64,000 bases of DNA, from NCBI RefSeq assembly GCF_001278755.1, contig NZ_CP012601.1:372001-436000 (forward strand), given 5' to 3'. This DNA comes from Bacillus sp. FJAT-22090. Its GTDB lineage: Bacteria > Bacillota > Bacilli > Bacillales_A > Planococcaceae. The first letter of the stretch is position 1, and each line of letters begins with the position of its first letter. The notes under the pieces are model-generated. The model worked only from the letters and a program-made list of their open reading frames with translations. It was not told the DNA's origin and made no database searches. The translations under genes and the position numbers were made by a program. This document shows positions 1 to 64,000 of the stretch, in pieces.

Positions 1-1568
1 TAATTGCACCTCAAAATTATAACCTAGTTAGTGAATTTGAAAAATATAGTAAAGATGAAAGTAAGCTAGCACTTATTTGGGAATCCGATAAGGGTGAAGT
101 GAAGACTAGTACATATAATCAACTAATGAAAAGGTCAAATAAAATAGCAAATCTTTTTGGAAGAAAAGGTCTCCAAAAAGGTGATGTAGTATTAATCATG
201 GTTCCTCGATTAATAGAGGCTTACGAAGTTTATATCGCAGCATTAAAAGCGGGATTAGTTGTAATACCGAGTTCAGAAATGCTTCGAGCAAAGGATATTG
301 AATATCGTCTTGTGCATAGTGAAGCAAAAGCTATAATTGCATATGAGCCATTTTTAGACCAATTCGAAGATGTCTCTCATTTAGATGAAAAATTACTATT
401 AGTAATAGGTGAAAGTAAAGATAACTGGGTATCACTAACAAATGAAATTGTAGCAGAATCAGATGAGTTTCAAGTGGTAGATACTTTAAAGGATGATATG
501 GCATTTCTATCTTATACAAGTGGTACAACTGGAAATCCAAAAGGTGTAGTGCATACACATGGCTGGGCTTTTGCACATTTAAAAACATCTGCTCCAAATT
601 GGCTTGGGATTCAAGAAGGTGATATTGTTTGGGCAACGGCTAGTCCGGGATGGCAAAAATGGATTTGGAGTCCGTTCCTTGCAACTTTAGGAAGTGGTGC
701 GATTGGTTATGTTTATAATGGGAAATTTGATCCAAATACGTATTTAAAAAATATGCAAGAGAAAAAAGTAAATGTTCTTTGCTGTACACCTACTGAATAC
801 CGAATTATGGCTAAAGTAGATGGATTAAAAGATTATGATCTTTCCTCACTTCACAGTGCTGTTTCAGCAGGGGAACCTTTGAATAGAGAAGTTATTGAAA
901 CATTTGATAGATTATTCAATTTAGAAGTACGAGACGGCTACGGTCAAACAGAAAATACATTATTAGTTGGAACAATGAAAGGAACAGAAGCTCGTCCTGG
1001 TTCTATGGGAAAACCTACTCCTGGAAATACAGTAGAAATAGTGAATGAATTTGGAGAAATTTGTGCTCCAGGAGAAGTTGGAGATATTGCAGTGCATATA
1101 GAAACTCCAGCTCTATTTAAAGAGTATTTAAAGGATCCAGAACGAACATCTATGCAATTTAGAGGAGATTACTATATTACAGGCGACCAAGCGAAAAAAG
1201 ATGAGGATGGATATTTTTGGTTTGAAGGTAGAGGAGACGATATCATTATTAGCTCTGGTTATACCATTGGACCATTCGAAGTGGAAGATGCACTTACAAA
1301 GCATCCTGCTGTTCAAGAATGTGCAGTTGTTGGAAGTCCAGATGAGCTTAGAGGGACGATCGTAAAGGCATTTGTTGTTTTACGTGATTCATCCATTCAA
1401 GGCACTGAGGAACTAGTGAAAGAACTTCAAGAGCATGTGAAATCCATGACAGCGCCATATAAATATCCGCGTGAAATAGAATTTATCAAGGAATTACCAA
1501 AAACTACTTCAGGTAAAATTAGAAGAATAGAGTTAAGACAGCAAGAACAACAACTCAAAACTAAATAA
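1..1568 (+). CDS. Acyl-CoA synthetase (AMP-forming), 5'-truncated by window edge
   Basis: Activates a carboxylic or fatty acid to its acyl-CoA through an acyl-adenylate. The reading frame is open from base 3 with no stop before the first GTG (99), and the residues coded there (APQNYNLVSEFEKY...) match the N-terminus of this family, so the true start lies upstream of the window and 99 is not the start. The adenylate-forming signature SYTSGTTGNPKGVVHTHG is at about codons 141-158 counted from GTG 99. Further family motifs are GYGQTENT, the YITGDQAKKDEDGYFWFEGR hinge region and the C-terminal lysine motif PKTTSGKIRR. By position next to rarD and nadK2 it corresponds to B. subtilis YtcI. It is a medium-chain/branched-chain acyl-CoA ligase type rather than a dedicated acetyl-CoA synthetase, though substrate cannot be read from sequence. 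A strong terminator follows. Confidence 0.93.
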   Translation, partial: IAPQNYNLVSEFEKYSKDESKLALIWESDKGEVKTSTYNQLMKRSNKIANLFGRKGLQKGDVVLIMVPRLIEAYEVYIAALKAGLVVIPSSEMLRAKDIEYRLVHSEAKAIIAYEPFLDQFEDVSHLDEKLLLVIGESKDNWVSLTNEIVAESDEFQVVDTLKDDMAFLSYTSGTTGNPKGVVHTHGWAFAHLKTSAPNWLGIQEGDIVWATASPGWQKWIWSPFLATLGSGAIGYVYNGKFDPNTYLKNMQEKKVNVLCCTPTEYRIMAKVDGLKDYDLSSLHSAVSAGEPLNREVIETFDRLFNLEVRDGYGQTENTLLVGTMKGTEARPGSMGKPTPGNTVEIVNEFGEICAPGEVGDIAVHIETPALFKEYLKDPERTSMQFRGDYYITGDQAKKDEDGYFWFEGRGDDIIISSGYTIGPFEVEDALTKHPAVQECAVVGSPDELRGTIVKAFVVLRDSSIQGTEELVKELQEHVKSMTAPYKYPREIEFIKELPKTTSGKIRRIELRQQEQQLKTK

Positions 1569-1574
1569 CAAATT

Positions 1575-1608
1575 AGCACGGAGAATAATATGTTCTCCGT
1601 GCTTTTTT
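1575..1608 (+). terminator. Rho-independent terminator of the acyl-CoA synthetase gene
   Basis: A perfect 10-bp stem (GCACGGAGAA at 1576-1585 with TTCTCCGTGC at 1593-1602) is followed by six T residues. Confidence 0.9.
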
Positions 1609-1630
1609 GTGTGATTGATGAATATGTCCA

Positions 1631-1659
1631 TTTACTTCAATGAAGTAAAGTATTATAAT
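1631..1659 (+). promoter_or_regulatory. Sigma-A-type promoter of rarD with a palindrome in its core
   Basis: A -35 box TTTACT (1631-1636) and a -10 box TATAAT (1654-1659) are separated by 17 bp. The perfect inverted repeat TTTACTTCA-A-TGAAGTAAA (1631-1649) spans the -35 box and most of the spacer, a position where a bound repressor would block RNA polymerase. Confidence 0.6.
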
Positions 1660-1701
1660 GTTTCTTGTGTTTCGAGTTCCTAAATATGTGGGGTGATAGT
1701 T

Positions 1702-2607
1702 TTGCAAAATGAAGAAAAACAAGGGATAGTAATCGTAGCTGTTGCCTATATTTTTTGGGGTTTTATGCCAATATATTGGAAGTTGCTTTTGGATGTTTCC
1801 AGCGACGAAATTTTAGCAAGTCGAGTAATATGGTCCTTTATATTTACGTTTTTAGTAGTAATTCTAATGAAGAACTTTCGGGTATTAATAAGTGATTTAA
1901 AAGAACTTTGGAAAAATAAGAAAGCCTTTTGGAGTCTTGTTCTAGCTTCTTATTTAGTAACGGGTAATTGGTTTACATACATATTTGCAGTAAATGCAGG
2001 ATACATTGTTCAAACAAGTCTAGGTTATTATATTAACCCATTAATTTCAGTGCTATTAGGTATTATTTTTTTAAAAGAAAAATTATCAAGAGCCCAGCAG
2101 CTTTCCGTACTTATAGCAGCTGCAGGAGTGGCAATTTTAACTGTCTCCTATGGAGAAATCCCATGGATTGCTTTTATTTTAGCGTTAACATTTGCTTTTT
2201 ATGGACTTATTAAAAAAAGTTTAACGATTGATCCATTGAGAGGATTAACGCTAGAAACTTTGTTCGTTTTACCAGTGGCTCTTATATATTTTGGCTATTT
2301 GTTAATTACTGATAAAGCAGTCTTTTTTCATTCTAGTGCTCCTACTATGATATTGTTAGCTTTTACTGGTGTAGCAACTGCGGTACCGCTTGTGTTGTTT
2401 GCCAAAGGTACTAAAACGATGCCGCTTTATATGTCTGGTTTTCTTCAATACATAGCTCCGACTCTCATGTTGGTTATCGGAGTTTTTATATATGGCGAAA
2501 CGTTTAGTAAAATTGAGTTCATATCATTTTCCTTTATTTGGATAGCGTTAATCTTATTTACTGCATCAAAAATTGTAGAGGTACGAAAAAAACAGGTAGT
2601 GCTATGA
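1702..2607 (+). CDS. rarD: RarD-type EamA/DMT-superfamily permease
   Basis: Integral membrane protein of the drug/metabolite transporter superfamily with about ten hydrophobic segments. The N-terminal motif AYIFWGFMPIYWKLL is characteristic of RarD, a family annotated as chloramphenicol-sensitivity proteins whose real substrate is unknown. The open frame reaches GTG 1693, but the only Shine-Dalgarno sequence (GGGGTG, 1690-1695) overlaps that codon and is correctly spaced for TTG 1702, so I use 1702 (301 aa). It is a single-gene unit with its own promoter and a hairpin straddling its stop codon. Confidence 0.88.
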   Translation: MQNEEKQGIVIVAVAYIFWGFMPIYWKLLLDVSSDEILASRVIWSFIFTFLVVILMKNFRVLISDLKELWKNKKAFWSLVLASYLVTGNWFTYIFAVNAGYIVQTSLGYYINPLISVLLGIIFLKEKLSRAQQLSVLIAAAGVAILTVSYGEIPWIAFILALTFAFYGLIKKSLTIDPLRGLTLETLFVLPVALIYFGYLLITDKAVFFHSSAPTMILLAFTGVATAVPLVLFAKGTKTMPLYMSGFLQYIAPTLMLVIGVFIYGETFSKIEFISFSFIWIALILFTASKIVEVRKKQVVL

Positions 2608-2620
2608 CTACCTGTTTCTA
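2592..2620 (+). terminator. Weak terminator overlapping the rarD stop codon
   Basis: The stem ACAGGTAG (2592-2599) / CTACCTGT (2608-2615) includes the last codons and stop of rarD. The T run after it is short and interrupted, so termination may be partial. Confidence 0.5.
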
Positions 2621-2737
2621 TTTATAAAAAGCTTTATGTGCTCCACGTAATATGTTGGGAAGATCAGATGCAAGTTTTTATTCTGTTGAGAATCTAATGA
2701 ATATATTTACAACGAACAAGCCAAAGAAAGTAGAAAA

Positions 2738-2815
2738 CGGATGTGCGTTTGCCGCAAGCTACGCATGAGCCTCCGCAGGATAAGTCGCTCCTTCGTCGCT
2801 CTCCCAGGATATACC
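2738..2815. repeat. GC-rich dispersed intergenic repeat, diverged copy
   Basis: In the 280-bp gap between rarD and nadK2 this stretch is far richer in G+C than its surroundings. It carries blocks such as CCTCCGCAGGA and GTCGCTCCTTCGTCGCT whose reverse complements resemble the longer element at 15318-15425 (CCTGCGGG, GTAGCGACGAAG). I read it as a degraded member of the same dispersed family in opposite orientation. No reading frame is supported here. Confidence 0.45.
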
Positions 2816-2886
2816 CTTTAATACAGTACTATTTCATTAGAAGAATTAGACCCAGCACTTTTTTTTGAAGGTAAAACAACATGCCC

Positions 2887-3687
2887 TTATAAAAAAGAAC
2901 GTTTTACTTTTTCCCAGTAGCTATTATCTTTTAATTTTACGGTTTTGATGATTTTATTGCTTAAAGCAATAGAGACAGTTTCTACATGCTGTATGCTCAA
3001 TGCTTCGTTGTCGGTGCTCATAGATGGATAATCATTCCAATCCTTATGTAAACGGAGTTCGAGAGATCTATTGCCGCTCAATATAAAAGAAGTGCCAAGT
3101 GTTCTGAATTCATTGCTATTGACGGAAGCAATTTCTGTTACTTGGATACAAGGGAGAAGTGGATCTACAACTGCACCGTTTAACGATTTGTTGTAGGCAG
3201 AGCTTCCAGTCGGTGTTGAAATAACCATGCCATCTCCTCGAAACGTCTCGAAGAGCTTATCATCAATAATAATATCTAATACAAATGTTTTTATGATATT
3301 GGATCGAATCGCAAACTCATTTAAACAATAGAATTTCGGATTATGATTGACCGATATTTCCATTAACGGATATTTACGAACTTTTATTTGATCATTTAAT
3401 ACTGCATCTGCCATCGCTTCTATATCTTCTATTAAAAAGTCACAGTACATACTTAATGTGCCAGTTGTTGATATTCCAGCATAAAGACAATCTTGACGAA
3501 AACCAGTTTTGCGAACGGCCTGCAAAAAAGATCCATCTGTTCCAATACTAACAATAATAGAAGCATCTTGGTGGTTGTCTACAACCTGAAAGCCGTACGA
3601 TTGAATCGCATCTGCTAAAACATCTTTTTTTTCTAATGATTCTATGTCATTCTTAGTATAAAGAAATATTGTATTTCTTGAGGTCAT
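2887..3687 (-). CDS. nadK2: NAD kinase
   Basis: Phosphorylates NAD to NADP using ATP or polyphosphate (cytoplasmic). The 266-aa protein has the family motifs in order: the phosphate-binding loop SIGTDGSFLQA (residues 47-57, the GGDG motif with T in the second position, a variant seen in the second NAD kinase of Bacillales), NEFAIRS (123-129), and GDGMVISTPTGSSAY (151-165). A clear AAAGGAGA Shine-Dalgarno lies upstream of the ATG at 3687. Its divergent arrangement with sppA matches ytdI/yteI of B. subtilis. Confidence 0.95.
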   Translation of the reverse strand: MTSRNTIFLYTKNDIESLEKKDVLADAIQSYGFQVVDNHQDASIIVSIGTDGSFLQAVRKTGFRQDCLYAGISTTGTLSMYCDFLIEDIEAMADAVLNDQIKVRKYPLMEISVNHNPKFYCLNEFAIRSNIIKTFVLDIIIDDKLFETFRGDGMVISTPTGSSAYNKSLNGAVVDPLLPCIQVTEIASVNSNEFRTLGTSFILSGNRSLELRLHKDWNDYPSMSTDNEALSIQHVETVSIALSNKIIKTVKLKDNSYWEKVKRSFL

Positions 3688-3841
3688 TAAGCTTTCTCCT
3701 TTTAATTAAATAATATTTGTGTCATATGAAATTAATTAGAAGTATGTGATCTTCTGTATATGCATTTATTTTAACATTTCATGAAACATTTAGACATTTT
3801 TTTCGTATGTAAGAATGTAAACAAAAGGAGGAACAAGGTAT

Positions 3842-4852
3842 ATGAATATGAAACGTTGGTTTGCCATCTTAGGGGCATCCGTATTATTAGCAGTTTCTAT
3901 TTTTGTCAATACGTTATCGAGTGCATTTTCGACGGATTGGACAGCAATGATGGAGGAGTTTGCATCTGTTTCAAGCTCTGAATTTTATGAAACTGTAATT
4001 GAAGAAGGTAATATGAATGAACGTGTTGCACTCCTTACAGTAAATGGAGTTATACAGGATACAGGAAGTACTGGATCACTTTTTGCTAAGGAGACTTATA
4101 ATCATCAATTCTTTTTAGAGCAATTAGAACAAGCGAAAACAGACGACTCAGTTAAAGCTATCGTACTTCAAGTAAACTCTCCAGGTGGTGGAGTAGTTGA
4201 ATCGGCGCAAATTTATAAAGAAATTAGAGAGATACAAGAGGAAGCAGGTAAGCCAGTTTATGTTTCGATGGGCAGTATGGCAGCATCTGGTGGTTATTAT
4301 ATCTCAGCATCTGCGGATAAAATTTTTGTAAACAAAGAAACAATTACAGGATCAATCGGTGTAATTATGCAAAGTGTCAATTATGGTAAGCTTGCTGAGA
4401 AATACGGTGTAGAATTTGTTACCATCAAATCAGGTCCATATAAGGACATTATGAGCCCATCAAGAGAGATGACAGAAGAAGAGAGAGAACTTTTACAGGT
4501 CATGTTGAACGACTCCTATGAGGATTTTGTAGATATTATCGAACAAGGACGTAATATGACGGAGGCTGAAGTTAAAAAAGTAGCGGACGGAAGAATAGTA
4601 AATGGTCGTCAAGCAGTTGAAGCAGGATTAGCAGATGAAATTGGATTTATAGAAGATGTAATTCAAGCGATCAAAACAGACAATGATTTGGAAGATGCAG
4701 AGGTTTTTGAATATGGATACTCGCCAAGCTTTTCTTCATTGTTTGCGATGAAGGCACAATCATTCTTTGGTGTTGATATGGAGTCTAAATTAATCGGTAA
4801 ACTGATTGCAGATAATAGTGCACCTCGCATGATGTATTTATACGGTGAATGA
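3842..4852 (+). CDS. sppA: Signal peptide peptidase SppA (membrane serine protease)
   Basis: Cuts remnant signal peptides and other membrane peptides on the outer face of the membrane. An N-terminal membrane anchor (residues 5-29) is followed by the ClpP/crotonase-like S49 domain. The Ser/Lys dyad is visible: Ser149 in GSMAASGGYYIS and Lys201 in GPYKDIMSP, two residues offset from the S147/K199 dyad of B. subtilis SppA. AAAGGAGG at 3824-3831 supports ATG 3842, with ATG 3848 possible. It is followed after 12 bp by sppI, the inhibitor partner. Confidence 0.96.
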   Translation: MNMKRWFAILGASVLLAVSIFVNTLSSAFSTDWTAMMEEFASVSSSEFYETVIEEGNMNERVALLTVNGVIQDTGSTGSLFAKETYNHQFFLEQLEQAKTDDSVKAIVLQVNSPGGGVVESAQIYKEIREIQEEAGKPVYVSMGSMAASGGYYISASADKIFVNKETITGSIGVIMQSVNYGKLAEKYGVEFVTIKSGPYKDIMSPSREMTEEERELLQVMLNDSYEDFVDIIEQGRNMTEAEVKKVADGRIVNGRQAVEAGLADEIGFIEDVIQAIKTDNDLEDAEVFEYGYSPSFSSLFAMKAQSFFGVDMESKLIGKLIADNSAPRMMYLYGE

Positions 4853-4864
4853 TAAGGAGGGAAT

Positions 4865-5449
4865 ATGATGAGTGAAATTGAACAGCCAGAAGAACGTATT
4901 GTGCAAGTAAGTGAAGCTCCAACTCAACCAGTCACTACAAAGCCAACTGATCAATTTGAGCACAAAGCGGCAGGCTTTTGGATACGTTTTTGGGCATATG
5001 TAGCGGACCTGTTAGTTTTGGCTTCTATTGGAATGTTACTAATAAAACCTATTTTCCGTTTACTTTCATTGGAGATAAATGATCCTACTTGGTATGCTCC
5101 TTTTACGTTAATTACATCAATTATATTTTATGCTTATTTCGTGTTGATGACGAAATTTTTCAACCAAACAGTTGGAAAAATGATTTTTGGTATTAAAGTA
5201 ATCACAAAGGACCGAGAAAAGTTAAAATGGAGTACGGTTTTATTTAGAGAATGGGTTGGTAGAATTATCTCGGTGATTCCACTAAATATTCCATATCTTG
5301 CAGTTGCTTTTACTCCTAAAAAGCAAGCTATTCACGACTTTATTGCAGATACTTTAGTAGTACACGAAGCTGTATATGATAAAACTCAGAAAGTTGAATA
5401 TACACGTCCTCCTGCTGCAAAAGAGTTGCAAGAGCAGAACATATTCTAG
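4865..5449 (+). CDS. sppI: RDD-family membrane protein, SppA inhibitor SppI (YteJ)
   Basis: A 194-aa protein with a soluble, acidic N-terminal tail of about 35 residues, then an RDD domain (AAGFWIRFWAYVADLLVLASI begins it; MIFGIKVITK and the late AIHDFIADTLVV segment follow) with three predicted membrane spans. In B. subtilis the equivalent YteJ/SppI forms a complex with SppA and restrains its protease activity. The immediate downstream position here, with an AAGGAGGG ribosome-binding site, fits co-expression with sppA. Function is assigned by family plus context. Confidence 0.85.
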   Translation: MMSEIEQPEERIVQVSEAPTQPVTTKPTDQFEHKAAGFWIRFWAYVADLLVLASIGMLLIKPIFRLLSLEINDPTWYAPFTLITSIIFYAYFVLMTKFFNQTVGKMIFGIKVITKDREKLKWSTVLFREWVGRIISVIPLNIPYLAVAFTPKKQAIHDFIADTLVVHEAVYDKTQKVEYTRPPAAKELQEQNIF

Positions 5450-5485
5450 TAAGATGAAGATATTGAAAAAGGAGGCTACATATTT

Positions 5486-5995
5486 ATGGCTCAAGTAACA
5501 TTTAAAAACAATCCAGTAACTTTAGTTGGAAAAGAAGTAGTAGTTGGAGAAAAGGCGCCAGACTTTACAGTTCTAGCAAATGATTTATCACCAGTAACAC
5601 TTCAAGACTCTGCTGGTAAAGTTCGTTTAATAAGTGTAGTTCCTTCCCTTGATACAGGAGTATGTTCTACACAAACAAACAAATTCAATCAAAGTGCTGC
5701 TAGTTTAGGTGAAGATGTAGTAATCTTAACAATTTCAGTAGATTTACCATTCGCTCAAAAACGTTGGTGCGGAGCTAATGCTGCTGACGCAATTCAAACT
5801 CTATCTGATCACCGTGACCTTTCATTTGGTAGAGCATACGGTGTTTATATGGAAGAACTACGATTACTAGCTCGTTCTGTTTTTGTAGTCGATAAAAATG
5901 ACGTGGTTACTTACGCTGAATACGTTAGCGAAGGTACCGATCATCCAGACTATGAAAAAGCATTAGAAGCGGTTAAAGCATTAACGAACAAATAA
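5486..5995 (+). CDS. tpx: Thiol peroxidase (2-Cys atypical peroxiredoxin)
   Basis: Reduces hydroperoxides with electrons from thioredoxin. The 169-aa protein has the peroxidatic cysteine Cys60 in the motif [15 protein letters not shown] and the resolving Cys95 in RWCGAN, the exact Tpx arrangement. An AAAAGGAGG ribosome-binding site precedes ATG 5486. It follows sppI by 36 bp without an evident terminator, so it may be read from the sppA promoter as well. A terminator hairpin follows. Confidence 0.97.
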
Positions 5996-6005
5996 AACAT
6001 TTAAG

Positions 6006-6028
6006 CCCACTCTTAGAGTGGGTTTTAC
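6006..6028 (+). terminator. Terminator after tpx
   Basis: Stem CCCACTC (6006-6012) and GAGTGGG (6016-6022) with a three-base loop, followed by TTTTAC. Confidence 0.75.
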
Positions 6029-6042
6029 TATGAGGGATAAAT

Positions 6043-6972
6043 ATGCACACAAATGTAGAAAAAATTTTTACGTTTATCGATCAAGAGAGTAGCTTTATAG
6101 AAGAACAAGCATCTGTTACCTATTTAGAGGGAGTTATTTATGCACTGGAATTATGGTTAACAGACAAAAAAACGCCTTCCATCATTAATCCTAGCAAGGA
6201 ACAAATAAGAAAAGCTGTACAACTGGCGATACTTAAAGGTATGAAAAAATCTGCTCAAGTCAATCATCAAATGACCCCAGATGCGATTGGATTACTAGTA
6301 GCTTATTTTGTGAAGGAAATGTCGAAAGACAAAAAGGAATTGGCAATTTTAGACCCTGCCTTAGGAACAGGTAATTTACTTTATACAGTAATGAATGCAT
6401 TACCAACAGAGAACCATGCATTTGGAGTGGAAATTGATGATTTGTTAATCCAGTTGGCTGCACAAACAGGAGAGTTATTAAGTTTCGACGTACAACTATT
6501 TAGACAAGATGCTCTACAGCCTTTACTAATCGATCCTGTTGATATTGTTGTAAGTGATCTGCCAGTTGGATATTATCCTGAATCAGAATCAGCAAAAGAC
6601 TACTTCCTACATAGTGAAGAAGAGATGTCTTATGCACATCACTTGTTTATCGAGCAGTCGATGAAACATGTGAAACCAGGTGGCTTGTTATACTTTTTAG
6701 TACCTGAAACAATTTTTGAATCGAAACAAGCTCCAAAACTGCATAAATTCTTGAAAGACAATGGTTGGATTCAAGCTGTTATCCAATTACCGTCAACTAT
6801 TTTCAAATCAAAAGGACAAGAAAAAAGCTTATTAATCATACAAAAGAAAAATGAGACTTTAAAAGCTCCAAGAGAAGTTTTACTTGCAAAAGTACCAAAT
6901 ATGTCGAACAAAGAAGCAATGGAACTCTTTTTTAAAAAAATTGACATATGGCAAGAAGAAAACGCTAAATAA
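6043..6972 (+). CDS. ytxK: YtxK-family class I SAM-dependent methyltransferase
   Basis: A 309-aa protein related to N6-adenine DNA methyltransferases (type I M-subunit fold). Motif I is ILDPALGTGNLLYTV (around residues 103-117). The motif IV position reads VVSDLPVGYYP instead of the canonical N/D-P-P-Y, a known feature of YtxK that leaves its substrate unclear. No target-recognition domain or restriction partner is nearby. The ytxK-ackA pair is conserved in Bacillales. The ribosome-binding site is weak (GAGGGA). Transcription stops at a hairpin that overlaps the start of ackA. Confidence 0.9.
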   Translation: MHTNVEKIFTFIDQESSFIEEQASVTYLEGVIYALELWLTDKKTPSIINPSKEQIRKAVQLAILKGMKKSAQVNHQMTPDAIGLLVAYFVKEMSKDKKELAILDPALGTGNLLYTVMNALPTENHAFGVEIDDLLIQLAAQTGELLSFDVQLFRQDALQPLLIDPVDIVVSDLPVGYYPESESAKDYFLHSEEEMSYAHHLFIEQSMKHVKPGGLLYFLVPETIFESKQAPKLHKFLKDNGWIQAVIQLPSTIFKSKGQEKSLLIIQKKNETLKAPREVLLAKVPNMSNKEAMELFFKKIDIWQEENAK

Positions 6973-6978
6973 TCATTG

Positions 6979-7007
6979 TTGCTCGCTCCTTCTATGAAAG
7001 GTACAAT
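6979..7007 (+). promoter_or_regulatory. Candidate ackA promoter inside the loop of the ytxK terminator
   Basis: TTGCTC (6979-6984) and TACAAT (7002-7007) with a 17-bp spacer. A transcript from here would begin near 7013 and lack the 5' arm of the hairpin at 6984-7033. Confidence 0.45.
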
Positions 7008-7040
7008 TAACGTACTAGTTTATAGAAGGGGCGTTTTTTT
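6984..7040 (+). terminator. ytxK terminator whose 3' arm contains the ackA ribosome-binding site
   Basis: CGCTCCTTCTAT (6984-6995) pairs over 12 bp (one G-T pair) with ATAGAAGGGGCG (7022-7033), followed by seven T residues that run directly into the ackA ATG at 7041. AGAAGGGG, the only ackA Shine-Dalgarno candidate, is in the 3' arm. Confidence 0.8.
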
Positions 7041-8231
7041 ATGGCAAATATTTTAGCAATTAATGCAGGAAGTTCTTCTTTAAAGTTTCAATTGCTCAAA
7101 ATGCCAGAAGAAGAAGTAATTGCAAAAGGGTTAATCGAGCGAATTGGTTTGAGCGAGCCAATTTTTACGATGACGACAGAAAGTGGACGTACTCAATTAA
7201 TTGAACATGTTGAAAACCATACACAAGCTGTTAAATTAATCATTCGACAGCTGTTAGAAAAAGATGTCATTCACTCTTTAGAGGATATACATGGAGTTGG
7301 ACATCGTGTAGTACATGGTGGGGAAGCCTACAGTGATTCTATACTGATCGATGAAAAGGTTATGGAAAAATTAGATGAGCTATCTGAGCTGGCACCGTTA
7401 CATAATCCAGCAAATATTACAGGTATACGTGAGGTTGCGAAAGAATTACCGCATGTTCCTGCTGTAGCAGTTTTTGATACTGCCTTTCATCAAACAATGC
7501 CAGAGAGCTCATACTTATATTCCATTCCTTATGACTATTATAAGAAGTATGGCATCCGTAAATATGGTTTCCATGGTACCTCACATAAGTTTGTAGCTTA
7601 TCGTGCAGCAGAGATGTTAAATCGACCTATTGAGACTACTCGATTTATATCTTGCCATTTAGGTAATGGTGCAAGTATCGCTGCTATCAATCGTGGTAAA
7701 TCAATCGATACCTCAATGGGATTCACACCTCTTGCCGGAGTAACGATGGGAACAAGATCGGGGAATCTCGACCCAGCACTCATCCCTTATTTAATGGAAA
7801 AAACGGGTAAAAGCGCAGAAGAAGTACTAGATATATTAAACAAAAAATCTGGTATGCTAGGAGTATCTGGATTTTCCAGTGATCTTCGTGATATCGTTAA
7901 CGAGGCTTCCAAAGGAAATGATCGAGCACAGTTAGCCCTAGATGTTTTTGCAAATCGTATTCACAAATATATTGGCTCTTATGCTGCTCGAATGAATGGA
8001 GTAGACGCAATAATATTTACTGCAGGTATCGGAGAGAATAGCTCGGTCATTCGAGAAAAAGTTTTAAGCGGACTACAATTTATGGGTGTTTATATGGATC
8101 CTGATTTAAACCAATTACTAGGGAAAGAAACGTTTATAAATTACCCACATTCACCAGTAAAAGTAATCGTCATACCAACGAACGAAGAAATAATGATTGC
8201 GAGAGATACGATGAGATTAGCGGAATTATAA
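7041..8231 (+). CDS. ackA: Acetate kinase
   Basis: Converts acetyl phosphate and ADP to acetate and ATP in overflow metabolism. Full-length at 396 aa, with [14 protein letters not shown] at the N-terminus, GHRVVHGG, the catalytic region [11 protein letters not shown], the [12 protein letters not shown] signature and the HLGNGAS phosphate loop. Its start follows the terminator T-run immediately. The last 28 codons (8148-8231) have a second, 87% identical copy at 12553-12636, and the native-looking ackA terminator sits behind that distant copy instead of behind this gene. The 3' end here was therefore probably rebuilt by an integration event. Confidence 0.97.
8148..8231 (+). repeat. ackA 3'-end repeat, left copy (candidate island boundary)
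   Basis: These last 28 codons of ackA match 12553-12636 at 73 of 84 bases. The longest identical runs are ATTCACCAGTAAAAGTAAT and AGAGATACGATGAGATT. Together the copies frame the accessory island. Confidence 0.8.
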
Positions 8232-8420
8232 AGGGTTTGAACGATTTTGCTACTAGTAAAATCCAATTTTCAATTATAAAGTTTTCTAGGAAATCAATTA
8301 TATGAGACGTATTTGCTAAAAGACCTAAGTTTCATAACGCTCTAATATTTTCAAGAGTCAGAGCTAGCTATAATTTCGAAGTTTAGCTTTTAAAGGAACT
8401 TGTACATTAGATTTTAAATT

Positions 8421-8624
8421 TCTGCAAGAGGACCTGTTCCCGCTGACGAAGTTGAGTTTGTAGATAAGTTGACTAGCTTAACTTTTAATCAGAAAATAAA
8501 TCAAAAAAGTAAGGTTCAAGGTTTCTTATATGCAAAGCTCGATGGTTTTAAGTCAAAAGCCTATGGTTTAGTTATGAGTAAATGGTTGCTTTTTAATAAT
8601 AATATTAATAATCGAACATGCTAA
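8421..8624 (+). pseudogene. Unrecognised open frame without a start codon
   Basis: An open frame of 67 codons begins directly after a stop at 8415 and has no plausible start codon or ribosome-binding site. Its sequence contains stretches such as SKVQGFLYAKLDGFKSKAYG that look protein-like. I do not recognise the family. Probably the 3' remnant of a gene lost during decay of the island. The rest of 8232-8700 shows no feature I can support. Confidence 0.3.
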
Positions 8625-8710
8625 AAAATCTTCAAATTCTATTAACAGGGTTAGAAGTTTTTTTGTATCTAAATAGTGTCTAGAACAGCCGTAAATAGAG
8701 GGAGGAGTTG

Positions 8711-9189
8711 ATGTTATATTTTTTCAACAATTCTAAAAAAGGTTTTTATAGGAGATTCTACTGAAAAAGTTTCTCCTGTTAAAAATGATAATACAAAAAA
8801 ACAAATCCAATATTACCTCTACAAGAATTGGTGAGCTTGGTGAAAATAAGGTAAATCTACAACATGACCAACTAACTAAGAACAGTATATATCTAAGCGA
8901 TGTGTTAATTCATAACAATAAAGCAGAGTCAGGTTATTCACAAATAGACCATGTTATCTTTAATCCTTATGTGATATTTGTTGTAGAGACTAAAAACTAC
9001 TCTGGTACTATTTATGGAGATAGGAGCGGAGCTAAGTGGAGTGTCAATGGAAAATTTCCAATGATGAATCCATTTAATCAGAATTATGGTCATATACAAG
9101 CGATTAAAAGAATTCTAGATACAGCTGATGATACACAATTTGTATCAATTACTTCGGTGGTATTACAAAAGAAGAGCTTGTTCAATTAA
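8711..9189 (+). pseudogene. NERD (nuclease-related) domain protein, frameshifted and truncated
   Basis: The longest piece (8785-9189) reads TRIGELGENKVNLQ...SGYSQIDHVIFNPYVIFVVETKNYSGTIYG, the core of a NERD domain with the D...E-x-K nuclease-like residues (IDHV, VETKN). A strong Shine-Dalgarno (GAGGGAGGAG, 8698-8706) precedes ATG 8711, which opens MLYFFNNSKKG. That frame must shift twice, in A-rich stretches near 8740 and 8795, to join the NERD core. The C-terminal half is missing: the frame is cut at about 9150, exactly where an 85-bp repeat shared with 12320-12403 begins. NERD proteins are thought to bind or cut DNA, but this copy is not functional as it stands. Confidence 0.7.
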
Positions 9190-9234
9190 TTTATTGATAA
9201 ATGGAAGAGAGTCTGACGTATGTTGGGCTCTTTT
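9150..9234 (+). repeat. Direct repeat copy A (island-internal)
   Basis: About 85 bp, starting ACTTCGGTGGTATTACAAAA, nearly identical to 12320-12403. In one frame it encodes the C-terminus GGITKEELVQLIY plus stop, followed by a conserved untranslated stretch. The repeat replaces the 3' half of the NERD gene. Confidence 0.8.
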
Positions 9235-9401
9235 TTGATACTAAGGTTAATGCTCTATTAACATTGTTATATCACGTTCTTTTGTCGAAGGGAGTTCTGA
9301 CAAGAGACTAATCAAATAAATGGATAGAAACAAAGTTTTTTCGATAAAAAATAGGGTGCTAAGTAGAATGATATAACTATTCTTCTATCCATTTTAGATT
9401 T

Positions 9402-9557
9402 AGATACTTTCGTGGTTATGAAAAGAACTTATTGGAAAAAGGAACTAATATTGCTCTAATTTCAAAAGCTTTGGGACATAGGAACTTGGCGATCACAACA
9501 AAATATTTGGATTTAGATGTAGAAGAGGTAGCAACTAATTTGAGAGACTACCTATGA
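9402..9557 (+). pseudogene. Tyrosine recombinase/phage integrase, C-terminal remnant
   Basis: The frame reads NLLEKGTNIALISKALGHRN and then LAITTKYLDLDVEEV before TGA. This is the C-terminal catalytic block of a lambda-type integrase, with the LGH motif and the nucleophile tyrosine (TTKYL). Upstream sequence lacks the R-x-x-H box and the N-terminal domains, so it is a fragment. It gives a mechanism for how the island arrived. Confidence 0.8.
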
Positions 9558-9679
9558 GGATTAAAAACGAGACTTTATGAAGATGAAGAAAAGTAGCTGT
9601 AGTACTTACAAAAGTAATTAGAATCACCCATGACTATAATTAATATAAGAATGTGTTACCTAAACGCCAGTCCGAGTAA

Positions 9680-9808
9680 GCTAAGGATGATATAAATAAT
9701 CTTCTAGGTAAATATGTACAAAGAAATTTACCTAAGGCAAGTATTCAATTTAAAGGATCAAAAAGAGATGGAAAAGTAATTAAGGTAGGGCTTTTATTTA
9801 AGATTTGA
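9680..9808 (+). pseudogene. Short unrecognised frame remnant
   Basis: After a stop at 9677 an open frame of 42 codons (INNLLGKYVQRNLPKASI..., ending VGLLFKI) has no start codon. It looks coding but is not assignable. The surrounding 9558-10000 is AT-rich and otherwise empty apart from TATAAT-like hexamers at 9869 and 9931 that could promote the operon downstream; neither has a convincing -35 box. Confidence 0.25.
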
Positions 9809-10000
9809 GCGCACCAATTCTACTGTTCATATTCTCTAAAAAATTTACCTAATTTTAGAAATAAATAGTATAATAGATTTAAATATTCTATTACCATTTT
9901 CCTTTTAGTATATAGATTACTTGGATTTTTTATAATGAAAAAGTGGGGTAATAAGGAACGGAAGTTTAGATATGAAGATAATTGTGGGAGTTGCATTTAA

Positions 10001-10897
10001 ATGTATGAAAAATATAGTTTAGTTGAATTACAGAAAGAGCCTATACATTCTAATTTAAATCAAGTTAAAATTCTTGATGAAGATTTATATAACGTGAAAT
10101 TATTACAAATTAATATATTGAGAAGCAAATTAATAAATTTAGGAATGAAAAACTCTGAATTTTCTTCCCTATCAATAAAAAGGTCTTCTTTGGAAAATTG
10201 TTATTTACGATATGCGAAATTTGTGAATGTAGATTTTACTGGTTCAACTTTTATTGATTGTGATTTAGAAAACGCTAAGTTCAATTCATGTAATTTAAGA
10301 TATGTGAAATTCAGGAATTGCAAATTAAATATTAAAGAAGTATTGGGCTGTTTACCGACGGAAGCAAACTTAAAACTTGCTTTGTTGAAAGAATTAAGGA
10401 AAAATCAATTAGACTTAGGTGATAACCAATCGAGTGACGAATTATTAGTGAAAATTATTGACACTGAAAAAGAACTTTTTTTAGCAAGGGCATTGTGTAA
10501 GACAAGTTATTATCGAGAAAAGGAAGATGTGTCTTCAAGAATTGTATCATTTTATCATTTTATTATCTTAGTGATGAATGATTTTGTTTGGGGTTACGGT
10601 TTAAAATTAACTCGTTTGTTTAGAACCGCATTCTTAACGATTTTAATATTTGCTTTTTTAATATATATCTTAACAGGTGAGGATTATCTTGCTACATCTG
10701 TAACTGGAAGCATCAAGACCGAACTAAACTTTTGGCAATCTTTGTACGCAAGTTATACTAATTTTACAGCTGTTGGATACGGACATTACACACCAATTGG
10801 ATTAGGGAGTAAACTACTTTTTGTAGTTGAGAATATTTTTGGATTAATTTTCTTTGGTTTATTAATTTCTGGTATATACAGGAGGATAGTGAAGTGA
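10001..10897 (+). CDS. Pentapeptide-repeat potassium-channel-like protein
   Basis: 298 aa in two parts. Residues about 30-112 are pentapeptide-repeat-like (AKFVNVDFTGSTFIDCDLEN and neighbours), predicted to form a right-handed beta helix in the cytoplasm. After a helical linker comes a two-helix pore module: TM1 about 211-225, a pore loop with the K+ selectivity filter TAVGYG (256-261), and TM2 about 270-292. The filter differs from the usual TVGYG by one inserted or substituted residue but keeps VGYG. Ribosome-binding site GGGAG (9986-9990). The stop overlaps the next start by four bases, so the two are translationally coupled. Base composition is markedly AT-rich, consistent with transfer. 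Its job is not known; a gated K+ or cation pore is the structural inference. Confidence 0.75.
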   Translation: MYEKYSLVELQKEPIHSNLNQVKILDEDLYNVKLLQINILRSKLINLGMKNSEFSSLSIKRSSLENCYLRYAKFVNVDFTGSTFIDCDLENAKFNSCNLRYVKFRNCKLNIKEVLGCLPTEANLKLALLKELRKNQLDLGDNQSSDELLVKIIDTEKELFLARALCKTSYYREKEDVSSRIVSFYHFIILVMNDFVWGYGLKLTRLFRTAFLTILIFAFLIYILTGEDYLATSVTGSIKTELNFWQSLYASYTNFTAVGYGHYTPIGLGSKLLFVVENIFGLIFFGLLISGIYRRIVK

Positions 10898-11670
10898 ATA
10901 AATATTATGACTTTGAACAAATAGAAGGATTGTTAAGTATAGTTCTTTTCGGTTCAAAAGCAAGAGGAGAGGAAGATGATTTTTCAGATGTGGATATATT
11001 TCTATTGGTTGAGGATATTCCACAAGATAGAATAGAAGAAATCATAGATATCTTAAAAAGTAAATTATTATTTGATAACATCAGAATATCTCTTTATCAA
11101 ATAAGTACATACAAACAATTGTTATTGGAAGGCTCAATGTTTATATGGCATTTAAAACTTGAAGGTAGAATCATTTATAAAAAATCAAATATCAATTTAT
11201 ATAACAACTTAGTTCCATTCACCAAGTTTCAGTATAACCTTTCACTGTATAAAAAACTTTATATAAATGCAAAAGCAAGTTTGAAGGCAAATGGAATGAA
11301 TGAATTTGATTTATCCCAATTATTTTTTATTTGTAGAAATGTATGTCTTCTTACTTGTTTTAAGCTATCTTATCCTACCTTTGGTAGAATTTCAGTTTAC
11401 GATAAACTACTTGAAATTATTGGCGTTTTACCTCTTAGTAGAGAAAATTATATTTTATTATCTAGATGGAGACTAAGCTATACTCGAGCAATTGATTTAA
11501 ATTTAAATTTTCCTACAGGAGTAAATATGTTAAAGATTTTAGCAGAAATTGATAACTTATTTACCTTATCGAGGGAGATTATTGAAAGTGGAGGACAAAA
11601 TGTTGGAAAAATTACCAAACATGAAGATATTCTTGAAAAAATTGAAAAAAGACAAAACTTTAGTATTTAA
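10894..11670 (+). CDS. Nucleotidyltransferase-fold protein (MNT/DNA polymerase beta type)
   Basis: 258 aa. The N-terminal domain has the classic G-S-x10-D-x-D signature: G20-S21 in LFGSKARGE and D32/D34 in SDVDIF. The place where a third catalytic carboxylate is usual reads IRISLYQ, so that residue may be missing or displaced. Residues about 100-258 form a mostly helical domain that recalls the helical partners of MNT enzymes, but I see no HEPN R-x4-6-H motif. The gene overlaps the channel gene by four bases and the next gene by about 70, so the three form one operon. MNT proteins can AMPylate or otherwise modify partners; the substrate here is unknown. Confidence 0.72.
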   Translation: MNKYYDFEQIEGLLSIVLFGSKARGEEDDFSDVDIFLLVEDIPQDRIEEIIDILKSKLLFDNIRISLYQISTYKQLLLEGSMFIWHLKLEGRIIYKKSNINLYNNLVPFTKFQYNLSLYKKLYINAKASLKANGMNEFDLSQLFFICRNVCLLTCFKLSYPTFGRISVYDKLLEIIGVLPLSRENYILLSRWRLSYTRAIDLNLNFPTGVNMLKILAEIDNLFTLSREIIESGGQNVGKITKHEDILEKIEKRQNFSI

Positions 11671-11998
11671 TTATGAAAAATTAAGCCTATTTGAACGCGA
11701 GCTATTTTTATCTTCTCAAAATCTTTTAATTGAGAATTACGGGATTCGATTATGGGGAATATCTCGCTATCATTACAAAAAGTTCATTAAAGAAATGGAA
11801 GAACAAAATCTAAGATTAGATAGTAATATAAAAAAGTTAGTTGAGTTGAGTTTGGAAATAAATAATATAGTTAATAATAGAAGTGGAAATTTAGGTTATG
11901 GGGGAACAAGTACTCGGGAAAATAAGAAGAATGCAAAATTGGATTTATTAATTGAATACATTGGAGATTATATTCAATTGTATGAAGAGATCGTATAA
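11600..11998 (+). CDS. Unrecognised 132-aa protein, third gene of the channel operon
   Basis: Charged, predicted largely helical, with no membrane segment or signal peptide. A frame open from 11549 exists, but GGAGGA (11590-11595) just upstream of ATG 11600 makes 11600 the likely start, giving MLEKLPNMKIFLKK. A central YGIRLWGISRYHYKKF segment and a glycine-rich SGNLGYGGTSTRENKK loop are the most distinctive parts. I do not recognise the family. The overlap with the nucleotidyltransferase gene implies joint expression, so it could be a modification target, regulator or effector. Confidence 0.6.
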   Translation: MLEKLPNMKIFLKKLKKDKTLVFNYEKLSLFERELFLSSQNLLIENYGIRLWGISRYHYKKFIKEMEEQNLRLDSNIKKLVELSLEINNIVNNRSGNLGYGGTSTRENKKNAKLDLLIEYIGDYIQLYEEIV

Positions 11999-12319
11999 AG
12001 AGGAATCTCTAATAATTTATTTGAAGTAAGTACCTGTTAATAAAATTTTGGTTTAGTATGCTTTGATTTACAGTAGTTTTTTTCAGTGGATTACACTTAG
12101 CTAAATTAAGTCAAAAAGGAAAAATAAAAGTAGAGCATAACTAAAATCTGATAATAAATATATTAATAAGTTAGTGTACAGAATTACTAGTAGAAAAATA
12201 TAAATTACCGAATTGACTTATTTAATGAACATTTTCAATATACTTTCCAATATTAGAAAGATTATCTAACCAAGTTAGTAAGAGGTTAGACTCTCTTAAC
12301 AAACGTAGACGTCCCTAAA

Positions 12320-12403
12320 TACTTCGTTGGTATTACAAAAGAAGAGCTTGTTCAATTAATTTATTGATATATGGGAGAGATCTGACGTATGTTAGGCTCT
12401 TTA
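12320..12403 (+). repeat. Direct repeat copy B (island-internal)
   Basis: Matches 9150-9234 with few differences. Here the coding part has more upstream context (NVDVPKYFVGITKEELVQLIY then stop), so this may be the original location and copy A the transplanted one. The 320 bp before it (11999-12319) show no supportable gene. Confidence 0.8.
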
Positions 12404-12552
12404 TTAATTCTAAAATGGAGTTATGGTCGTTCAATTAGAGTACATGATTATAGAAAAGAAATCATAACCATTTTTACATATGATGGAGCAATCACAACTG
12501 AAATGGTATAATTGGCTTAAGAATACTTAGAAATGTTGTCATATCAAGGGTC

Positions 12553-12636
12553 GATTCACCAGTAAAAGTAATTGTAATTCCGATGAATGAAGAAATAATG
12601 ATTGCCAGAGATACGATGAGATTGGAGGTATTATAA
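12553..12636 (+). repeat. ackA 3'-end repeat, right copy (displaced ackA end)
   Basis: Encodes [20 protein letters not shown] and the rest of an acetate kinase C-terminus to a TAA at 12634, with 23 of 27 residues equal to the end of ackA. It has no start and is followed directly by a good terminator. Probably the original end of the host ackA. Confidence 0.8.
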
Positions 12637-12672
12637 AAAGGGAGGTAGCCCAACAGGGCTACCTCTTTTGGA
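12636..12672. terminator. Bidirectional terminator between the displaced ackA end and the usp gene
   Basis: AGGTAGCCC (12643-12651) and GGGCTACCT (12655-12663) form the stem, with an A-rich 5' flank and T-rich 3' flank that serve both strands. Confidence 0.85.
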
Positions 12673-12673
12673 T

Positions 12674-13126
12674 TTAACTTTCTGTTTCTTCAGTACGAAC
12701 TACTAGAACATCACACTTTGAGGAGCGAACGATGTATTCAGATACACTACCGATAAGGAAGCGTTCTACTGTGTTTAAACCAGTTGCCCCACAGATAATT
12801 AAATCTGCTTCTACTTTGTTTGCGATGTCTTTTGAAATCATTGTTTTTGGTGAGCCATACTCAACGATTATGTTCACATTTGCAACGCCGCCTGCAAGAG
12901 CTTCTTTTTTATATCCATCTAATAATTCTTCTGCAAAAACTTGAGCTCGTTCAGCGATAGAGCGGTCATAAGCCTCGATTGCAGCAAATGATCTTGTATC
13001 AATAATGTTAATCAAGTTTAAAGTGGCATTGTTTCTTGCTGCAATGGATACAGATTTTTTAAAAGCAAGCTCCGCCTCTTTAGAACCATCTACTGCAACT
13101 AGAATTTGTTTGTATTTTAATGTCAT
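12674..13126 (-). CDS. Universal stress protein (UspA family)
   Basis: A 150-aa single-domain Usp. It begins KQILVAVDGSKEAELAF and ends with the ATP-binding signature GATGLNTVERFLIGSVSEYIV (G-2x-G-9x-G-S pattern), so it is of the nucleotide-binding subtype. An AGGAGG ribosome-binding site precedes the ATG at 13126. Divergent from ald across a 213-bp gap. Stress or starvation control is usual for the family; no alternative-sigma promoter could be assigned by eye. Confidence 0.93.
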   Translation of the reverse strand: MTLKYKQILVAVDGSKEAELAFKKSVSIAARNNATLNLINIIDTRSFAAIEAYDRSIAERAQVFAEELLDGYKKEALAGGVANVNIIVEYGSPKTMISKDIANKVEADLIICGATGLNTVERFLIGSVSEYIVRSSKCDVLVVRTEETES

Positions 13127-13286
13127 AATTAAAACCTCCTATTCTTGTTATATATATATATTTCGAGATTTCTTTTTGTATTCCTTCTACTTAGAGTAAG
13201 TTTTTAAGAACAACTTGTGAACTTATCCATATAATTATTATTTTATTGAAGTAATTTTCCTATATAAATGTTAAAATGGAAGTGTT

Positions 13287-13300
13287 TTAAAACGTTTTCA
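13287..13300. promoter_or_regulatory. cre-like CcpA operator upstream of ald
   Basis: TTAAAACGTTTTCA matches the cre consensus TGWAANCGNTNWCA at 13 of 14 positions. It lies about 40 bp before the ald start and about 160 bp before the divergent usp start. Control of ald by carbon catabolite protein CcpA is inferred from this site alone. Confidence 0.6.
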
Positions 13301-13339
13301 TTTTTATTACTTAAAATATGTACATAAGGGGATATGGAA

Positions 13340-14455
13340 ATGCGTATTGGTGTACCAAAAGAAACTAAAAATAACGAAAATCGTGTGGCTATGACGCCTG
13401 CGGGTGTAGTTACTTTAAAACTTCACAATCATGAAGTGATTATTGAAACTGGAGCGGGATTAGGTTCAAGTTTTACAGATGAGGATTATATTGCAGCAGG
13501 TGCAACAATTGTAAATACTGCACAAGAAGCATGGAATCAAGAAATGGTTATGAAAGTAAAGGAACCTACTCATGATGAGTTTCATCTGATTAAAGAAGAA
13601 TCCATCCTTTTTACTTATCTACATTTAGCACCTGAAGAAGATTTGACAAAGGTTCTATTAGAAAAGAAAGTAACTGCTATTGCTTACGAAACGGTTCAAC
13701 TTCCGAATAATTCATTACCACTATTAACGCCAATGAGTGAAGTTGCTGGTCGTATGGCAACACAAATTGGTGCACAATATTTAGAGAAAATTAATGGCGG
13801 TAAAGGAATTTTACTTGGTGGTGTTCCAGGAGTACCACGTGCGAAAGTTGCAGTTGTAGGTGGGGGAATTGCTGGAACAAATGCAGCTCACATAGCTGTA
13901 GGTATGGGTGCACAAGTTACAATCATCGATTTAAATCCTGATCGTCTTCGTCAGTTAGAAGATTTATTTGGTAGTAATGTTCAAACATTAATTTCAAATC
14001 CATATAATATCGGACAAGCAGTAAAAGAAGCAGACTTAGTAGTAGGAGCAGTTTTAATTCCTGGTGCAAAAGCTCCAAAACTTGTTTCAGAAGAAATGAT
14101 TAAATCGATGTCTCCTGGCTCTGTTGTAATTGATATTGCAATCGACCAAGGTGGAATTTTTGAAACTTCTGATCGCATTACAACGCATGATAACCCAACT
14201 TATGAAAAGCATGGTGTTGTTCATTATGCAGTTGCTAATATGCCAGGAGCAGTTCCTAGAACTTCAACAATGGCACTAACGAATGCAACTGTTCCGTATG
14301 CTTTGCAAATTGCTAACAAAGGATATCAACAAGCTTGCTTGGATAATCTAGCATTACAAAAAGGTATCAATACTTTAGCTGGTCATGTTACTTTTAAAGC
14401 GGTTGCGGAAGCACAAAATCTTCCTTATGTAGATGTTACAACGCTTTTAAACTAA
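13340..14455 (+). CDS. ald: Alanine dehydrogenase
   Basis: Interconverts L-alanine and pyruvate with NAD, used for alanine catabolism and in sporulation and germination. 371 aa beginning [20 protein letters not shown], the family N-terminus, with the Rossmann loop [14 protein letters not shown] near residues 169-182 and DIAIDQGG in the C-terminal half. The frame includes an earlier ATG (13334), but AAGGGG at 13326-13331 is only 2 bases from it and 8 bases from ATG 13340, so 13340 is preferred. A strong terminator follows. Confidence 0.96.
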
Positions 14456-14469
14456 AATATTTAGTTCTG

Positions 14470-14510
14470 AACACCCAAAGGTATTATAACTTTGGGTGTT
14501 CTGTTTTTTA
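14470..14510 (+). terminator. Terminator after ald
   Basis: A long stem, GAACACCCAAAG with CTTTGGGTGTTC, followed by TGTTTTTT. Confidence 0.9.
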
Positions 14511-14534
14511 TTTATTAAGATGGAGTGGTGAAAA

Positions 14535-14900
14535 ATGGCATATTTGCTTGTAGGAGTAGCTGGAGCACTAGGGGCATTATTAAGGTATTTAATCGGACTT
14601 TTATTGTTTACAGACTCTATATTCCCTTTTGCCACATTAGCGGTTAATTTAGTAGGTTGTTATATACTCGCTTACTTATCATCAGTAGTACTGCCAAAAA
14701 GTAGGCTACCTTTGACTTTACAAACTGCCATAACTACGGGATTTTTAGGTGCTTTTACAACTTTCTCTACATTTAGTTTGGAAACAGTGGAATTAGTTAA
14801 TAGAGGTGAATATCTAATGTCTATAGTATACGTATTGATCAGTATGATTGGTGGCATTCTGATGAGTAAATTAGGTTGGAAGAGTGAGGGAAGTAAATGA
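14535..14900 (+). CDS. crcB: Fluoride channel subunit CrcB (first of a pair)
   Basis: A 121-aa, four-helix membrane protein of the Fluc family, which exports fluoride. Conserved elements are GALLRYLIG, FATLAVNLVG (the pore Asn) and GFLGAFTTFSTF (the Phe-box and central Na+ site). In Bacillales two crcB genes encode oppositely oriented halves of a heterodimer, and here the second gene overlaps by four bases. No fluoride riboswitch could be recognised in the 80 bases upstream, which hold the ald terminator. Confidence 0.95.
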   Translation: MAYLLVGVAGALGALLRYLIGLLLFTDSIFPFATLAVNLVGCYILAYLSSVVLPKSRLPLTLQTAITTGFLGAFTTFSTFSLETVELVNRGEYLMSIVYVLISMIGGILMSKLGWKSEGSK

Positions 14901-15247
14901 GTATTTTACATCTTGGCGCTGTAGCTATTGGAGGGTTTATAGGATCCATCGTTCGATTTTACATATCCCAAAAGCTTAACAATCCTGATCATAAATTACC
15001 GTTTGGCACACTTCTTGTTAATTTAAGCGGATCTTTCTTATTGGGGTACAGTATTCATTTAGGTCTTGATAAATATCATGTTCTACTTCTAGGAGTAGGA
15101 TTTCTCGGTGCTTTTACAACCTTTTCAACCTTTAATAAAGAATTACTTACACTTCAAAAATATCCTCGAAAATGGCTTATCTATTTTGCCGCTACCTATT
15201 TGGGAGGCCTAGGCTTAGCATTTCTAGGATTCTATATAGGAAAATAA
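14897..15247 (+). CDS. crcB: Fluoride channel subunit CrcB (second of a pair)
   Basis: A 116-aa Fluc homologue with GGFIGSIVRFY, FGTLLVNLSGSFLLGY and GFLGAFTTFSTF, the same signatures as its neighbour. Its ATG overlaps the stop of the first gene (ATGA), which implies translational coupling and roughly equal expression, as needed for a heterodimeric dual-topology channel. Charged residues in the loops differ between the two, in line with opposite insertion, but topology was not calculated. Confidence 0.95.
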   Translation: MSILHLGAVAIGGFIGSIVRFYISQKLNNPDHKLPFGTLLVNLSGSFLLGYSIHLGLDKYHVLLLGVGFLGAFTTFSTFNKELLTLQKYPRKWLIYFAATYLGGLGLAFLGFYIGK

Positions 15248-15249
15248 AA

Positions 15250-15275
15250 AAGCATCTCGTAGGATGCTTTAGTTC
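15250..15275 (+). terminator. Hairpin after the crcB pair
   Basis: AAAGCATC and GATGCTTT form an 8-bp stem. The T run is short, so this is a modest terminator. Confidence 0.55.
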
Positions 15276-15317
15276 GTCTACAAACGTGTAAATATCCTTC
15301 ACATTTTATTGGATATG

Positions 15318-15425
15318 AGAAGCGTCCGCTCGACTCCTGCGGGAAAGCGAGACAGACGAGACCCTGCAGGAGCGTAGCGACGAAGCGGCTCGGCGCTCGC
15401 CCGCGGAAAGCGAGCGGTAAGCTTC
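15318..15425. repeat. GC-rich dispersed intergenic repeat
   Basis: A stretch of about 108 bp, much more GC-rich than the flanks, with internal complementary blocks (CGCTCGACTCCTGCGGGAAA and later GCAGGAGCG; CTCGCTTTCCGCGGG-type ends). This kind of element is scattered through genomes of Bacillus relatives. No ORF or RNA family is assigned. It sits between the convergent crcB pair and the Xaa-Pro peptidase gene. Confidence 0.7.
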
Positions 15426-15482
15426 GGTAAACCAGATTTCCTATATAAGATCAACAGTCTTAAAGCTCTCGTGTGGATGCTT

Positions 15483-16574
15483 TTATAGAACTATCAATTC
15501 CTTAGGAAACTTTGTAAGTACCTCAACACCATTTTCTGTAACGACCACATCATCTTCAATACGTACACCTGTTATATCCTGATGGTATATTCCTGGCTCA
15601 ATAGTGAATACCATGCCAGTTTCTAGTTTCATCTCATTTACACCAGTGATCGATGGAAATTCATGTACTGAAATCCCAAGACCGTGGCCTAAACGATGTG
15701 TAAAATACTCTCCGTATCCAGCGTCTGTAATTACGTCTCGAGCAATTTTATCAAGCTCCATAGCAGTTACACCAGGTTTGACTGCATTTACTGCAGCCTC
15801 TTCAGCACGGCGTACAGTCTCATAAACTTCACGTTTTTCCTCTGTTGGTTCACCAAATGCTACAGTTCTAGTAATATCTGAGCAGTAGCCATTATAAACA
15901 ACGCCTAAATCAAATAGGATAAAGTCACCTTTTTGTATTTTACGATCACCAGGATTACCATGTGGAGAAGCCGTTTTAGGTCCGCTTAATACCATCGTAT
16001 CAAAGGACATTTGATATCCGCCTTTTTCTTTTACTGCATTTTCTATTGCATTTAAAATTTCTAGCTCTGTTTTTCCTTCAGCAATTTCTTTGCAACCTAC
16101 TTCAATTGCAAAATCAGCAAGCTCAGCAGCTTTTCTCATATTTACCAATTCATCTTCTGTTTTAATAACACGTAATTTATTGATCGCCTCATCGATTCTT
16201 GAAATTTGAATCGCAGGTATTCTCTCTAGTATAGCTTCTTGGCGTTCGACAGTTAAATGTGCTTTTTCAATTGCTAATGAGTTGATAACGCCAACTTTGT
16301 TTTGAATGGTTTGAACTACGATATCCCAAGCATTTTCCGTATCTTGGTGACCAACAATATCACCAGTCCAACCAGTTGCCAAAGCATCTGGAACTTCCAT
16401 TTGCGGACAAATGATAAATGGTGCAGCATCCTTAAAAATTAAAACACCAAGCAAACGTTCATGCGGATTGCTTCTAAATCCAGTAAAATAAAATACATTA
16501 TCTGGAGTCGTTATGAATGCAGCGTCAATATTATTAGACTTTAAAAAACTTTGAATTCTTTCTACTTGTTTCAT
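15483..16574 (-). CDS. Xaa-Pro aminopeptidase/dipeptidase (M24 family)
   Basis: Cleaves peptides with proline in the second position, using two divalent metals. An N-terminal creatinase-like domain (to about residue 130) precedes the pita-bread domain with metal ligands in FDLGVVYNGYCSDITRT (two Asp), HRLGHGLGISVHEFP (His), EPGIY (Glu) and RIEDDVVVT (Glu). The frame has two adjacent ATGs (16577 and 16574); GAGGTG is better spaced from the second. 363 aa. Cytoplasmic, single gene. Confidence 0.93.
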   Translation of the reverse strand: MKQVERIQSFLKSNNIDAAFITTPDNVFYFTGFRSNPHERLLGVLIFKDAAPFIICPQMEVPDALATGWTGDIVGHQDTENAWDIVVQTIQNKVGVINSLAIEKAHLTVERQEAILERIPAIQISRIDEAINKLRVIKTEDELVNMRKAAELADFAIEVGCKEIAEGKTELEILNAIENAVKEKGGYQMSFDTMVLSGPKTASPHGNPGDRKIQKGDFILFDLGVVYNGYCSDITRTVAFGEPTEEKREVYETVRRAEEAAVNAVKPGVTAMELDKIARDVITDAGYGEYFTHRLGHGLGISVHEFPSITGVNEMKLETGMVFTIEPGIYHQDITGVRIEDDVVVTENGVEVLTKFPKELIVL

Positions 16575-16685
16575 CATGGCACCTCTTTTAATATTTATAA
16601 GTTAAGGATATCAGAATAAAGGATTTCTGGCATCTACGTTGAATGAAATACAGAGAGAAAATTAACCAAAAGGAGCGGATTACTT

Positions 16686-17366
16686 ATGCAAATTAGTTAT
16701 CATGGACATTCTGTAGTAAAAATTAAAACAAATACGCACACGATTTTAATCGATCCTTTTATCACCGGAAATGGTTTAACTGATTTAACGGCCTCTGAGG
16801 AAAAGCCAGATGTAATTTTATTGACACATGGACATAATGATCATGTCGGAGACACTATTGAAATTGCAAAGCAGTCTAATGCACTTGTTGTAGCGCCTTT
16901 TGAGCTTGCTGCTTATCTAGGTACAAAGGGTTTAAATACACATGAAATGGGTTTAGGTGGAGCATATGAATTTGATTTTGGACAAGTAAAGTTTACACAA
17001 GCATTCCATAGTTCTTCTTTTACTTCAAATGAAGATGGAACAATTTACACTGGTATGCCAGCTGGAATATTATTTACCGCAGAAGGTAAGACCATCTACC
17101 ATGCAGGTGATACAGCCCTGTTCGGAGATATGCAACTAATTGGGCAGAGAAATAATATTGACGTAGCATTTTTACCAATAGGTGATAATTTTACTATGGG
17201 TCCAAAAGACGCAGCCTATGCTACTGAACTATTAAAGCCAAAGGTAGTTGTCCCGATACATTACAATACTTTCCCACCTATAAAACAAGACCCAAATCAT
17301 TTTAAGGAATTAGTGTCAACTGCAGAAGTACAAATACTACAAGCGGGTGAGATGGTAAGACTGTAA
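16686..17366 (+). CDS. ytkL: YtkL, UPF0173 metal-dependent hydrolase
   Basis: A 226-aa metallo-beta-lactamase-fold protein with the metal motif [12 protein letters not shown] (H-x-H-x-D-H), a second histidine in [19 protein letters not shown] and the late [10 protein letters not shown]. The family is widespread but its substrate is not established. AAAGGAGCGG precedes ATG 16686. Next to ytoI as in B. subtilis. Confidence 0.92.
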
Positions 17367-17430
17367 CATAGCTAGATAATATATATAATGTGGTACAATA
17401 AGCGTATAACAATCGTTTGGATGTGACTAC

Positions 17431-18738
17431 ATGACAACAAAACATGAGCAAATTTTAGCGTATATAGAAAAACTTCCTGTTGGGGATAAAATATCTGTTA
17501 GACAAATAGCGAAAGATTTAACGGTAAGTGAAGGGACAGCATACCGTGCGATAAAAGAAGCAGAAAACAGAAGGCTAGTTAGTACAATTGAACGAGTTGG
17601 AACGATTCGAATTGAACTAAAGAAAAAAGAACATTTTGAAAGATTAACTTATGCTGAAGTAGTAAATATAGTAGATGGACAAGTATTGGGTGGGAAGTCT
17701 GGTCTTTACAAAACACTAAATAAGTTCGTTATAGGTGCTATGCAATTAGAAGACATGATGCGTTATGTAGAGCCGAGTAACTTGTTAATTGTGGGAAATC
17801 GTCTTCAAGTACATGAATCAGGACTGCGAGCAGGAGCAGCAGTACTTGTAACCGGTGGATTTGACGTTTCTGATAGAACAAAAAAACTAGCGGACGATTT
17901 GGAGTTGCCAGTAATATCAACAAGCTATGATACTTTTACGGTTGCTACAATGATCAATCGGGCAATTGATGATCAACTGATTAAAAAAGATGTACTTTTA
18001 ATTGAAGATATTTATGTTCCTTTAAAAGATACATCTTTTCTTCGTACAAATGATCTAATTAATCGCTATCATGAATTAAACCAATTGACAACACATGGAG
18101 GATTCCCAGTAGTTGATAAATCGAACAAGCTCGTGGGCATTGTGACGGCAAGAGATGTAATTGGTAAAGATAGTCAAGAGCTAATCGACAAAGTAATGAC
18201 GAGAAATCCAATATCCATCACGCTTAAAACTAGTGTCGCTTCAGCAAGTCATCGTATGATTTGGGAAGGAATAGATTTGTTACCCGTAGTAGGTGATAAC
18301 AATTCCTTAAAAGGTGTCATTAGTAGACAGGATGTATTGAAAGCATTACAAGCTGCTTCAAGACAGCCTCAAAACGGAGAAACTATAGACGATATTGTAA
18401 AGCAGCAAATTAAACTAATTTCTGCTGAAGAATACATTTTTGAGTTTATAGTAACTCCGCAGATGACGAATCATTACGGTGCTATGTCGTATGGCGCATT
18501 CTCTATATTATTGACAGAAACAGGGGCCCAAACCTTGAAAATTCGAAAACGAGGAGAAAGCGTAGTAGAAAATATGACGATTTACTATACGAAGCCTATC
18601 CAGATAGAAAGTATTTTACGAATCCATGCTAAAGTATTAGAAATGAGCCGTAAAGTAGCAAAAATGGACATAGAAGTATTTAATGAGAAACAGTTAGTCG
18701 GAAAAGCAATGGTTACTTATCAAATGCTCGAACGATGA
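17431..18738 (+). CDS. ytoI: YtoI, HTH-DRTGG-CBS-hotdog regulatory protein
   Basis: 435 aa with four modules: an N-terminal winged helix (about residues 1-60, ISVRQIAKDLTVSEGTAYRAIKEAENR), a DRTGG domain (about 70-185), a pair of CBS domains (about 195-310, with GIVTARDVIG and GVISRQDVLKALQ), and a C-terminal hotdog (thioesterase-like) domain (about 325-435). The mix suggests a transcription factor that senses a nucleotide through CBS and perhaps an acyl-CoA or related ligand, but no ligand is known. The ribosome-binding site is poor. A strong bidirectional terminator follows. Confidence 0.9.
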   Translation: MTTKHEQILAYIEKLPVGDKISVRQIAKDLTVSEGTAYRAIKEAENRRLVSTIERVGTIRIELKKKEHFERLTYAEVVNIVDGQVLGGKSGLYKTLNKFVIGAMQLEDMMRYVEPSNLLIVGNRLQVHESGLRAGAAVLVTGGFDVSDRTKKLADDLELPVISTSYDTFTVATMINRAIDDQLIKKDVLLIEDIYVPLKDTSFLRTNDLINRYHELNQLTTHGGFPVVDKSNKLVGIVTARDVIGKDSQELIDKVMTRNPISITLKTSVASASHRMIWEGIDLLPVVGDNNSLKGVISRQDVLKALQAASRQPQNGETIDDIVKQQIKLISAEEYIFEFIVTPQMTNHYGAMSYGAFSILLTETGAQTLKIRKRGESVVENMTIYYTKPIQIESILRIHAKVLEMSRKVAKMDIEVFNEKQLVGKAMVTYQMLER

Positions 18739-18775
18739 AAAAATGATGCAGCTTTATAGCTGCATCATTTCCAAT
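18738..18775. terminator. Bidirectional terminator between convergent ytoI and ytpI
   Basis: A perfect 12-bp stem, AAATGATGCAGC (18741-18752) / GCTGCATCATTT (18759-18770), with A-rich and T-rich flanks. Confidence 0.9.
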
Positions 18776-18783
18776 TAAATATG

Positions 18784-19092
18784 TTATTTATTTAAATCTA
18801 ATTCCTCTTGAACGAATTGTCCATAATGCTTGGATACTTTATAATTATGATACATAAAATACCCTCCCAGAAGGATAAAAATTGCGGAGATTACATATGT
18901 AAGAGTTGATGGGAACACGATAAGAAAATTTAATCCAAAAAAAAGTATAAATGCTCCCAAACAAATAGATGCTTTAGCGGCAAACCATTTTTTTCGAATA
19001 GGTAAAGTGGTGCGAAATTGTTTCGTTTTAAAATAAAAATACCAAACAAATGAAACAACGATGGCTAGTATAAAGATAAAATTAAGTATCAT
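18784..19092 (-). CDS. ytpI: YtpI-family membrane protein
   Basis: A 102-aa protein with three hydrophobic segments (about residues 3-20, 41-60, 66-86) and a charged C-terminal tail. It is recognisable as YtpI by size, topology and its place between ytoI and nrnA (ytqI). The family has no assigned function. GGGGGT lies just before the ATG at 19092. Confidence 0.85.
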   Translation of the reverse strand: MILNFIFILAIVVSFVWYFYFKTKQFRTTLPIRKKWFAAKASICLGAFILFFGLNFLIVFPSTLTYVISAIFILLGGYFMYHNYKVSKHYGQFVQEELDLNK

Positions 19093-19185
19093 AATGGACC
19101 CCCAATAAAAGTTAAGCTTTCATTATTGTATAGGGAAATTTGTGAAAATGCGAATAGTAAATCTGATGAAGTGAGGGAACTTGAA

Positions 19186-20115
19186 ATGAAAAGACAAATC
19201 ATAGACACAATCGAACGCTATGACAAAATAATAATACATAGACATGTACGTCCCGATCCGGATGCATATGGATCTCAAATAGGATTAAAAGAACTCATTT
19301 CATTAAACTATCCAAATAAAAAAGTATTTGCTACTGGAATTCATGAAAATACTTTAGACTTTTTAGCTCGACCAGATAAAGTTTTAGATGAAGACTTTCA
19401 AGATGCTCTTATTATTGTTACAGACACTGCAAATACAGAAAGAATAGATGATGATCGGTATAAGCTAGGTAGTTATTTGATAAAAATAGATCATCACCCA
19501 AATGATGATGCTTATGGAGATTTACTCTGGGTTAACACAAGTGCGAGCTCGGTTAGTGAAATGATTTGTGAACTATTTGAAGAAGCGAAGGAATATAGAA
19601 GCTGGAAGTTGGATGCAAGTATTGCAAGATTATTATTTGCAGGAATTGTTGGAGACACAGGAAGATTTATGTTCCAAAGTACAACGCTCCAAACAATGAA
19701 ATATGCAGGACAATTGCTTTCTCATGGCTTTGATCGTACTGAACTGTTCAATGGTATGTATGAGGTTGAACGTAACTTACTTCATTTAAAAGGCTATGTA
19801 TATGAAAACTTTAGCATGGATGAAAATGGTGTAGGCTTTGTTAAATTGACAAGAGAAATATTACAAAAATACAATGTTGCAGAATCGGAAGCTTCTTTAT
19901 TAGTAAGTGCTTTAGCGGACGTAAAAGGAATGAGATGTTGGGTATTCTTTATCGAGGATGAAAAAGAAATTCGTGTTCGCCTTCGTTCAAAAGGTCCGAT
20001 TATTAACGAAATTGCCAAAAAATATGGTGGTGGAGGGCATCCACTAGCTTCAGGAGCTTCCGTAAAGTCGTGGGATGAAGCAGATGTTGTCATTAAGGAT
20101 TTAAAAATGCTGTAA
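19186..20115 (+). CDS. nrnA: NrnA, bifunctional oligoribonuclease/pAp phosphatase
   Basis: Degrades 2-5 nt RNA fragments and dephosphorylates pAp. A DHH domain (IIHRHVRPDPDAYGSQIGL, VTDTANTERID, IDHHPNDDAYG) is followed by DHHA1 with GGGGHPLASGA near the C-terminus. The frame opens at TTG 19126, but the family starts at MKRQIIDTIERYDKI. GAGGGAAC before ATG 19186 supports that start (309 aa). dnaE follows after 15 bp. Confidence 0.95.
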   Translation: MKRQIIDTIERYDKIIIHRHVRPDPDAYGSQIGLKELISLNYPNKKVFATGIHENTLDFLARPDKVLDEDFQDALIIVTDTANTERIDDDRYKLGSYLIKIDHHPNDDAYGDLLWVNTSASSVSEMICELFEEAKEYRSWKLDASIARLLFAGIVGDTGRFMFQSTTLQTMKYAGQLLSHGFDRTELFNGMYEVERNLLHLKGYVYENFSMDENGVGFVKLTREILQKYNVAESEASLLVSALADVKGMRCWVFFIEDEKEIRVRLRSKGPIINEIAKKYGGGGHPLASGASVKSWDEADVVIKDLKML

Positions 20116-20130
20116 ACAGAGGTGTCTTAT

Positions 20131-23100
20131 ATGGAAACAGTATATCCACAAATTGTAACATCAGCGGATATGCTGAAAAGTACAATACAACTGGACCAAC
20201 TAATTCAAAAGTTGAAAAAGAATAATGCGAAGGCAGCCGCTATTACAAATAGTAAATTGTATGGCATGTTGCCTTTTTGGCATGAATTAAATAAAGAACA
20301 AATTCACCCAGTGATAGGACTAACGATCAAGCTCCAATTAGAAACTCAAATATGTTCTATCATTTTATACGCAAAAAACAACAGAGGTTATGAAAATCTT
20401 TTGAAGATTACAAGTAGCCTAGAAACAAGAGAACTTTCAGAACTACCACTAAAATGGCTAATAGCTTATAAAGAAGGAATAATTGCAGTCTATTACAGTG
20501 AACAGCAATATTCGAAAGAAGCATTAGCTGAATTAGCTAAAGTATTTCTTCCTTCCTTCCTGTTTGTAGGTATAGAAAGACCAAATGGAGTTATCAAGGA
20601 AAACGAACATGAAATAATATCGATTGCAGATGAACTTTCTATTCCTATAACTACTTATCATATGAGTCGCTATGTAGAAAAAGAGGATTCTTTTGCATTC
20701 GAAGTTTTAAATGCAATGGATCAATCCCTCAAAATGTCTGACATGAATCGTTTAAAACCTTCCACTAATTCTTATCACATTCTTTCAAACGAGGAGTGGC
20801 TGAATTGGTTTTCAGATGTTCCAAATTGGCTTGACAATACAAAAAAAATGCTAGAAAGCTGCCACTTATCATTCGAACAACATACCCACCATATGCCGAA
20901 ATTCCCTCTACCTCCAAACGTATTGGCAAAAGACCATTTACGACAACTTTGCGAAGAGGGTTTAATAAAACGAGTACAAAACATTACGACCGAGTATGTG
21001 GAGCGTCTACAGTATGAACTTAACGTTATAAGTCAAATGAAGTATGATGATTATTTTCTAATCGTGCAGGATTTTATGAAGTTTGCAAAACAGGCTGGAA
21101 TTTTAACAGGACCAGGACGAGGATCTTCTGCAAGTTCCCTTGTAGCTTATTCTCTTAGTATTACCGATGTAGATCCACTTGAATATGGTCTTTTATTTGA
21201 ACGGTTTTTAAACCCAGAACGTATTACTTTGCCAGATATTGATATTGATTTTGCCGATTCTAAAAGAATGGAAGTTATACAATACGTTGTTGAAAAGTAT
21301 GGCAAACAACATGTGTCCCAAATAATCACTTTCGGTACTCTTTCAACAAAAGCTGTGGCGCGTGAAGTGGCGAGGGTATTTGGGTTTGAATCTTCTACAT
21401 TAGAAGCTATCTCATCCTTTATTCCATCCAAGCCTGGCATTACACTAAAAGGTGCATATGAGCAATCACAAAAGTTAAGAGAGTTTATACAAACAGAAGA
21501 AATCCGCAAAAAATGGTTCCAAGTCGCTCTTGCTTTAGAAGGACTACCGAGAAATGCTTCCACTCATGCAGCTGGTGTAGTACTTTCACCAAGTCCACTT
21601 GTAGACGTAGTACCGATCCAGAGTGGCCATGATGATATATATTTAACGCAGTGGCCGATGAAAGAAGTGGAGCAGGTAGGCTTACTGAAAATGGATTTTC
21701 TTGGGTTGAGGAACTTGACCATTATAGAGAGAATTCTATTTTTAATCAATAAAAAAACGACAAATAAAGTCACATTAGCGGCTATTCCTTTGAATGATCA
21801 ACCTACTTATCAAATGCTTCAAAATGGGGACACAACAGGTGTCTTCCAACTTGAATCTGCAGGTATGCGAAATGCTTTAAGGCAAATTAAACCGTCAAAA
21901 TTTGAGGATATTGTAGCGGTTAATGCTTTATTTAGACCAGGGCCTATGGACAGTATTCCATTGTACGCAAAAAGAAAATTAGGACAGCAGGCTGTAACAT
22001 TTGAACATCCAGTGCTTGAACCAATTTTAAGAGAAACTTATGGCATCATTGTCTATCAAGAGCAAATCATGCAAATTGCCTCACAAATGGCTGGTTTTAC
22101 ATTCGGAGAAGCGGATTTGTTACGACGAGCAGTTAGTAAAAAAAATCGTGAAATCTTACAAAAAGAACGAGCTCATTTCGTTCAAAAGGCTATACAACTT
22201 GGTCATACACAAGAGGCTGCCTCGACTGTATACGACTTAATCGTTCGTTTTGCAGATTATGGATTTCCAAAAAGTCATGCAGTTGCCTATAGTGTTATTT
22301 CGTATCAAATGGCTTATTTAAAAACTCATTTCCCTGTTCCATTTTACTGTGCATTATTAAGTACTGCAGTTGGAAATCAGGAAAAAATAAATCAACTTTT
22401 AATTGAAATGAAACAAAAAAATATTAGCGTGTTACCTCCTTCCATTTATAAAAGCCAACTATCCTTTTCTGTTGAAAGTGGTGGTGTTCGTTTTGGCTTA
22501 AATGCTATTAAAGGGGTGTCTCATGCATTTATCAAGAAATTAACACAGCAAAGAGTGAACAGAACCACTAACTGGGATGATATTTTCGATTTTGCCGCCG
22601 ATCTTACTGCTGTCCATTTTACAAGAAAAAATGTGGAGCCTCTTATTAAGGCTGGTGCTTTAGATGAATTTGATGAAGAACGGTCTACGTTGCTCGCCAC
22701 GTTAGATGCTGCAGTAAAATATGCGGAGCTTGTAAGCCCTACGGAAGAGAGTGATTTGTTTAACGGAGATGCTTCTCATTTTGGAAAATCTAAATATATA
22801 CAAACCGAACCATTACCGTTAATGATGAAACTTCAATTTGAAAAAGATGTGTTAGGTCAATATTTTTCTGAGCATCCTACAGTTTCCATTAAAAGAAATC
22901 ATCCTGATCAAATAGCTAATATATGGAACGTTCAACAAGCACAAAAAGAATGGAAAGTAAAAATAATTGGTCTCATCGAAGAAATAAAAAGGATAAGAAC
23001 AAAAAAGGGTGAATCAATGGCATTTGTTACATTACAAGATGATACTGGAAATATTTCGGTAACTCTTTTTCCTGAAGAATATGCGAAATATAATGCTTTG

Positions 23101-23190
23101 TTGAAAGAAATGTCAATTATTGTCGTTGAAGGAAAATCAGAACGTAGAAATGGGAAAACACAAATAATAGGAAAATCACTTTGGAATTAG
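20131..23190 (+). CDS. dnaE: DNA polymerase III alpha subunit, DnaE (low-GC Gram-positive type)
   Basis: The second replicative polymerase of Firmicutes; it extends lagging-strand RNA primers before handing over to PolC. 1019 aa. An N-terminal PHP region (to about 220) is followed by the C-family polymerase core with the catalytic carboxylates in LPDIDIDFADSKR, GPGRGSSASSLVAY and LFRPGPMDSIP, a tandem HhH region, and a C-terminal OB fold (KVKIIGLIEEIKRIRTKKGE onwards). ATG 20131 with AGAGGTG upstream is preferred over GTG 20122. Shorter than proteobacterial DnaE (about 1160), as usual for this lineage. Terminator after it. Confidence 0.97.
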   Translation: METVYPQIVTSADMLKSTIQLDQLIQKLKKNNAKAAAITNSKLYGMLPFWHELNKEQIHPVIGLTIKLQLETQICSIILYAKNNRGYENLLKITSSLETRELSELPLKWLIAYKEGIIAVYYSEQQYSKEALAELAKVFLPSFLFVGIERPNGVIKENEHEIISIADELSIPITTYHMSRYVEKEDSFAFEVLNAMDQSLKMSDMNRLKPSTNSYHILSNEEWLNWFSDVPNWLDNTKKMLESCHLSFEQHTHHMPKFPLPPNVLAKDHLRQLCEEGLIKRVQNITTEYVERLQYELNVISQMKYDDYFLIVQDFMKFAKQAGILTGPGRGSSASSLVAYSLSITDVDPLEYGLLFERFLNPERITLPDIDIDFADSKRMEVIQYVVEKYGKQHVSQIITFGTLSTKAVAREVARVFGFESSTLEAISSFIPSKPGITLKGAYEQSQKLREFIQTEEIRKKWFQVALALEGLPRNASTHAAGVVLSPSPLVDVVPIQSGHDDIYLTQWPMKEVEQVGLLKMDFLGLRNLTIIERILFLINKKTTNKVTLAAIPLNDQPTYQMLQNGDTTGVFQLESAGMRNALRQIKPSKFEDIVAVNALFRPGPMDSIPLYAKRKLGQQAVTFEHPVLEPILRETYGIIVYQEQIMQIASQMAGFTFGEADLLRRAVSKKNREILQKERAHFVQKAIQLGHTQEAASTVYDLIVRFADYGFPKSHAVAYSVISYQMAYLKTHFPVPFYCALLSTAVGNQEKINQLLIEMKQKNISVLPPSIYKSQLSFSVESGGVRFGLNAIKGVSHAFIKKLTQQRVNRTTNWDDIFDFAADLTAVHFTRKNVEPLIKAGALDEFDEERSTLLATLDAAVKYAELVSPTEESDLFNGDASHFGKSKYIQTEPLPLMMKLQFEKDVLGQYFSEHPTVSIKRNHPDQIANIWNVQQAQKEWKVKIIGLIEEIKRIRTKKGESMAFVTLQDDTGNISVTLFPEEYAKYNALLKEMSIIVVEGKSERRNGKTQIIGKSLWN

Positions 23191-23217
23191 AACTGTACAA
23201 TTTTGTACAGTTTTTTC
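23191..23217 (+). terminator. Terminator after dnaE
   Basis: Stem AACTGTAC (23191-23198) / GTACAGTT (23205-23212), followed by TTTTCTTT. Confidence 0.8.
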
Positions 23218-23271
23218 TTTACGTTTTAAGAATAATTTTGTATGCTATTAGTTATGAGTGGTCAGACCACT
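23218..23271 (+). promoter_or_regulatory. Promoter and 15-bp operator palindrome of the GntR regulator gene
   Basis: TTTACG (23218-23223) and TATGCT (23241-23246) form a 17-bp-spaced promoter. About 10 bp after the -10 box is AGTGGTC-A-GACCACT (23257-23271), a perfect palindrome of the TGGTnnnACCA type bound by FadR-subfamily GntR proteins. Autorepression is the natural inference. Confidence 0.65.
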
Positions 23272-23298
23272 TTGAAATTAATGGAAGTGTGAGGATGT

Positions 23299-23949
23299 AT
23301 GATTCCAAAAAATAATTCCAGCAAAATGTTTTTAGAGATAGTAAAACAATTAAGAGATCTTATTAACGAGGAGAATGTAGCAGTTGGCGGAAAATTGCCA
23401 TCCGAGAGAGAATTGGCGGAAAGATTGCAAGTAGGCAGGTCAACTGTAAGGGAAGCACTTAGAAGTTTAGAATTACTTGGGTTAATTGAAACAAGAAGAG
23501 GAGAAGGAACTTTTCTTTCTGATTTTCGTAAACATCAATTAGTAGAACTACTGTCTACATTTATTTTACAGGAATCTAAATCTAAAGAAGACGTACACAA
23601 GACAAGAGAAACTTTAGAAAAAGAAGCAGTTCGTACAATATGTGTTTCAGATAGCTTGTCTAAACATTCTATATGGGACTCATTCCTAATTAGATTAAAT
23701 AATGAAGAGGTTTTACGTGAGGATATCATTCGAGAAATAATTATTATTTCCGATAATCGGCTTACTTTAAAAATATGGTTTTTATTAAAACAATTTGCTG
23801 GAGAGCCTTATAAGAATCAGATGTCTTTAGAGGAAAAAGACATTTGGATCCAGCTGTTAAATAGCTTAAAAAATGGCGATGAAGTTAGTACTATAAATTT
23901 ATACATCCAATGGCTAGCTATCATCCCAACCGATCAAATTAGTTTATAG
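23299..23949 (+). CDS. FadR-subfamily GntR transcriptional regulator
   Basis: 216 aa. The winged-helix domain (residues about 10-75) has the GntR signature GGKLPSERELAERLQVGRST followed by VREALRSLELLGLIETRRGEG. The C-terminal part is a shortened FCD-type helical domain without the usual metal-binding histidines. It leads a tight operon with accD (44 bp) and accA, at a place where B. subtilis carries a malic enzyme gene. Its own upstream palindrome is the likely operator. Control of malonyl-CoA synthesis is inferred from context. Confidence 0.85.
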   Translation: MIPKNNSSKMFLEIVKQLRDLINEENVAVGGKLPSERELAERLQVGRSTVREALRSLELLGLIETRRGEGTFLSDFRKHQLVELLSTFILQESKSKEDVHKTRETLEKEAVRTICVSDSLSKHSIWDSFLIRLNNEEVLREDIIREIIIISDNRLTLKIWFLLKQFAGEPYKNQMSLEEKDIWIQLLNSLKNGDEVSTINLYIQWLAIIPTDQISL

Positions 23950-23993
23950 TCATCGATACCTTGAGCTTTTCTTAGGAATAGGGGAGAGAATAA

Positions 23994-24860
23994 ATGATAC
24001 GAGATATTTTTAGAAAAAATCATAAAAAGAAATATGCAACAATACCTGATCAAGCTAATAAAGAAGTTCCGGAAGGGATTATGATGAAATGTCCTGAGTG
24101 TAGAAAGAATGTTTTTACAAAGGACTTAATGAAAAACTTAAAAGTTTGCCCTTCTTGTGATCACCATATGAAAATGACAGCTTTTGAACGAGTTGAAATT
24201 TTTTTAGATGATAATTCATTTGAAAGTTTAGATGATCATTTGCAAACGGATAATCCGCTTAACTTTCCAGGCTATACCGAAAAAATTAAATCTGACGCTA
24301 AAAAAACAGGCATAAATGAAGCTGTGTTAACAGGCGTTGGAGAAATTGAAGGACAAAAAGTAGTCGTAGCTATCATGGATTCACACTTTAGAATGGGTTC
24401 TATGGGTTCAGTTGTTGGAGAAAAAATAACGAGAGCAATAGAAAAAGCTACAATGCTAAAAGTACCTTTTATTATTTTCACAGCTAGCGGTGGAGCTAGA
24501 ATGCAAGAAGGTGTTTTATCCTTAATGCAAATGGCGAAAACATCCGTTGCTCTTAGAAGACATAGCGATCATGGACTTTTATATATTTCGATATTGACTC
24601 ATCCAACAACAGGTGGAGTTTCAGCTAGTTTCGCTTCTGTTGGTGATATTAACCTAGCAGAACCAAAAGCATTAATTGGATTTGCGGGTCGTCGGGTAAT
24701 TGAACAAACAGTACGTGAAAAATTACCTGAGAATTTTCAGACAGCTGAATTTTTATTGGATCATGGCCAACTAGATGCAGTAATTCACAGAAAAGATATG
24801 CGTTCAACTGTAGCTTCACTTGTGAAAATGCATGTACAAAAGGAGGTTACATCATGGTAA
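23994..24860 (+). CDS. accD: Acetyl-CoA carboxylase carboxyltransferase subunit beta
   Basis: With AccA, transfers the carboxyl group from biotin to acetyl-CoA to give malonyl-CoA. 288 aa. The N-terminal zinc ribbon is seen as [17 protein letters not shown] then CPSC (four Cys, about residues 33-55), followed by the crotonase-like core ([19 protein letters not shown]). It overlaps accA by seven bases, giving coupled 1:1 synthesis. AGGGGAGAG precedes ATG 23994. Confidence 0.97.
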
Positions 24861-25807
24861 AAGCATTACCATTTGAAGAGCCTATTGTTCAACTAAAATT
24901 AAAAATTGATGAACTAAAAGAGTATACCCTGAACACAGAAATAGATATGACAGAAGAAATAGAGAAATTAGAAGAGAGATTAGAAAAACTAGAACATGAT
25001 ATTTATGAAAATATGCAGCCTTGGGACCGTGTTCAAGTTGCTCGACATCCTAATCGCCCTACGACAAAAGATTATATTAAACTAATATTTTCTGATTTTA
25101 TAGAGCTTCATGGGGATCGTTTATTTGGTGATGATGCTGCAATCATCGCTGGTATTTGCCAACTAGATGGTAAACCTTTAACAATTATTGGTCATCAAAG
25201 AGGACTTGATACAAAAGAAAATATTAAACGGAATTTTGGTATGCCACATCCAGAAGGCTATCGGAAAGCACTTCGTTTAATGAAGCAAGCAGAAAAATTC
25301 AACCGTCCGATTATTTGTTTTATAGATACTAAAGGGGCTTACCCTGGTAAAGCTGCAGAAGAGAGAGGACAAAGTGAAGCTATTGCTAGAAATTTAGTAG
25401 AAATGGCTGGACTTAAAGTGCCTGTTATCAGTGTAGTAATTGGAGAAGGTGGAAGTGGTGGTGCACTAGCACTAGGGGTTGCAAATCATATCCATATGCT
25501 GGAGAACTCTACTTATTCTGTTATCTCACCGGAAGGAGCAGCATCTATTCTTTGGAAAGACGCAGCTCTAGCTCAACAAGCAGCTGAAGCAATGAAAATC
25601 ACAGCACCCGATTTAAAGGAAATGAAGATTATAGATCAAGTTATTAAAGAGGTGCATGGTGGTGCTCATCGAGATCCAGAAAAACAGGCTACTTTTTTGA
25701 AGGAAGCTCTGATTATATCCCTGCAACAATTAACTAAATTATCCTCTGAAGAGCTAATTGAGGATAGATATAATAAATTTAAAAATATCGGAGTTTTTAG
25801 TGAGTGA
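24854..25807 (+). CDS. accA: Acetyl-CoA carboxylase carboxyltransferase subunit alpha
   Basis: 317-aa partner of AccD. A coiled-coil N-terminus ([20 protein letters not shown]) is followed by the carboxyltransferase core with [15 protein letters not shown] and [25 protein letters not shown] inside the end of accD serves as its ribosome-binding site. A terminator separates it from pfkA. Confidence 0.97.
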
Positions 25808-25834
25808 AATGCGTCTTTTCAGACGCATTTTTTA
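25808..25834 (+). terminator. Terminator after accA
   Basis: Stem AATGCGTCT / AGACGCATT with a TTTC loop, followed by a T run. Confidence 0.9.
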
Positions 25835-25854
25835 TGTTAAGCTTAGAGTAGTAA

Positions 25855-26835
<981 letters not shown>

Positions 26836-26866
26836 TTATTATCTTCTTGAAAGAAAGGACTTGTAT

Positions 26867-28627
26867 ATGAGAAAAACTAAAATAGTATGTACGATTGGAC
26901 CGGCTAGTGAATCAGAAGAAATGTTAAAACAATTAATTGGAGCAGGCATGAATGTCGCTCGATTAAATTTTTCACATGGTAGCCATGAAGAGCATTCCGC
27001 TAGAATCCAAAAGATAAGAGAAGTATCAAACAAAGCAGGTAAAATTGTAGGGATCTTACTTGATACAAAAGGACCTGAAATTCGAACACATAAAATGGAG
27101 AATGATGCTATTGAGTTAGTATCTGGTCAAACAATTGAAATATCGATGAACGAAGTATTAGGTAGTAAAGAACGTTTTTCGATTACATATGAAAAATTGA
27201 TCGAGGATGTTCAAGTGGGCTCGATTATTTTACTTGATGATGGATTGATTGAATTAGTAGTTACTAAAATAGATGTGAATGAAGGTATTATCACTACATT
27301 TGTACAAAATGCTGGAACACTAAAAAATAACAAAGGCGTTAATGTTCCTGGAGTATCTGTGCAATTACCTGGAATTACAGAAAAAGATGCAAAAGACATT
27401 TTATTTGGAATTGAACAAGGTGTCGATTTTATCGCAGCCTCATTTGTTCGTCGAGCAAAAGATGTACTAGAAATAAGAGAGCTACTGGAAAATAATAATG
27501 GTTCACATATTCAAATTATCCCTAAGATTGAAAATCAAGAAGGGGTAGACAATATAGATGAAATTATTCAAGTTTCAGATGGCTTAATGGTAGCTAGGGG
27601 CGATCTTGGTGTAGAAATTCCTGCCGAAGAGGTTCCTTTAGTTCAAAAGAGTCTTATTCAAAAATGTAATAATGCTGGAAAGCCAGTCATTACTGCTACC
27701 CAAATGTTAGACTCTATGCAACGTAATCCAAGACCTACTAGAGCAGAAGCAAGTGATGTTGCAAACGCTATATTAGACGGCACAGATGCGATTATGCTTT
27801 CTGGTGAAACCGCAGCTGGTCTATACCCGGTAGAATCAGTTCAAACAATGGATAAAATAGCTAAAAGAACTGAAAATGCAATTGACTATCGTTCGATTGT
27901 TACTAAACTAAGTAAAGGACGAGAAGTAAACTTAACGGATGCAATTGGTCAAGCAGTGGCACATACTGCTATTAACTTAAAAGTAAAAGCGGTAATTGCA
28001 CCGACTGAGAGTGGACACACAGCTAAAATGATTTCAAAATTTAGACCAGGTGTGCCTATTATTGCAGTAACATCGTCTACTCAGCCTTCTAGAAAGTTAA
28101 CACTCGTTTGGGGTGTTTATCCGATAGTTGGTAAGAAGGCATATTCAACTGATGAGGTTTTAGAGGTGGCAGTGGAAGAAAGTATTCTTCATCATTATGT
28201 AACGCATGGTGATTTAGTAGTAATTACTGCTGGTGTACCGGTTGGAGAAGCAGGAACAACTAACTTGATGAAAGTTCATGTTATTGGAGATATGGTTGCT
28301 AAAGGACAAGGGATTGGCAAACTAACTGCTTATGGAAAAGCGGTTGTCGTGAACAATTCAAGAGAGTTATTAGGTCAAGATACATCTAATAGCATTATTG
28401 TAACAATTGGTTCTGATCGTGAAATGATTCCTGCGATCGAGAACTGTAAGGGACTTATTACAGAAGAAGGTGGCTTAACAAGCCATGCTGCTGTAGTTGG
28501 GTTAAGTCTAGGAATTCCTGTTATTGTTGGAGTTAATAATGCAACAAAATTAATCAAAAATGGACAAGAGCTTACGATAGACGCAGAAAGTGGAGTTATT
28601 TATCACGGAAAAGCAAGTATCATTTAA
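26867..28627 (+). CDS. pyk: Pyruvate kinase with C-terminal PEP-utilising domain
   Basis: Last ATP-forming step of glycolysis. The catalytic barrel (residues 1-340) has VARLNFSHG, the K+/Mg2+ region and [14 protein letters not shown]. An allosteric C domain follows. Residues about 480-586 are the extra domain found in Bacillus and relatives, related to the phosphohistidine domain of PPDK/EI, with [20 protein letters not shown]. The open frame begins at TTG 26861, but AAAGGA spacing favours ATG 26867 (586 aa). Confidence 0.97.
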
Positions 28628-28649
28628 ATTGTCTACAGATAATATTTAA

Positions 28650-28679
28650 AATTGCCTCACCATAATTGGTGGGGCAATC
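28650..28679 (+). terminator. Hairpin after pyk
   Basis: ATTGCCTCACC (28651-28661) pairs with GGTGGGGCAAT (28668-28678). The following sequence lacks a good T tract, so it may be an mRNA-end or processing structure that leaks into fxsA. Confidence 0.5.
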
Positions 28680-28701
28680 ATTCTATATAGAAGGTGAATA
28701 T

Positions 28702-29094
28702 ATGAAATGGATCATTGGATTGCTTATCATCATTCCAGCAATAGAATTATATATATTACTTTTGTCTGGTAAATCAATTGGTGTAGGTTTTACAATTCTG
28801 CTTATACTAGCAACAGGAATTGCTGGTGCTTTTTTAGCAAAAAAACAAGGGATGAAAGCGTACCGAGAAGTTTCCGATAGCATTAAAAACCGTCAAGCAC
28901 CGGGAGATGCGGCTATTAATGGACTGTGTGTATTTGTTGGTTCTATTTTAGTTATCCTACCAGGTTTTATTTCTGACATTCTTGGATTTTTACTTTTGAT
29001 TGGTCCAACAAGAAAGTTATTCAAACCAATAATTTATAAGTGGATTCGGAAAAAAATGAAAAATGGTCAAGTAATTGTTATGAAGTCCTCGTGA
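28702..29094 (+). CDS. fxsA: FxsA-family membrane protein
   Basis: 131 aa with an N-terminal hairpin of two membrane segments and a third after GDAAINGLCVFVGSILVILPG. FxsA in E. coli relieves F-exclusion of phage T7; its cellular function is not known. AGAAGGTG supports ATG 28702 instead of the earlier GTG at 28666. The last 17 bp of the gene are shared with the convergent ytvI. Confidence 0.88.
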   Translation: MKWIIGLLIIIPAIELYILLLSGKSIGVGFTILLILATGIAGAFLAKKQGMKAYREVSDSIKNRQAPGDAAINGLCVFVGSILVILPGFISDILGFLLLIGPTRKLFKPIIYKWIRKKMKNGQVIVMKSS

Positions 29095-30046
29095 GACCGC
29101 TCCATCTGGTTGCAAGCAAATATATAAAAGGACTAAATAAAATTCCGATAAACCCAAATATTAAAATGGCTGCCGCGCTAAGAAAGAATACGTGGACAGC
29201 CTTTATTTGCATAGAGGAAGACCATAACATGGACTCTACGATATGCCGTGTTAACTGGACAAATAAATATAAAAGCAAAATAATGAGCCCAAACGTATGT
29301 TGTTCCAATAAGAAAAAGTAAATACTAAGAGGAATTAAAATTATGCCAATGCCTAAAAAAGGAAGACTATCAACCAAGGAAATAAGAAATGCATATTTAA
29401 ATGGTTGTTGAAAGCCTAATACAACAAATCCAATTGATAAAAGGAAGAAAGTTAAAATATATAGCTTTAAACCTACAGAAATAAAATTATTCATCACAAC
29501 TGAAACCTTCACTAATACCCTTTCACAAAGTCCTCTAGCCTTTTTTGGAAAATAAACAAGAAACCAATGACGGTCTTTCCCAGATTCATATAATGAAAAA
29601 AAGAGTGCAATGATAAAGAGAAACAACTCAAAAAAATAAGAAGGCAAGTGAGTGAGGTAGATTAAAAGCTCATTCATAAATTTATTTAATAATGTTTGAA
29701 ATTTCCCTTCAAACATTAAAAAGATAGGATGTTTTTGAATTTCTACTACTGGTAACTTCACAATATAATCGTGAATTAGCGGAATAAGATCAATGAGTGT
29801 TTGTACCAAATATAAAATTAACAATATACAGCCAGATAAAATAAATACTTCTGTTAGAAATACACTAAAGATAATTGGAAGTTTAAACTTCTTATAAAAG
29901 AGATTAGTTATTGGAAATAAAAAATATCCTAATATAATTGCTAGAGTTAAAGGATAAGCGATAATCGAAATAAGTATAATTATTCCAATCGGCATCCATT
30001 TCCCAAAAAAATCTTCCTTATTTATTTGAAAACCAATCATTTTCAT
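29078..30046 (-). CDS. ytvI: YtvI, AI-2E-family transporter
   Basis: A 322-aa polytopic protein with about eight membrane segments, typical of the AI-2 exporter/permease superfamily, with the SVLFLIVFFSLYESGKDR-like central segment and the C-terminal ...SGLTRTS tail. In this superfamily some members export autoinducer-2 and others are Na+/H+ antiporters; the substrate here is unknown. It lies between fxsA and citZ as in B. subtilis and converges on fxsA with an overlap of 17 bp. Its ribosome-binding site is weak. Confidence 0.85.
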   Translation of the reverse strand: MKMIGFQINKEDFFGKWMPIGIIILISIIAYPLTLAIILGYFLFPITNLFYKKFKLPIIFSVFLTEVFILSGCILLILYLVQTLIDLIPLIHDYIVKLPVVEIQKHPIFLMFEGKFQTLLNKFMNELLIYLTHLPSYFFELFLFIIALFFSLYESGKDRHWFLVYFPKKARGLCERVLVKVSVVMNNFISVGLKLYILTFFLLSIGFVVLGFQQPFKYAFLISLVDSLPFLGIGIILIPLSIYFFLLEQHTFGLIILLLYLFVQLTRHIVESMLWSSSMQIKAVHVFFLSAAAILIFGFIGILFSPFIYLLATRWSGLTRTS

Positions 30047-30094
30047 CCAATCTTTTCAAATATTTAGTAGATTAGTAATTATTTTTTTGATAAA

Positions 30095-30108
30095 TTTAAG
30101 CGTTTTCA
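30095..30108. promoter_or_regulatory. cre operator at the citZ promoter
   Basis: TTTAAGCGTTTTCA matches TGWAANCGNTNWCA at 13 of 14 positions and abuts the -35 box of citZ. CcpA control of citZ is established in B. subtilis. Confidence 0.75.
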
Positions 30109-30137
30109 TTCACAAATTAGCCAAACTTGATTATAAT
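30109..30137 (+). promoter_or_regulatory. citZ promoter
   Basis: TTCACA (30109-30114), a 17-bp spacer and a perfect TATAAT (30132-30137). This is about 100 bp before the citZ start. Confidence 0.8.
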
Positions 30138-30153
30138 GAATTAGTAAGCATTG

Positions 30154-30188
30154 ATAAGATACATATTATATTCAGATAAATTCTTATC
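30154..30188. promoter_or_regulatory. Candidate CcpC operator of citZ
   Basis: ATAA-N8-TTAT (30154-30169) is followed by the palindrome GATAA-ATTC-TTATC (30175-30188), just after the transcription start. CcpC of B. subtilis recognises ATAA-N7-TTAT-type dyads at citZ, so the motif resembles but does not exactly match. Confidence 0.45.
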
Positions 30189-30239
30189 ATCTTTTTTAGG
30201 TGATTAATAATTTAATCTGAAAAAGAGGGAGAGATTAAA

Positions 30240-31355
30240 ATGACAACAACTCGTGGATTAGAAGGGGTTGTAGCTACGCAGTCTGCTATCAGTTCAATTA
30301 TTGATGACACACTAACTTACGTAGGCTATGATATTGATGATTTAGCTGTAAATGCGAGCTTTGAAGAGGTAGTATTCTTACTTTGGAATAAACGTCTACC
30401 TAAAGCAAATGAATTGGAAGAATTAAAACAACTACTTGCTAATAACATGGCAGTTCCTCAAGAAGTACTTAACCATTTCAAATCTTATCCAATATCAAAA
30501 GTTCACCCAATGTCGGCTCTAAGAACCGCTGTATCTATGTTAGCATTATATGATGATGCTGCTGAGGATATGTCCGAAGAGGCGAACTACTTAAAAGCTA
30601 TCCAACTTCAAGCTAAACTTCCAACATTAGTTACAGCATTCTCTCGAGTACGTAAAGGACTTGAACCAGTTGCTCCAAAAACAGACTTAGGTTATGCTGC
30701 AAACTTCTTGTACATGCTTAATGGCGAACTTCCAGAAGAAATTGAAGTGGAAGCATTCAATAAAGCATTAGTACTTCATGCAGATCATGAACTAAATGCT
30801 TCTACCTTTACAGCACGTGTATGTGTTGCGACACTTTCAGATATATATTCAGGTGTAGTAGCAGCAATCGGAGCTCTTAAAGGACCACTACATGGTGGAG
30901 CAAACGAACAAGTAATGAAAATGTTAACAGAAATCGGTTCTGTTGATAATGTAGAAAAAGTTATTAATACAAAACTAGAAAACAAAGAAAAAATCATGGG
31001 CTTTGGTCACCGAGTTTATAGAAAAGGTGATCCACGTGCGAAACATTTACGTGAAATGTCTCAAAAATTAACTGCTCTTCGTGGTGAGTCAAAATGGTAC
31101 GACATGTCTGTAAAAATCGAAGAAATCGTTACTGGTCAAAAGAATTTACCACCTAACGTAGATTTCTATTCAGCATCCGTATATCATTCTCTTAATATCG
31201 ATCACGATTTATTTACTCCAATTTTTGCTGTTTCTCGTGTTTCTGGGTGGACTGCTCATATTTTAGAGCAATATTCAGATAACCGTCTAATTCGCCCACG
31301 TGCTGAATATGTAGGACCTGGAATGCAAAAATATGTACCAATCGATGAAAGATAA
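30240..31355 (+). CDS. citZ: Citrate synthase
   Basis: Condenses acetyl-CoA and oxaloacetate at the entry of the TCA cycle. 371 aa of the short Gram-positive type I form, with catalytic histidines in GPLHGGANEQV and GFGHRVYRKGDPRAK and an Asp in the VDFYSASVY region. GAGGGAGAG precedes ATG 30240. First gene of citZ-icd-mdh, under cre and possible CcpC control. Confidence 0.97.
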   Translation: MTTTRGLEGVVATQSAISSIIDDTLTYVGYDIDDLAVNASFEEVVFLLWNKRLPKANELEELKQLLANNMAVPQEVLNHFKSYPISKVHPMSALRTAVSMLALYDDAAEDMSEEANYLKAIQLQAKLPTLVTAFSRVRKGLEPVAPKTDLGYAANFLYMLNGELPEEIEVEAFNKALVLHADHELNASTFTARVCVATLSDIYSGVVAAIGALKGPLHGGANEQVMKMLTEIGSVDNVEKVINTKLENKEKIMGFGHRVYRKGDPRAKHLREMSQKLTALRGESKWYDMSVKIEEIVTGQKNLPPNVDFYSASVYHSLNIDHDLFTPIFAVSRVSGWTAHILEQYSDNRLIRPRAEYVGPGMQKYVPIDER

Positions 31356-31385
31356 TGAAAAATAATAGCGTTTCATGATAAAATT

Positions 31386-31415
31386 AGGGCTGAACACATT
31401 TGTGTTTATAGCCCT
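31386..31415 (+). other. Intercistronic hairpin between citZ and icd
   Basis: AGGGCT...AGCCCT encloses AACACA-TT-TGTGTT. With no T tract after it, it is more likely an mRNA-processing or stabilising structure than a terminator. Confidence 0.5.
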
Positions 31416-31444
31416 ATGATTATGATAGTAGGAGGAAATATAAA

Positions 31445-32710
31445 ATGACAACTGGCAAAATCACAGTAGAAAACGGTGTACTTAACGTACCAAACACAGC
31501 AATAATCCCTTTTATTGAAGGTGATGGAACAGGTCCAGATATTTGGGCTGCAGCATCAAGAGTTTTAGAAGCATCTGTAGAAAAAGCATACAATGGCGAG
31601 AAAAAAATTGAGTGGAAAGAGGTTCTTGCTGGTCAAAAAGCATTCGATCAAACGGGTGAATGGTTACCTCAAGAAACTTTAGATGTTATCAATGAATATT
31701 TAATTGCGATCAAAGGACCACTTACTACACCAATCGGTGGTGGTATTCGTTCTTTAAACGTTGCTCTACGTCAAGAACTGGATCTATATACTTGTCTTCG
31801 TCCTGTTCGTTATTTCACTGGAGTACCTTCACCAGTTAAACGTCCAGAAGATACAGATATGGTAATCTTCCGTGAAAACACAGAAGATATCTATGCTGGT
31901 ATCGAGTATGCAAAAGGAACTGATAACGCAAAAAAACTAATTGAATTCTTGCAAACAGAATTTGGTGTTAAAAATATTCGTTTCCCTGAGACTTCTGGTA
32001 TCGGCATCAAACCTATTTCAGAAGAAGGAACTAAACGTTTAGTTCGCGCTGCTTTAAACTATATTATTAAAGAAGGTCGTACTTCTTTAACACTTGTGCA
32101 CAAAGGGAACATTATGAAGTTCACAGAAGGCGCATTTAAAAACTGGGGTTATGAAGTTGCTGAACAAGAATTTGGCGATAAAGTATTTACTTGGAATCAA
32201 TATGACAAAATTAAAGAAGAGCAAGGAACAGAAGCTGCTGATAAAGCACAATCTGATGCACTTGCATCTGGTAAAATCTTAGTGAAGGATTCAATTGCTG
32301 ATATCTTCTTACAACAGATTTTAACTCGTCCAAAAGAGTTCGATGTAGTTGCTACAATGAATTTAAATGGAGATTATATTTCTGATGCACTTGCTGCTCA
32401 GGTTGGTGGTATTGGTATTGCTCCTGGTGCTAATATTAACTACGTGTCTGGACATGCTATTTTCGAAGCAACTCACGGAACTGCTCCTAAATATGCTGGT
32501 TTAGATAAAGTTAACCCATCATCGGTTATCCTTTCTGGTGTGTTAATGCTTGAACATTTAGGTTGGAATGAAGCTGCTAAACTAATCATGGATTCAATGG
32601 AAAAAACTATTGCTTCTAAAGTAGTTACTTATGACTTTGCTCGTCTTATGGATGGAGCAACAGAAGTAAAATGTTCTGAATTCGCGGATGAACTAATTAA
32701 AAATATGTAA
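31445..32710 (+). CDS. icd: Isocitrate dehydrogenase (NADP-dependent)
   Basis: Oxidatively decarboxylates isocitrate to 2-oxoglutarate. 421 aa, with the phosphorylatable-loop region [31 protein letters not shown], the catalytic Lys/Tyr and the metal Asp in [16 protein letters not shown] precedes ATG 31445. Middle gene of the citZ operon, which probably also has readthrough past the intercistronic hairpin. Confidence 0.97.
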
Positions 32711-32782
32711 GATTTTACGAAATTGGGTTTACCGGGGGAGGATTTTCCTTCCCTTTACATATGATTAAAAGGAGAGTTTTCA

Positions 32783-33721
32783 ATGACATTAAAACGTAAT
32801 AAGATCTCAGTTATTGGTGGCGGCTTTACAGGTGCTACAACTGCATTCTTGCTTGCACAGAAAGAACTTGGAGATATTGTTTTAGTTGACATTCCTCAAG
32901 CTGAAAATCCAACAAAAGGGAAAGCTTTAGACATGGCTGAAGCGGCTCCTGTTCAAGGTTTTGATGCTAAAATTGTTGGTACTTCAAACTATGAGGATAC
33001 AAAAGACTCTGACTTAGTAATTATCACAGCTGGTATTGCACGTAAACCCGGTATGAGCCGTGATGATTTAGTTCAAACAAACCAAAAAGTAATGAAAGCA
33101 GTAACAGGTGAGATTGTTAAATATTCACCGAATACAACGATCATTGTATTAACAAACCCAGTAGATGCTATGACATATACTGTATATAAAGAATCAGGTC
33201 TTCCAAAAGAACGTGTAATCGGGCAATCTGGCGTGCTGGATACGGCTCGTTTCCGTACATTTGTAGCAGAAGAATTAAATCTTTCTGTTAAAGATGTAAC
33301 TGGTTTCGTACTAGGTGGACATGGCGATGATATGGTTCCTTTAGTTAGATATTCTTATGCAGGTGGTATTCCATTAGAAACACTAATCGATGCTGCTCGT
33401 TTGGAAGAAATCGTGGATCGTACTCGTAAAGGCGGGGCTGAAATTGTTAACCTGCTTGGTAATGGTTCTGCTTACTATGCCCCAGCTGCATCATTAGTCG
33501 AAATGGCCGAAGCGATTCTGAAAGATCAAAAACGTGTTTTACCATCTATCGCGTATTTAGAAGGCGAGTATGGTATGGACGGAATTTATCTTGGAGTTCC
33601 AACGGTATTAGGTGCTAGTGGTATTGAAAAAATTATTGAGCTTGAATTAACTGAAGATGAGAAAGCTTTATTAAACAAATCAGCTGAATCAGTTAAAGCA
33701 GTTATGAACATACTAGCTTAA
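32783..33721 (+). CDS. mdh: Malate dehydrogenase
   Basis: 312-aa LDH-like malate dehydrogenase. The nucleotide loop is [17 protein letters not shown]; substrate-binding residues are in [13 protein letters not shown], the catalytic His in [16 protein letters not shown]. It makes oxaloacetate for CitZ. AAAAGGAGAG precedes ATG 32783, and the gene ends at a terminator. Confidence 0.97.
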
Positions 33722-33735
33722 TTTTGTATCAAAGA

Positions 33736-33768
33736 AATCGAGTGGGAAACCTACTCGATTTTTTTTAT
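33736..33768 (+). terminator. Terminator of the citZ-icd-mdh operon
   Basis: AATCGAGTGGG (33736-33746) and CCTACTCGATT (33750-33760) form the stem, with eight T residues. Confidence 0.9.
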
Positions 33769-34006
33769 GCGATAATAAAGGACTTGTATATAGCACTTTG
33801 CTTCTCATCAGTTCCAAAATTTCCCTGAAGAGCTAGACTGATAATTGATTTTTCATGATTGATAGGAAATAACTTAAGGTATCTTAGGCATTAATCTAAC
33901 TTAGGCAAAATTAATAACCCTATAATAAAGTATTTTACTCGGTGGTTGTCATGTTATTTGCTGATTTAAGAAAAATAGTAAGCACAAATCTAATAGAATG
34001 AAATAT

Positions 34007-34034
34007 AGCTCCCGAAATTGAATCTTCGGGAGCT
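34007..34034. other. Perfect 10-bp inverted repeat in the mdh-MaoC gap
   Basis: AGCTCCCGAA pairs with TTCGGGAGCT around an 8-base loop. There is no T tract on either strand. It is the left-hand structure of the 680-bp non-coding gap 33769-34405, which otherwise holds the element at 34044-34230 and an inverted repeat TATCTTA/TAAGATA (34353-34376) that may be an operator for the gene at 34406. Confidence 0.5.
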
Positions 34035-34043
34035 AACTTAATG

Positions 34044-34230
34044 AATAGGACAGTGTCAATTCTCTCATTTTCCAAACAATCATAATCCAGTTCTCAAAAG
34101 TTGAAGGAGGGCGACGGACAGACGACAGCCACCAAATTACCAAAAAAGGAGAGGAGGGTCGTGATAGTAGTCACGACCCTCCTCTCCTAAAAATTATTCG
34201 GTAATGTAATTGCGACAGTCCTGTCTATAG
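34044..34230. repeat. MITE-like palindromic element with a 17-bp perfect stem
   Basis: The core is GGAGAGGAGGGTCGTGA (34148-34164), TAGTAG, then its exact reverse complement (34171-34187). Flanking ends (GACACTGTCCTATT read backwards on the left, GACAGTCCTGTCTAT on the right) look like imperfect terminal repeats. The right half recurs in diverged form at 59286-59345. On the minus strand the stem is followed by six T residues and could act as a terminator. Confidence 0.6.
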
Positions 34231-34405
34231 CACTCCGGAAACGATTGTAACTGGTCTTACTTTTAAAAATCACGACGGTTTTCTTATTATTTTAGTATAG
34301 AATATCCTAGTTATTAGGTCCTTTATTTCTAATACATAGAGGCGCTTGCGCTTATCTTATACTTATTGTTAAGATAGAGGTAGTATACGGATTGGGGGAG
34401 ACGTA

Positions 34406-34852
34406 TTGTTATTAGGGAAAACGCGCAAAATAGGTAGAAGAATAGAAGAGATCACTATTGGTGAGAAATTAACTATAACTGAGAAGATGGACGATAAAGA
34501 TTTGCTTTTATATTTAGGGTTAACAAATGATAGTAATCCATTATATATACAGCATGATTTTGCATCTCAATCGGTCTATGAGAAACCAATTGTTCCGCCA
34601 ATTATGCTCACAGGAGTAATTACTTCTGCAATTTCCAAATACTTACCTGGACCAGGTTCTTATTTAAAAAGACAATCATTAGCATTTCCTATACCAACCT
34701 ATCATTATTCTGTTATTGATTTTACTTTCGAGGTTAAAGAAGTACATATGAATACAAACGAAATAGTAATTCAAGTAATTGCTCAAAATGAGGATGAACA
34801 AATAGTAGTGGAAGGGATTTTCCATGTTTCTCCACAACTCTTGGTCAATTGA
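34406..34852 (+). CDS. MaoC-like hotdog protein with altered catalytic motif
   Basis: 148 aa of the (R)-specific enoyl-CoA hydratase/MaoC fold. The hydratase-2 motif is normally G-D-x-N-P-x-H; here it reads TNDSNPLYIQ, keeping the Asp and Asn-Pro but with Tyr in place of the catalytic His. It may be a binding protein or a related thioester enzyme instead of a hydratase. TTG start at 34406 behind GGGGGAG. It is only 39 bp ahead of the phoP start and on the same strand, so it may share transcripts with phoPR. Confidence 0.75.
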   Translation: MLLGKTRKIGRRIEEITIGEKLTITEKMDDKDLLLYLGLTNDSNPLYIQHDFASQSVYEKPIVPPIMLTGVITSAISKYLPGPGSYLKRQSLAFPIPTYHYSVIDFTFEVKEVHMNTNEIVIQVIAQNEDEQIVVEGIFHVSPQLLVN

Positions 34853-34891
34853 TTTGGAATGGGGGTTTCAAATCAACTTGGAGGCGAAAAA

Positions 34892-35608
34892 ATGAAAAGA
34901 GTATTAGTCGTTGATGATGAAAGTTCAATCGTAACATTATTAAAATATAATTTAGAAGAAGCTGGTTTTGAAGTAATTACAGCGATGGATGGCTTAGAGG
35001 GCTTAAATCTTGCAATGAATGAACATCCTGATGTTATTGTGTTAGACTGGATGCTACCATATAAGGATGGTATGGAAATCTGTAAAGAGCTTCGCATCAG
35101 TAAAATACAAACACCTATAATCATGCTAACAGCAAAAGATGAAGAATTTGATAAAGTTCTTGGTTTAGAATTAGGTGCTGACGACTATATGACAAAACCT
35201 TTTAGTCCAAGAGAAGTTACCGCACGAGTAAAAGCGATGATTCGACGCTCAGGTATGGCTAGCGATGCAGCTAATACAGAACCTAAACATACTGAGGAAT
35301 CATATGTTTTTGGTCCTCTACAAGTATTTCCTGAGCGATTTGAGGTTTTATTAAGCAATGAACCAATTGAATTCACACCGAAAGAATTTGAGCTACTTGT
35401 TTATTTAATTGAAAACAAAAATAGAGTCTTAACTCGAGATCAACTTTTAAGTGCAGTATGGAATTATGATTTTGCTGGGGATACTCGAATTGTAGATGTT
35501 CATATTAGTCACTTAAGAGACAAAATTGAAGAAAATAGTAGAAAGCCGATTTATATTAAAACAATAAGAGGTCTTGGGTATAAATTTGAGGAGCCAAAGA
35601 CTAAATGA
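34892..35608 (+). CDS. phoP: PhoP, phosphate-limitation response regulator
   Basis: 238 aa, OmpR family. Receiver domain with acidic pocket D9/D10, phospho-acceptor Asp52 (VIVLDWMLPYKDG) and the late Lys in TKPFSPREV; winged-helix output domain from about residue 135 to the end (TIRGLGYKFE). A frame opens at 34859, but GGAGG sits just before ATG 34892, which begins MKRVLVVDDE. Overlaps phoR by four bases. Assignment as PhoP, not another OmpR regulator, rests on the mdh-phoP-phoR-polA order. Confidence 0.95.
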   Translation: MKRVLVVDDESSIVTLLKYNLEEAGFEVITAMDGLEGLNLAMNEHPDVIVLDWMLPYKDGMEICKELRISKIQTPIIMLTAKDEEFDKVLGLELGADDYMTKPFSPREVTARVKAMIRRSGMASDAANTEPKHTEESYVFGPLQVFPERFEVLLSNEPIEFTPKEFELLVYLIENKNRVLTRDQLLSAVWNYDFAGDTRIVDVHISHLRDKIEENSRKPIYIKTIRGLGYKFEEPKTK

Positions 35609-37137
35609 AAACCTATCAATCACGAATTTTGAGAACTTATTCTATATTAATTGGGGTAATCTTAGCTGGACTAGGCATCGTTCTTGGTCAGCTTTTTCCT
35701 ATTTTCGTGGACCATTCTGCAAATAAGATAGTGGACTCAAAAATAGAGTCTGTTTCAACTTTTTTAGAAACGACAGAACTTTCAAAAGATGAACAAGTGA
35801 AAATTAATCAGTTAATTTCTTCTGAGCTCAAAGGGGAGAACTTAGTTGAGGAGCAATCGCTTTGGTTATTTTTGTTCTTTACTTTACTAGCAGCGTTTCT
35901 TATTGCATTATTTCTTGGAGCTAGTATATTTAGAAAATATGCTCAACCGATTGAACATTTGACAGAGACAGCTATGGAACTTGCCCGAGGAAACTATCGG
36001 ATTAGAGCATTCGAAGATGACTTTTCAGGTATGTCGAAATTAAGTAATTCTCTCAATATTCTCGCACGTAATTTACATGATATTTCTGTTATGCGGGAAA
36101 CAGAAAAAGAGCGTTTAAAAACGTTAATAGAAAATATGGGCAGTGCATTAATTATGATTGATCGAAATGGATTAATTACGATAGTTAATCGCTCATTTCT
36201 ACAACAATTACAAATTTCCTTAGATAATGTAGATGGAAAGCTTTTTCGTAAAATTGGCTTGCCTGAAAAAATAGAAGAGTTTATAGATAAGCTTTTTCTG
36301 ACAGAGTCCTCGAGTCGTGAACAAATTCAAATCAAGCGTGATCTTCATACTTATTACATGGATGCATATGGTGCACCAGTTATAGGAGAACACGGTAGAT
36401 GGCTTGGAATAGTCGTTGTTATGCACGATATTACTGAGCTTATTAAATTGGAACAAATCCGCAAAGATTTTGTTGCCAATGTTTCACATGAATTAAAGAC
36501 ACCTGTTACATCTATAAAAGGATTCTCAGAAACTCTATTATTTGGAGCTTACAAAAACGAAGAAACATTACTTTCTTTTCTAGAAATTATCCATAAAGAA
36601 AGTAATCGATTACAAATGTTAATTAACGATTTACTGGATTTATCTAAAGTAGAGCAAGTTGGGTATGAAATATCCTTAAAGAAAGTCAGGCTAACAGATA
36701 TTTTAGAGCGTGGTCTTGAAATGACCGCACACTTAGTAGAAGAAAAAGATATGAAACTAGAAACGACGGTAGATGATTCTGTCCATGTTTTAGGGGATAT
36801 GAATCGTCTCATACAAATAATGATGAATTTACTTGCAAATGGGATTACGTATTCTCCAGAGAATACGACGGTTCGTGTAAATATATTCAAAAATGAACAG
36901 TATGGGATCTTTCAAATACAAGATGAAGGCATAGGTATAAGCAAGTCAGAGATAAATAGAATCTTTGAACGTTTTTACCGTGTGGATCGAGCTCGGAGTA
37001 GAAATTCGGGTGGGACAGGTCTAGGGCTAGCAATAGTTAAACATCTCGTAGAAGCACACCATGGATTAATAAAAGTAGAAAGTGAAGTAGGAAAAGGTAC
37101 AACATTTACTGTATATATTCCTATTGCTAAAAGTTAA
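35605..37137 (+). CDS. phoR: PhoR, phosphate-limitation sensor histidine kinase
   Basis: 510 aa. TM1 about 11-33 and TM2 about 86-108 leave only about 50 residues outside the cell, less than half the B. subtilis PhoR sensor loop. Then HAMP, a PAS domain (about 170-280), the dimerisation/phospho-acceptor domain with His295 ([18 protein letters not shown]) and the HATPase domain ([27 protein letters not shown]). Coupled to phoP by an ATGA overlap. The gene for an ATP-grasp ligase starts 11 bp downstream, so that enzyme is probably in the Pho operon. Confidence 0.95.
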
Positions 37138-37148
37138 CGGAGGTTTTT

Positions 37149-38363
37149 ATGAACAATCAACCCTTTATTCCAATTATTATCGGCACAGACATAAATGCAT
37201 ATAACATGGCGATTTCCTTTCATGAAGAATACAATATAAAGCCAATTTTAGTTGGTAAGGAAGAAATGTCATTTACAAAGTGGAGTAATATTATTGAACA
37301 TACTGAAATTCACTCTAATCTTTGGGACAAATCAGCGTTTGTCGCAGTTTTAACTCAAGTTGCTGAAAAGTATAATACACCTGGAAAACAATTGCTTCTC
37401 ATTGGAACGAACGATTTCTATGTGCGATTGATTATTGAACATGCAGATGCATTGAAAAAGATGTATGTCTTTAACTACATGTCAGAAGAACTGATGAATA
37501 ATCTACTTGTTAAGTCCAACTTTTATAAGCTTTGTGAAGAACATGGTATTGATACTCCAAAAACATATTATTATTCATGCTTGAAAAAGGAAGCTTTCAC
37601 AGAAGAAGTATTATTCCCTTTAATTATCAAACCAAGTAATGGAGTTCAATATTACAAGAACAAATTCGAGGGACAACAAAAGGTATATAGAGTTGAAAAT
37701 AGAGAAGAGCTTAACACTGTAATTAACCAAGTTAATGCTAGTGGATATGAAGAGGATCTAATTATTCAGGATTATATTCCTGGAGATGATACTTATATGT
37801 GGGATTCCGTTATTTATATTAGTTCGAATGGGAAAGCTCAATTAAGTACATTTGCACAGGTTGTTTTACAAGAACATACAGTTACTGCAATTGGTAACTA
37901 TACAGCTCTTATTACAAGATATAACGAGGAAATAATGAAAAAATTGCAATACTTCTTAGAAGCTGTTGGTTATGTTGGGTTTGCAAACTTTGATCTAAAA
38001 TATGATGAGCGAGATGGTAAGTTTAAGGTATTTGAAGTGAATATTAGACAAGGCCGTTCCAGCTATTATACTACAGCTCTGGGACATAATATGGCTCGCT
38101 ATTTTGTTGATGACGTCATCTATAAAAAGGAAAAGCCTCTAACATTATTAAATGAGCATTATTTATTTACAGTTGTACCTAAAATAGTTCTGAGAAAATT
38201 TGTAGAGAATAAAGAAATTAAACAAGAAGTAGAGCAACTTTTAAGAGAAGGGAAATGGGGGAATCCATTATTTTATAAGAAAGATACCCATTTAACACGA
38301 AAACTATTTCTAATTGCTCGACAGTTTAATTATTATAAAAAGTATAAAAATAATAATTGGTGA
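37149..38363 (+). CDS. ATP-grasp ligase resembling D-aspartate ligase (peptidoglycan cross-bridge)
   Basis: 404 aa. The start FIPIIIGTDINAYNMAISFH, the central LIIQDYIPGDDTYMWDS, and GFANFDLKYDERDGKFKVFEVNIRQGRSS closely parallel the enterococcal enzyme Asl(fm) that adds D-Asp to the Lys side chain of the peptidoglycan stem. The ATP-grasp Mg2+ ligands lie in FEVNIRQGRSS. Planococcaceae have D-Asp or D-Glu bridges (A4 type), which gives it a natural role. Ribosome-binding site CGGAGG. It lies 11 bp after phoR and before a Pho-box-like triple repeat. Which D-amino acid it uses cannot be told from sequence. Confidence 0.78.
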   Translation: MNNQPFIPIIIGTDINAYNMAISFHEEYNIKPILVGKEEMSFTKWSNIIEHTEIHSNLWDKSAFVAVLTQVAEKYNTPGKQLLLIGTNDFYVRLIIEHADALKKMYVFNYMSEELMNNLLVKSNFYKLCEEHGIDTPKTYYYSCLKKEAFTEEVLFPLIIKPSNGVQYYKNKFEGQQKVYRVENREELNTVINQVNASGYEEDLIIQDYIPGDDTYMWDSVIYISSNGKAQLSTFAQVVLQEHTVTAIGNYTALITRYNEEIMKKLQYFLEAVGYVGFANFDLKYDERDGKFKVFEVNIRQGRSSYYTTALGHNMARYFVDDVIYKKEKPLTLLNEHYLFTVVPKIVLRKFVENKEIKQEVEQLLREGKWGNPLFYKKDTHLTRKLFLIARQFNYYKKYKNNNW

Positions 38364-38370
38364 ATGAAAA

Positions 38371-38398
38371 TTTACAGTATATTCACAATGTATTTACA
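38371..38398. promoter_or_regulatory. Pho-box-like triple repeat (PhoP-binding candidate)
   Basis: TTTACA (38371), TTCACA (38382) and TTTACA (38393) repeat with an exact 11-bp period, the spacing and consensus TT(A/T/C)ACA of PhoP boxes. It lies eight bases past the stop of the ATP-grasp gene and before the terminator at 38451. Confidence 0.6.
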
Positions 38399-38447
38399 AT
38401 CGTCTGCTACATTTAAATAGACCCCTTTTCCAAATGATTTACCTAAA

Positions 38448-38478
38448 AAAGCTAGCCTAGTGCTAGCTTTTTTACTGT
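38448..38478 (+). terminator. Terminator of the phoPR-ligase operon
   Basis: AAAAAGCTAGC and GCTAGCTTTTTT form the stem around CTAGT, followed by the T run. Confidence 0.9.
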
Positions 38479-38670
38479 CTAAATAAGTATTAACATAGCT
38501 ACTAAATAATTTAGAATGCGAGGGTTGTGACCTTATTCATGCCACTCGCATATTTTGAGAATTGTGTAGGGACGTAACGTATAGGGAGAACTACCCTTTT
38601 GTTTATTTATTTTTGAAACCTATTACACTGTTGTTCCGTAAATGAGTTATACATAGAAAGGGGAAAAGAT

Positions 38671-39660
38671 ATGAGCACAAAGAGATTAATTTCTATTATC
38701 CTAGTTTCATTCATTGGAATCATTTTATTATCTGCTATCTTTACGTCTTGGTATACCGTAGATGAATCAGAACAAGCAATCGTTATAACATTTGGTGAAG
38801 CAAGCGACCCTATTACAGAATCAGGTCTAAAATTTAAGATGCCTTGGCCTATTCAAAAAGTTGAAAAGTTATCAAAAGAAACTTTTAGTCTTCAATTTGG
38901 TTATAAGCAGACACCGGATGGAGAGGTAACATCTTTTGATAAAGATACTAAAATGATTACAGGGGATGACAATATCGTACTAACTGATTTAGTCGTTCAA
39001 TGGAAAATCACAGATCCAAAAGCTTATTTATTCAACTCAGAAAGTCCACAAGATCTTTTACATGACGCAACTTCGGCCTCCATTCGTTCCGTTATTGGTA
39101 ACTCTAAAATTGATGATGCTTTAACTTCAGGAAAAGCACAAATTGAGGCGGATACGATAGAATTACTTGGTTCATTAATCGATAAGTATGATATAGGTAT
39201 CACCGTATTAACAGTGAAGCTACAAGATGTGGAGCTTCCAAATGCCGAAGTTCGTTCAGCGTTTACTGCTGTAACAGATGCCGAAGAAACAAAAAACACA
39301 AAGGTGAACCAAGCGGAAAAATATGAAAACCAACAAATGAGTGAAGCTGTCGGGGAAAAGGATGCAATTATTTCCAATGCAAATGGTTATAAAACTGCTC
39401 GTATCGAGCAAGCACTCGGAGATGTGGCATTATTCGATAAGTTATATGCAGAATACCAAAACAACAAAGAGATTACGAAGCAACGACTTGTAATGGAGAC
39501 ATTAGAAGCGGTTCTACCAAATGCAAAAATTTATATTATGAACGATGAAGGCGGTACGATGAAGTACTTACCACTTCAATCGTTAGAGTCAACTAAACAA
39601 ACAACGCCTCCACCAGCAACTGATACGGAAACAAAAACAGAAGAAGGGAGCGGACAATAA
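38671..39660 (+). CDS. hflK: HflK, SPFH-domain membrane protease regulator
   Basis: 329 aa with one N-terminal membrane anchor (residues 6-27) and an SPFH/band-7 domain outside (WYTVDESEQAIVITFGEA...VQKVEKL), then coiled coil and a disordered T/E-rich tail. HflK and HflC form the large ring around FtsH in E. coli. A GAAAGGGGA ribosome-binding site precedes ATG 38671. The 190-bp stretch before it has the hairpin ATGCGAG/CTCGCAT (38516-38544) and no gene. The stop overlaps the hflC start by one base. Confidence 0.92.
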   Translation: MSTKRLISIILVSFIGIILLSAIFTSWYTVDESEQAIVITFGEASDPITESGLKFKMPWPIQKVEKLSKETFSLQFGYKQTPDGEVTSFDKDTKMITGDDNIVLTDLVVQWKITDPKAYLFNSESPQDLLHDATSASIRSVIGNSKIDDALTSGKAQIEADTIELLGSLIDKYDIGITVLTVKLQDVELPNAEVRSAFTAVTDAEETKNTKVNQAEKYENQQMSEAVGEKDAIISNANGYKTARIEQALGDVALFDKLYAEYQNNKEITKQRLVMETLEAVLPNAKIYIMNDEGGTMKYLPLQSLESTKQTTPPPATDTETKTEEGSGQ

Positions 39661-40649
39661 TGGCAGACAATAATAATCCATTTGCAAATTTAGAAGCAAA
39701 ATTTAAAGCGATGGAAAATAAACCAAAGAAAGAAAAAGCGCCAAAGAAAGAAAAGACACCGATAGATTTTAAAAAGCATATGAAATCTTTTATCGCTATT
39801 TTCATCATGTTTGTCGTTTTTGTCATTGCTCTTGCAAATATTTATGTTGTAAAAGAAGGCGAATATAAAGTAATTCGTCAGTTTGGTGAAATAAAAGACG
39901 TAAAAGATACACCAGGATTGCATATGAAAATACCATTTATCCAAAGTGTAACAACTATCCCTAGATATCAAATGAACTATAAACTTTCAGAGGCAGAGAT
40001 CAACACAAAAGATAAGCGCAGAATCATAATAGATAATTACGCTGTATGGCGAGTAGTCAATGCAAAAGAAATGATAACAAGCGCAGGCAGCTTAGTAAAT
40101 GCAGGCTCTCGTATGGAAGAGTTTATCTACTCTGTAGTGCGTTCAGAACTTGGTCAATTAGAGTATAGTGAAATCATCAATGATGAAAATTCATCTCGAG
40201 GCAGCTTAAATGACCGAATCACCACACAGGTGAATGAATTACTTAAAAAAGATAAATATGGTATTGAAGTAGTCGATGTCCGTATTAAACGTACTGATCT
40301 ACCACAAGAAAACGAGCAATCCGTATATAATGAAATGATTTCGGAAAGACAAAGTATCGCACAAAAGTTTTTATCAACTGGAGACGCTGATAAACGCCGT
40401 ATTGAAGCGGAAACAGATCGTGAAGTAAGAGTGATGCTAGCAACTGCAAAAAAAGAAGCGGCAATTATTCAAGCTGAAGGTGAAGCAGAAGCAGCAAAAA
40501 TATACAACCAATCATTCTCAAAAGATCCTGAGTTCTACTCGCTTTATAGAACATTAGAATCCTACAAAAAAACAATTGGGGAAGATACGATGATAATCAT
40601 TCCATCTGATTCTCCTTATGCTAAAATTCTCTCTGGATATTTAGAGTAG
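39660..40649 (+). CDS. hflC: HflC, SPFH-domain membrane protease regulator
   Basis: 329 aa. A charged cytoplasmic N-terminus of about 40 residues rich in Lys and Pro (an extension absent from E. coli HflC), one membrane segment (about 42-63) and the SPFH domain beginning VVKEGEYKVIRQFGEI. Then a long Ala/Glu-rich helix (EAEAAKIYNQSFSKDPEFYSLYR) characteristic of HflC. Translationally coupled to hflK. Terminator after it. Confidence 0.93.
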   Translation: MADNNNPFANLEAKFKAMENKPKKEKAPKKEKTPIDFKKHMKSFIAIFIMFVVFVIALANIYVVKEGEYKVIRQFGEIKDVKDTPGLHMKIPFIQSVTTIPRYQMNYKLSEAEINTKDKRRIIIDNYAVWRVVNAKEMITSAGSLVNAGSRMEEFIYSVVRSELGQLEYSEIINDENSSRGSLNDRITTQVNELLKKDKYGIEVVDVRIKRTDLPQENEQSVYNEMISERQSIAQKFLSTGDADKRRIEAETDREVRVMLATAKKEAAIIQAEGEAEAAKIYNQSFSKDPEFYSLYRTLESYKKTIGEDTMIIIPSDSPYAKILSGYLE

Positions 40650-40656
40650 TATGAAT

Positions 40657-40706
40657 CGTCATTCCCCTTACTCACGTGGTAAGATATAGGGAATGACGGT
40701 TTTATT
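40657..40706 (+). terminator. Terminator after hflKC
   Basis: CGTCATTCCC (40657-40666) / GGGAATGACG (40689-40698) with an inner CTTAC/GTAAG helix, then GTTTTATTT. Confidence 0.9.
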
Positions 40707-40737
40707 TATTTTATTTGAGCAAAACACCTGCTGAATA

Positions 40738-40870
40738 TCGGAGTACTTTGGCAAATGCCGCCATGTCCTACGGCAGAGCCTTGTGACAAACATCTTCATT
40801 GCCTAAAGTATTTGGCGATGTCAGTAGTTTAAGAAAGCTCAAAGCATAATCTAGAATCAAATAAGCCAAG
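40738..40870. other. Non-coding stretch with internal similarity before polA
   Basis: Contains TACTTTGGCAAATGCCGCCATGTCC and, about 70 bp on, AGTATTTGGCGATGTCAG, which look like diverged copies of each other, plus GCCG...CGGC pairs. Likely another dispersed intergenic element. No ORF or promoter is assigned with confidence. Confidence 0.3.
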
Positions 40871-40935
40871 GAGAATTTGATTCACTGTTCAGCTTCAGGC
40901 TGCTCACTTATTACATATTTGAAGGAGTGAACTTA

Positions 40936-43563
40936 ATGTCATCCGAAAAAGTTCTTTTATTAGATGGAAATAGTCTCGCATACCGAGCGTTTTTTGCACT
41001 ACCTTTATTATCGAATGAACATGGAATTCATACAAATGCAGTTTATGGTTTTACATTAATGCTACAAAAAATTATGGAAGAAGAAAATCCGACTCATATG
41101 CTCGTTGCATTTGACGCTGGGAAAACAACTTTCAGACATTCCACTTTTGGAGAATATAAAGGTGGAAGACAAAAAACTCCACCAGAACTTTCCGAGCAAT
41201 TCCCATATGTTCGCAAACTAATTGATGCATATGGAATTAAAAGATATGAGCTTGAAATGTACGAAGCAGATGATATCATCGGTACTCTTTGTAAGCAAGC
41301 GGAAGAGAAGGGACAACAAGTAATTGTTGTTTCAGGAGATAAAGATTTAACTCAACTTGCTACAGAAAATACAACGGTCTATATCACTCGAAAGGGTATT
41401 ACGGATATTGAAAAATATACACCGACGCATGTTAAAGATAAATATGGTTTAACTCCTCTGCAAATCATCGATATGAAAGGTCTGATGGGGGATGCTTCGG
41501 ATAATATACCTGGTGTACCTGGTGTAGGTGAAAAGACTGCAATTAAATTATTAAAAGAGCATGGTTCTGTTGAAAATTTATATCAAGCATTAGATACTGT
41601 AAGCGGTGCGAAGCTGAAAGAAAAACTAATGGCAAACGAAGAACAAGCAAAAATGAGCAAAGTTCTTGCTACTATTGAAACGAACGCCCCTATCGAAGTA
41701 TCGGTAGATGATATAGCGTACAGCGGTGCGAATATGGATGAGGTTACTTCTATATGGAAGGAGTTATCATTTAAAACATTATTAGAAAAATCAGAGCATG
41801 TTACGGAAGAACAAACGGCTTCGGAAGTGACTTTTGAGATTTTAGATGAAATAAATGCTTCTATTCTAAAAGATAAAATGGCCATTCATCTAGAAATGTT
41901 TAATGAGCAATACCATACAAGTGAGTTGCTAGGCATTGCTCTTTATGATGGAGAACAATCGTATTTTGTTTCTGGATCTGTCGCGTTTGAATCGGCAGTT
42001 TTTTGTAAATGGTTGGAGGATGAATCGAGGATAAAATATTTAGTAGATTCAAAAGCTACACAAGCTGTTAGTCGCAAACATAATGTAAGCTTACTTGGAG
42101 CAGATTTTGATTTAGTTCTTGCCGCGTATATTGTTAATCCCTCTATTTCTTCTGATGATGTATCAACAATGGCCAAAGAATTTGGCAATTATGATGTGCT
42201 CACAGATGAAAATGTATATGGAAAAGGAGCAAAGAAAGCTACTCCTCCATTGGACAAGCTTGCAGAACATGCAATTAGAAAGGCTCAGGCTGTATGGAAG
42301 CTAAAGCCTATATTAGAAAAGAAGTTAGAAGAAAATGAGCAGTATGCTTTGTATAAAGATATTGAATTGCCGCTAGCATCGATATTAGGAACCATGGAAT
42401 CGGATGGTGTAAAAGTTGATGTTGATGTTTTAAAAGAAATGGGAATCGATTTGAATCAAAAACTTCGAGCGATCGAAAAAGAAATTTACGCTTTAGCTGG
42501 ACAAGAGTTTAATATTAATTCCCCGAAACAATTGGGCGTTATCTTATTTGAAAAAATAGGGTTAACACCTTTAAAGAAAACTAAAACAGGATATTCAACT
42601 GCAGCTGATGTACTTGAGAAGCTAGAAGGTGAACATGAGATTATTTCCCATATTCTAAACTACCGTCAATTAGGGAAGCTTCAGTCTACCTATATTGAGG
42701 GATTGACAAAAGAAATACACGGGGAAGATCAGAAAATTCATACACGATACCAACAAGCATTAACTTCCACAGGACGTTTAAGCTCGATAAATCCAAATCT
42801 ACAGAATATCCCTATACGATTAGAAGAAGGAAGAAAGATTAGAAAAGCATTTGTTCCTTCCCAACCAGATTGGATTATGTTCGCAGCAGATTATTCCCAA
42901 ATAGAACTTCGAGTACTTGCTCATATGTGTGAAGATGAAAAATTAGTGGATGCATTTAATCATGATCTGGATATCCACACAAAAACTGCGATGGATGTTT
43001 TCCATGTAGGAATAGATGAAGTCACATCAGATATGCGTCGTGCTGCTAAAGCGGTTAATTTTGGAATTGTATATGGCATCAGCGATTATGGTTTATCACA
43101 AAGTTTAAATATTACGCGAAAAGAAGCTGCTACTTTTATAGACCAATACTTAAACAGCTTCCCAGGGGTAAAAGATTATATGGATGATATTGTACGCGAA
43201 GCAAAACAAACTGGTTATGTGACGACAATTCTAAAGCGAAGAAGATACTTACCGGATATCACAAGTTCTAATTTCAACCTTCGCAGTTTTGCAGAGAGAA
43301 CTGCTATGAATACACCGATCCAAGGAAGTGCGGCAGATATTATTAAAAAAGCAATGATTGATATGGCTAAACGCCTGAAGGATGAAAATCTGCAAACGAA
43401 AATGTTATTGCAAGTACACGATGAACTTATTTTTGAAGCACCTAAAGAAGAAATCGCTATACTTGAAAAAATTGTACCTGAAGTAATGGAAGGAGCAATC
43501 AAGTTGATTGTTCCATTAAAAGTAGAATATGCTTATGGCTCATCTTGGTACGATACGAAGTAA
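40936..43563 (+). CDS. polA: DNA polymerase I
   Basis: Gap filling, Okazaki-fragment processing and repair. 875 aa: 5'-3' exonuclease domain (1-290, LLLDGNSLAYRAFFAL, MYEADDIIG, VSGDKDLTQL), a 3'-5' exonuclease-like domain (about 300-465) that lacks the D-x-E metal motif (it reads HLEMFNE), and the polymerase with motif A DYSQIELRVLAH, motif B RRAAKAVNFGIVYGISDYG and motif C QVHDELIFE. So no proofreading is expected, as in other Bacillales. AAGGAGTG with ATG 40936 is better spaced than the GTG at 40927. Confidence 0.97.
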   Translation: MSSEKVLLLDGNSLAYRAFFALPLLSNEHGIHTNAVYGFTLMLQKIMEEENPTHMLVAFDAGKTTFRHSTFGEYKGGRQKTPPELSEQFPYVRKLIDAYGIKRYELEMYEADDIIGTLCKQAEEKGQQVIVVSGDKDLTQLATENTTVYITRKGITDIEKYTPTHVKDKYGLTPLQIIDMKGLMGDASDNIPGVPGVGEKTAIKLLKEHGSVENLYQALDTVSGAKLKEKLMANEEQAKMSKVLATIETNAPIEVSVDDIAYSGANMDEVTSIWKELSFKTLLEKSEHVTEEQTASEVTFEILDEINASILKDKMAIHLEMFNEQYHTSELLGIALYDGEQSYFVSGSVAFESAVFCKWLEDESRIKYLVDSKATQAVSRKHNVSLLGADFDLVLAAYIVNPSISSDDVSTMAKEFGNYDVLTDENVYGKGAKKATPPLDKLAEHAIRKAQAVWKLKPILEKKLEENEQYALYKDIELPLASILGTMESDGVKVDVDVLKEMGIDLNQKLRAIEKEIYALAGQEFNINSPKQLGVILFEKIGLTPLKKTKTGYSTAADVLEKLEGEHEIISHILNYRQLGKLQSTYIEGLTKEIHGEDQKIHTRYQQALTSTGRLSSINPNLQNIPIRLEEGRKIRKAFVPSQPDWIMFAADYSQIELRVLAHMCEDEKLVDAFNHDLDIHTKTAMDVFHVGIDEVTSDMRRAAKAVNFGIVYGISDYGLSQSLNITRKEAATFIDQYLNSFPGVKDYMDDIVREAKQTGYVTTILKRRRYLPDITSSNFNLRSFAERTAMNTPIQGSAADIIKKAMIDMAKRLKDENLQTKMLLQVHDELIFEAPKEEIAILEKIVPEVMEGAIKLIVPLKVEYAYGSSWYDTK

Positions 43564-43574
43564 GGAGTTTTGAA

Positions 43575-44447
43575 ATGCCAGAATTACCAGAAGTAGAAGG
43601 ACTTGTACGTTCACTTAAGCCAATTGTTACTGGCAAAACAATTGAATCGGTAAAAGTTTCACAAACTATTATTGATTCTAAAGCAAATGGAAAAGAAGCT
43701 ATCTTGAAAGGGTTAGATGTAGAATCCTTTCGAGAAGCTCTGCCTCATATGAAGATAGAGCGAATTGATAGACGTTCAAAATATATTTATTTTCATCTAC
43801 AAAAAGATGGGACTCCATATTTACTCGTTTCTCATCTTGGTATGTCTGGGGCTTGGTTTTATGTAAAGGGCTTACATGAAATTTTGGAGGATAAATTCAA
43901 ACGGCATATACATGTCATCCTGCATTTTAGTGAGGGTGACATGCTTGTATATGCAGATATTCGTCGCTTTGGAGAACTTCGATTTTTAAATAGCGTTGAA
44001 GATTATCCTCCTTTATTATTAATGGCACCTGAGCCTTTTGATCAAAACGCTTTAGATCATTACTTAGAAATGAGCATATTACCAAAGTATGAAAATAAAC
44101 CGATAAAAGAATTTATAATGGATGGTCATGTTGTTTCTGGGTGTGGAAATATATACGCTACAGAAGCATTATTTCGTATGCGAATTCATCCTGGGCGTAA
44201 AGTAAAAAGAATTAGTAAAGAGCGTAAGATACAATTATTTAATGAAATCGTCATCGTTCTTTTAGATAGCATTGAAAATGGGGGCAGCAGCATTTCTGAC
44301 TATCGTCAGATTAATGGAGAGTCAGGTAAAATGCAGAATCGGTTGCAAATGTATGCGAAAAAGACTTGTCCAATATGTAATGCAAAAACTCTACAGAAAA
44401 CGATTGGCGGAAGAACTTCTACTTATTGTGGAAAATGTCAGAAATAA
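43575..44447 (+). CDS. mutM: Formamidopyrimidine-DNA glycosylase
   Basis: Removes 8-oxoguanine and FapyG. 290 aa starting MPELPEVEG, where Pro2 (after Met removal, the Schiff-base nucleophile) and Glu3 are catalytic. The H2TH region and a C-terminal four-Cys zinc finger (CPICNAKTLQKTIGGRTS, CGKC) are intact. AAGGAG precedes ATG 43575, so the frame from 43545 is over-extended. Follows polA by 11 bp and precedes coaE by 12 bp: a repair/CoA operon. Confidence 0.97.
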   Translation: MPELPEVEGLVRSLKPIVTGKTIESVKVSQTIIDSKANGKEAILKGLDVESFREALPHMKIERIDRRSKYIYFHLQKDGTPYLLVSHLGMSGAWFYVKGLHEILEDKFKRHIHVILHFSEGDMLVYADIRRFGELRFLNSVEDYPPLLLMAPEPFDQNALDHYLEMSILPKYENKPIKEFIMDGHVVSGCGNIYATEALFRMRIHPGRKVKRISKERKIQLFNEIVIVLLDSIENGGSSISDYRQINGESGKMQNRLQMYAKKTCPICNAKTLQKTIGGRTSTYCGKCQK

Positions 44448-44459
44448 GGGAGGAAGCAA

Positions 44460-45050
44460 ATGATTATTGGGCTGACTGGTAGTATTGCTAGCGGAAAAAG
44501 TACCGTTTCCAACATGTTGAAAGAATTAGGTTATCCTATTGTTGATGCTGACTTAGTTGCTAGGGTTGTAGTTGAAAAGGGAACGATGACGCTAGAAACG
44601 ATCAAAGTAGCATTTGGAGAAGAAGTTTTATCAGAAGATGGAACGCTGAATCGAGAAAAATTAGGTACTATCATTTTTTCATCACCACAAAAAAGAAAGC
44701 AATTAAATGATATTATGCATCCGGCTATCCGTGAAGAAATGCTTCGACAAAAAAATGTTTTACTGGAAGAAGGTTTTGACACAATTGTCATGGATATCCC
44801 CTTATTATTTGAAAGTAAGCTGCAGTCCTATGTAGATAAAATTTTAGTTGTAACTGTAACAGAAGAAACGCAGTTGAAGAGACTAATGGCTCGTAATAAT
44901 TACTCTTTAGAAGAAGCTAAAGCAAGAATTCAATCACAGTTACCACTATCGATTAAAGAACAAGGTGCAGATGCTGTCATCTATAACAATGGAACAATAG
45001 AATATACTAAAGAGCAATTACTCAAAATATTGTCAATTTGGAAAGACTAG
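44460..45050 (+). CDS. coaE: Dephospho-CoA kinase
   Basis: Last step of coenzyme A synthesis. 196 aa with the P-loop GLTGSIASGKSTVS (residues 4-17), the lid and the substrate region DIPLLFESKL. GGGAGG precedes ATG 44460. B. subtilis has ytaF between mutM and coaE; it is missing here. Confidence 0.96.
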   Translation: MIIGLTGSIASGKSTVSNMLKELGYPIVDADLVARVVVEKGTMTLETIKVAFGEEVLSEDGTLNREKLGTIIFSSPQKRKQLNDIMHPAIREEMLRQKNVLLEEGFDTIVMDIPLLFESKLQSYVDKILVVTVTEETQLKRLMARNNYSLEEAKARIQSQLPLSIKEQGADAVIYNNGTIEYTKEQLLKILSIWKD

Positions 45051-45108
45051 TAGTCGGAAAATAAAAAATATTGCGGGTTTCTTTTGCAAGGCTACACAAT
45101 TGTGAAAA

Positions 45109-45119
45109 TGTGTTATACT
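45109..45119. promoter_or_regulatory. CcpN-type operator overlapping the gapB extended -10 promoter
   Basis: TGTGTTATACT fits the CcpN consensus TRTGHYATAYW at every position. The same bases form an extended -10 promoter element (TG-T-TATACT, TATACT at 45114-45119). In B. subtilis CcpN represses gapB during glycolysis. Confidence 0.65.
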
Positions 45120-45171
45120 AATTCATGGTTATAAAATAAAAAGTATCACATAGTTACAGGAGGATTTTTTT

Positions 45172-46176
45172 ATGACAGCTTCAATCGCAATAAACGGATT
45201 TGGACGTATTGGTAGAATGGTGTTCCGCCAAGCAATTGTACAAGAAGACATTAATGTTGTCGCAATTAATGTGAGATACCCATTAGAAACTTTAGCGCAT
45301 TTAATTAAATATGATTCTACTCATGGAACCTTCGAGGGAGAAATAAGTATTGATAATGATGCACTAATAGTTAATGGAAAGCGAGTTCAAATCGTAAATG
45401 ATCGTGATCCAGCTAACTTACCTTGGGGTAAATTAAATGTTGATATTGTGATTGAATCAACTGGAAAATTTAATGACGGGGAAAAAGCTGCCGCTCACTT
45501 AGAAGCTGGAGCAAAAAAAGTTATTATTACAGCACCTGCCAAAAATGAAGATGTGACGATTGTTATCGGTGTAAATGATGACAAATTAGATGTAGCTAAA
45601 CATAATATTATTTCGAATGCTAGTTGTACAACAAATTGCCTGGCACCGGTAGCGAAAGTATTAAATGATACATTTGGAATCGAAAATGGTTTAATGACTA
45701 CTGTACATTCTTATACAAATGATCAAAACAATTTAGATAATCCTCATAAAGATTTACGACGTGCACGTGCTTGTGCACAATCCATCATACCTACTTCTAC
45801 TGGAGCAGCAAAAGCGCTTACTATCGTGCTTCCAGAATTAGAAGGGAAAATGCATGGAATGGCTTTGCGTGTACCAACGCCAAACGTTTCTTTAGTAGAT
45901 TTAGTAGTAGATTTACAGAAAGATGTTACTGCAGAGGAAGTAAATGCTGCATTTGTAAAAGCATCTGAAGGATCAATGAAAGGTATTCTAGGAGTAACAA
46001 TGGAACCTTTAGTTTCAATTGATTTTAATACAACAACAAATTCAACAACTATTGATGGTTTAACAACAATGGTAATTGGAAATCGTAAAGTAAAAGTACT
46101 TGCTTGGTATGATAACGAGTGGGGCTATTCGGCACGTGTTGTTGATTTAACAAAAAAAGTTGCTTCATCTCTTTAA
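45172..46176 (+). CDS. gapB: Glyceraldehyde-3-phosphate dehydrogenase, gluconeogenic (NADP-type)
   Basis: 334 aa. Rossmann loop INGFGRIGRMVF, catalytic Cys152 in SNASCTTNC, phosphate-site residues in PTSTGAAKAL. After beta-strand two the sequence is AINVRYPLETLAHL, without the Asp that NAD-specific GapA uses to bind the ribose, as in the NADP-preferring GapB of B. subtilis. It works in the gluconeogenic direction. The CcpN-type operator fits that role. AGGAGG precedes ATG 45172. Confidence 0.95.
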   Translation: MTASIAINGFGRIGRMVFRQAIVQEDINVVAINVRYPLETLAHLIKYDSTHGTFEGEISIDNDALIVNGKRVQIVNDRDPANLPWGKLNVDIVIESTGKFNDGEKAAAHLEAGAKKVIITAPAKNEDVTIVIGVNDDKLDVAKHNIISNASCTTNCLAPVAKVLNDTFGIENGLMTTVHSYTNDQNNLDNPHKDLRRARACAQSIIPTSTGAAKALTIVLPELEGKMHGMALRVPTPNVSLVDLVVDLQKDVTAEEVNAAFVKASEGSMKGILGVTMEPLVSIDFNTTTNSTTIDGLTTMVIGNRKVKVLAWYDNEWGYSARVVDLTKKVASSL

Positions 46177-46182
46177 TCTCTT

Positions 46183-46219
46183 TCCTCTTTCAAAGTTTTT
46201 TGAAAGAGGATTTTTTTTT
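46183..46219 (+). terminator. Terminator after gapB
   Basis: TCCTCTTTCAAA / TTTGAAAGAGGA stem and nine T residues. Confidence 0.92.
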
Positions 46220-46220
46220 C

Positions 46221-46249
46221 TTGCTAATTTGAATAAAACATCCTATAAT
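46221..46249 (+). promoter_or_regulatory. speD promoter
   Basis: TTGCTA (46221-46226), 17-bp spacer, TATAAT (46244-46249), right after the gapB terminator. Confidence 0.75.
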
Positions 46250-46274
46250 GAGAATCGTGTACTTCACGTGCACC

Positions 46275-46326
46275 GACTACTTAAAGGGTTAGGACCTCTT
46301 AGGACTAACTTTCCCCCGTGGTAGTC
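46275..46326 (+). ncRNA. Structured 5' leader of speD (unclassified)
   Basis: GACTAC (46275-46280) can close with GTAGTC (46321-46326). Inside, GTTAG-GA-CCT-CTT-AGG-A-CTAAC makes a second hairpin. The leader is about 120 nt and ends in the speD ribosome-binding site. I do not recognise a named RNA family. It could be a polyamine- or SAM-responsive control element; that is speculation from structure and position. Confidence 0.4.
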
Positions 46327-46375
46327 AACTTTGAAAATTTTTAAAACTAAATTTTATCAAAGGGGGAAACGGACA

Positions 46376-46759
46376 TTGGAAACAATGGGACGTCACATTA
46401 TTGCAGAACTATGGGAGTGCGATTTCGACAAACTTAACGATATGCCATTTATTGAGCAAACATTTGTTGATGCAGCACTTAAGTCTGGTGCGGAAATCAG
46501 AGAAGTTGCATTTCACAAATTTGCGCCACAAGGTGTAAGTGGAGTCGTTATTATTTCCGAATCACATCTAACTATTCACAGCTTTCCAGAGCATGGTTAT
46601 GCGAGCATTGATGTGTATACATGTGGTGATTTAGATCCATCGATTGCAGCTAACTATATTGCAGATGCTCTTAATGCTGGAATACGCGAAACGATTGAAA
46701 TGCCCCGTGGAATGGGTCCAGTAAATGTACCTAAGCCACGTTTGACAGTTCAAGCATAA
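46376..46759 (+). CDS. speD: S-adenosylmethionine decarboxylase proenzyme
   Basis: Makes decarboxylated SAM for spermidine synthesis. 127 aa of the short bacterial class. Autocleavage at Glu62-Ser63 in [16 protein letters not shown] generates the pyruvoyl group. A frame is open from 46331, but the family begins [13 protein letters not shown], coded from TTG 46376 with AAAGGGGG nine bases upstream. Gene order gapB-speD-nrdR is conserved. Confidence 0.95.
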
Positions 46760-46782
46760 TAGACTTTAGGCTAAATGAGTTA

Positions 46783-46810
46783 GCAGAGGAAGAGATTCCT
46801 CTGCTTTTTC
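46783..46810 (+). terminator. Terminator after speD
   Basis: Perfect 9-bp stem GCAGAGGAA / TTCCTCTGC with a GAGA loop and five T residues. Confidence 0.9.
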
Positions 46811-46876
46811 GATTTTAGGGAAGAATATTGTTATAATAGATACATAAATTTTCGTAACTAATTAGGAGAGATCAAT

Positions 46877-47341
46877 ATGAGATGTCCAGCTTGTCAGTTT
46901 AATGGCACGAAAGTTGTCGATTCTCGTCCTGTAGATGACAATAAAGCCATTAGACGAAGAAGAGAATGTGAAGACTGTGGATTCCGTTTTACTACATTTG
47001 AAAAAGTAGAAGAAACTCCACTAATTGTAGTGAAAAAAGATGGTTCGCGTGAAGAGTTTAGTCGCGAAAAAGTATTGCGTGGATTAATTCGTGCTTGTGA
47101 AAAAAGACCAGTAGCATTAGATCAGTTAGAAGAAATTGTGTTTTCGATTGAAAAAGAATTAAGAAGAACAGGAAATTCTGAAGTAAAATCAGAAGCAGTT
47201 GGAGAAAAAGTAATGGACAAACTCTCAGAGGTTGACGAAGTTGCTTATGTTCGATTTGCTTCGGTTTATCGTCAGTTTAAAGATTTAAATGTTTTTATAG
47301 ATGAACTCAAAGAAATTCTAAAGAAAAATCCGTCATTATAG
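46877..47341 (+). CDS. nrdR: NrdR, ribonucleotide reductase repressor
   Basis: 154 aa. An N-terminal zinc ribbon (Cys3, Cys6, Cys31, Cys34) is followed by an ATP-cone (about 49-139) that senses ATP/dATP. It represses nrd genes through NrdR boxes; none is in this window. An extended -10 promoter (TG-T-TATAAT, 46829-46837) is upstream. It is followed 26 bp later by dnaB on the same strand. Confidence 0.96.
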
Positions 47342-47367
47342 GAAACAACAAGAGAGAGTAGGTAGGA

Positions 47368-48729
47368 ATGTCGATGTTATATAAGGAGCTACAGCCAGCA
47401 GACATGTATATGATTCGCTTGCCATATTCTTTCTCTGATTATGATCGTCAATTATTAACGTTGTTGTATCAACCATTAATTGGTGCAGAAGGAATAAGCC
47501 TGTATCTTACTTTGTGGGCTGATGGAGAGCTTAAAAGTGAGGAACAATGGCAGCATTATCAGCTTATGAACTTACTTGGGGTATCAATAGGTAAAATATT
47601 TCAGGCAAGAATCGCTTTAGAAGCTATTGGATTACTTCGCTCATGGCAAAAGACCGAAAATGATACACGAATTTTTTATTATGAACTTGCTGCTCCATTA
47701 GATGCAGAATCGTTTCTAAAGGATCCTTTGTTGTCTATGTTTCTATTAAACAAAATAGGGGAAAAAGCATATAAGCGACTAAGAAGTCGCTTCATTCAAA
47801 CTCCTAATTGGAATGATGGCTTCAAAGACGTTTCACGTACCTTTATGGATGTATTTAAACCGTCTACAAAAACAGTCCAACCTGTCCCTTATAATGATGC
47901 ATTTGAATCAAAGAGTAGGAATTCTGCATTGCCTTTTTACTTTGAAGAGTTTGACTTTACTTTGCTTCAAGACGGTTTATCAGAGCAACTTGTTCCGAAA
48001 TCAGCCTTAACTATTGAAGCAAAACAGGTAATAGCTAAGTTAGCTTTTTTATATAATCTCGGTCCAATTGAAATGCAAAAAGTGGTGATTCTAGCATTAG
48101 ATGACGATTTGCACTTATCAGATGCAAGATTGAAAAAAGCGTGTGCAGACTATTATAAGTTGACCGTATCAAAGAAAGCTCCTGTTATTCAAAATATAGC
48201 TAAGGCTAAAAAAAGTGTAAGTGAAAATAGTAAGCCATTAACTAAAGAGGAAGAACTTATTCATTATTTAGAAACAACTTCACCAGTTACTGTGTTAAAA
48301 GATATTGCAAATGGGAAGGAACCTATTCTTGCGGATGTTCAATTAGCGAACCATTTAGTGTCTCATTACAATATGCCTGTAGGAGTAGTAAATGTTTTAT
48401 TGCAATATGTATTACTTAGAACAGATATGAAATTAACTAAAAACTACGCGGAAAAAATAGCATCTCATTGGATGAGAAAAGATGTCAAAACGGCAAAAGA
48501 GGCAATGGAGTTAGCTAGAAATGAACATGAACAATATTTAAAATGGAAGAATGAAGGTTCTAAACAAAAATCCTATTCGAAAAAACCGACCAGAGAAGAA
48601 AAGGTACCAGATTGGTTTTATAAAAAAGATGGCGAAACAAAGCAATCGGGAACTGCAACAAACAATATTCAAAACATTGATGAAGAGCGAAAAAAGCTAT
48701 TAGCTGAATTAGGCGTAACGAAAAGGTAG
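47368..48729 (+). CDS. dnaB: DnaB, replication initiation and membrane attachment protein (Bacillus type)
   Basis: 453 aa. This is the Gram-positive helicase-loading factor, not the E. coli DnaB helicase. A winged-helix-like N-terminal domain (to about 150) is followed by a DnaB/DnaD C-terminal domain (about 290-390, EELIHYLETTSPVTVLKDI and IASHWMRKDVKTAKEAM) and a basic tail. With DnaD and DnaI it loads the replicative helicase at oriC and stalled forks. The dnaI gene starts eight bases after its stop. Confidence 0.95.
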   Translation: MSMLYKELQPADMYMIRLPYSFSDYDRQLLTLLYQPLIGAEGISLYLTLWADGELKSEEQWQHYQLMNLLGVSIGKIFQARIALEAIGLLRSWQKTENDTRIFYYELAAPLDAESFLKDPLLSMFLLNKIGEKAYKRLRSRFIQTPNWNDGFKDVSRTFMDVFKPSTKTVQPVPYNDAFESKSRNSALPFYFEEFDFTLLQDGLSEQLVPKSALTIEAKQVIAKLAFLYNLGPIEMQKVVILALDDDLHLSDARLKKACADYYKLTVSKKAPVIQNIAKAKKSVSENSKPLTKEEELIHYLETTSPVTVLKDIANGKEPILADVQLANHLVSHYNMPVGVVNVLLQYVLLRTDMKLTKNYAEKIASHWMRKDVKTAKEAMELARNEHEQYLKWKNEGSKQKSYSKKPTREEKVPDWFYKKDGETKQSGTATNNIQNIDEERKKLLAELGVTKR

Positions 48730-48737
48730 GTGACATT

Positions 48738-49679
48738 ATGGAACGAATTAATGAAACATTAAAAAGGGTTATTACACCAGAATTTACTTCGAGGCTCGAT
48801 GAAATGAAACAAGAGGTGCTTGAGGATCCAGGCGTTCAACTATTCCTTGAAGAAAATGCTGCTCATATTTCGAAGCAAATGGTAGACCGAAGCTTAAGTA
48901 AGTTATATGAATATAAGTCACAATCTCATGATTGTGGTGCATGCCAATCTCTTGAATTGTGTACGAATTACATGAAAGGCTATGAACCAAGGCTTGTATT
49001 GGATCGGAATCTGATTGATCTTGAATATGTTCGATGCAAGCGAGGAGTAATTGAGGATGAACGAAAAAAAGTAACATCCATGATTAATAGTATTCATATG
49101 CCGAAAGAGGTAATGGAGTCTAACTTGGCAGGTGTTGACTTAGAGGATGGTAGTAGAGTAGTAGCAGTTCGAGCTGCTAAAAACTTTTTAAATGAATGGG
49201 AGCAAACTTCTACATTACCGAAAAAGGGACTATATATTCATGGACAATTCGGTGTAGGTAAATCTTATTTACTTGGAGCACTTGCAAATGAATTGGCAGC
49301 CAGACATATCCATTCGGTAGTTGTTTACGTTCCAGAGTTTTTCCGTGAAATGAAGCAAGCAATTCAAGATAATTCTCTTGCAGAAAAAATTGAATTCGTA
49401 AAACGTGCGCCTGTTTTAATGCTAGATGATATTGGAGCAGAGACAATGACTAGTTGGACGAGGGATGAAATATTAGGGACAATTCTACATTACCGAATGT
49501 CCGAACAGCTCCCAACTTTTATGACATCCAATTTTAATTATGACGAATTGGAACATCATTTATCCTTCACGCAGCGAGGAGAAAAAGAGGTCGTCAAAGC
49601 TGGACGAATTATGGAAAGAATCCGAGCGCTTACGAATCCAATTCCACTTCAGGGAAAGAATTGGCGAGAAGAAAAATAG
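48738..49679 (+). CDS. dnaI: DnaI, primosomal AAA+ helicase loader
   Basis: 313 aa. The N-terminal helicase-binding domain includes the zinc ligands of CGACQSLELC (about residues 73-82). The AAA+ domain has Walker A GQFGVGKS and Walker B VLMLDDIGAE. Works with dnaB just upstream. The T-box promoter of thrS overlaps the end of this gene. Confidence 0.96.
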   Translation: MERINETLKRVITPEFTSRLDEMKQEVLEDPGVQLFLEENAAHISKQMVDRSLSKLYEYKSQSHDCGACQSLELCTNYMKGYEPRLVLDRNLIDLEYVRCKRGVIEDERKKVTSMINSIHMPKEVMESNLAGVDLEDGSRVVAVRAAKNFLNEWEQTSTLPKKGLYIHGQFGVGKSYLLGALANELAARHIHSVVVYVPEFFREMKQAIQDNSLAEKIEFVKRAPVLMLDDIGAETMTSWTRDEILGTILHYRMSEQLPTFMTSNFNYDELEHHLSFTQRGEKEVVKAGRIMERIRALTNPIPLQGKNWREEK

Positions 49680-49683
49680 CTAC

Positions 49684-49712
49684 TTGCAAATGATTTTTGA
49701 GTGGCGTATAAT
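49684..49712 (+). promoter_or_regulatory. thrS T-box promoter
   Basis: TTGCAA (49684-49689), 17-bp spacer, TATAAT (49707-49712), starting four bases after the dnaI stop. Confidence 0.8.
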
Positions 49713-49718
49713 CATTCA

Positions 49719-49977
49719 CATAAGAATAAAGAAATGCGTAGAAGAGGACAACAATCAGTTTGTACGACTTTATAGAGAGAGAAGCCAAGGCTGCAAGCTT
49801 CTTAAGTATCGGCAATCGATTTACCACCTCCGAGCAGTAGTTGTGAATTTAACAGCAATTACCGGTGACCGGCCCGTTAGCCGATGCAGAGCTTCGTCTA
49901 TTTACAGATTTAATAGACAGAAGAAGGGTGGAACCACGATAGTACCTCGTCCCTTTATAGGGACGGGGTTTTTTTGT
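49719..49977 (+). ncRNA. T-box riboswitch controlling thrS
   Basis: Senses uncharged tRNA-Thr and controls transcription termination. The T-box sequence GGGTGGAACCACG is at 49926-49938. Stem I apical parts are recognisable (GAAGC...GCTTC, about 49784-49804). Tandem ACC triplets at 49823-49828 contain the probable Thr specifier, although I did not fold stem I. Terminator CCTCGTCCC (49945-49953) / GGGACGGGG (49960-49968) with seven T residues. An apparent open frame across this region is not a gene. Confidence 0.92.
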
Positions 49978-50030
49978 TGTTTTCCGGTAATAAATGCATA
50001 CGCTTTACCTAAATAAAAGGAGTGTTCAAA

Positions 50031-51962
50031 ATGGCAGAAGTTATTAAGTTGAAATTTCCAGATGGAGCAGTAAAAGAATTTCCGATTTCTACAACAACAG
50101 AAGAAATCGCTCAATCCATTAGCCCAGGCTTACGTAAAAAAGCACTTGCAGGAAAGTTAAGTGGAAAGTTAGTGGATTTAAAAACTCCTATAACAGAAGA
50201 TGGAGAAATCGCGATTATTACACCTGAATCAGATGAAGCACTAGAAATCTTACGACATAGTACAGCTCATTTACTTGCTCAGGCAGTGAAACGTTTGTTT
50301 AAAGATGTGAAACTTGGAATAGGTCCAGTTATCGAAAATGGATTCTATTATGATATTGATTCGCCAGAACCAATAACTGCAGAAGATTTAGTGCTAATCG
50401 AAAAAGAAATGAAAAAAATCATCAATGAAAATATTGAAATCGTTCGACATGATGTATCTCGTCAAGATGCATACGACAAATTCAAAGAAATTGATGATGA
50501 ATATAAATTAGAACTTTTAGAAGCGATTCCTGAAAATGAACAAGTATCCATTTATGAGCAAGGCGATTTTTTTGATCTTTGCAGAGGAGTACATGTTCCT
50601 TCTACTGGAAAATTAAAAGAATTTAAATTGTTAAGCATTGCTGGAGCCTACTGGCGTGGAAATAGCGACAATAAAATGCTTCAACGTATTTATGGTACTG
50701 CATTCTTCAAAAAAGAAGAGCTTGCTCATCACCTACAAATGCTAGAAGAAGCAAAAGAACGTGACCATCGTAAAATAGGGAAAGAATTAGATTTGTTTAT
50801 GACTTCCCAAAAAGTTGGACAAGGTTTACCACTATGGTTGCCTAATGGTGCTACAATTCGTCGTGTGATCGAGCGCTATATTGTAGATAAAGAGCTTAAA
50901 CTTGGATATAAACATGTGTATACTCCTGTATTAGGGTCCAAAGATCTTTATGAAACATCTGGACATTGGGAGCACTATCAAGATTCTATGTTCCCACCAA
51001 TGGAAATGGATAATGAGACATTAGTGTTGCGTCCAATGAATTGTCCACACCATATGATGATATTTAAAAATGGTATGCACTCTTATAGAAATCTTCCATT
51101 ACGAATTGCTGAGCTTGGAACTATGCACCGTTATGAAATGTCTGGTGCTGTATCAGGTTTACAACGTGTACGTGGGATGACATTGAATGATGCTCACTTA
51201 TTTGTTCGTCCTGACCAAATCAAGGCAGAATTCCAAAAGGTAGTTGAGTTAATCATCTCTGTCTATAAGGATTTCGATTTAACAGATTACTCATTCCGTC
51301 TTTCTTATCGTGATCCAGAAGATAAAGAAAAATATTTTGATGATGATGTAATGTGGGAAAAAGCACAAAGTATGTTAAAAGAGGCAATGGATGAGCTAGG
51401 CTTAGATTACTTCGAAGCAGAAGGTGAAGCTGCATTCTACGGACCTAAACTTGATGTGCAAGTAAAAACAGCTATTGGTAAAGAAGAAACATTATCAACG
51501 GTACAACTTGACTTCTTATTGCCAGAACGATTTGATTTATCATACGTTGGGGAAGATGGTAAGCCACATCGACCAGTCGTTATTCACCGTGGTGTCGTTT
51601 CTACAATGGAGCGTTTCGTTGCATTTTTGATTGAAGAATATAAAGGTGCATTCCCAACTTGGTTAGCACCAGTTCAAGTTGAAATCATTCCAGTATCCAA
51701 TGAGGTCCATTTCGATTACGCAAAACAAGTGGAGGAAAGACTAGTTGCTGCTGGATTCCGAGTTGAAATGGATGACCGAGAAGAAAAATTAGGTTATAAA
51801 ATTCGTGAAGCACAAATGCAAAAAATTCCGTACATGCTTGTTCTTGGAGATAAAGAATTAGAAGCAGGTAATGTAAATGTACGTAAATATGGAGAGCAAC
51901 AATCAGAAAGTATTCCATTTGATGAATTCCTTGCTCGAATTCAACAAGAAGTTTCTCACTAA
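50031..51962 (+). CDS. thrS: Threonyl-tRNA synthetase
   Basis: 643 aa: TGS domain (1-62), editing domain with [11 protein letters not shown], class II catalytic core ([10 protein letters not shown] zinc and motif 2 region, motif 3 near [11 protein letters not shown]), and an anticodon-binding domain from about 540. ATG 50031 with AAAAGGAG upstream is chosen over GTG 50022. Controlled by the T-box just before it. Confidence 0.97.
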
Positions 51963-51971
51963 TATTTTATG

Positions 51972-52000
51972 TTGACATGCCTAGTACAACATGGTATAGT
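51972..52000 (+). promoter_or_regulatory. infC operon promoter
   Basis: A consensus TTGACA (51972-51977), 17-bp spacer with TGG next to TATAGT (51995-52000). Confidence 0.85.
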
Positions 52001-52006
52001 TAATAA

Positions 52007-52172
52007 GGTTATTGAATACAAGTTTGTGGTATAAGAAGAGGCTGCCCGCTTCTCACCTGTTCGACACAGCAAGTCGTTGACTGGTAAGCACACGATCGAC
52101 TGTAATATGTAGGTTGCTACATGTTCTCATATCGGCGGGCAGACATACATCTTATGTCTGCTCGTTTTTTTA
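52007..52172 (+). ncRNA. L20-type ribosomal protein leader of infC-rpmI-rplT
   Basis: The terminator CGGGCAGACATA (52136-52147) / TATGTCTGCTCG (52153-52164) with a T tract is preceded by GCTGCCCGC near 52042, which can pair with the 5' terminator arm. This gives an antiterminator/terminator switch. The arrangement matches the L20-binding leader of B. subtilis infC, where excess L20 stabilises termination. Confidence 0.8.
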
Positions 52173-52259
52173 TTTGATCGAAAACGGCGTAAGTAATTCG
52201 TTTCTACGGAATTTATGCCCAAACCATGTATTCGCGACACTATCTGGAGGTGGATTGTT

Positions 52260-52778
52260 ATTAGCAAAGACATGTATGTGAACGATGGCATTCGAGCTCG
52301 CGAACTACGAGTAATTGATCAGAATGGTGATCAATTAGGTTTAAAAACACGTAACGAAGCACTTGAAATTGCAGGTCGTGTAAATTTGGATCTTGTCCTT
52401 GTGGCTCCTCAAGCCAAGCCGCCGGTCGCTCGTATCATGGACTATGGTAAATTCAAATTTGAGCAGCAAAAGAAAGATCGTGAAGTTCGTAAAAATCAAA
52501 AAATCATCGTAATGAAAGAGGTTCGTTTGAGCCCAACAATAGATGAACATGATTTCCAAACGAAATTGAAAAATGCGATCAAGTTCCTTGAAAAAGGAGA
52601 TAAAGTGAAAGCATCTATTCGTTTTAAAGGTCGTGCCATTACTCATAAAGAGATTGGTCAACGAGTATTAGATCGTTTTGCTGAAGCTTGTACGGAAGTA
52701 TCCACAATCGAGTCAAAACCGAAAATGGATGGCCGTAGCATGTTCTTAGTGCTTGCACCAAAGAACGAAAAACAGTAA
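52260..52778 (+). CDS. infC: Translation initiation factor IF-3, AUU start
   Basis: 172 aa, beginning [20 protein letters not shown] at an ATT codon (52260-52262). GGAGGTGG (52247-52254) is spaced for this codon, and the sequence upstream has no family similarity, so an ATG at 52215 is not the start. Rare AUU starts are a hallmark of infC and let IF-3 repress its own translation by rejecting non-standard starts. N-terminal and C-terminal IF-3 domains are complete ([20 protein letters not shown] in the linker). Confidence 0.95.
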
Positions 52779-52808
52779 TAGAGTACAATTGTTTAGGAGG
52801 AATTCGAC

Positions 52809-53009
52809 ATGCCGAAAATGAAAACTCACCGTGGAGCTGCGAAACGTTTCAAAAAAACGGGTACAGGTAAATTAAAACATGACCGTGCTTTTGGAAGCCA
52901 CTTATTCGCTAACAAATCTACTAAAGCTAAACGTAAATTACGTAAAACTAAAGTAGCTTCTTCAGGCGATTACAAACGTATCAAAACTTTACTTACTTAC
53001 ATGAAATAA
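52809..53009 (+). CDS. rpmI: 50S ribosomal protein L35
   Basis: 66 aa, [18 protein letters not shown] at the start, highly basic. TTAGGAGG precedes the ATG. Lies between infC and rplT as in nearly all bacteria. Confidence 0.98.
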
Positions 53010-53055
53010 TAAGAGAAATTCAATCATTCGAAAGAATAGCAGGAGGTAATGAACT

Positions 53056-53415
53056 ATGCCACGCGTAAAAGGCGGAACAGTGACGCGCAAGCGTCGTAAA
53101 AGAGTATTAAAATTAGCTAAAGGTTATTACGGTTCAAAACATACATTATATAAAGTAGCAAACCAACAGGTTATGAAATCATTAATGTATGCATACCGTG
53201 ACCGTCGTAACAAAAAACGTGATTTCCGTAAACTATGGATTACACGTATCAATGCGGCAGCACGTATGAACGGACTTTCTTATAGCCGTTTAATGCACGG
53301 ATTAAAATTAGCTGAAATCGAAGTAAACCGTAAAATGTTAGCTGACTTAGCTGTAACTGATGCAGCAGCATTTACACAACTTGCAGATGCAGCAAAAAAA
53401 GCAATCAATAAATAA
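53056..53415 (+). CDS. rplT: 50S ribosomal protein L20
   Basis: 119 aa, [16 protein letters not shown] at the start; conserved [13 protein letters not shown] near the middle. Assembly protein and autoregulator of the operon by binding the leader upstream of infC. AGGAGG precedes ATG 53056. A strong terminator follows. Confidence 0.98.
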
Positions 53416-53430
53416 TTTATAGATAAAAAG

Positions 53431-53458
53431 GCTGATAGAGATTCTATCAGCTTTTTTT
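53431..53458 (+). terminator. Terminator of infC-rpmI-rplT
   Basis: Perfect 8-bp stem GCTGATAG / CTATCAGC followed by seven T residues. Confidence 0.92.
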
Positions 53459-53474
53459 GTACAAGGAGTATCCA

Positions 53475-53759
53475 ATGACAGAGATTATCCTAATATTTAT
53501 TTTAGTAATGTCCATTTTTGCATTTTTCGTTATGGGATATGACAAGTCTCAAGCAAAAAAACATAAACAAAGAGTTTCGGAGAAAACATTGTGGACGCTC
53601 GCTATCTTTGGTGGGGGAATTGGCGCATACATTGGAATGCAATTCTTTAGACATAAAACAAAGCATACCAATTTTCGCGTTGGCTTTTTAATGTTATTAA
53701 TACTATATGTATTCTTGATTTTTTGGCTCTTGAAACCAGACAATCCTACTTTAACATAG
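53475..53759 (+). CDS. ysdA: YsdA, DUF1294 membrane protein
   Basis: 94 aa with three hydrophobic segments and the DUF1294 motifs YDKSQAKKHKQRVSEKTLW and GGGIGAYIGMQFFRHKTKH. Function unknown. AAGGAG precedes ATG 53475 (an in-frame TTG at 53457 lies inside the rplT terminator). The 5' arm of its own terminator is within its last codons. Confidence 0.9.
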   Translation: MTEIILIFILVMSIFAFFVMGYDKSQAKKHKQRVSEKTLWTLAIFGGGIGAYIGMQFFRHKTKHTNFRVGFLMLLILYVFLIFWLLKPDNPTLT

Positions 53760-53780
53760 GATGTCTGGTTTTTTTTCAAA
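53733..53780 (+). terminator. Terminator of ysdA, overlapping its coding end
   Basis: AAACCAGACAATCCTA (53733-53748) pairs, with one bulge, with TAGGATGTCTGGTTT (53757-53771), followed by T residues. The stop codon is inside the 3' arm. Confidence 0.85.
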
Positions 53781-53875
53781 TGAAGTATAAACACCATATC
53801 AAGACTCTAGACCCGGAAAGATTCTTAAAAAAGTCTCAAAATGAACATAGGTATTGCACTAGATTAGCGCTTATT

Positions 53876-54259
53876 TTATTCTTCTTTCATTAGTTGTTCT
53901 ATCGGGCTTTTCCAATTAATTTTAGCAGCTGGATAACTCATTTTGATTTCGTTATGTAAAAACCGAAAATCTTCTTTAGTAAATCCTTGCAACTTGGATG
54001 AATCTTTTGTCCAAACAAATATAGAAACGACTTCAAAAGCTTGGTCAGTAGTACCTAAATATTTTTCTCCCTCAAAAATTGCACCTTTATAAGTAATAAA
54101 AAAGTTTTTCCTAACATTTTTAATATCATCATAAAAATAGTATTGTTCCTTCTCGTAGGCCTCATCAAGTTTTCTTTTAGGATCAAACAAGTAACGTAGA
54201 ATTTTATAAAAAACATATATAATAAGGGCAATTATAAGCAATCGTAGTATATGGACCAT
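53876..54259 (-). CDS. ysdB: YsdB family membrane-anchored protein
   Basis: 127 aa starting MVHILRLLIIALIIYVFYKILRYLFDP, one N-terminal membrane anchor, then a cytoplasmic part of unknown fold (EKEQYYFYDDIKNVRKNFFITYKG). A longer frame exists to 54325, but AAGGAGG is directly before the ATG at 54259. In B. subtilis ysdB is in the sigma-W regulon and its neighbours are the same. No function is known. Confidence 0.85.
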   Translation of the reverse strand: MVHILRLLIIALIIYVFYKILRYLFDPKRKLDEAYEKEQYYFYDDIKNVRKNFFITYKGAIFEGEKYLGTTDQAFEVVSIFVWTKDSSKLQGFTKEDFRFLHNEIKMSYPAAKINWKSPIEQLMKEE

Positions 54260-54352
54260 TTGAAATGTCCTCCTTGTAAAATACATAGTAACTGCTATAC
54301 GATAGAAGGGGTAGTTTGGTTTCAAAATAATATAAAATTTTTGGAGGAAAAC

Positions 54353-54838
54353 ATGAATTTAAATAAACTTTTTACAATGCAGCAAGCTTTAGATCAATAT
54401 ATTCAGTCAAATAAACAAGTGAAAGAAGATGTTTTTGCGAAAAAAGGGCTCGCTTTGCTTGTAGAATTAGCAGAACTAGCAAATGAAACAAGATGTTTTA
54501 AATTTTGGAGTGAGAAAGGTCCATCTGCACAAAGCGTAATACTAGAAGAGTATGTGGACTCCATCCATTTCTTACTTTCCCTTGGAATTGAAAAAGGATT
54601 TAATGATTTAAAAAGTTGGCCTATCGAAAAAATAGACGCCGATTTAACTGAGCTTTTTCTCTTAACAAATGAGGCGGTGTTATCGTTTTTGAAAAATCCT
54701 ACAAGAATGTATTACGAAAAAATGTGGGTACTGTATGGAGCAATGGCAGAAGAACTTGGCTTTAGCAGTGAAGAGGTATTACAAGCATACATACAAAAAA
54801 ATGAAACAAATTATGAGCGTCAAAAAAGTGGATATTAA
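54353..54838 (+). CDS. All-alpha dimeric dUTPase-like NTP pyrophosphatase
   Basis: 161 aa of the dUTPase_2/MazG-like fold. Metal-binding motifs are E-x-x-E in LLVELAELANETRCFKFWS and E-x-x-D in LEEYVDSIHFLLSLG. It would hydrolyse dUTP (and dUDP) to keep uracil out of DNA. TGGAGG precedes ATG 54353; the longer frame from 54251 runs back through the ysdB promoter region and is rejected. Confidence 0.88.
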   Translation: MNLNKLFTMQQALDQYIQSNKQVKEDVFAKKGLALLVELAELANETRCFKFWSEKGPSAQSVILEEYVDSIHFLLSLGIEKGFNDLKSWPIEKIDADLTELFLLTNEAVLSFLKNPTRMYYEKMWVLYGAMAEELGFSSEEVLQAYIQKNETNYERQKSGY

Positions 54839-54915
54839 GTAATTTTAATGAAACCAAATCAAAAGCAAACCGTAAAAATTACTAGAGTTATTAGTATTTT
54901 TAGGAGGTGTTGCCG

Positions 54916-56820
54916 ATGAAAAAGATGATTAGCACAATTGTTTTATTCATTATGATGTTTTCATTTAGTGTCATTGCAGAGGCTAAATCCTATTCAATCG
55001 AATCGGTTCATATTAAATCATGGATTCAACCAAATGGAGATCTCTTAGTTAATGAAGTATTTACGTATAATTTTGACGGGGAATTTAATAATCTCAGCCG
55101 ATCCTTCCCTAAAATACACGATAATAATGTAATAAACTTCTATGCTTATGAATTATCTCAATTAAAACCAGAGCCTGGATTTATAGATGATGCTACGCTC
55201 AAACAATTAAATGTATCAAAAGAGAATGGAGTTTATCGTACAAAAGTAAATAAAGAGAATCAACAAGTTTCATTTTTATATGTATATACATTAAAAAATA
55301 GTATAAAAGCATATGATTCTTATAGTGAAGCGAAAATAACTTATTTTGAAGATGTGGATGCTCATGATCAGAATATTAATAATGTGACAATTGACTTCAT
55401 TCTTCCTAGTACAACGGATACCTCTAATTTTGATGGTGTGCTTTTTGATAGGAATGCAAAGAAAAATGAAAAGTCACAGTATGGAATTCGATTTAATACT
55501 TCAGTTTCGGAAGCATACACCGAAACAAAAACAAGCTTTTTCTTCCCATCTACTTTGATGACTAATATGGAAAAAACGAAAGCTTCTATTCCTTTACAAC
55601 AAGCAATAGCGAATGAAAAGCGAATACAGAAAGAAACGGAAAAACGTATTTCTTATATAGACAAACTACATGCAATTATTCCAAAAGCTACAATTGGTAT
55701 ACTTATTATCGTCCTTCTTCTTTTTTTATTACCACAAAGGCACTTCTGGCGAAAAGGTTCAAAAGAGGATGTAATGAATACAGATCTATTATATTTATAC
55801 TTTGTAGATCGAGTAGGTAACCCACATCCTAAAGCTTTTTTAGCGGGACTATTTTCAATGGTAGAAAAAGGTGCTGCTACAGTTAGGCAAACAAAAGCAG
55901 CACTTCGTTTTAAAGAGGATTCCCATGCGCCAAAGGAAACACTTGATTTTCGATTAGTTAAAGGATCATTGGCTTCTTCTGATTTTGAGAAACAGATGAT
56001 TAATTGGCTTTTTACAACTAGAAGTGGCTCTAGTAAATGGGCATTTCATTTACACGATGCTGCAGGTGCAGCTAGAAATAACAAGACTTCCAGTTATTTT
56101 CATGGGAGAGTAAAAGACTTTAAGAAGAAGCAAATGAAATGGCATCGTTTAGTTGAAAGTGATTTAGAGGAAGCTGGAACTTTTAATAGTAAGCTTCCCT
56201 TAATAATATTAAGTATATCTACAATCGTTTTAGCTACAATGACAGCTTTTTCTTATTATGCAGATTTACGTAGTAGCTGGGGAATTGGATTTATATTAGC
56301 CATAACATTTCTATTTCTAATTATACTATGGTTAAAAAAACGTTCGAATTTATATTTTTGTATATATATCATTATTATGTATTTCTCAACAACTCCCCTT
56401 GTTAATGATCAATTAGTAAATACTTTAGTGAATTTGTTATTAATGTTCACAGTTTTATATATAGTACTTCCTAGAAATATATTATCCATGAATGCTGTTC
56501 GTGCAAAGGATGCGATACGTTCCTTTAAAAGTAGCATTAAACTAGGTATACCAGGTAATTTAAGTGATAAAGAACAAGAAAAATGGGTTGTCAGGGCTTA
56601 TCTACTTGGTAGAAAAAATGAAAAGAAAGTTTCTTTGCAGGAGATATCAGCTCCTCTTGCTGCTTTGCTTTTAACTTCAACGGATCCACTGGACTATGTT
56701 ACTCAGTCATGGAAGTGGACTAAAGTAGCTTCATCAGACGGAACTTCGTGGGGAGGAGCTTCGAGTGGTGGAAGTGGAGGAGGGAGTGATGGTGGAGGAG
56801 GAGGAGCTGGAGCAGACTAA
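54916..56820 (+). CDS. DUF2207 membrane protein with Gly-rich tail
   Basis: 634 aa. Signal peptide (residues 1-24, ending SVIAEAKS), an extracellular DUF2207 beta domain to about 250 (SIESVHIKSWIQPNGDLLVNE...), a membrane segment at about 258-278, a cytoplasmic stretch and further membrane segments between about 430 and 525. The last 25 residues are mostly Gly and Ser (GGASSGGSGGG...AGAD), typical of this family. TAGGAGG precedes ATG 54916. Function unknown. Confidence 0.88.
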   Translation: MKKMISTIVLFIMMFSFSVIAEAKSYSIESVHIKSWIQPNGDLLVNEVFTYNFDGEFNNLSRSFPKIHDNNVINFYAYELSQLKPEPGFIDDATLKQLNVSKENGVYRTKVNKENQQVSFLYVYTLKNSIKAYDSYSEAKITYFEDVDAHDQNINNVTIDFILPSTTDTSNFDGVLFDRNAKKNEKSQYGIRFNTSVSEAYTETKTSFFFPSTLMTNMEKTKASIPLQQAIANEKRIQKETEKRISYIDKLHAIIPKATIGILIIVLLLFLLPQRHFWRKGSKEDVMNTDLLYLYFVDRVGNPHPKAFLAGLFSMVEKGAATVRQTKAALRFKEDSHAPKETLDFRLVKGSLASSDFEKQMINWLFTTRSGSSKWAFHLHDAAGAARNNKTSSYFHGRVKDFKKKQMKWHRLVESDLEEAGTFNSKLPLIILSISTIVLATMTAFSYYADLRSSWGIGFILAITFLFLIILWLKKRSNLYFCIYIIIMYFSTTPLVNDQLVNTLVNLLLMFTVLYIVLPRNILSMNAVRAKDAIRSFKSSIKLGIPGNLSDKEQEKWVVRAYLLGRKNEKKVSLQEISAPLAALLLTSTDPLDYVTQSWKWTKVASSDGTSWGGASSGGSGGGSDGGGGGAGAD

Positions 56821-56891
56821 CTAGTTAAATTTTGAAAATGCATACATTTTAGAATATAATATATTAGATAGATATTTAGGAGGTCGAAATA

Positions 56892-57980
56892 ATGGCACAG
56901 CTGGATGAAACATTAACTATGTTAAAGGAATTGACAGATGCTAAAGCTATTCCCGGAAATGAGCGAGAAGCACGTAAGGTAATGGAGAAGTATATTGCTC
57001 CTCATGCTGACAAAATTGAATATGATAATCTAGGAAGTCTAATTGCCGAAAAAGTCGGCGATGCAAACGGACCAAAAATTATGGTTGCAGGTCATTTAGA
57101 CGAAGTCGGTTTCATGATTTCTAAAATAGATGATAAAGGATTTTTAAGTTTTCAAACTGTAGGTGGCTGGTGGTCTCAAGTCATGCTTGCACAGCGTGTT
57201 ACAATTGTTACTCGTAAAGGAGACACAATTACTGGTGTTATCGGGTCAAAGCCACCGCATATATTAACTCCTGATGCTCGTAAAAAAGCGGTTGACGTAA
57301 AAGATATGTTTATCGATATAGGTGCATCTTCCAAAGAAGAAGCAATGGAATGGGGAGTATTACCAGGGGATATGGTTGTTCCGTATTTTGAGTTCACTGT
57401 TATGAATAACGATAAATTACTTTTGGCTAAAGCTTGGGATAATCGCATTGGTTGTGCCATTGCAATTGATGTATTAAAAGGATTAAAAAATGAAAAACAT
57501 CCGAATATTGTATATGGAGTTGGAAACGTTCAAGAAGAAATTGGTCTGCGTGGGGCAAAAACTTCTACAGTAAAAGTTAAACCGGATATAGGTTTTGCAG
57601 TGGATGTAGGTATTGCAGGGGACACACCAGGTATTTCTGCTAAAGAATCAACAAGCAAAATGGGAGCAGGGCCTCAAGTTATATTATTTGACGCTTCAAT
57701 GGTTTCACATAAAGGCCTACGTGACCTAGTAATTGATACGGCAGAAGAAAATAATATTCCATATCAATTTGAGATGATTCCAGGTGGTGGTACAGATGCT
57801 GGGTCTATGCATATTTCTTTAAATGGAGTTCCTTCATTATCTATAGGAATTGCCACTCGTTATATTCATTCACATGCTGGAATTTTACATCGAGATGACT
57901 ATGAAAATACAGTAAAGCTACTAATAGAAGTCATTAAAAAATTAGATCGAAACACTGTAAACCAAATAACATTTGAGTAA
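56892..57980 (+). CDS. ysdC: M42-family glutamyl aminopeptidase/cellulase M-type peptidase
   Basis: 362 aa tetrahedral-aminopeptidase type. Metal ligands are recognisable in [11 protein letters not shown] (His, Asp), [12 protein letters not shown] (Asp), [11 protein letters not shown] (catalytic Glu and metal Glu), [10 protein letters not shown] (Asp) and the late IHSHAGI (His). Cytoplasmic. TAGGAGG precedes ATG 56892. Terminator follows. Confidence 0.93.
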
Positions 57981-57986
57981 TGAAAG

Positions 57987-58027
57987 AGTCTAGAAGGCAG
58001 AAAAAAGCCTTTCTAGACTTTTTTTAT
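57987..58027 (+). terminator. Terminator after ysdC
   Basis: AGTCTAGAAGGC pairs (one mismatch/bulge) with GCCTTTCTAGACT, followed by T6. Confidence 0.92.
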
Positions 58028-58037
58028 TATTATAAAA

Positions 58038-58083
58038 TTTGTATTAAAATTCATTTGATTTTATAATTATTCACACTTATAAT
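58038..58083 (+). promoter_or_regulatory. argF promoter with ARG box (ArgR/AhrC site)
   Basis: TTTGTATTAAAATTCATT (58038-58055) matches the ARG consensus TNTGNATWWWWATNCANA at 17 of 18 positions. It abuts the promoter TTGATT (58055-58060), 17 bp, TATAAT (58078-58083). Arginine-dependent repression is the expected control. Confidence 0.78.
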
Positions 58084-58122
58084 AAGACTTACATAAATAT
58101 ACGTAAAAAGGAGTTTTTATAA

Positions 58123-59088
58123 ATGAAATTACTAGAATGGGTTAATCTAAAAGTGGTTGATAGTTTAAAAGGCAAAGACCTGCTAACACTTTTGGATTAC
58201 TCAAAAGAGGAAGTGAGCGAATTAATACAGCTAGCAGTAGAATTGAAAGCACTGACTAAGGCTGGAAAGTGTCCCCCCTTATTAGAAGGGAAAACTTTAG
58301 GAATGATTTTTGAAAAACATTCGACTCGTACTAGAATCTCTTTTGAAGTTGGGATGAAGCAATTAGGTGGAAATGGCATGTTTATGAATGCACGTGATCT
58401 TCAAATCGGACGAGGAGAATCGGTATATGACACTGGCCATGTATTATCTGGATATTTAGACGGGATTATGATTCGTGCGAATTCACATGAAATGGTGAAG
58501 GAACTTGCAGAACATGCAAGTATACCCGTTATTAATGGTTTAACTGATATGTATCATCCATGCCAAGCACTTGCAGATATATTAACGATACATGAGGTAA
58601 AAGAGAATATGGAAGGTCTGAAGCTTGCTTATATTGGTGATGGAAATAATGTAGCTCATTCTTTAGTAATTGCAGCAGCTTATATGGGAATGCACATTGC
58701 TATAGCAACTCCAGTTGGCTATGAAGCAAATTCTGACATTATTAATAAAGCAACAGCAATTGCACTTGAAAATGGTGGTTCACTATTTGTCTCACATGAT
58801 CCGCTAGAGGCAGTAGTAAATGCAGATGTTGTATATACAGACGTTTGGACGTCTATGGGTCAGGAAGAGGAAGCAGCAAAAAGACTTGCAGATTTTAAAG
58901 GTTTTCAAATTAATGATGAATTAGTAGCAAACGCTAAATCGGATTATATGTTTTTGCATTGCCTACCTGCTCATCGTGAAGAAGAAGTTGCAACATCTGT
59001 TATAGATGGTCCAAACTCATATATTTTTCAACAAGCCGAAAACCGTTTACATGCCCAAAAAGCAGTACTTGCTTCAGTAATGGCATAG
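58123..59088 (+). CDS. argF: Ornithine carbamoyltransferase
   Basis: Makes citrulline from ornithine and carbamoyl phosphate. 321 aa. Carbamoyl-phosphate motif S67-T-R-T-R71, HPCQALAD, and the ornithine-binding HCLPAHR with catalytic Cys. The first 14 residues extend beyond the usual family start, but AAAAGGAG fits ATG 58123. It stands alone, away from other arg genes, and has its own ARG box. Confidence 0.96.
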
Positions 59089-59170
59089 TAAACATTTAAT
59101 AGAAATTAAGTTGACTGACAGGGTTTGTCTAGCAGCTTGGTAAGATTGGTTGTATTTGTAACACCATACA

Positions 59171-59250
59171 GTGATGTTGTCTGTCAAGATGGACGGCTAC
59201 ATCACTACATAGGAAGAGTGATTCAGGAGACGCTGGGTCACTCTTTATTA
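59171..59250 (+). other. Tandem hairpins in the 330-bp gap after argF
   Basis: GTGATGT (59171) can pair with ACATCAC (about 59199-59205), and AAGAGTGA (59214-59221) with TCACTCTT (59238-59245) followed by TATTATTT. The second is the probable argF terminator. The rest of 59089-59417 holds only the degraded repeat at 59286. Confidence 0.5.
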
Positions 59251-59285
59251 TTTACATAGAGTTAAACTAATTCTACTCGGTAAAC

Positions 59286-59345
59286 TCACGACCCCCCTCT
59301 TCTAAAAAAAGCGGTAAGGATGAAAGCAACCGCACTGTCCACACT
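59286..59345. repeat. Diverged half copy of the 34044-34230 element
   Basis: TCACGACCCCCCTCTTCTAA parallels TCACGACCCTCCTCTCCTAA at 34171, followed in both by A-rich sequence, CGGTAA and a CTGTCC block. The left half of the palindrome is absent here. Confidence 0.5.
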
Positions 59346-59417
59346 AATCCGATATTGATTGAAAACAGGTATTACTTTTCATAGGCGAGATTAACGTTTT
59401 TTTAGTTCTGTAAAATA

Positions 59418-59957
59418 TTAATTTTCCACTACTTCAAATTCAATTGATTGTTCCATATTATAAGTTTGTTTTGACTCATCTGTTTCTATATAGAAATCTG
59501 TTCTACCACTAATAACATATCTTCCTATCGGAAATTCTCCATCCATTAGCTTTTTAACAAATTGAACGTAATCATCTGGACTGAATTCATTGTAACCACC
59601 AGAAAAACTATATGGTATACGAAAAGGCTCCCCTTTTTTAAATTGTGTGTTGAGAAGTGGTGTATCCATCGCATACCCAAAATCGAAATTATTATTTAAT
59701 TCTTTCAACTCTAATATGAAAGGGGAACCAGCGTGATAAATCGTAATTTCATCACTTTCGCCAACATATTCCAGTTCAGCGTAAATTTGAAGGGGTTCGT
59801 TTAGTGTATAAATATCTTTTTCAGATTTAAGTTGGAATATGAAATCATCCGTAATGCCCTTTTTATCTTTTGAAAATATCTGTTCATCATCTTGTTTTGC
59901 AGTTCCGCAAGAAACGAGTACTATTAGGATAAATATTAATAAGAAAGCTTTTTTTAT
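59418..59957 (-). CDS. Lipoprotein of unknown function, apparent AUA start
   Basis: About 179 aa. The lipoprotein signal is KKAFLLIFILIVLVSCG, with lipidated Cys in LVSC. The mature part is beta-rich with no family I recognise. An open frame begins at GTG 59966, but that codon lies within AAAGGAAGTGA, a near-perfect Shine-Dalgarno. The codon at proper distance is ATA 59957, directly before AAA AAA GCT (giving M-K-K-A-F if it initiates). Either AUA is used or the sequence has an ATG-to-ATA change. Ends 17 bases after a T-rich region of the minus strand. Confidence 0.7.
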   Translation of the reverse strand: MKKAFLLIFILIVLVSCGTAKQDDEQIFSKDKKGITDDFIFQLKSEKDIYTLNEPLQIYAELEYVGESDEITIYHAGSPFILELKELNNNFDFGYAMDTPLLNTQFKKGEPFRIPYSFSGGYNEFSPDDYVQFVKKLMDGEFPIGRYVISGRTDFYIETDESKQTYNMEQSIEFEVVEN

Positions 59958-60050
59958 AGTGGTCACTTCCTTTCATTATGGTTGCATTCTATTATTAGTC
60001 GTGACTTGCGCAAACTTTGTTTCATCTCATTGTTTATAAGTTTTTTATGT

Positions 60051-60100
60051 AAAAAAAGACTGACCCATCGTCGAGTAAACGACTAATAAGTCAGTCTTTG
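60051..60100 (-). terminator. Terminator of the oxidase-BASS operon
   Basis: Reading the minus strand, AAAGACTGAC and GTCAGTCTTT close a long hairpin with an inner AGTCGTTTACTCGACG helix, followed by seven T residues. Confidence 0.9.
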
Positions 60101-60111
60101 TATTTTGTCAA

Positions 60112-61101
60112 TTATGCTTCAGACACGGATGCTTTCGTTTTAGTAGAGCTTACTTTTTCACTTCCCTCTACTGGGCGTTTAGACCAATATGTCGCGAGGA
60201 TAGGACCAGAAATATTGTGCCAAACTGCACCTAGTGCACTTGGTAAAGCAGCAAGAGGGCCTAAGTGAGCTGTAGCTAATGCAACACCTAATCCTGAATT
60301 TTGCATCCCAACTTCAATAGAAATAGCACGGCAATCTAATTTGGAAAGACCAGTCATTTTCCCTGCATAATAACCTAAAAGGAGACCAGCCCCATTATGA
60401 AGAAATACTCCTAAGAATACCAAAAATCCAGCTGAAGCAATATTGTCGACGTTTCCAGCTACTACCGCAGAAACAATCGTAATAATCGCTAAAACAGAAA
60501 TTAGAGGAACGACGTTTAAACTTTTTTCTACAAAAGTAGGTAGTATTTTTTTTACAATTAACCCAAGAGCGATTGGAAGAATAATTACTTGTACAATTGA
60601 CTTAAACATCGACATAGGATCAACCGGCATCCATTGACCAGCTAATAAAAGCAATAATAATGGCGTAAGTAAAGGTGCAAGTAATGTTGAAAAAGATGTC
60701 ATCGTTATGGATAATGGAACATTTCCTTTTGCTAAATAAACCATAACGTTAGAAGCTGTTCCTCCAGGTACAGAGCCAAGCAGGACAAGTCCAGCTGCAA
60801 GTTCACCAGGAAGCTGTAAAATATAAGCAATAGCAAGTGCTGTAGAAGGCATAATAATAAACTGAGCAGCTACACCTATTAAAACTGGTTTAGGATGCGT
60901 TGCAATTAACTTGAAGTCAACAGCTTTCAACGTAAGCCCCATTCCAAACATTACTATTCCTAGCAAAATCGTTATATACTTTCCGAATGGTAAAAAAGTA
61001 TCCGGAATTAAGAATGCGATAACCGCTACTATTATTACTAAAAAAGCAAAGTATTTTCCTGCAAAATTACTGATGGATTCTAAAACTTTCAATTTATTCA
61101 C
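60112..61101 (-). CDS. Bile acid:sodium symporter (BASS) family transporter
   Basis: 329 aa with about nine membrane spans and the BASS features GMGLTLKAVDF, PGGTASNVMVYLAKGNVPLSI and EVGMQNSGLGVALA (the Na+-site crossing). Bacterial members carry pantoate, 2-keto acids or other organic anions; none is proved here. It overlaps the upstream FAD oxidase gene by eight bases, so its substrate is probably the oxidase's substrate or product. Terminator follows. Confidence 0.88.
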   Translation of the reverse strand: MNKLKVLESISNFAGKYFAFLVIIVAVIAFLIPDTFLPFGKYITILLGIVMFGMGLTLKAVDFKLIATHPKPVLIGVAAQFIIMPSTALAIAYILQLPGELAAGLVLLGSVPGGTASNVMVYLAKGNVPLSITMTSFSTLLAPLLTPLLLLLLAGQWMPVDPMSMFKSIVQVIILPIALGLIVKKILPTFVEKSLNVVPLISVLAIITIVSAVVAGNVDNIASAGFLVFLGVFLHNGAGLLLGYYAGKMTGLSKLDCRAISIEVGMQNSGLGVALATAHLGPLAALPSALGAVWHNISGPILATYWSKRPVEGSEKVSSTKTKASVSEA

Positions 61102-62488
61102 CTGAACTTTCTATTTTTACTATTTTATTAGGATTTAATATATTATTTGGATCAAGTGCTAGCTTAATCTTTTCCATTACATGAAGTGCTTCTCCATGTT
61201 CAGCAGCCTGGTATTTTTGTTTACCTACTCCAACTCCATGTTCTCCTGTACAAGTACCATCTCGTTCTAGTGCATAGTGAACGATTTTTTCATTAAATGC
61301 ATCAGCTTTAGCAACTTCTTCTGGATTATTCATGTCAATCATTAATAGAGCATGGAAATTACCATCTCCAACATGGCCTACAACTCCACCGGTAAGTCCG
61401 ATTGCTTCTAATTCTTTTCTTGCAAAAATTACTGCACCTGCTAATTCAGATATCGGAACACAAACGTCTGTAACCATCATCTTTTTCCCAACGTTTCCGT
61501 GTATATAAGCATAGGCCAGATTATGTCTTGCATCCCATAGTTTCGTGCGAGCTGTATTGTCTGATTCAAATTGAATTTCTTCGCATTCATGATCTTCCAT
61601 TATTTCTTTCGTAAACTCAACATCTTGATTTAATCCTGCTTCGTTGCCATCGAATTCTAAAAACAGTGTTGGTCTTTCTGCATAATTTGTATCGCTAAAA
61701 TGGTTTACTTGACGAATAGATTCTTCATCGACTAATTCCACTCGAGCTATTGGAATTCCAGCTTGTAAAATAGATGTAACTGCCTCTACAGCATTTTGGA
61801 CTGTTGGGAAGACTGCTCTAGCAGCTGTTGTGAATTCAGGAATACCATATACTTTTAAAGTCAGTTCTGTAAAACAACCCAGTGTCCCTTCCGAACCAAC
61901 AAAAAGCCCGTTCAAATGGTATCCAGAAGATGATTTTGCAGCTAAGTTACCAGTATGTATAATAGTTCCATCCGCAAGTACTACTTCTAAATCACGGACT
62001 TGATCACGCATAACTCCATATTTTACGGTAGTTGTACCACTTGCATTTGTTGCAGCCATTCCACCTAAAGTTGCATCTGCTCCCGGATCAACAGAGAAGA
62101 ACAGTCCGTATTTTTTTAACTCCTTATTCAACTGAGTTCTTGTTACACCAGGTTGTACTTTTACAAGCAAATCCTTTTCACGAACTTCTATAATTTTATC
62201 CATCAACGAAAAGTCAATGGTAATTCCCTTATCGTAAGGAATGATGTGTCCTTCCAGACTAGAACCACGACCAAATGGGACAACAGGTACTTTTAAATTA
62301 TTTGCTACTTTCATGATATTACTTACTTCTACAGTTGTTTTTGGAAATACCACAATATCTGGAAGGCTTATATCATGATAGGATTCGTCTCTACCATGAA
62401 GTTCTCTAATTGATTGATTGACTGAAACTTGGTCGTCTCCTAAAAATTCTTTTAAAGCAAGTACTATAATTTCGATGGATGTGCTCAT
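61094..62488 (-). CDS. FAD-linked oxidase, glycolate oxidase GlcD/D-lactate dehydrogenase type
   Basis: 464 aa. FAD_binding_4 domain (about 40-180; VPFGRGSSLEGHIIP, GATLGGMAATNASGT) and FAD-oxidase C domain with HVGDGNFHALL and a CTGEHGVGVGKQKY motif. It oxidises a 2-hydroxy acid (glycolate or D-lactate) to the 2-oxo acid. AGAGGAG precedes ATG 62488. No GlcE/GlcF partners are adjacent, so it may work as a single subunit. Translationally coupled to the BASS transporter. Confidence 0.9.
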   Translation of the reverse strand: MSTSIEIIVLALKEFLGDDQVSVNQSIRELHGRDESYHDISLPDIVVFPKTTVEVSNIMKVANNLKVPVVPFGRGSSLEGHIIPYDKGITIDFSLMDKIIEVREKDLLVKVQPGVTRTQLNKELKKYGLFFSVDPGADATLGGMAATNASGTTTVKYGVMRDQVRDLEVVLADGTIIHTGNLAAKSSSGYHLNGLFVGSEGTLGCFTELTLKVYGIPEFTTAARAVFPTVQNAVEAVTSILQAGIPIARVELVDEESIRQVNHFSDTNYAERPTLFLEFDGNEAGLNQDVEFTKEIMEDHECEEIQFESDNTARTKLWDARHNLAYAYIHGNVGKKMMVTDVCVPISELAGAVIFARKELEAIGLTGGVVGHVGDGNFHALLMIDMNNPEEVAKADAFNEKIVHYALERDGTCTGEHGVGVGKQKYQAAEHGEALHVMEKIKLALDPNNILNPNKIVKIESSGE

Positions 62489-62732
62489 TTTTTTCTCCTC
62501 TTCACTAAGAATTAAATATAAATTAGAATTTTTCAGATAATTCCAATAGTGTAATTATCAAATAGAAAAAGGAAAATAGCAAGTTATAAAAATACCTTTT
62601 TGGAAGAAAAAAGGAGTCAATATATTGCATATTAGTCTAAAAGTAGCTTAATACAAGGACAAATTCACCTTTGTGAATATTTTCGCAATTTTACTCAAGG
62701 AAATATATACAATAGCTAAAAGTGAGGTTTAA

Positions 62733-62806
62733 TTAACTTTTTGTTAATTTTAATTGACATTATGTTAAGTACACGTTACATTATGTATATAAAAGTTAAC
62801 TTTTTG
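62733..62806 (+). promoter_or_regulatory. Promoter of the HTH operon flanked by a direct repeat
   Basis: TTGACA (62754-62759), 17-bp spacer, TACATT (62777-62782). TTAACTTTTTG occurs at 62733-62743 and again at 62796-62806, flanking the promoter, and TTAA/TTAAC half-sites lie between. This suggests autoregulation by the HTH protein encoded downstream. Confidence 0.6.
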
Positions 62807-62823
62807 AAGAAAGGGTTATTCAA

Positions 62824-63033
62824 ATGCTTAAAAATCGTGTGAAAGAGCTTAGGGCAAGATTTAGCTACACTCAAGGGGAATTGGGTGAAAAAGCTGGTGT
62901 AACAAGACAAACAATTGGGTTTATTGAAAAAGGGGAATTCTCCCCATCTATAACACTTTCTTTAAAGCTTGCACATATTCTCGACTGTAAAGTGGATGAA
63001 TTATTTTGGTTAGAAGGGGAGGAATGGAAATGA
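62824..63033 (+). CDS. Small Cro/C1-type HTH regulator
   Basis: 69 aa, the HTH_3 fold and little else: VKELRARFSYTQGELGEKAGVTRQTI with recognition helix, then a KGEFSPSITLSLKLAHILDC tail. AAAGGG precedes ATG 62824. It overlaps the following membrane-protein gene by four bases. Such YozG-type regulators usually control their own small operon. Confidence 0.88.
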   Translation: MLKNRVKELRARFSYTQGELGEKAGVTRQTIGFIEKGEFSPSITLSLKLAHILDCKVDELFWLEGEEWK

Positions 63034-63533
63034 AGAAGGATTTTCGGGTGCAATATCCACTTTGGCAAATGGGCTTTGCTTTGTTATTTCTATTATTTGC
63101 AATTGTAATTACTGGAGCAATATCTAATTTTGCTAAGGCTAATAGGTCGTTCAACTATTCTGTAGAGTTAGGTGCATTAGAAGGATTTATGGTGTTTTTA
63201 TTGCTTCCTGTATACATTGGGATGGTTCTACTATTTGGTACAAAAATATCGAAATATAACAAAGAACATCCGAGAAACAAAATAACTATTTGGGGTATAA
63301 AACCAGTTGAATATATGGAAGATGATGAAGCATGGCAAATGATTACAACTAAAGCAACTCAGAAAGTTTACACGTTCTTTTCATGGTCATTGCCTTTATC
63401 CGCAGTTATCCATCTATTTTTACCTGCTTCTCAGCTATTGATCATTTTGAATATAATTGTTCTTTCTATGACGCAATATATTATTTATTATGTAAATATT
63501 CGTAAACATACAATGGAAGAAGAGGAAGTATAA
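63030..63533 (+). CDS. Four-helix membrane protein of unknown function
   Basis: 168 aa with hydrophobic segments at about 12-35, 46-68, 106-126 and 128-152 and charged ends. I do not recognise a family by motif. The start ATG 63030 overlaps the HTH stop (ATGA) and is eight bases from GGGGAGG, better than ATG 63024. HTH plus small membrane protein pairs of this shape often regulate or resist membrane stress, but that is only analogy. Confidence 0.75.
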   Translation: MKKDFRVQYPLWQMGFALLFLLFAIVITGAISNFAKANRSFNYSVELGALEGFMVFLLLPVYIGMVLLFGTKISKYNKEHPRNKITIWGIKPVEYMEDDEAWQMITTKATQKVYTFFSWSLPLSAVIHLFLPASQLLIILNIIVLSMTQYIIYYVNIRKHTMEEEEV

Positions 63534-63577
63534 AAAGAACCCGTGAAGAATCATATTTTCTTCACGGGTTCTTTTTA
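63532..63577. terminator. Bidirectional terminator between the membrane protein gene and sspI
   Basis: A very strong hairpin: GAACCCGTGAAGAA with TTCTTCACGGGTTC, with runs of A before and T after. Confidence 0.95.
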
Positions 63578-63781
63578 TTTGAATGCAGTTGAAAGTTCAT
63601 TTAGTACAGCGTTTTTCTTTGTATCATCCGCAATGTTCCACCATTTTTCAAAGAACACTCCAAGACCAGGAAGTAAATGTTCTTCTCCTCTTTGAATTGC
63701 ATCCTCAACAACCCCTCGAATGTCAGTCGGAGATTGCCCTTTCATATTAGCTGATATTGCTTCTCGAATTTGAAAATCCAT
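63575..63781 (-). CDS. sspI: Small acid-soluble spore protein SspI
   Basis: 68 aa: MDFQIREAISANMKGQS, DAIQRGEEHLLPGLGVFFE, matching SspI, a minor SASP made in the forespore. The conserved place next to the ysgA-like gene agrees. AAGGAGTGATG precedes the ATG at 63781. Expected sigma-G control; I could not confirm a promoter by eye. It shows that the organism is a spore former. Confidence 0.93.
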   Translation of the reverse strand: MDFQIREAISANMKGQSPTDIRGVVEDAIQRGEEHLLPGLGVFFEKWWNIADDTKKNAVLNELSTAFK

Positions 63782-63872
63782 TTTTCATCACTCCTTGCAA
63801 TTATCTTCCCCAAACACTCGCTTGCTATACATGAATTTGTTACTATTAAATAAAAAAGGCGGTTACATATAG

Positions 63873-64000
63873 ATGAAACGAATTGAATCCACGCAAAATT
63901 CGCTAGTGAAACATTGGAAAAAATTATTAAGTGTTCGAAAAGAGCGCGAAAAAACAAGCGAGTTTCTAATAGAGGGATATCACTTAGTAGAAGAAGCGAT
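63873..64000 (+). CDS. TrmH/SpoU-family RNA 2'-O-methyltransferase, 3'-truncated by window edge
   Basis: The first 42 codons read MKRIESTQNSLVKHWKKLLS...EFLIEGYHLVEEA, the N-terminal substrate-binding region of YsgA-type SpoU methyltransferases, in the position of B. subtilis ysgA (between sspI and pheS). The catalytic knot is outside the window. AAAGGCGG lies upstream of ATG 63873. Confidence 0.85.
   Translation, partial: MKRIESTQNSLVKHWKKLLSVRKEREKTSEFLIEGYHLVEEA

Follow-up and report, generated by a model that had tools for sequence, protein, structure and literature searches.

What system do three overlapping genes in an island of Bacillus sp. FJAT-22090 encode, and what is the third of them for? 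The genes lie on the forward strand of a 64,000-nucleotide stretch of DNA (contig NZ_CP012601.1, positions 372,001 to 436,000), referred to here as the window, to which all coordinates refer unless another locus is named. An earlier note, made from the sequence alone, had described three overlapping AT-rich genes, and these are present as placed, with a GC content of 26-28% against 35% for the window. Genes 1 and 2 have their best Foldseek and profile matches in Hailong (HalA/HalB), the system reportedly described by Tan et al., Nature 643:794 (2025). The reading we favour, with a probability of about 0.65, is that the trio is a Hailong-like three-component variant that works like Hailong.

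10001..10897, + strand: gene 1, HalA-like effector with a pentapeptide-repeat solenoid, a helical linker and a two-helix pore channel (ATG start, 298 aa)
10064..10330, + strand: pentapeptide-repeat domain of gene 1 (approximately residues 22-110), counterpart of the HalA repeat region
10766..10783, + strand: TAVGYG selectivity-filter motif, gene 1 residues 256-261
10894..11670, + strand: gene 2, HalB-like nucleotidyltransferase (GTG start, 258 aa, 4-bp overlap with gene 1)
10951..10995, + strand: catalytic signature GSxxRx6SDxD of gene 2 (G20-D34)
11146..11163, + strand: W85-H86...E90 of gene 2 (WHLxxE; HalB has IHLAFE at the same place)
11600..11998, + strand: gene 3, small helical-bundle protein, the third component (likely start ATG behind GGAGG, 132 aa)
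11696..11698, + strand: invariant arginine R33 of the gene 3 family (36/36 aligned rows)
11876..11899, + strand: conserved loop motif N-R-S...G-Y of gene 3, residues 93-100, between helix 75-92 and the last helix, 112-131, of the model

Gene 1 resembles HalA in architecture and predicted fold

The earlier reading of gene 1 as pentapeptide repeats joined to a two-helix pore with TAVGYG was borne out by Pfam, where PF00805 (68.9 bits) and PF07885 (Ion_trans_2, 37.5 bits against a cut-off of 22.5) both score over cut-off; gene 1 also carries the TxGYG selectivity filter of Ion_trans_2 channels. HalA with bound oligo-dA (9nyi) is the top Foldseek match in the PDB for the AlphaFold2 monomer model (pLDDT 85.4) and extends over nearly its full length, with a loose superposition (TM 0.41 and rmsd 10.8 by Foldseek, rmsd 7.5 by VIA-align) and about 15% identity in the structural alignment. 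Gene 1 has the HalA-type architecture, a repeat domain plus an ion-channel domain in a HalA fold. By hhalign the match to HalA reaches 96.9% and is confined to the repeat region. The NCBIfam HalA model gives gene 1 37.8 bits, below the equivalog cut-off of 250, which is passed by the positive controls, the two two-gene Hailong loci found (435.4 bits for L140 and 266.6 for L144). A Qnr pentapeptide model also matches 20 of 28 gene 1 homologues, so the HalA profile match is partly generic; among four other channel halves tested, a HalA match was absent at E 0.1 in three and came at 0.049 in the fourth.

A T-x-GYG filter is present in 5/28 gene 1 homologues; the Bacillaceae branch has kept an intact K+ filter. 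The term 'K+ channel' in the earlier note therefore fits the window's branch (TAVGYG) and not the family at large; because 23/28 channels have no T-x-GYG, the ion is uncertain for most of the family. In the window's branch, the filter residues suggest K+ efflux through gene 1. Searches of phage records with gene 1 and with the HalB stretch gave no match.

Gene 2 is a HalB homologue

Gene 2 passes the Pfam cut-offs of both PF18765 and PF01909. The G-S-x10-D-x-D signature picked out in the earlier note corresponds to G20, S21, D32 and D34 and, together with R24 and S31, these residues are invariant in 30/30 aligned rows; the motif is thus kept in homologues, where its loss would have counted against the earlier reading. 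HalB is the best match of the gene 2 profile, and the HalB-type active-site skeleton (GSxxR, SDxD, F..H...E, and a later R and F) is present. Hailong enzymes are described as having a [D/E]h[D/E]..h[D/E]h motif, and its third catalytic acid could not be placed in gene 2. The NCBIfam HalB score is 37.8 bits against an equivalog cut-off of 190, which L140 (271.8) and the plasmid locus L145 (220.8) pass and L144 (185.1) just misses. Because its scores are far below the NCBI cut-offs, we take the trio to be a divergent Hailong-like variant and not HalA/HalB proper.

The enzyme of the window ends in QNFSI, without the C-terminal tyrosine that was present in 9/9 HalB-clade proteins examined, and Tyr is among the last three residues of 5/35 trio enzymes. 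We infer from these endings that the C-terminal tyrosine is a defining feature of HalB. In an enzyme tree of 44 rows, 34 trio enzymes fall on one side of a branch with support 84/96; the branch is not starred and the tree carries a long-branch warning. A Y-E-R-V ending of trio enzymes was considered and dropped, since the residues suggest that it arises from the overlap with the gene 3 start.

Gene 3 is a small helical protein

The longest gene 3 open reading frame begins with TTG at 11549. Translation more likely starts at ATG 11600, favoured because GGAGG precedes it and the N-terminus of the Priestia homologue fits; counted from there, gene 3 overlaps gene 2 by 71 bases. That the third protein matched nothing, as the earlier note had it, held up: gene 3 of the window had no match at E <= 0.01 in Pfam, NCBIfam, PADLOC or PHROGs, and searches with the family against these and PDB sequences, both as single proteins and as a 30-row alignment (six proteins for PHROGs), assigned it to no family. 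Weak matches were shared by at most two of the 30 rows (the best, at 0.00012, to LmuC, by two rows) and were taken as chance. The AlphaFold2 monomer model is a helical bundle (pLDDT 88.3) that aligns with HEPN chains; 0/120 Foldseek matches reached E <= 0.001, and the predicted fold is HEPN-like at best. Conservation in gene 3 is strongest at Arg, Leu, Gly and Trp residues. None of its hydroxyl residues is kept throughout the 36 rows; the Ser of the loop motif is present in 31/36.

The trio recalls MntA/HepT, the type VII toxin-antitoxin system in which MntA adds AMPs to a tyrosine of HepT, in that its GSx10DxD enzyme has a small helical protein for a neighbour and the model of that protein aligns with HEPN chains. 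It could accordingly be a toxin-antitoxin operon for mobile-element maintenance or defence, in which gene 2 transfers nucleotides straight to gene 3 or gene 1, with no separate signal, and gene 1 is the toxin. We regard this as rather unlikely. Unlike in MntA/HepT, the effector of the trio is a channel and the RX4HXY motif is absent from the gene 3 alignment (read by eye), while gene 2 is larger than MntA, has its own helical C-terminal half and scores 27.6 bits against the NCBIfam MntA cut-off of 60.

The trio operon is rare, widespread and tightly packed

Co-occurrence, which the earlier note had put forward for checking, proved to be the rule: profiles of the three genes found them all, in order, at 36/39 loci, comprising the window, five plasmid, 24 genome and nine viral loci, some of which are near-copies of one another. 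Of the other three, one (L033) is a haloarchaeal pentapeptide-channel protein and two, from Omnitrophota (L057, L058), show a channel match alone; at six loci (L039, L041, L042, L051, L059, L068) one gene is split or cut. The profile E-values are inflated because the profiles were iterated on the very loci scored; the first round, from five seeds, had already recovered 35 gene 3 open reading frames, seeds included. The alignments drawn from the 39 loci (A4, 28 rows; A5 and A6, 30 rows) exclude the majority of near-copies and of broken or cut genes.

The genome loci came from a scan of contigs from 84,980 species and the viral loci from a scan of viral contigs. Gene 1 matched six plasmid records by tblastn, of which five were taken up (Rhizobium lusitanum was left out), and four of these carry the trio (Priestia, Pseudomonas, Janthinobacterium and Rhizobium). 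Hosts of the trio include Bacillota, Pseudomonadota, Bacteroidota, Cyanobacteria, a planctomycete and an Asgard archaeon. With this spread and linkage the trio is an old unit.

Queried in 883 genomes of three classes, gene 2 was present in 2/299, 2/295 and 2/289, one of each pair being a seed. All three non-seed matches have gene 1 upstream; gene 3 was recovered by profile in L181 and, as a short form, by eye in L179, and was not found in L183. Of 369 gammaproteobacterial genomes searched for the HalB family, 66 had a match, mostly over a short stretch, and among the five strongest non-seed loci three (L111, L113, L114) have all three genes, with only a piece of gene 1 seen in L114, and two (L112, L115) have the enzyme alone.

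Across 27 loci the gaps run from -7 to +5 nt between genes 1 and 2 and from -71 to +21 nt between genes 2 and 3. The trio is more than a chance arrangement because it is kept in the nearest three Bacillaceae relatives, where gene 1 is 51-58% and gene 2 38-54% identical. Mirror-tree correlations among the three genes (0.95, 0.91 and 0.93; 27 loci) are no proof of contact, because inheritance as one block predicts them.

The island and its neighbours

The trio is enclosed by two pairs of direct repeats.

8149..8232, + strand: left copy of an 84-nt direct repeat, the 3' end of ackA and likely island boundary
12554..12637, + strand: right copy of the 84-nt direct repeat (88%), adjoining usp
9147..9244, + strand: left copy of the inner direct repeat (64 + 33 nt; D2, D5)
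12317..12413, + strand: right copy of the inner direct repeat (94% and 88%; D2, D5)

A direct repeat that copies the 3' end of a gene is the usual sign of an element integrated into the gene end. The inner repeats bracket the trio within the island and may be what remains of a separate insertion event. A search with the right-hand junction (12554-13126) covered 19 genomes of the genus, counting the strain's own. G017 has the ackA end joined directly to usp, in one match over the whole query, as expected of an empty site, and in G006 and G013 the two are approximately 75-110 nt apart. The spacing is 1.1 to 12.5 kb in 5/18 other genomes: G015 has two copies of the ackA end about 2.2 kb apart, and in four the ackA end lies at a distance from usp with no second copy matched (about 2.9 kb in G010, 12.5 in G004, 1.4 in G003 and 1.1 in G008). 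For the remaining ten genomes, the match was limited to the usp side. The ackA/usp site is thus variable in the genus, as the spacing differs among genomes and the site is empty in G017.

Within the island the C-terminal end of a tyrosine recombinase was read by eye near 9480-9558, and a short NERD open reading frame at 8785-9189 (PF08378, 83 bits; weak match to the defence kinase MAD6) is probably a broken gene. The rest of the island was judged, by eye only, to be decayed.

Elsewhere, among ten defence-neighbour proteins picked by eye, the trio lies near HamA and a helicase (L037), an SLFN-type helicase (L036), a KAP NTPase (L067), and Mrr and Abi_2 (L050), the last of these below its cut-off. 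The context, with viral contigs, a small plasmid and defence-gene neighbours, fits defence. On another reading, the trio is a ligand-gated channel operon that serves in a different stress, osmotic or nutrient, and is carried on a mobile island. This would account for the intact K+ filter of the Bacillaceae branch, and PF07885-family channels occur in 11/14 control genomes; against it stand the rare and patchy occurrence given above and the finding of the trio in viral contigs, on plasmids and beside defence genes, and we consider it very improbable.

Several settings of the trio may be recorded here. A few kb upstream of it, an rlmH gene was read by eye in L036 (~2980-3459, Sutcliffiella) and L037 (~1566-2090, Cytobacillus); rlmH is the known SCC insertion site. 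The trio lies beside a portal gene (PF04860) in a phage contig (L062, 5878-7627) and between phage replication and recombination genes, read by eye, in L060 and L061 (~5860-7745).

Comparison with Hailong and other nucleotidyltransferase systems

In Hailong, as in the window, a protein with pentapeptide-type repeats and an ion channel is followed directly by a Pol-beta nucleotidyltransferase gene, and the genes of L140 overlap by the same 4 bp. Hailong differs in being a two-gene operon, whereas the trio has a third gene, which profiles did not find in L140 or L144. The enzymes of both these loci have the tyrosine ending that gene 2 does not, and the filter reads FGYTNY (L140) or FGYTNH (L144) against TAVGYG in the window. 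By NCBI thresholds, gene count and HalB tail, the trio is outside HalA/HalB. Among the literature matches listed, no three-gene Hailong or pentapeptide-channel-nucleotidyltransferase operon was found, and the Hailong paper may mention such loci. The view of the earlier note that no named system has this set is thus overtaken for genes 1 and 2, whose named counterpart is Hailong, and stands for gene 3 within what was searched.

A HalB-type enzyme is shared by a group of plasmid loci (L142, L145-L148), of which L145 passes the HalB cut-off; their partner is a WYL-domain protein, and neither gene 1 nor gene 3 was found there by profile. In these five of seven plasmid loci the enzyme gene comes straight after a WYL-domain gene in the same orientation (L142 3001-3675; L145 2992-3675; L146 2989-3672; L147 2992-3675; L148 2989-3672); L141 has a WYL gene nearby on the other strand and L143 no annotated one. 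An annotated CBASS phospholipase is also present in L147, and L142 has a similar order (patatin, nucleotidyltransferase). The HalB product could be the ligand of a WYL repressor like CapW, whose ligand is not known according to PMC9122588. Panoptes and Clover are likewise reported to use inhibitory nucleotide signals and are set apart by their effectors and signals.

A proposed mechanism and the place of gene 3

The HalB polymer is said to start on tyrosine in the Hailong paper, from which the word 'crown' for part of the channel reportedly also comes. Single-stranded DNA made by Hailong is reported to suppress its effector and phage exonuclease activity to lift the suppression (PMC12657230, PMC12657218), and poly-dA adducts of HalB are supported (PMC13275509). 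In the mechanism that we infer, from signal chemistry and gating direction to phage trigger and gene 3 role, the trio would be a mobile three-gene anti-phage operon of the Hailong type. Gene 2 would continuously make a nucleotide polymer or adduct, and the pentapeptide-repeat 'crown' of gene 1 would bind this signal and hold the channel shut. A phage product would destroy or sequester the signal, as the phage exonuclease does for Hailong, and the freed channel would depolarise the cell, stopping growth before phage release. By homology, enzyme on should mean channel off, and signal lost, channel open. The earlier proposal was that the enzyme may supply the channel with a ligand, or modify the small protein, and that the channel thereby opens when a phage attacks or the regulator is lost. 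This agrees with Hailong, given the HalA-like structure of gene 1 and the HalB-like gene 2; Hailong itself went unnamed in that note.

Gene 3 would stand in for something that HalB carries itself, most likely as the partner of gene 2 in building the signal, which would be made on it or together with it; it may be an acceptor or adaptor and may carry the signal molecule. In the loci examined, gene 3 is present where the HalB C-terminal tyrosine is absent, and vice versa, with the exceptions of L183, which has neither, and the five trio enzymes with a tyrosine near the end. This pattern speaks against gene 3 being a structural or folding bridge between enzyme and channel, with gene 2 starting synthesis without it, a role that is compatible with the Hailong-like reading, is favoured by the identity of the conserved residues and the lack of an invariant hydroxyl, and seems to us somewhat short of an even chance.

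A more specific and rather doubtful version of the acceptor role has gene 3 as a HEPN-like protein with no RNase site that serves as a protein primer: gene 2 would build an oligonucleotide on a Tyr or Ser of the loop, which is comparable in place to the modified tyrosine of HepT, and the protein-oligonucleotide, not a free or HalB-bound strand, would plug the channel crown. If this were true, Hailong would have merged the primer into HalB as its C-terminal tyrosine tail, and the family would link MntA/HepT modification with DNA-gated channels.

Hailong is described as among a handful of systems that hold an immune effector off by a nucleotide signal. A divergent three-gene branch that has an extra conserved protein and reaches across several bacterial phyla and an Asgard archaeon offers a direct approach to three questions: how synthesis of the signal starts, what is recognised by the channel crown, and whether the pore used is K+ selective. 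The trio may thereby link two themes of nucleotidyltransferases, protein modification as in MntA/HepT and polymer synthesis as in Hailong.
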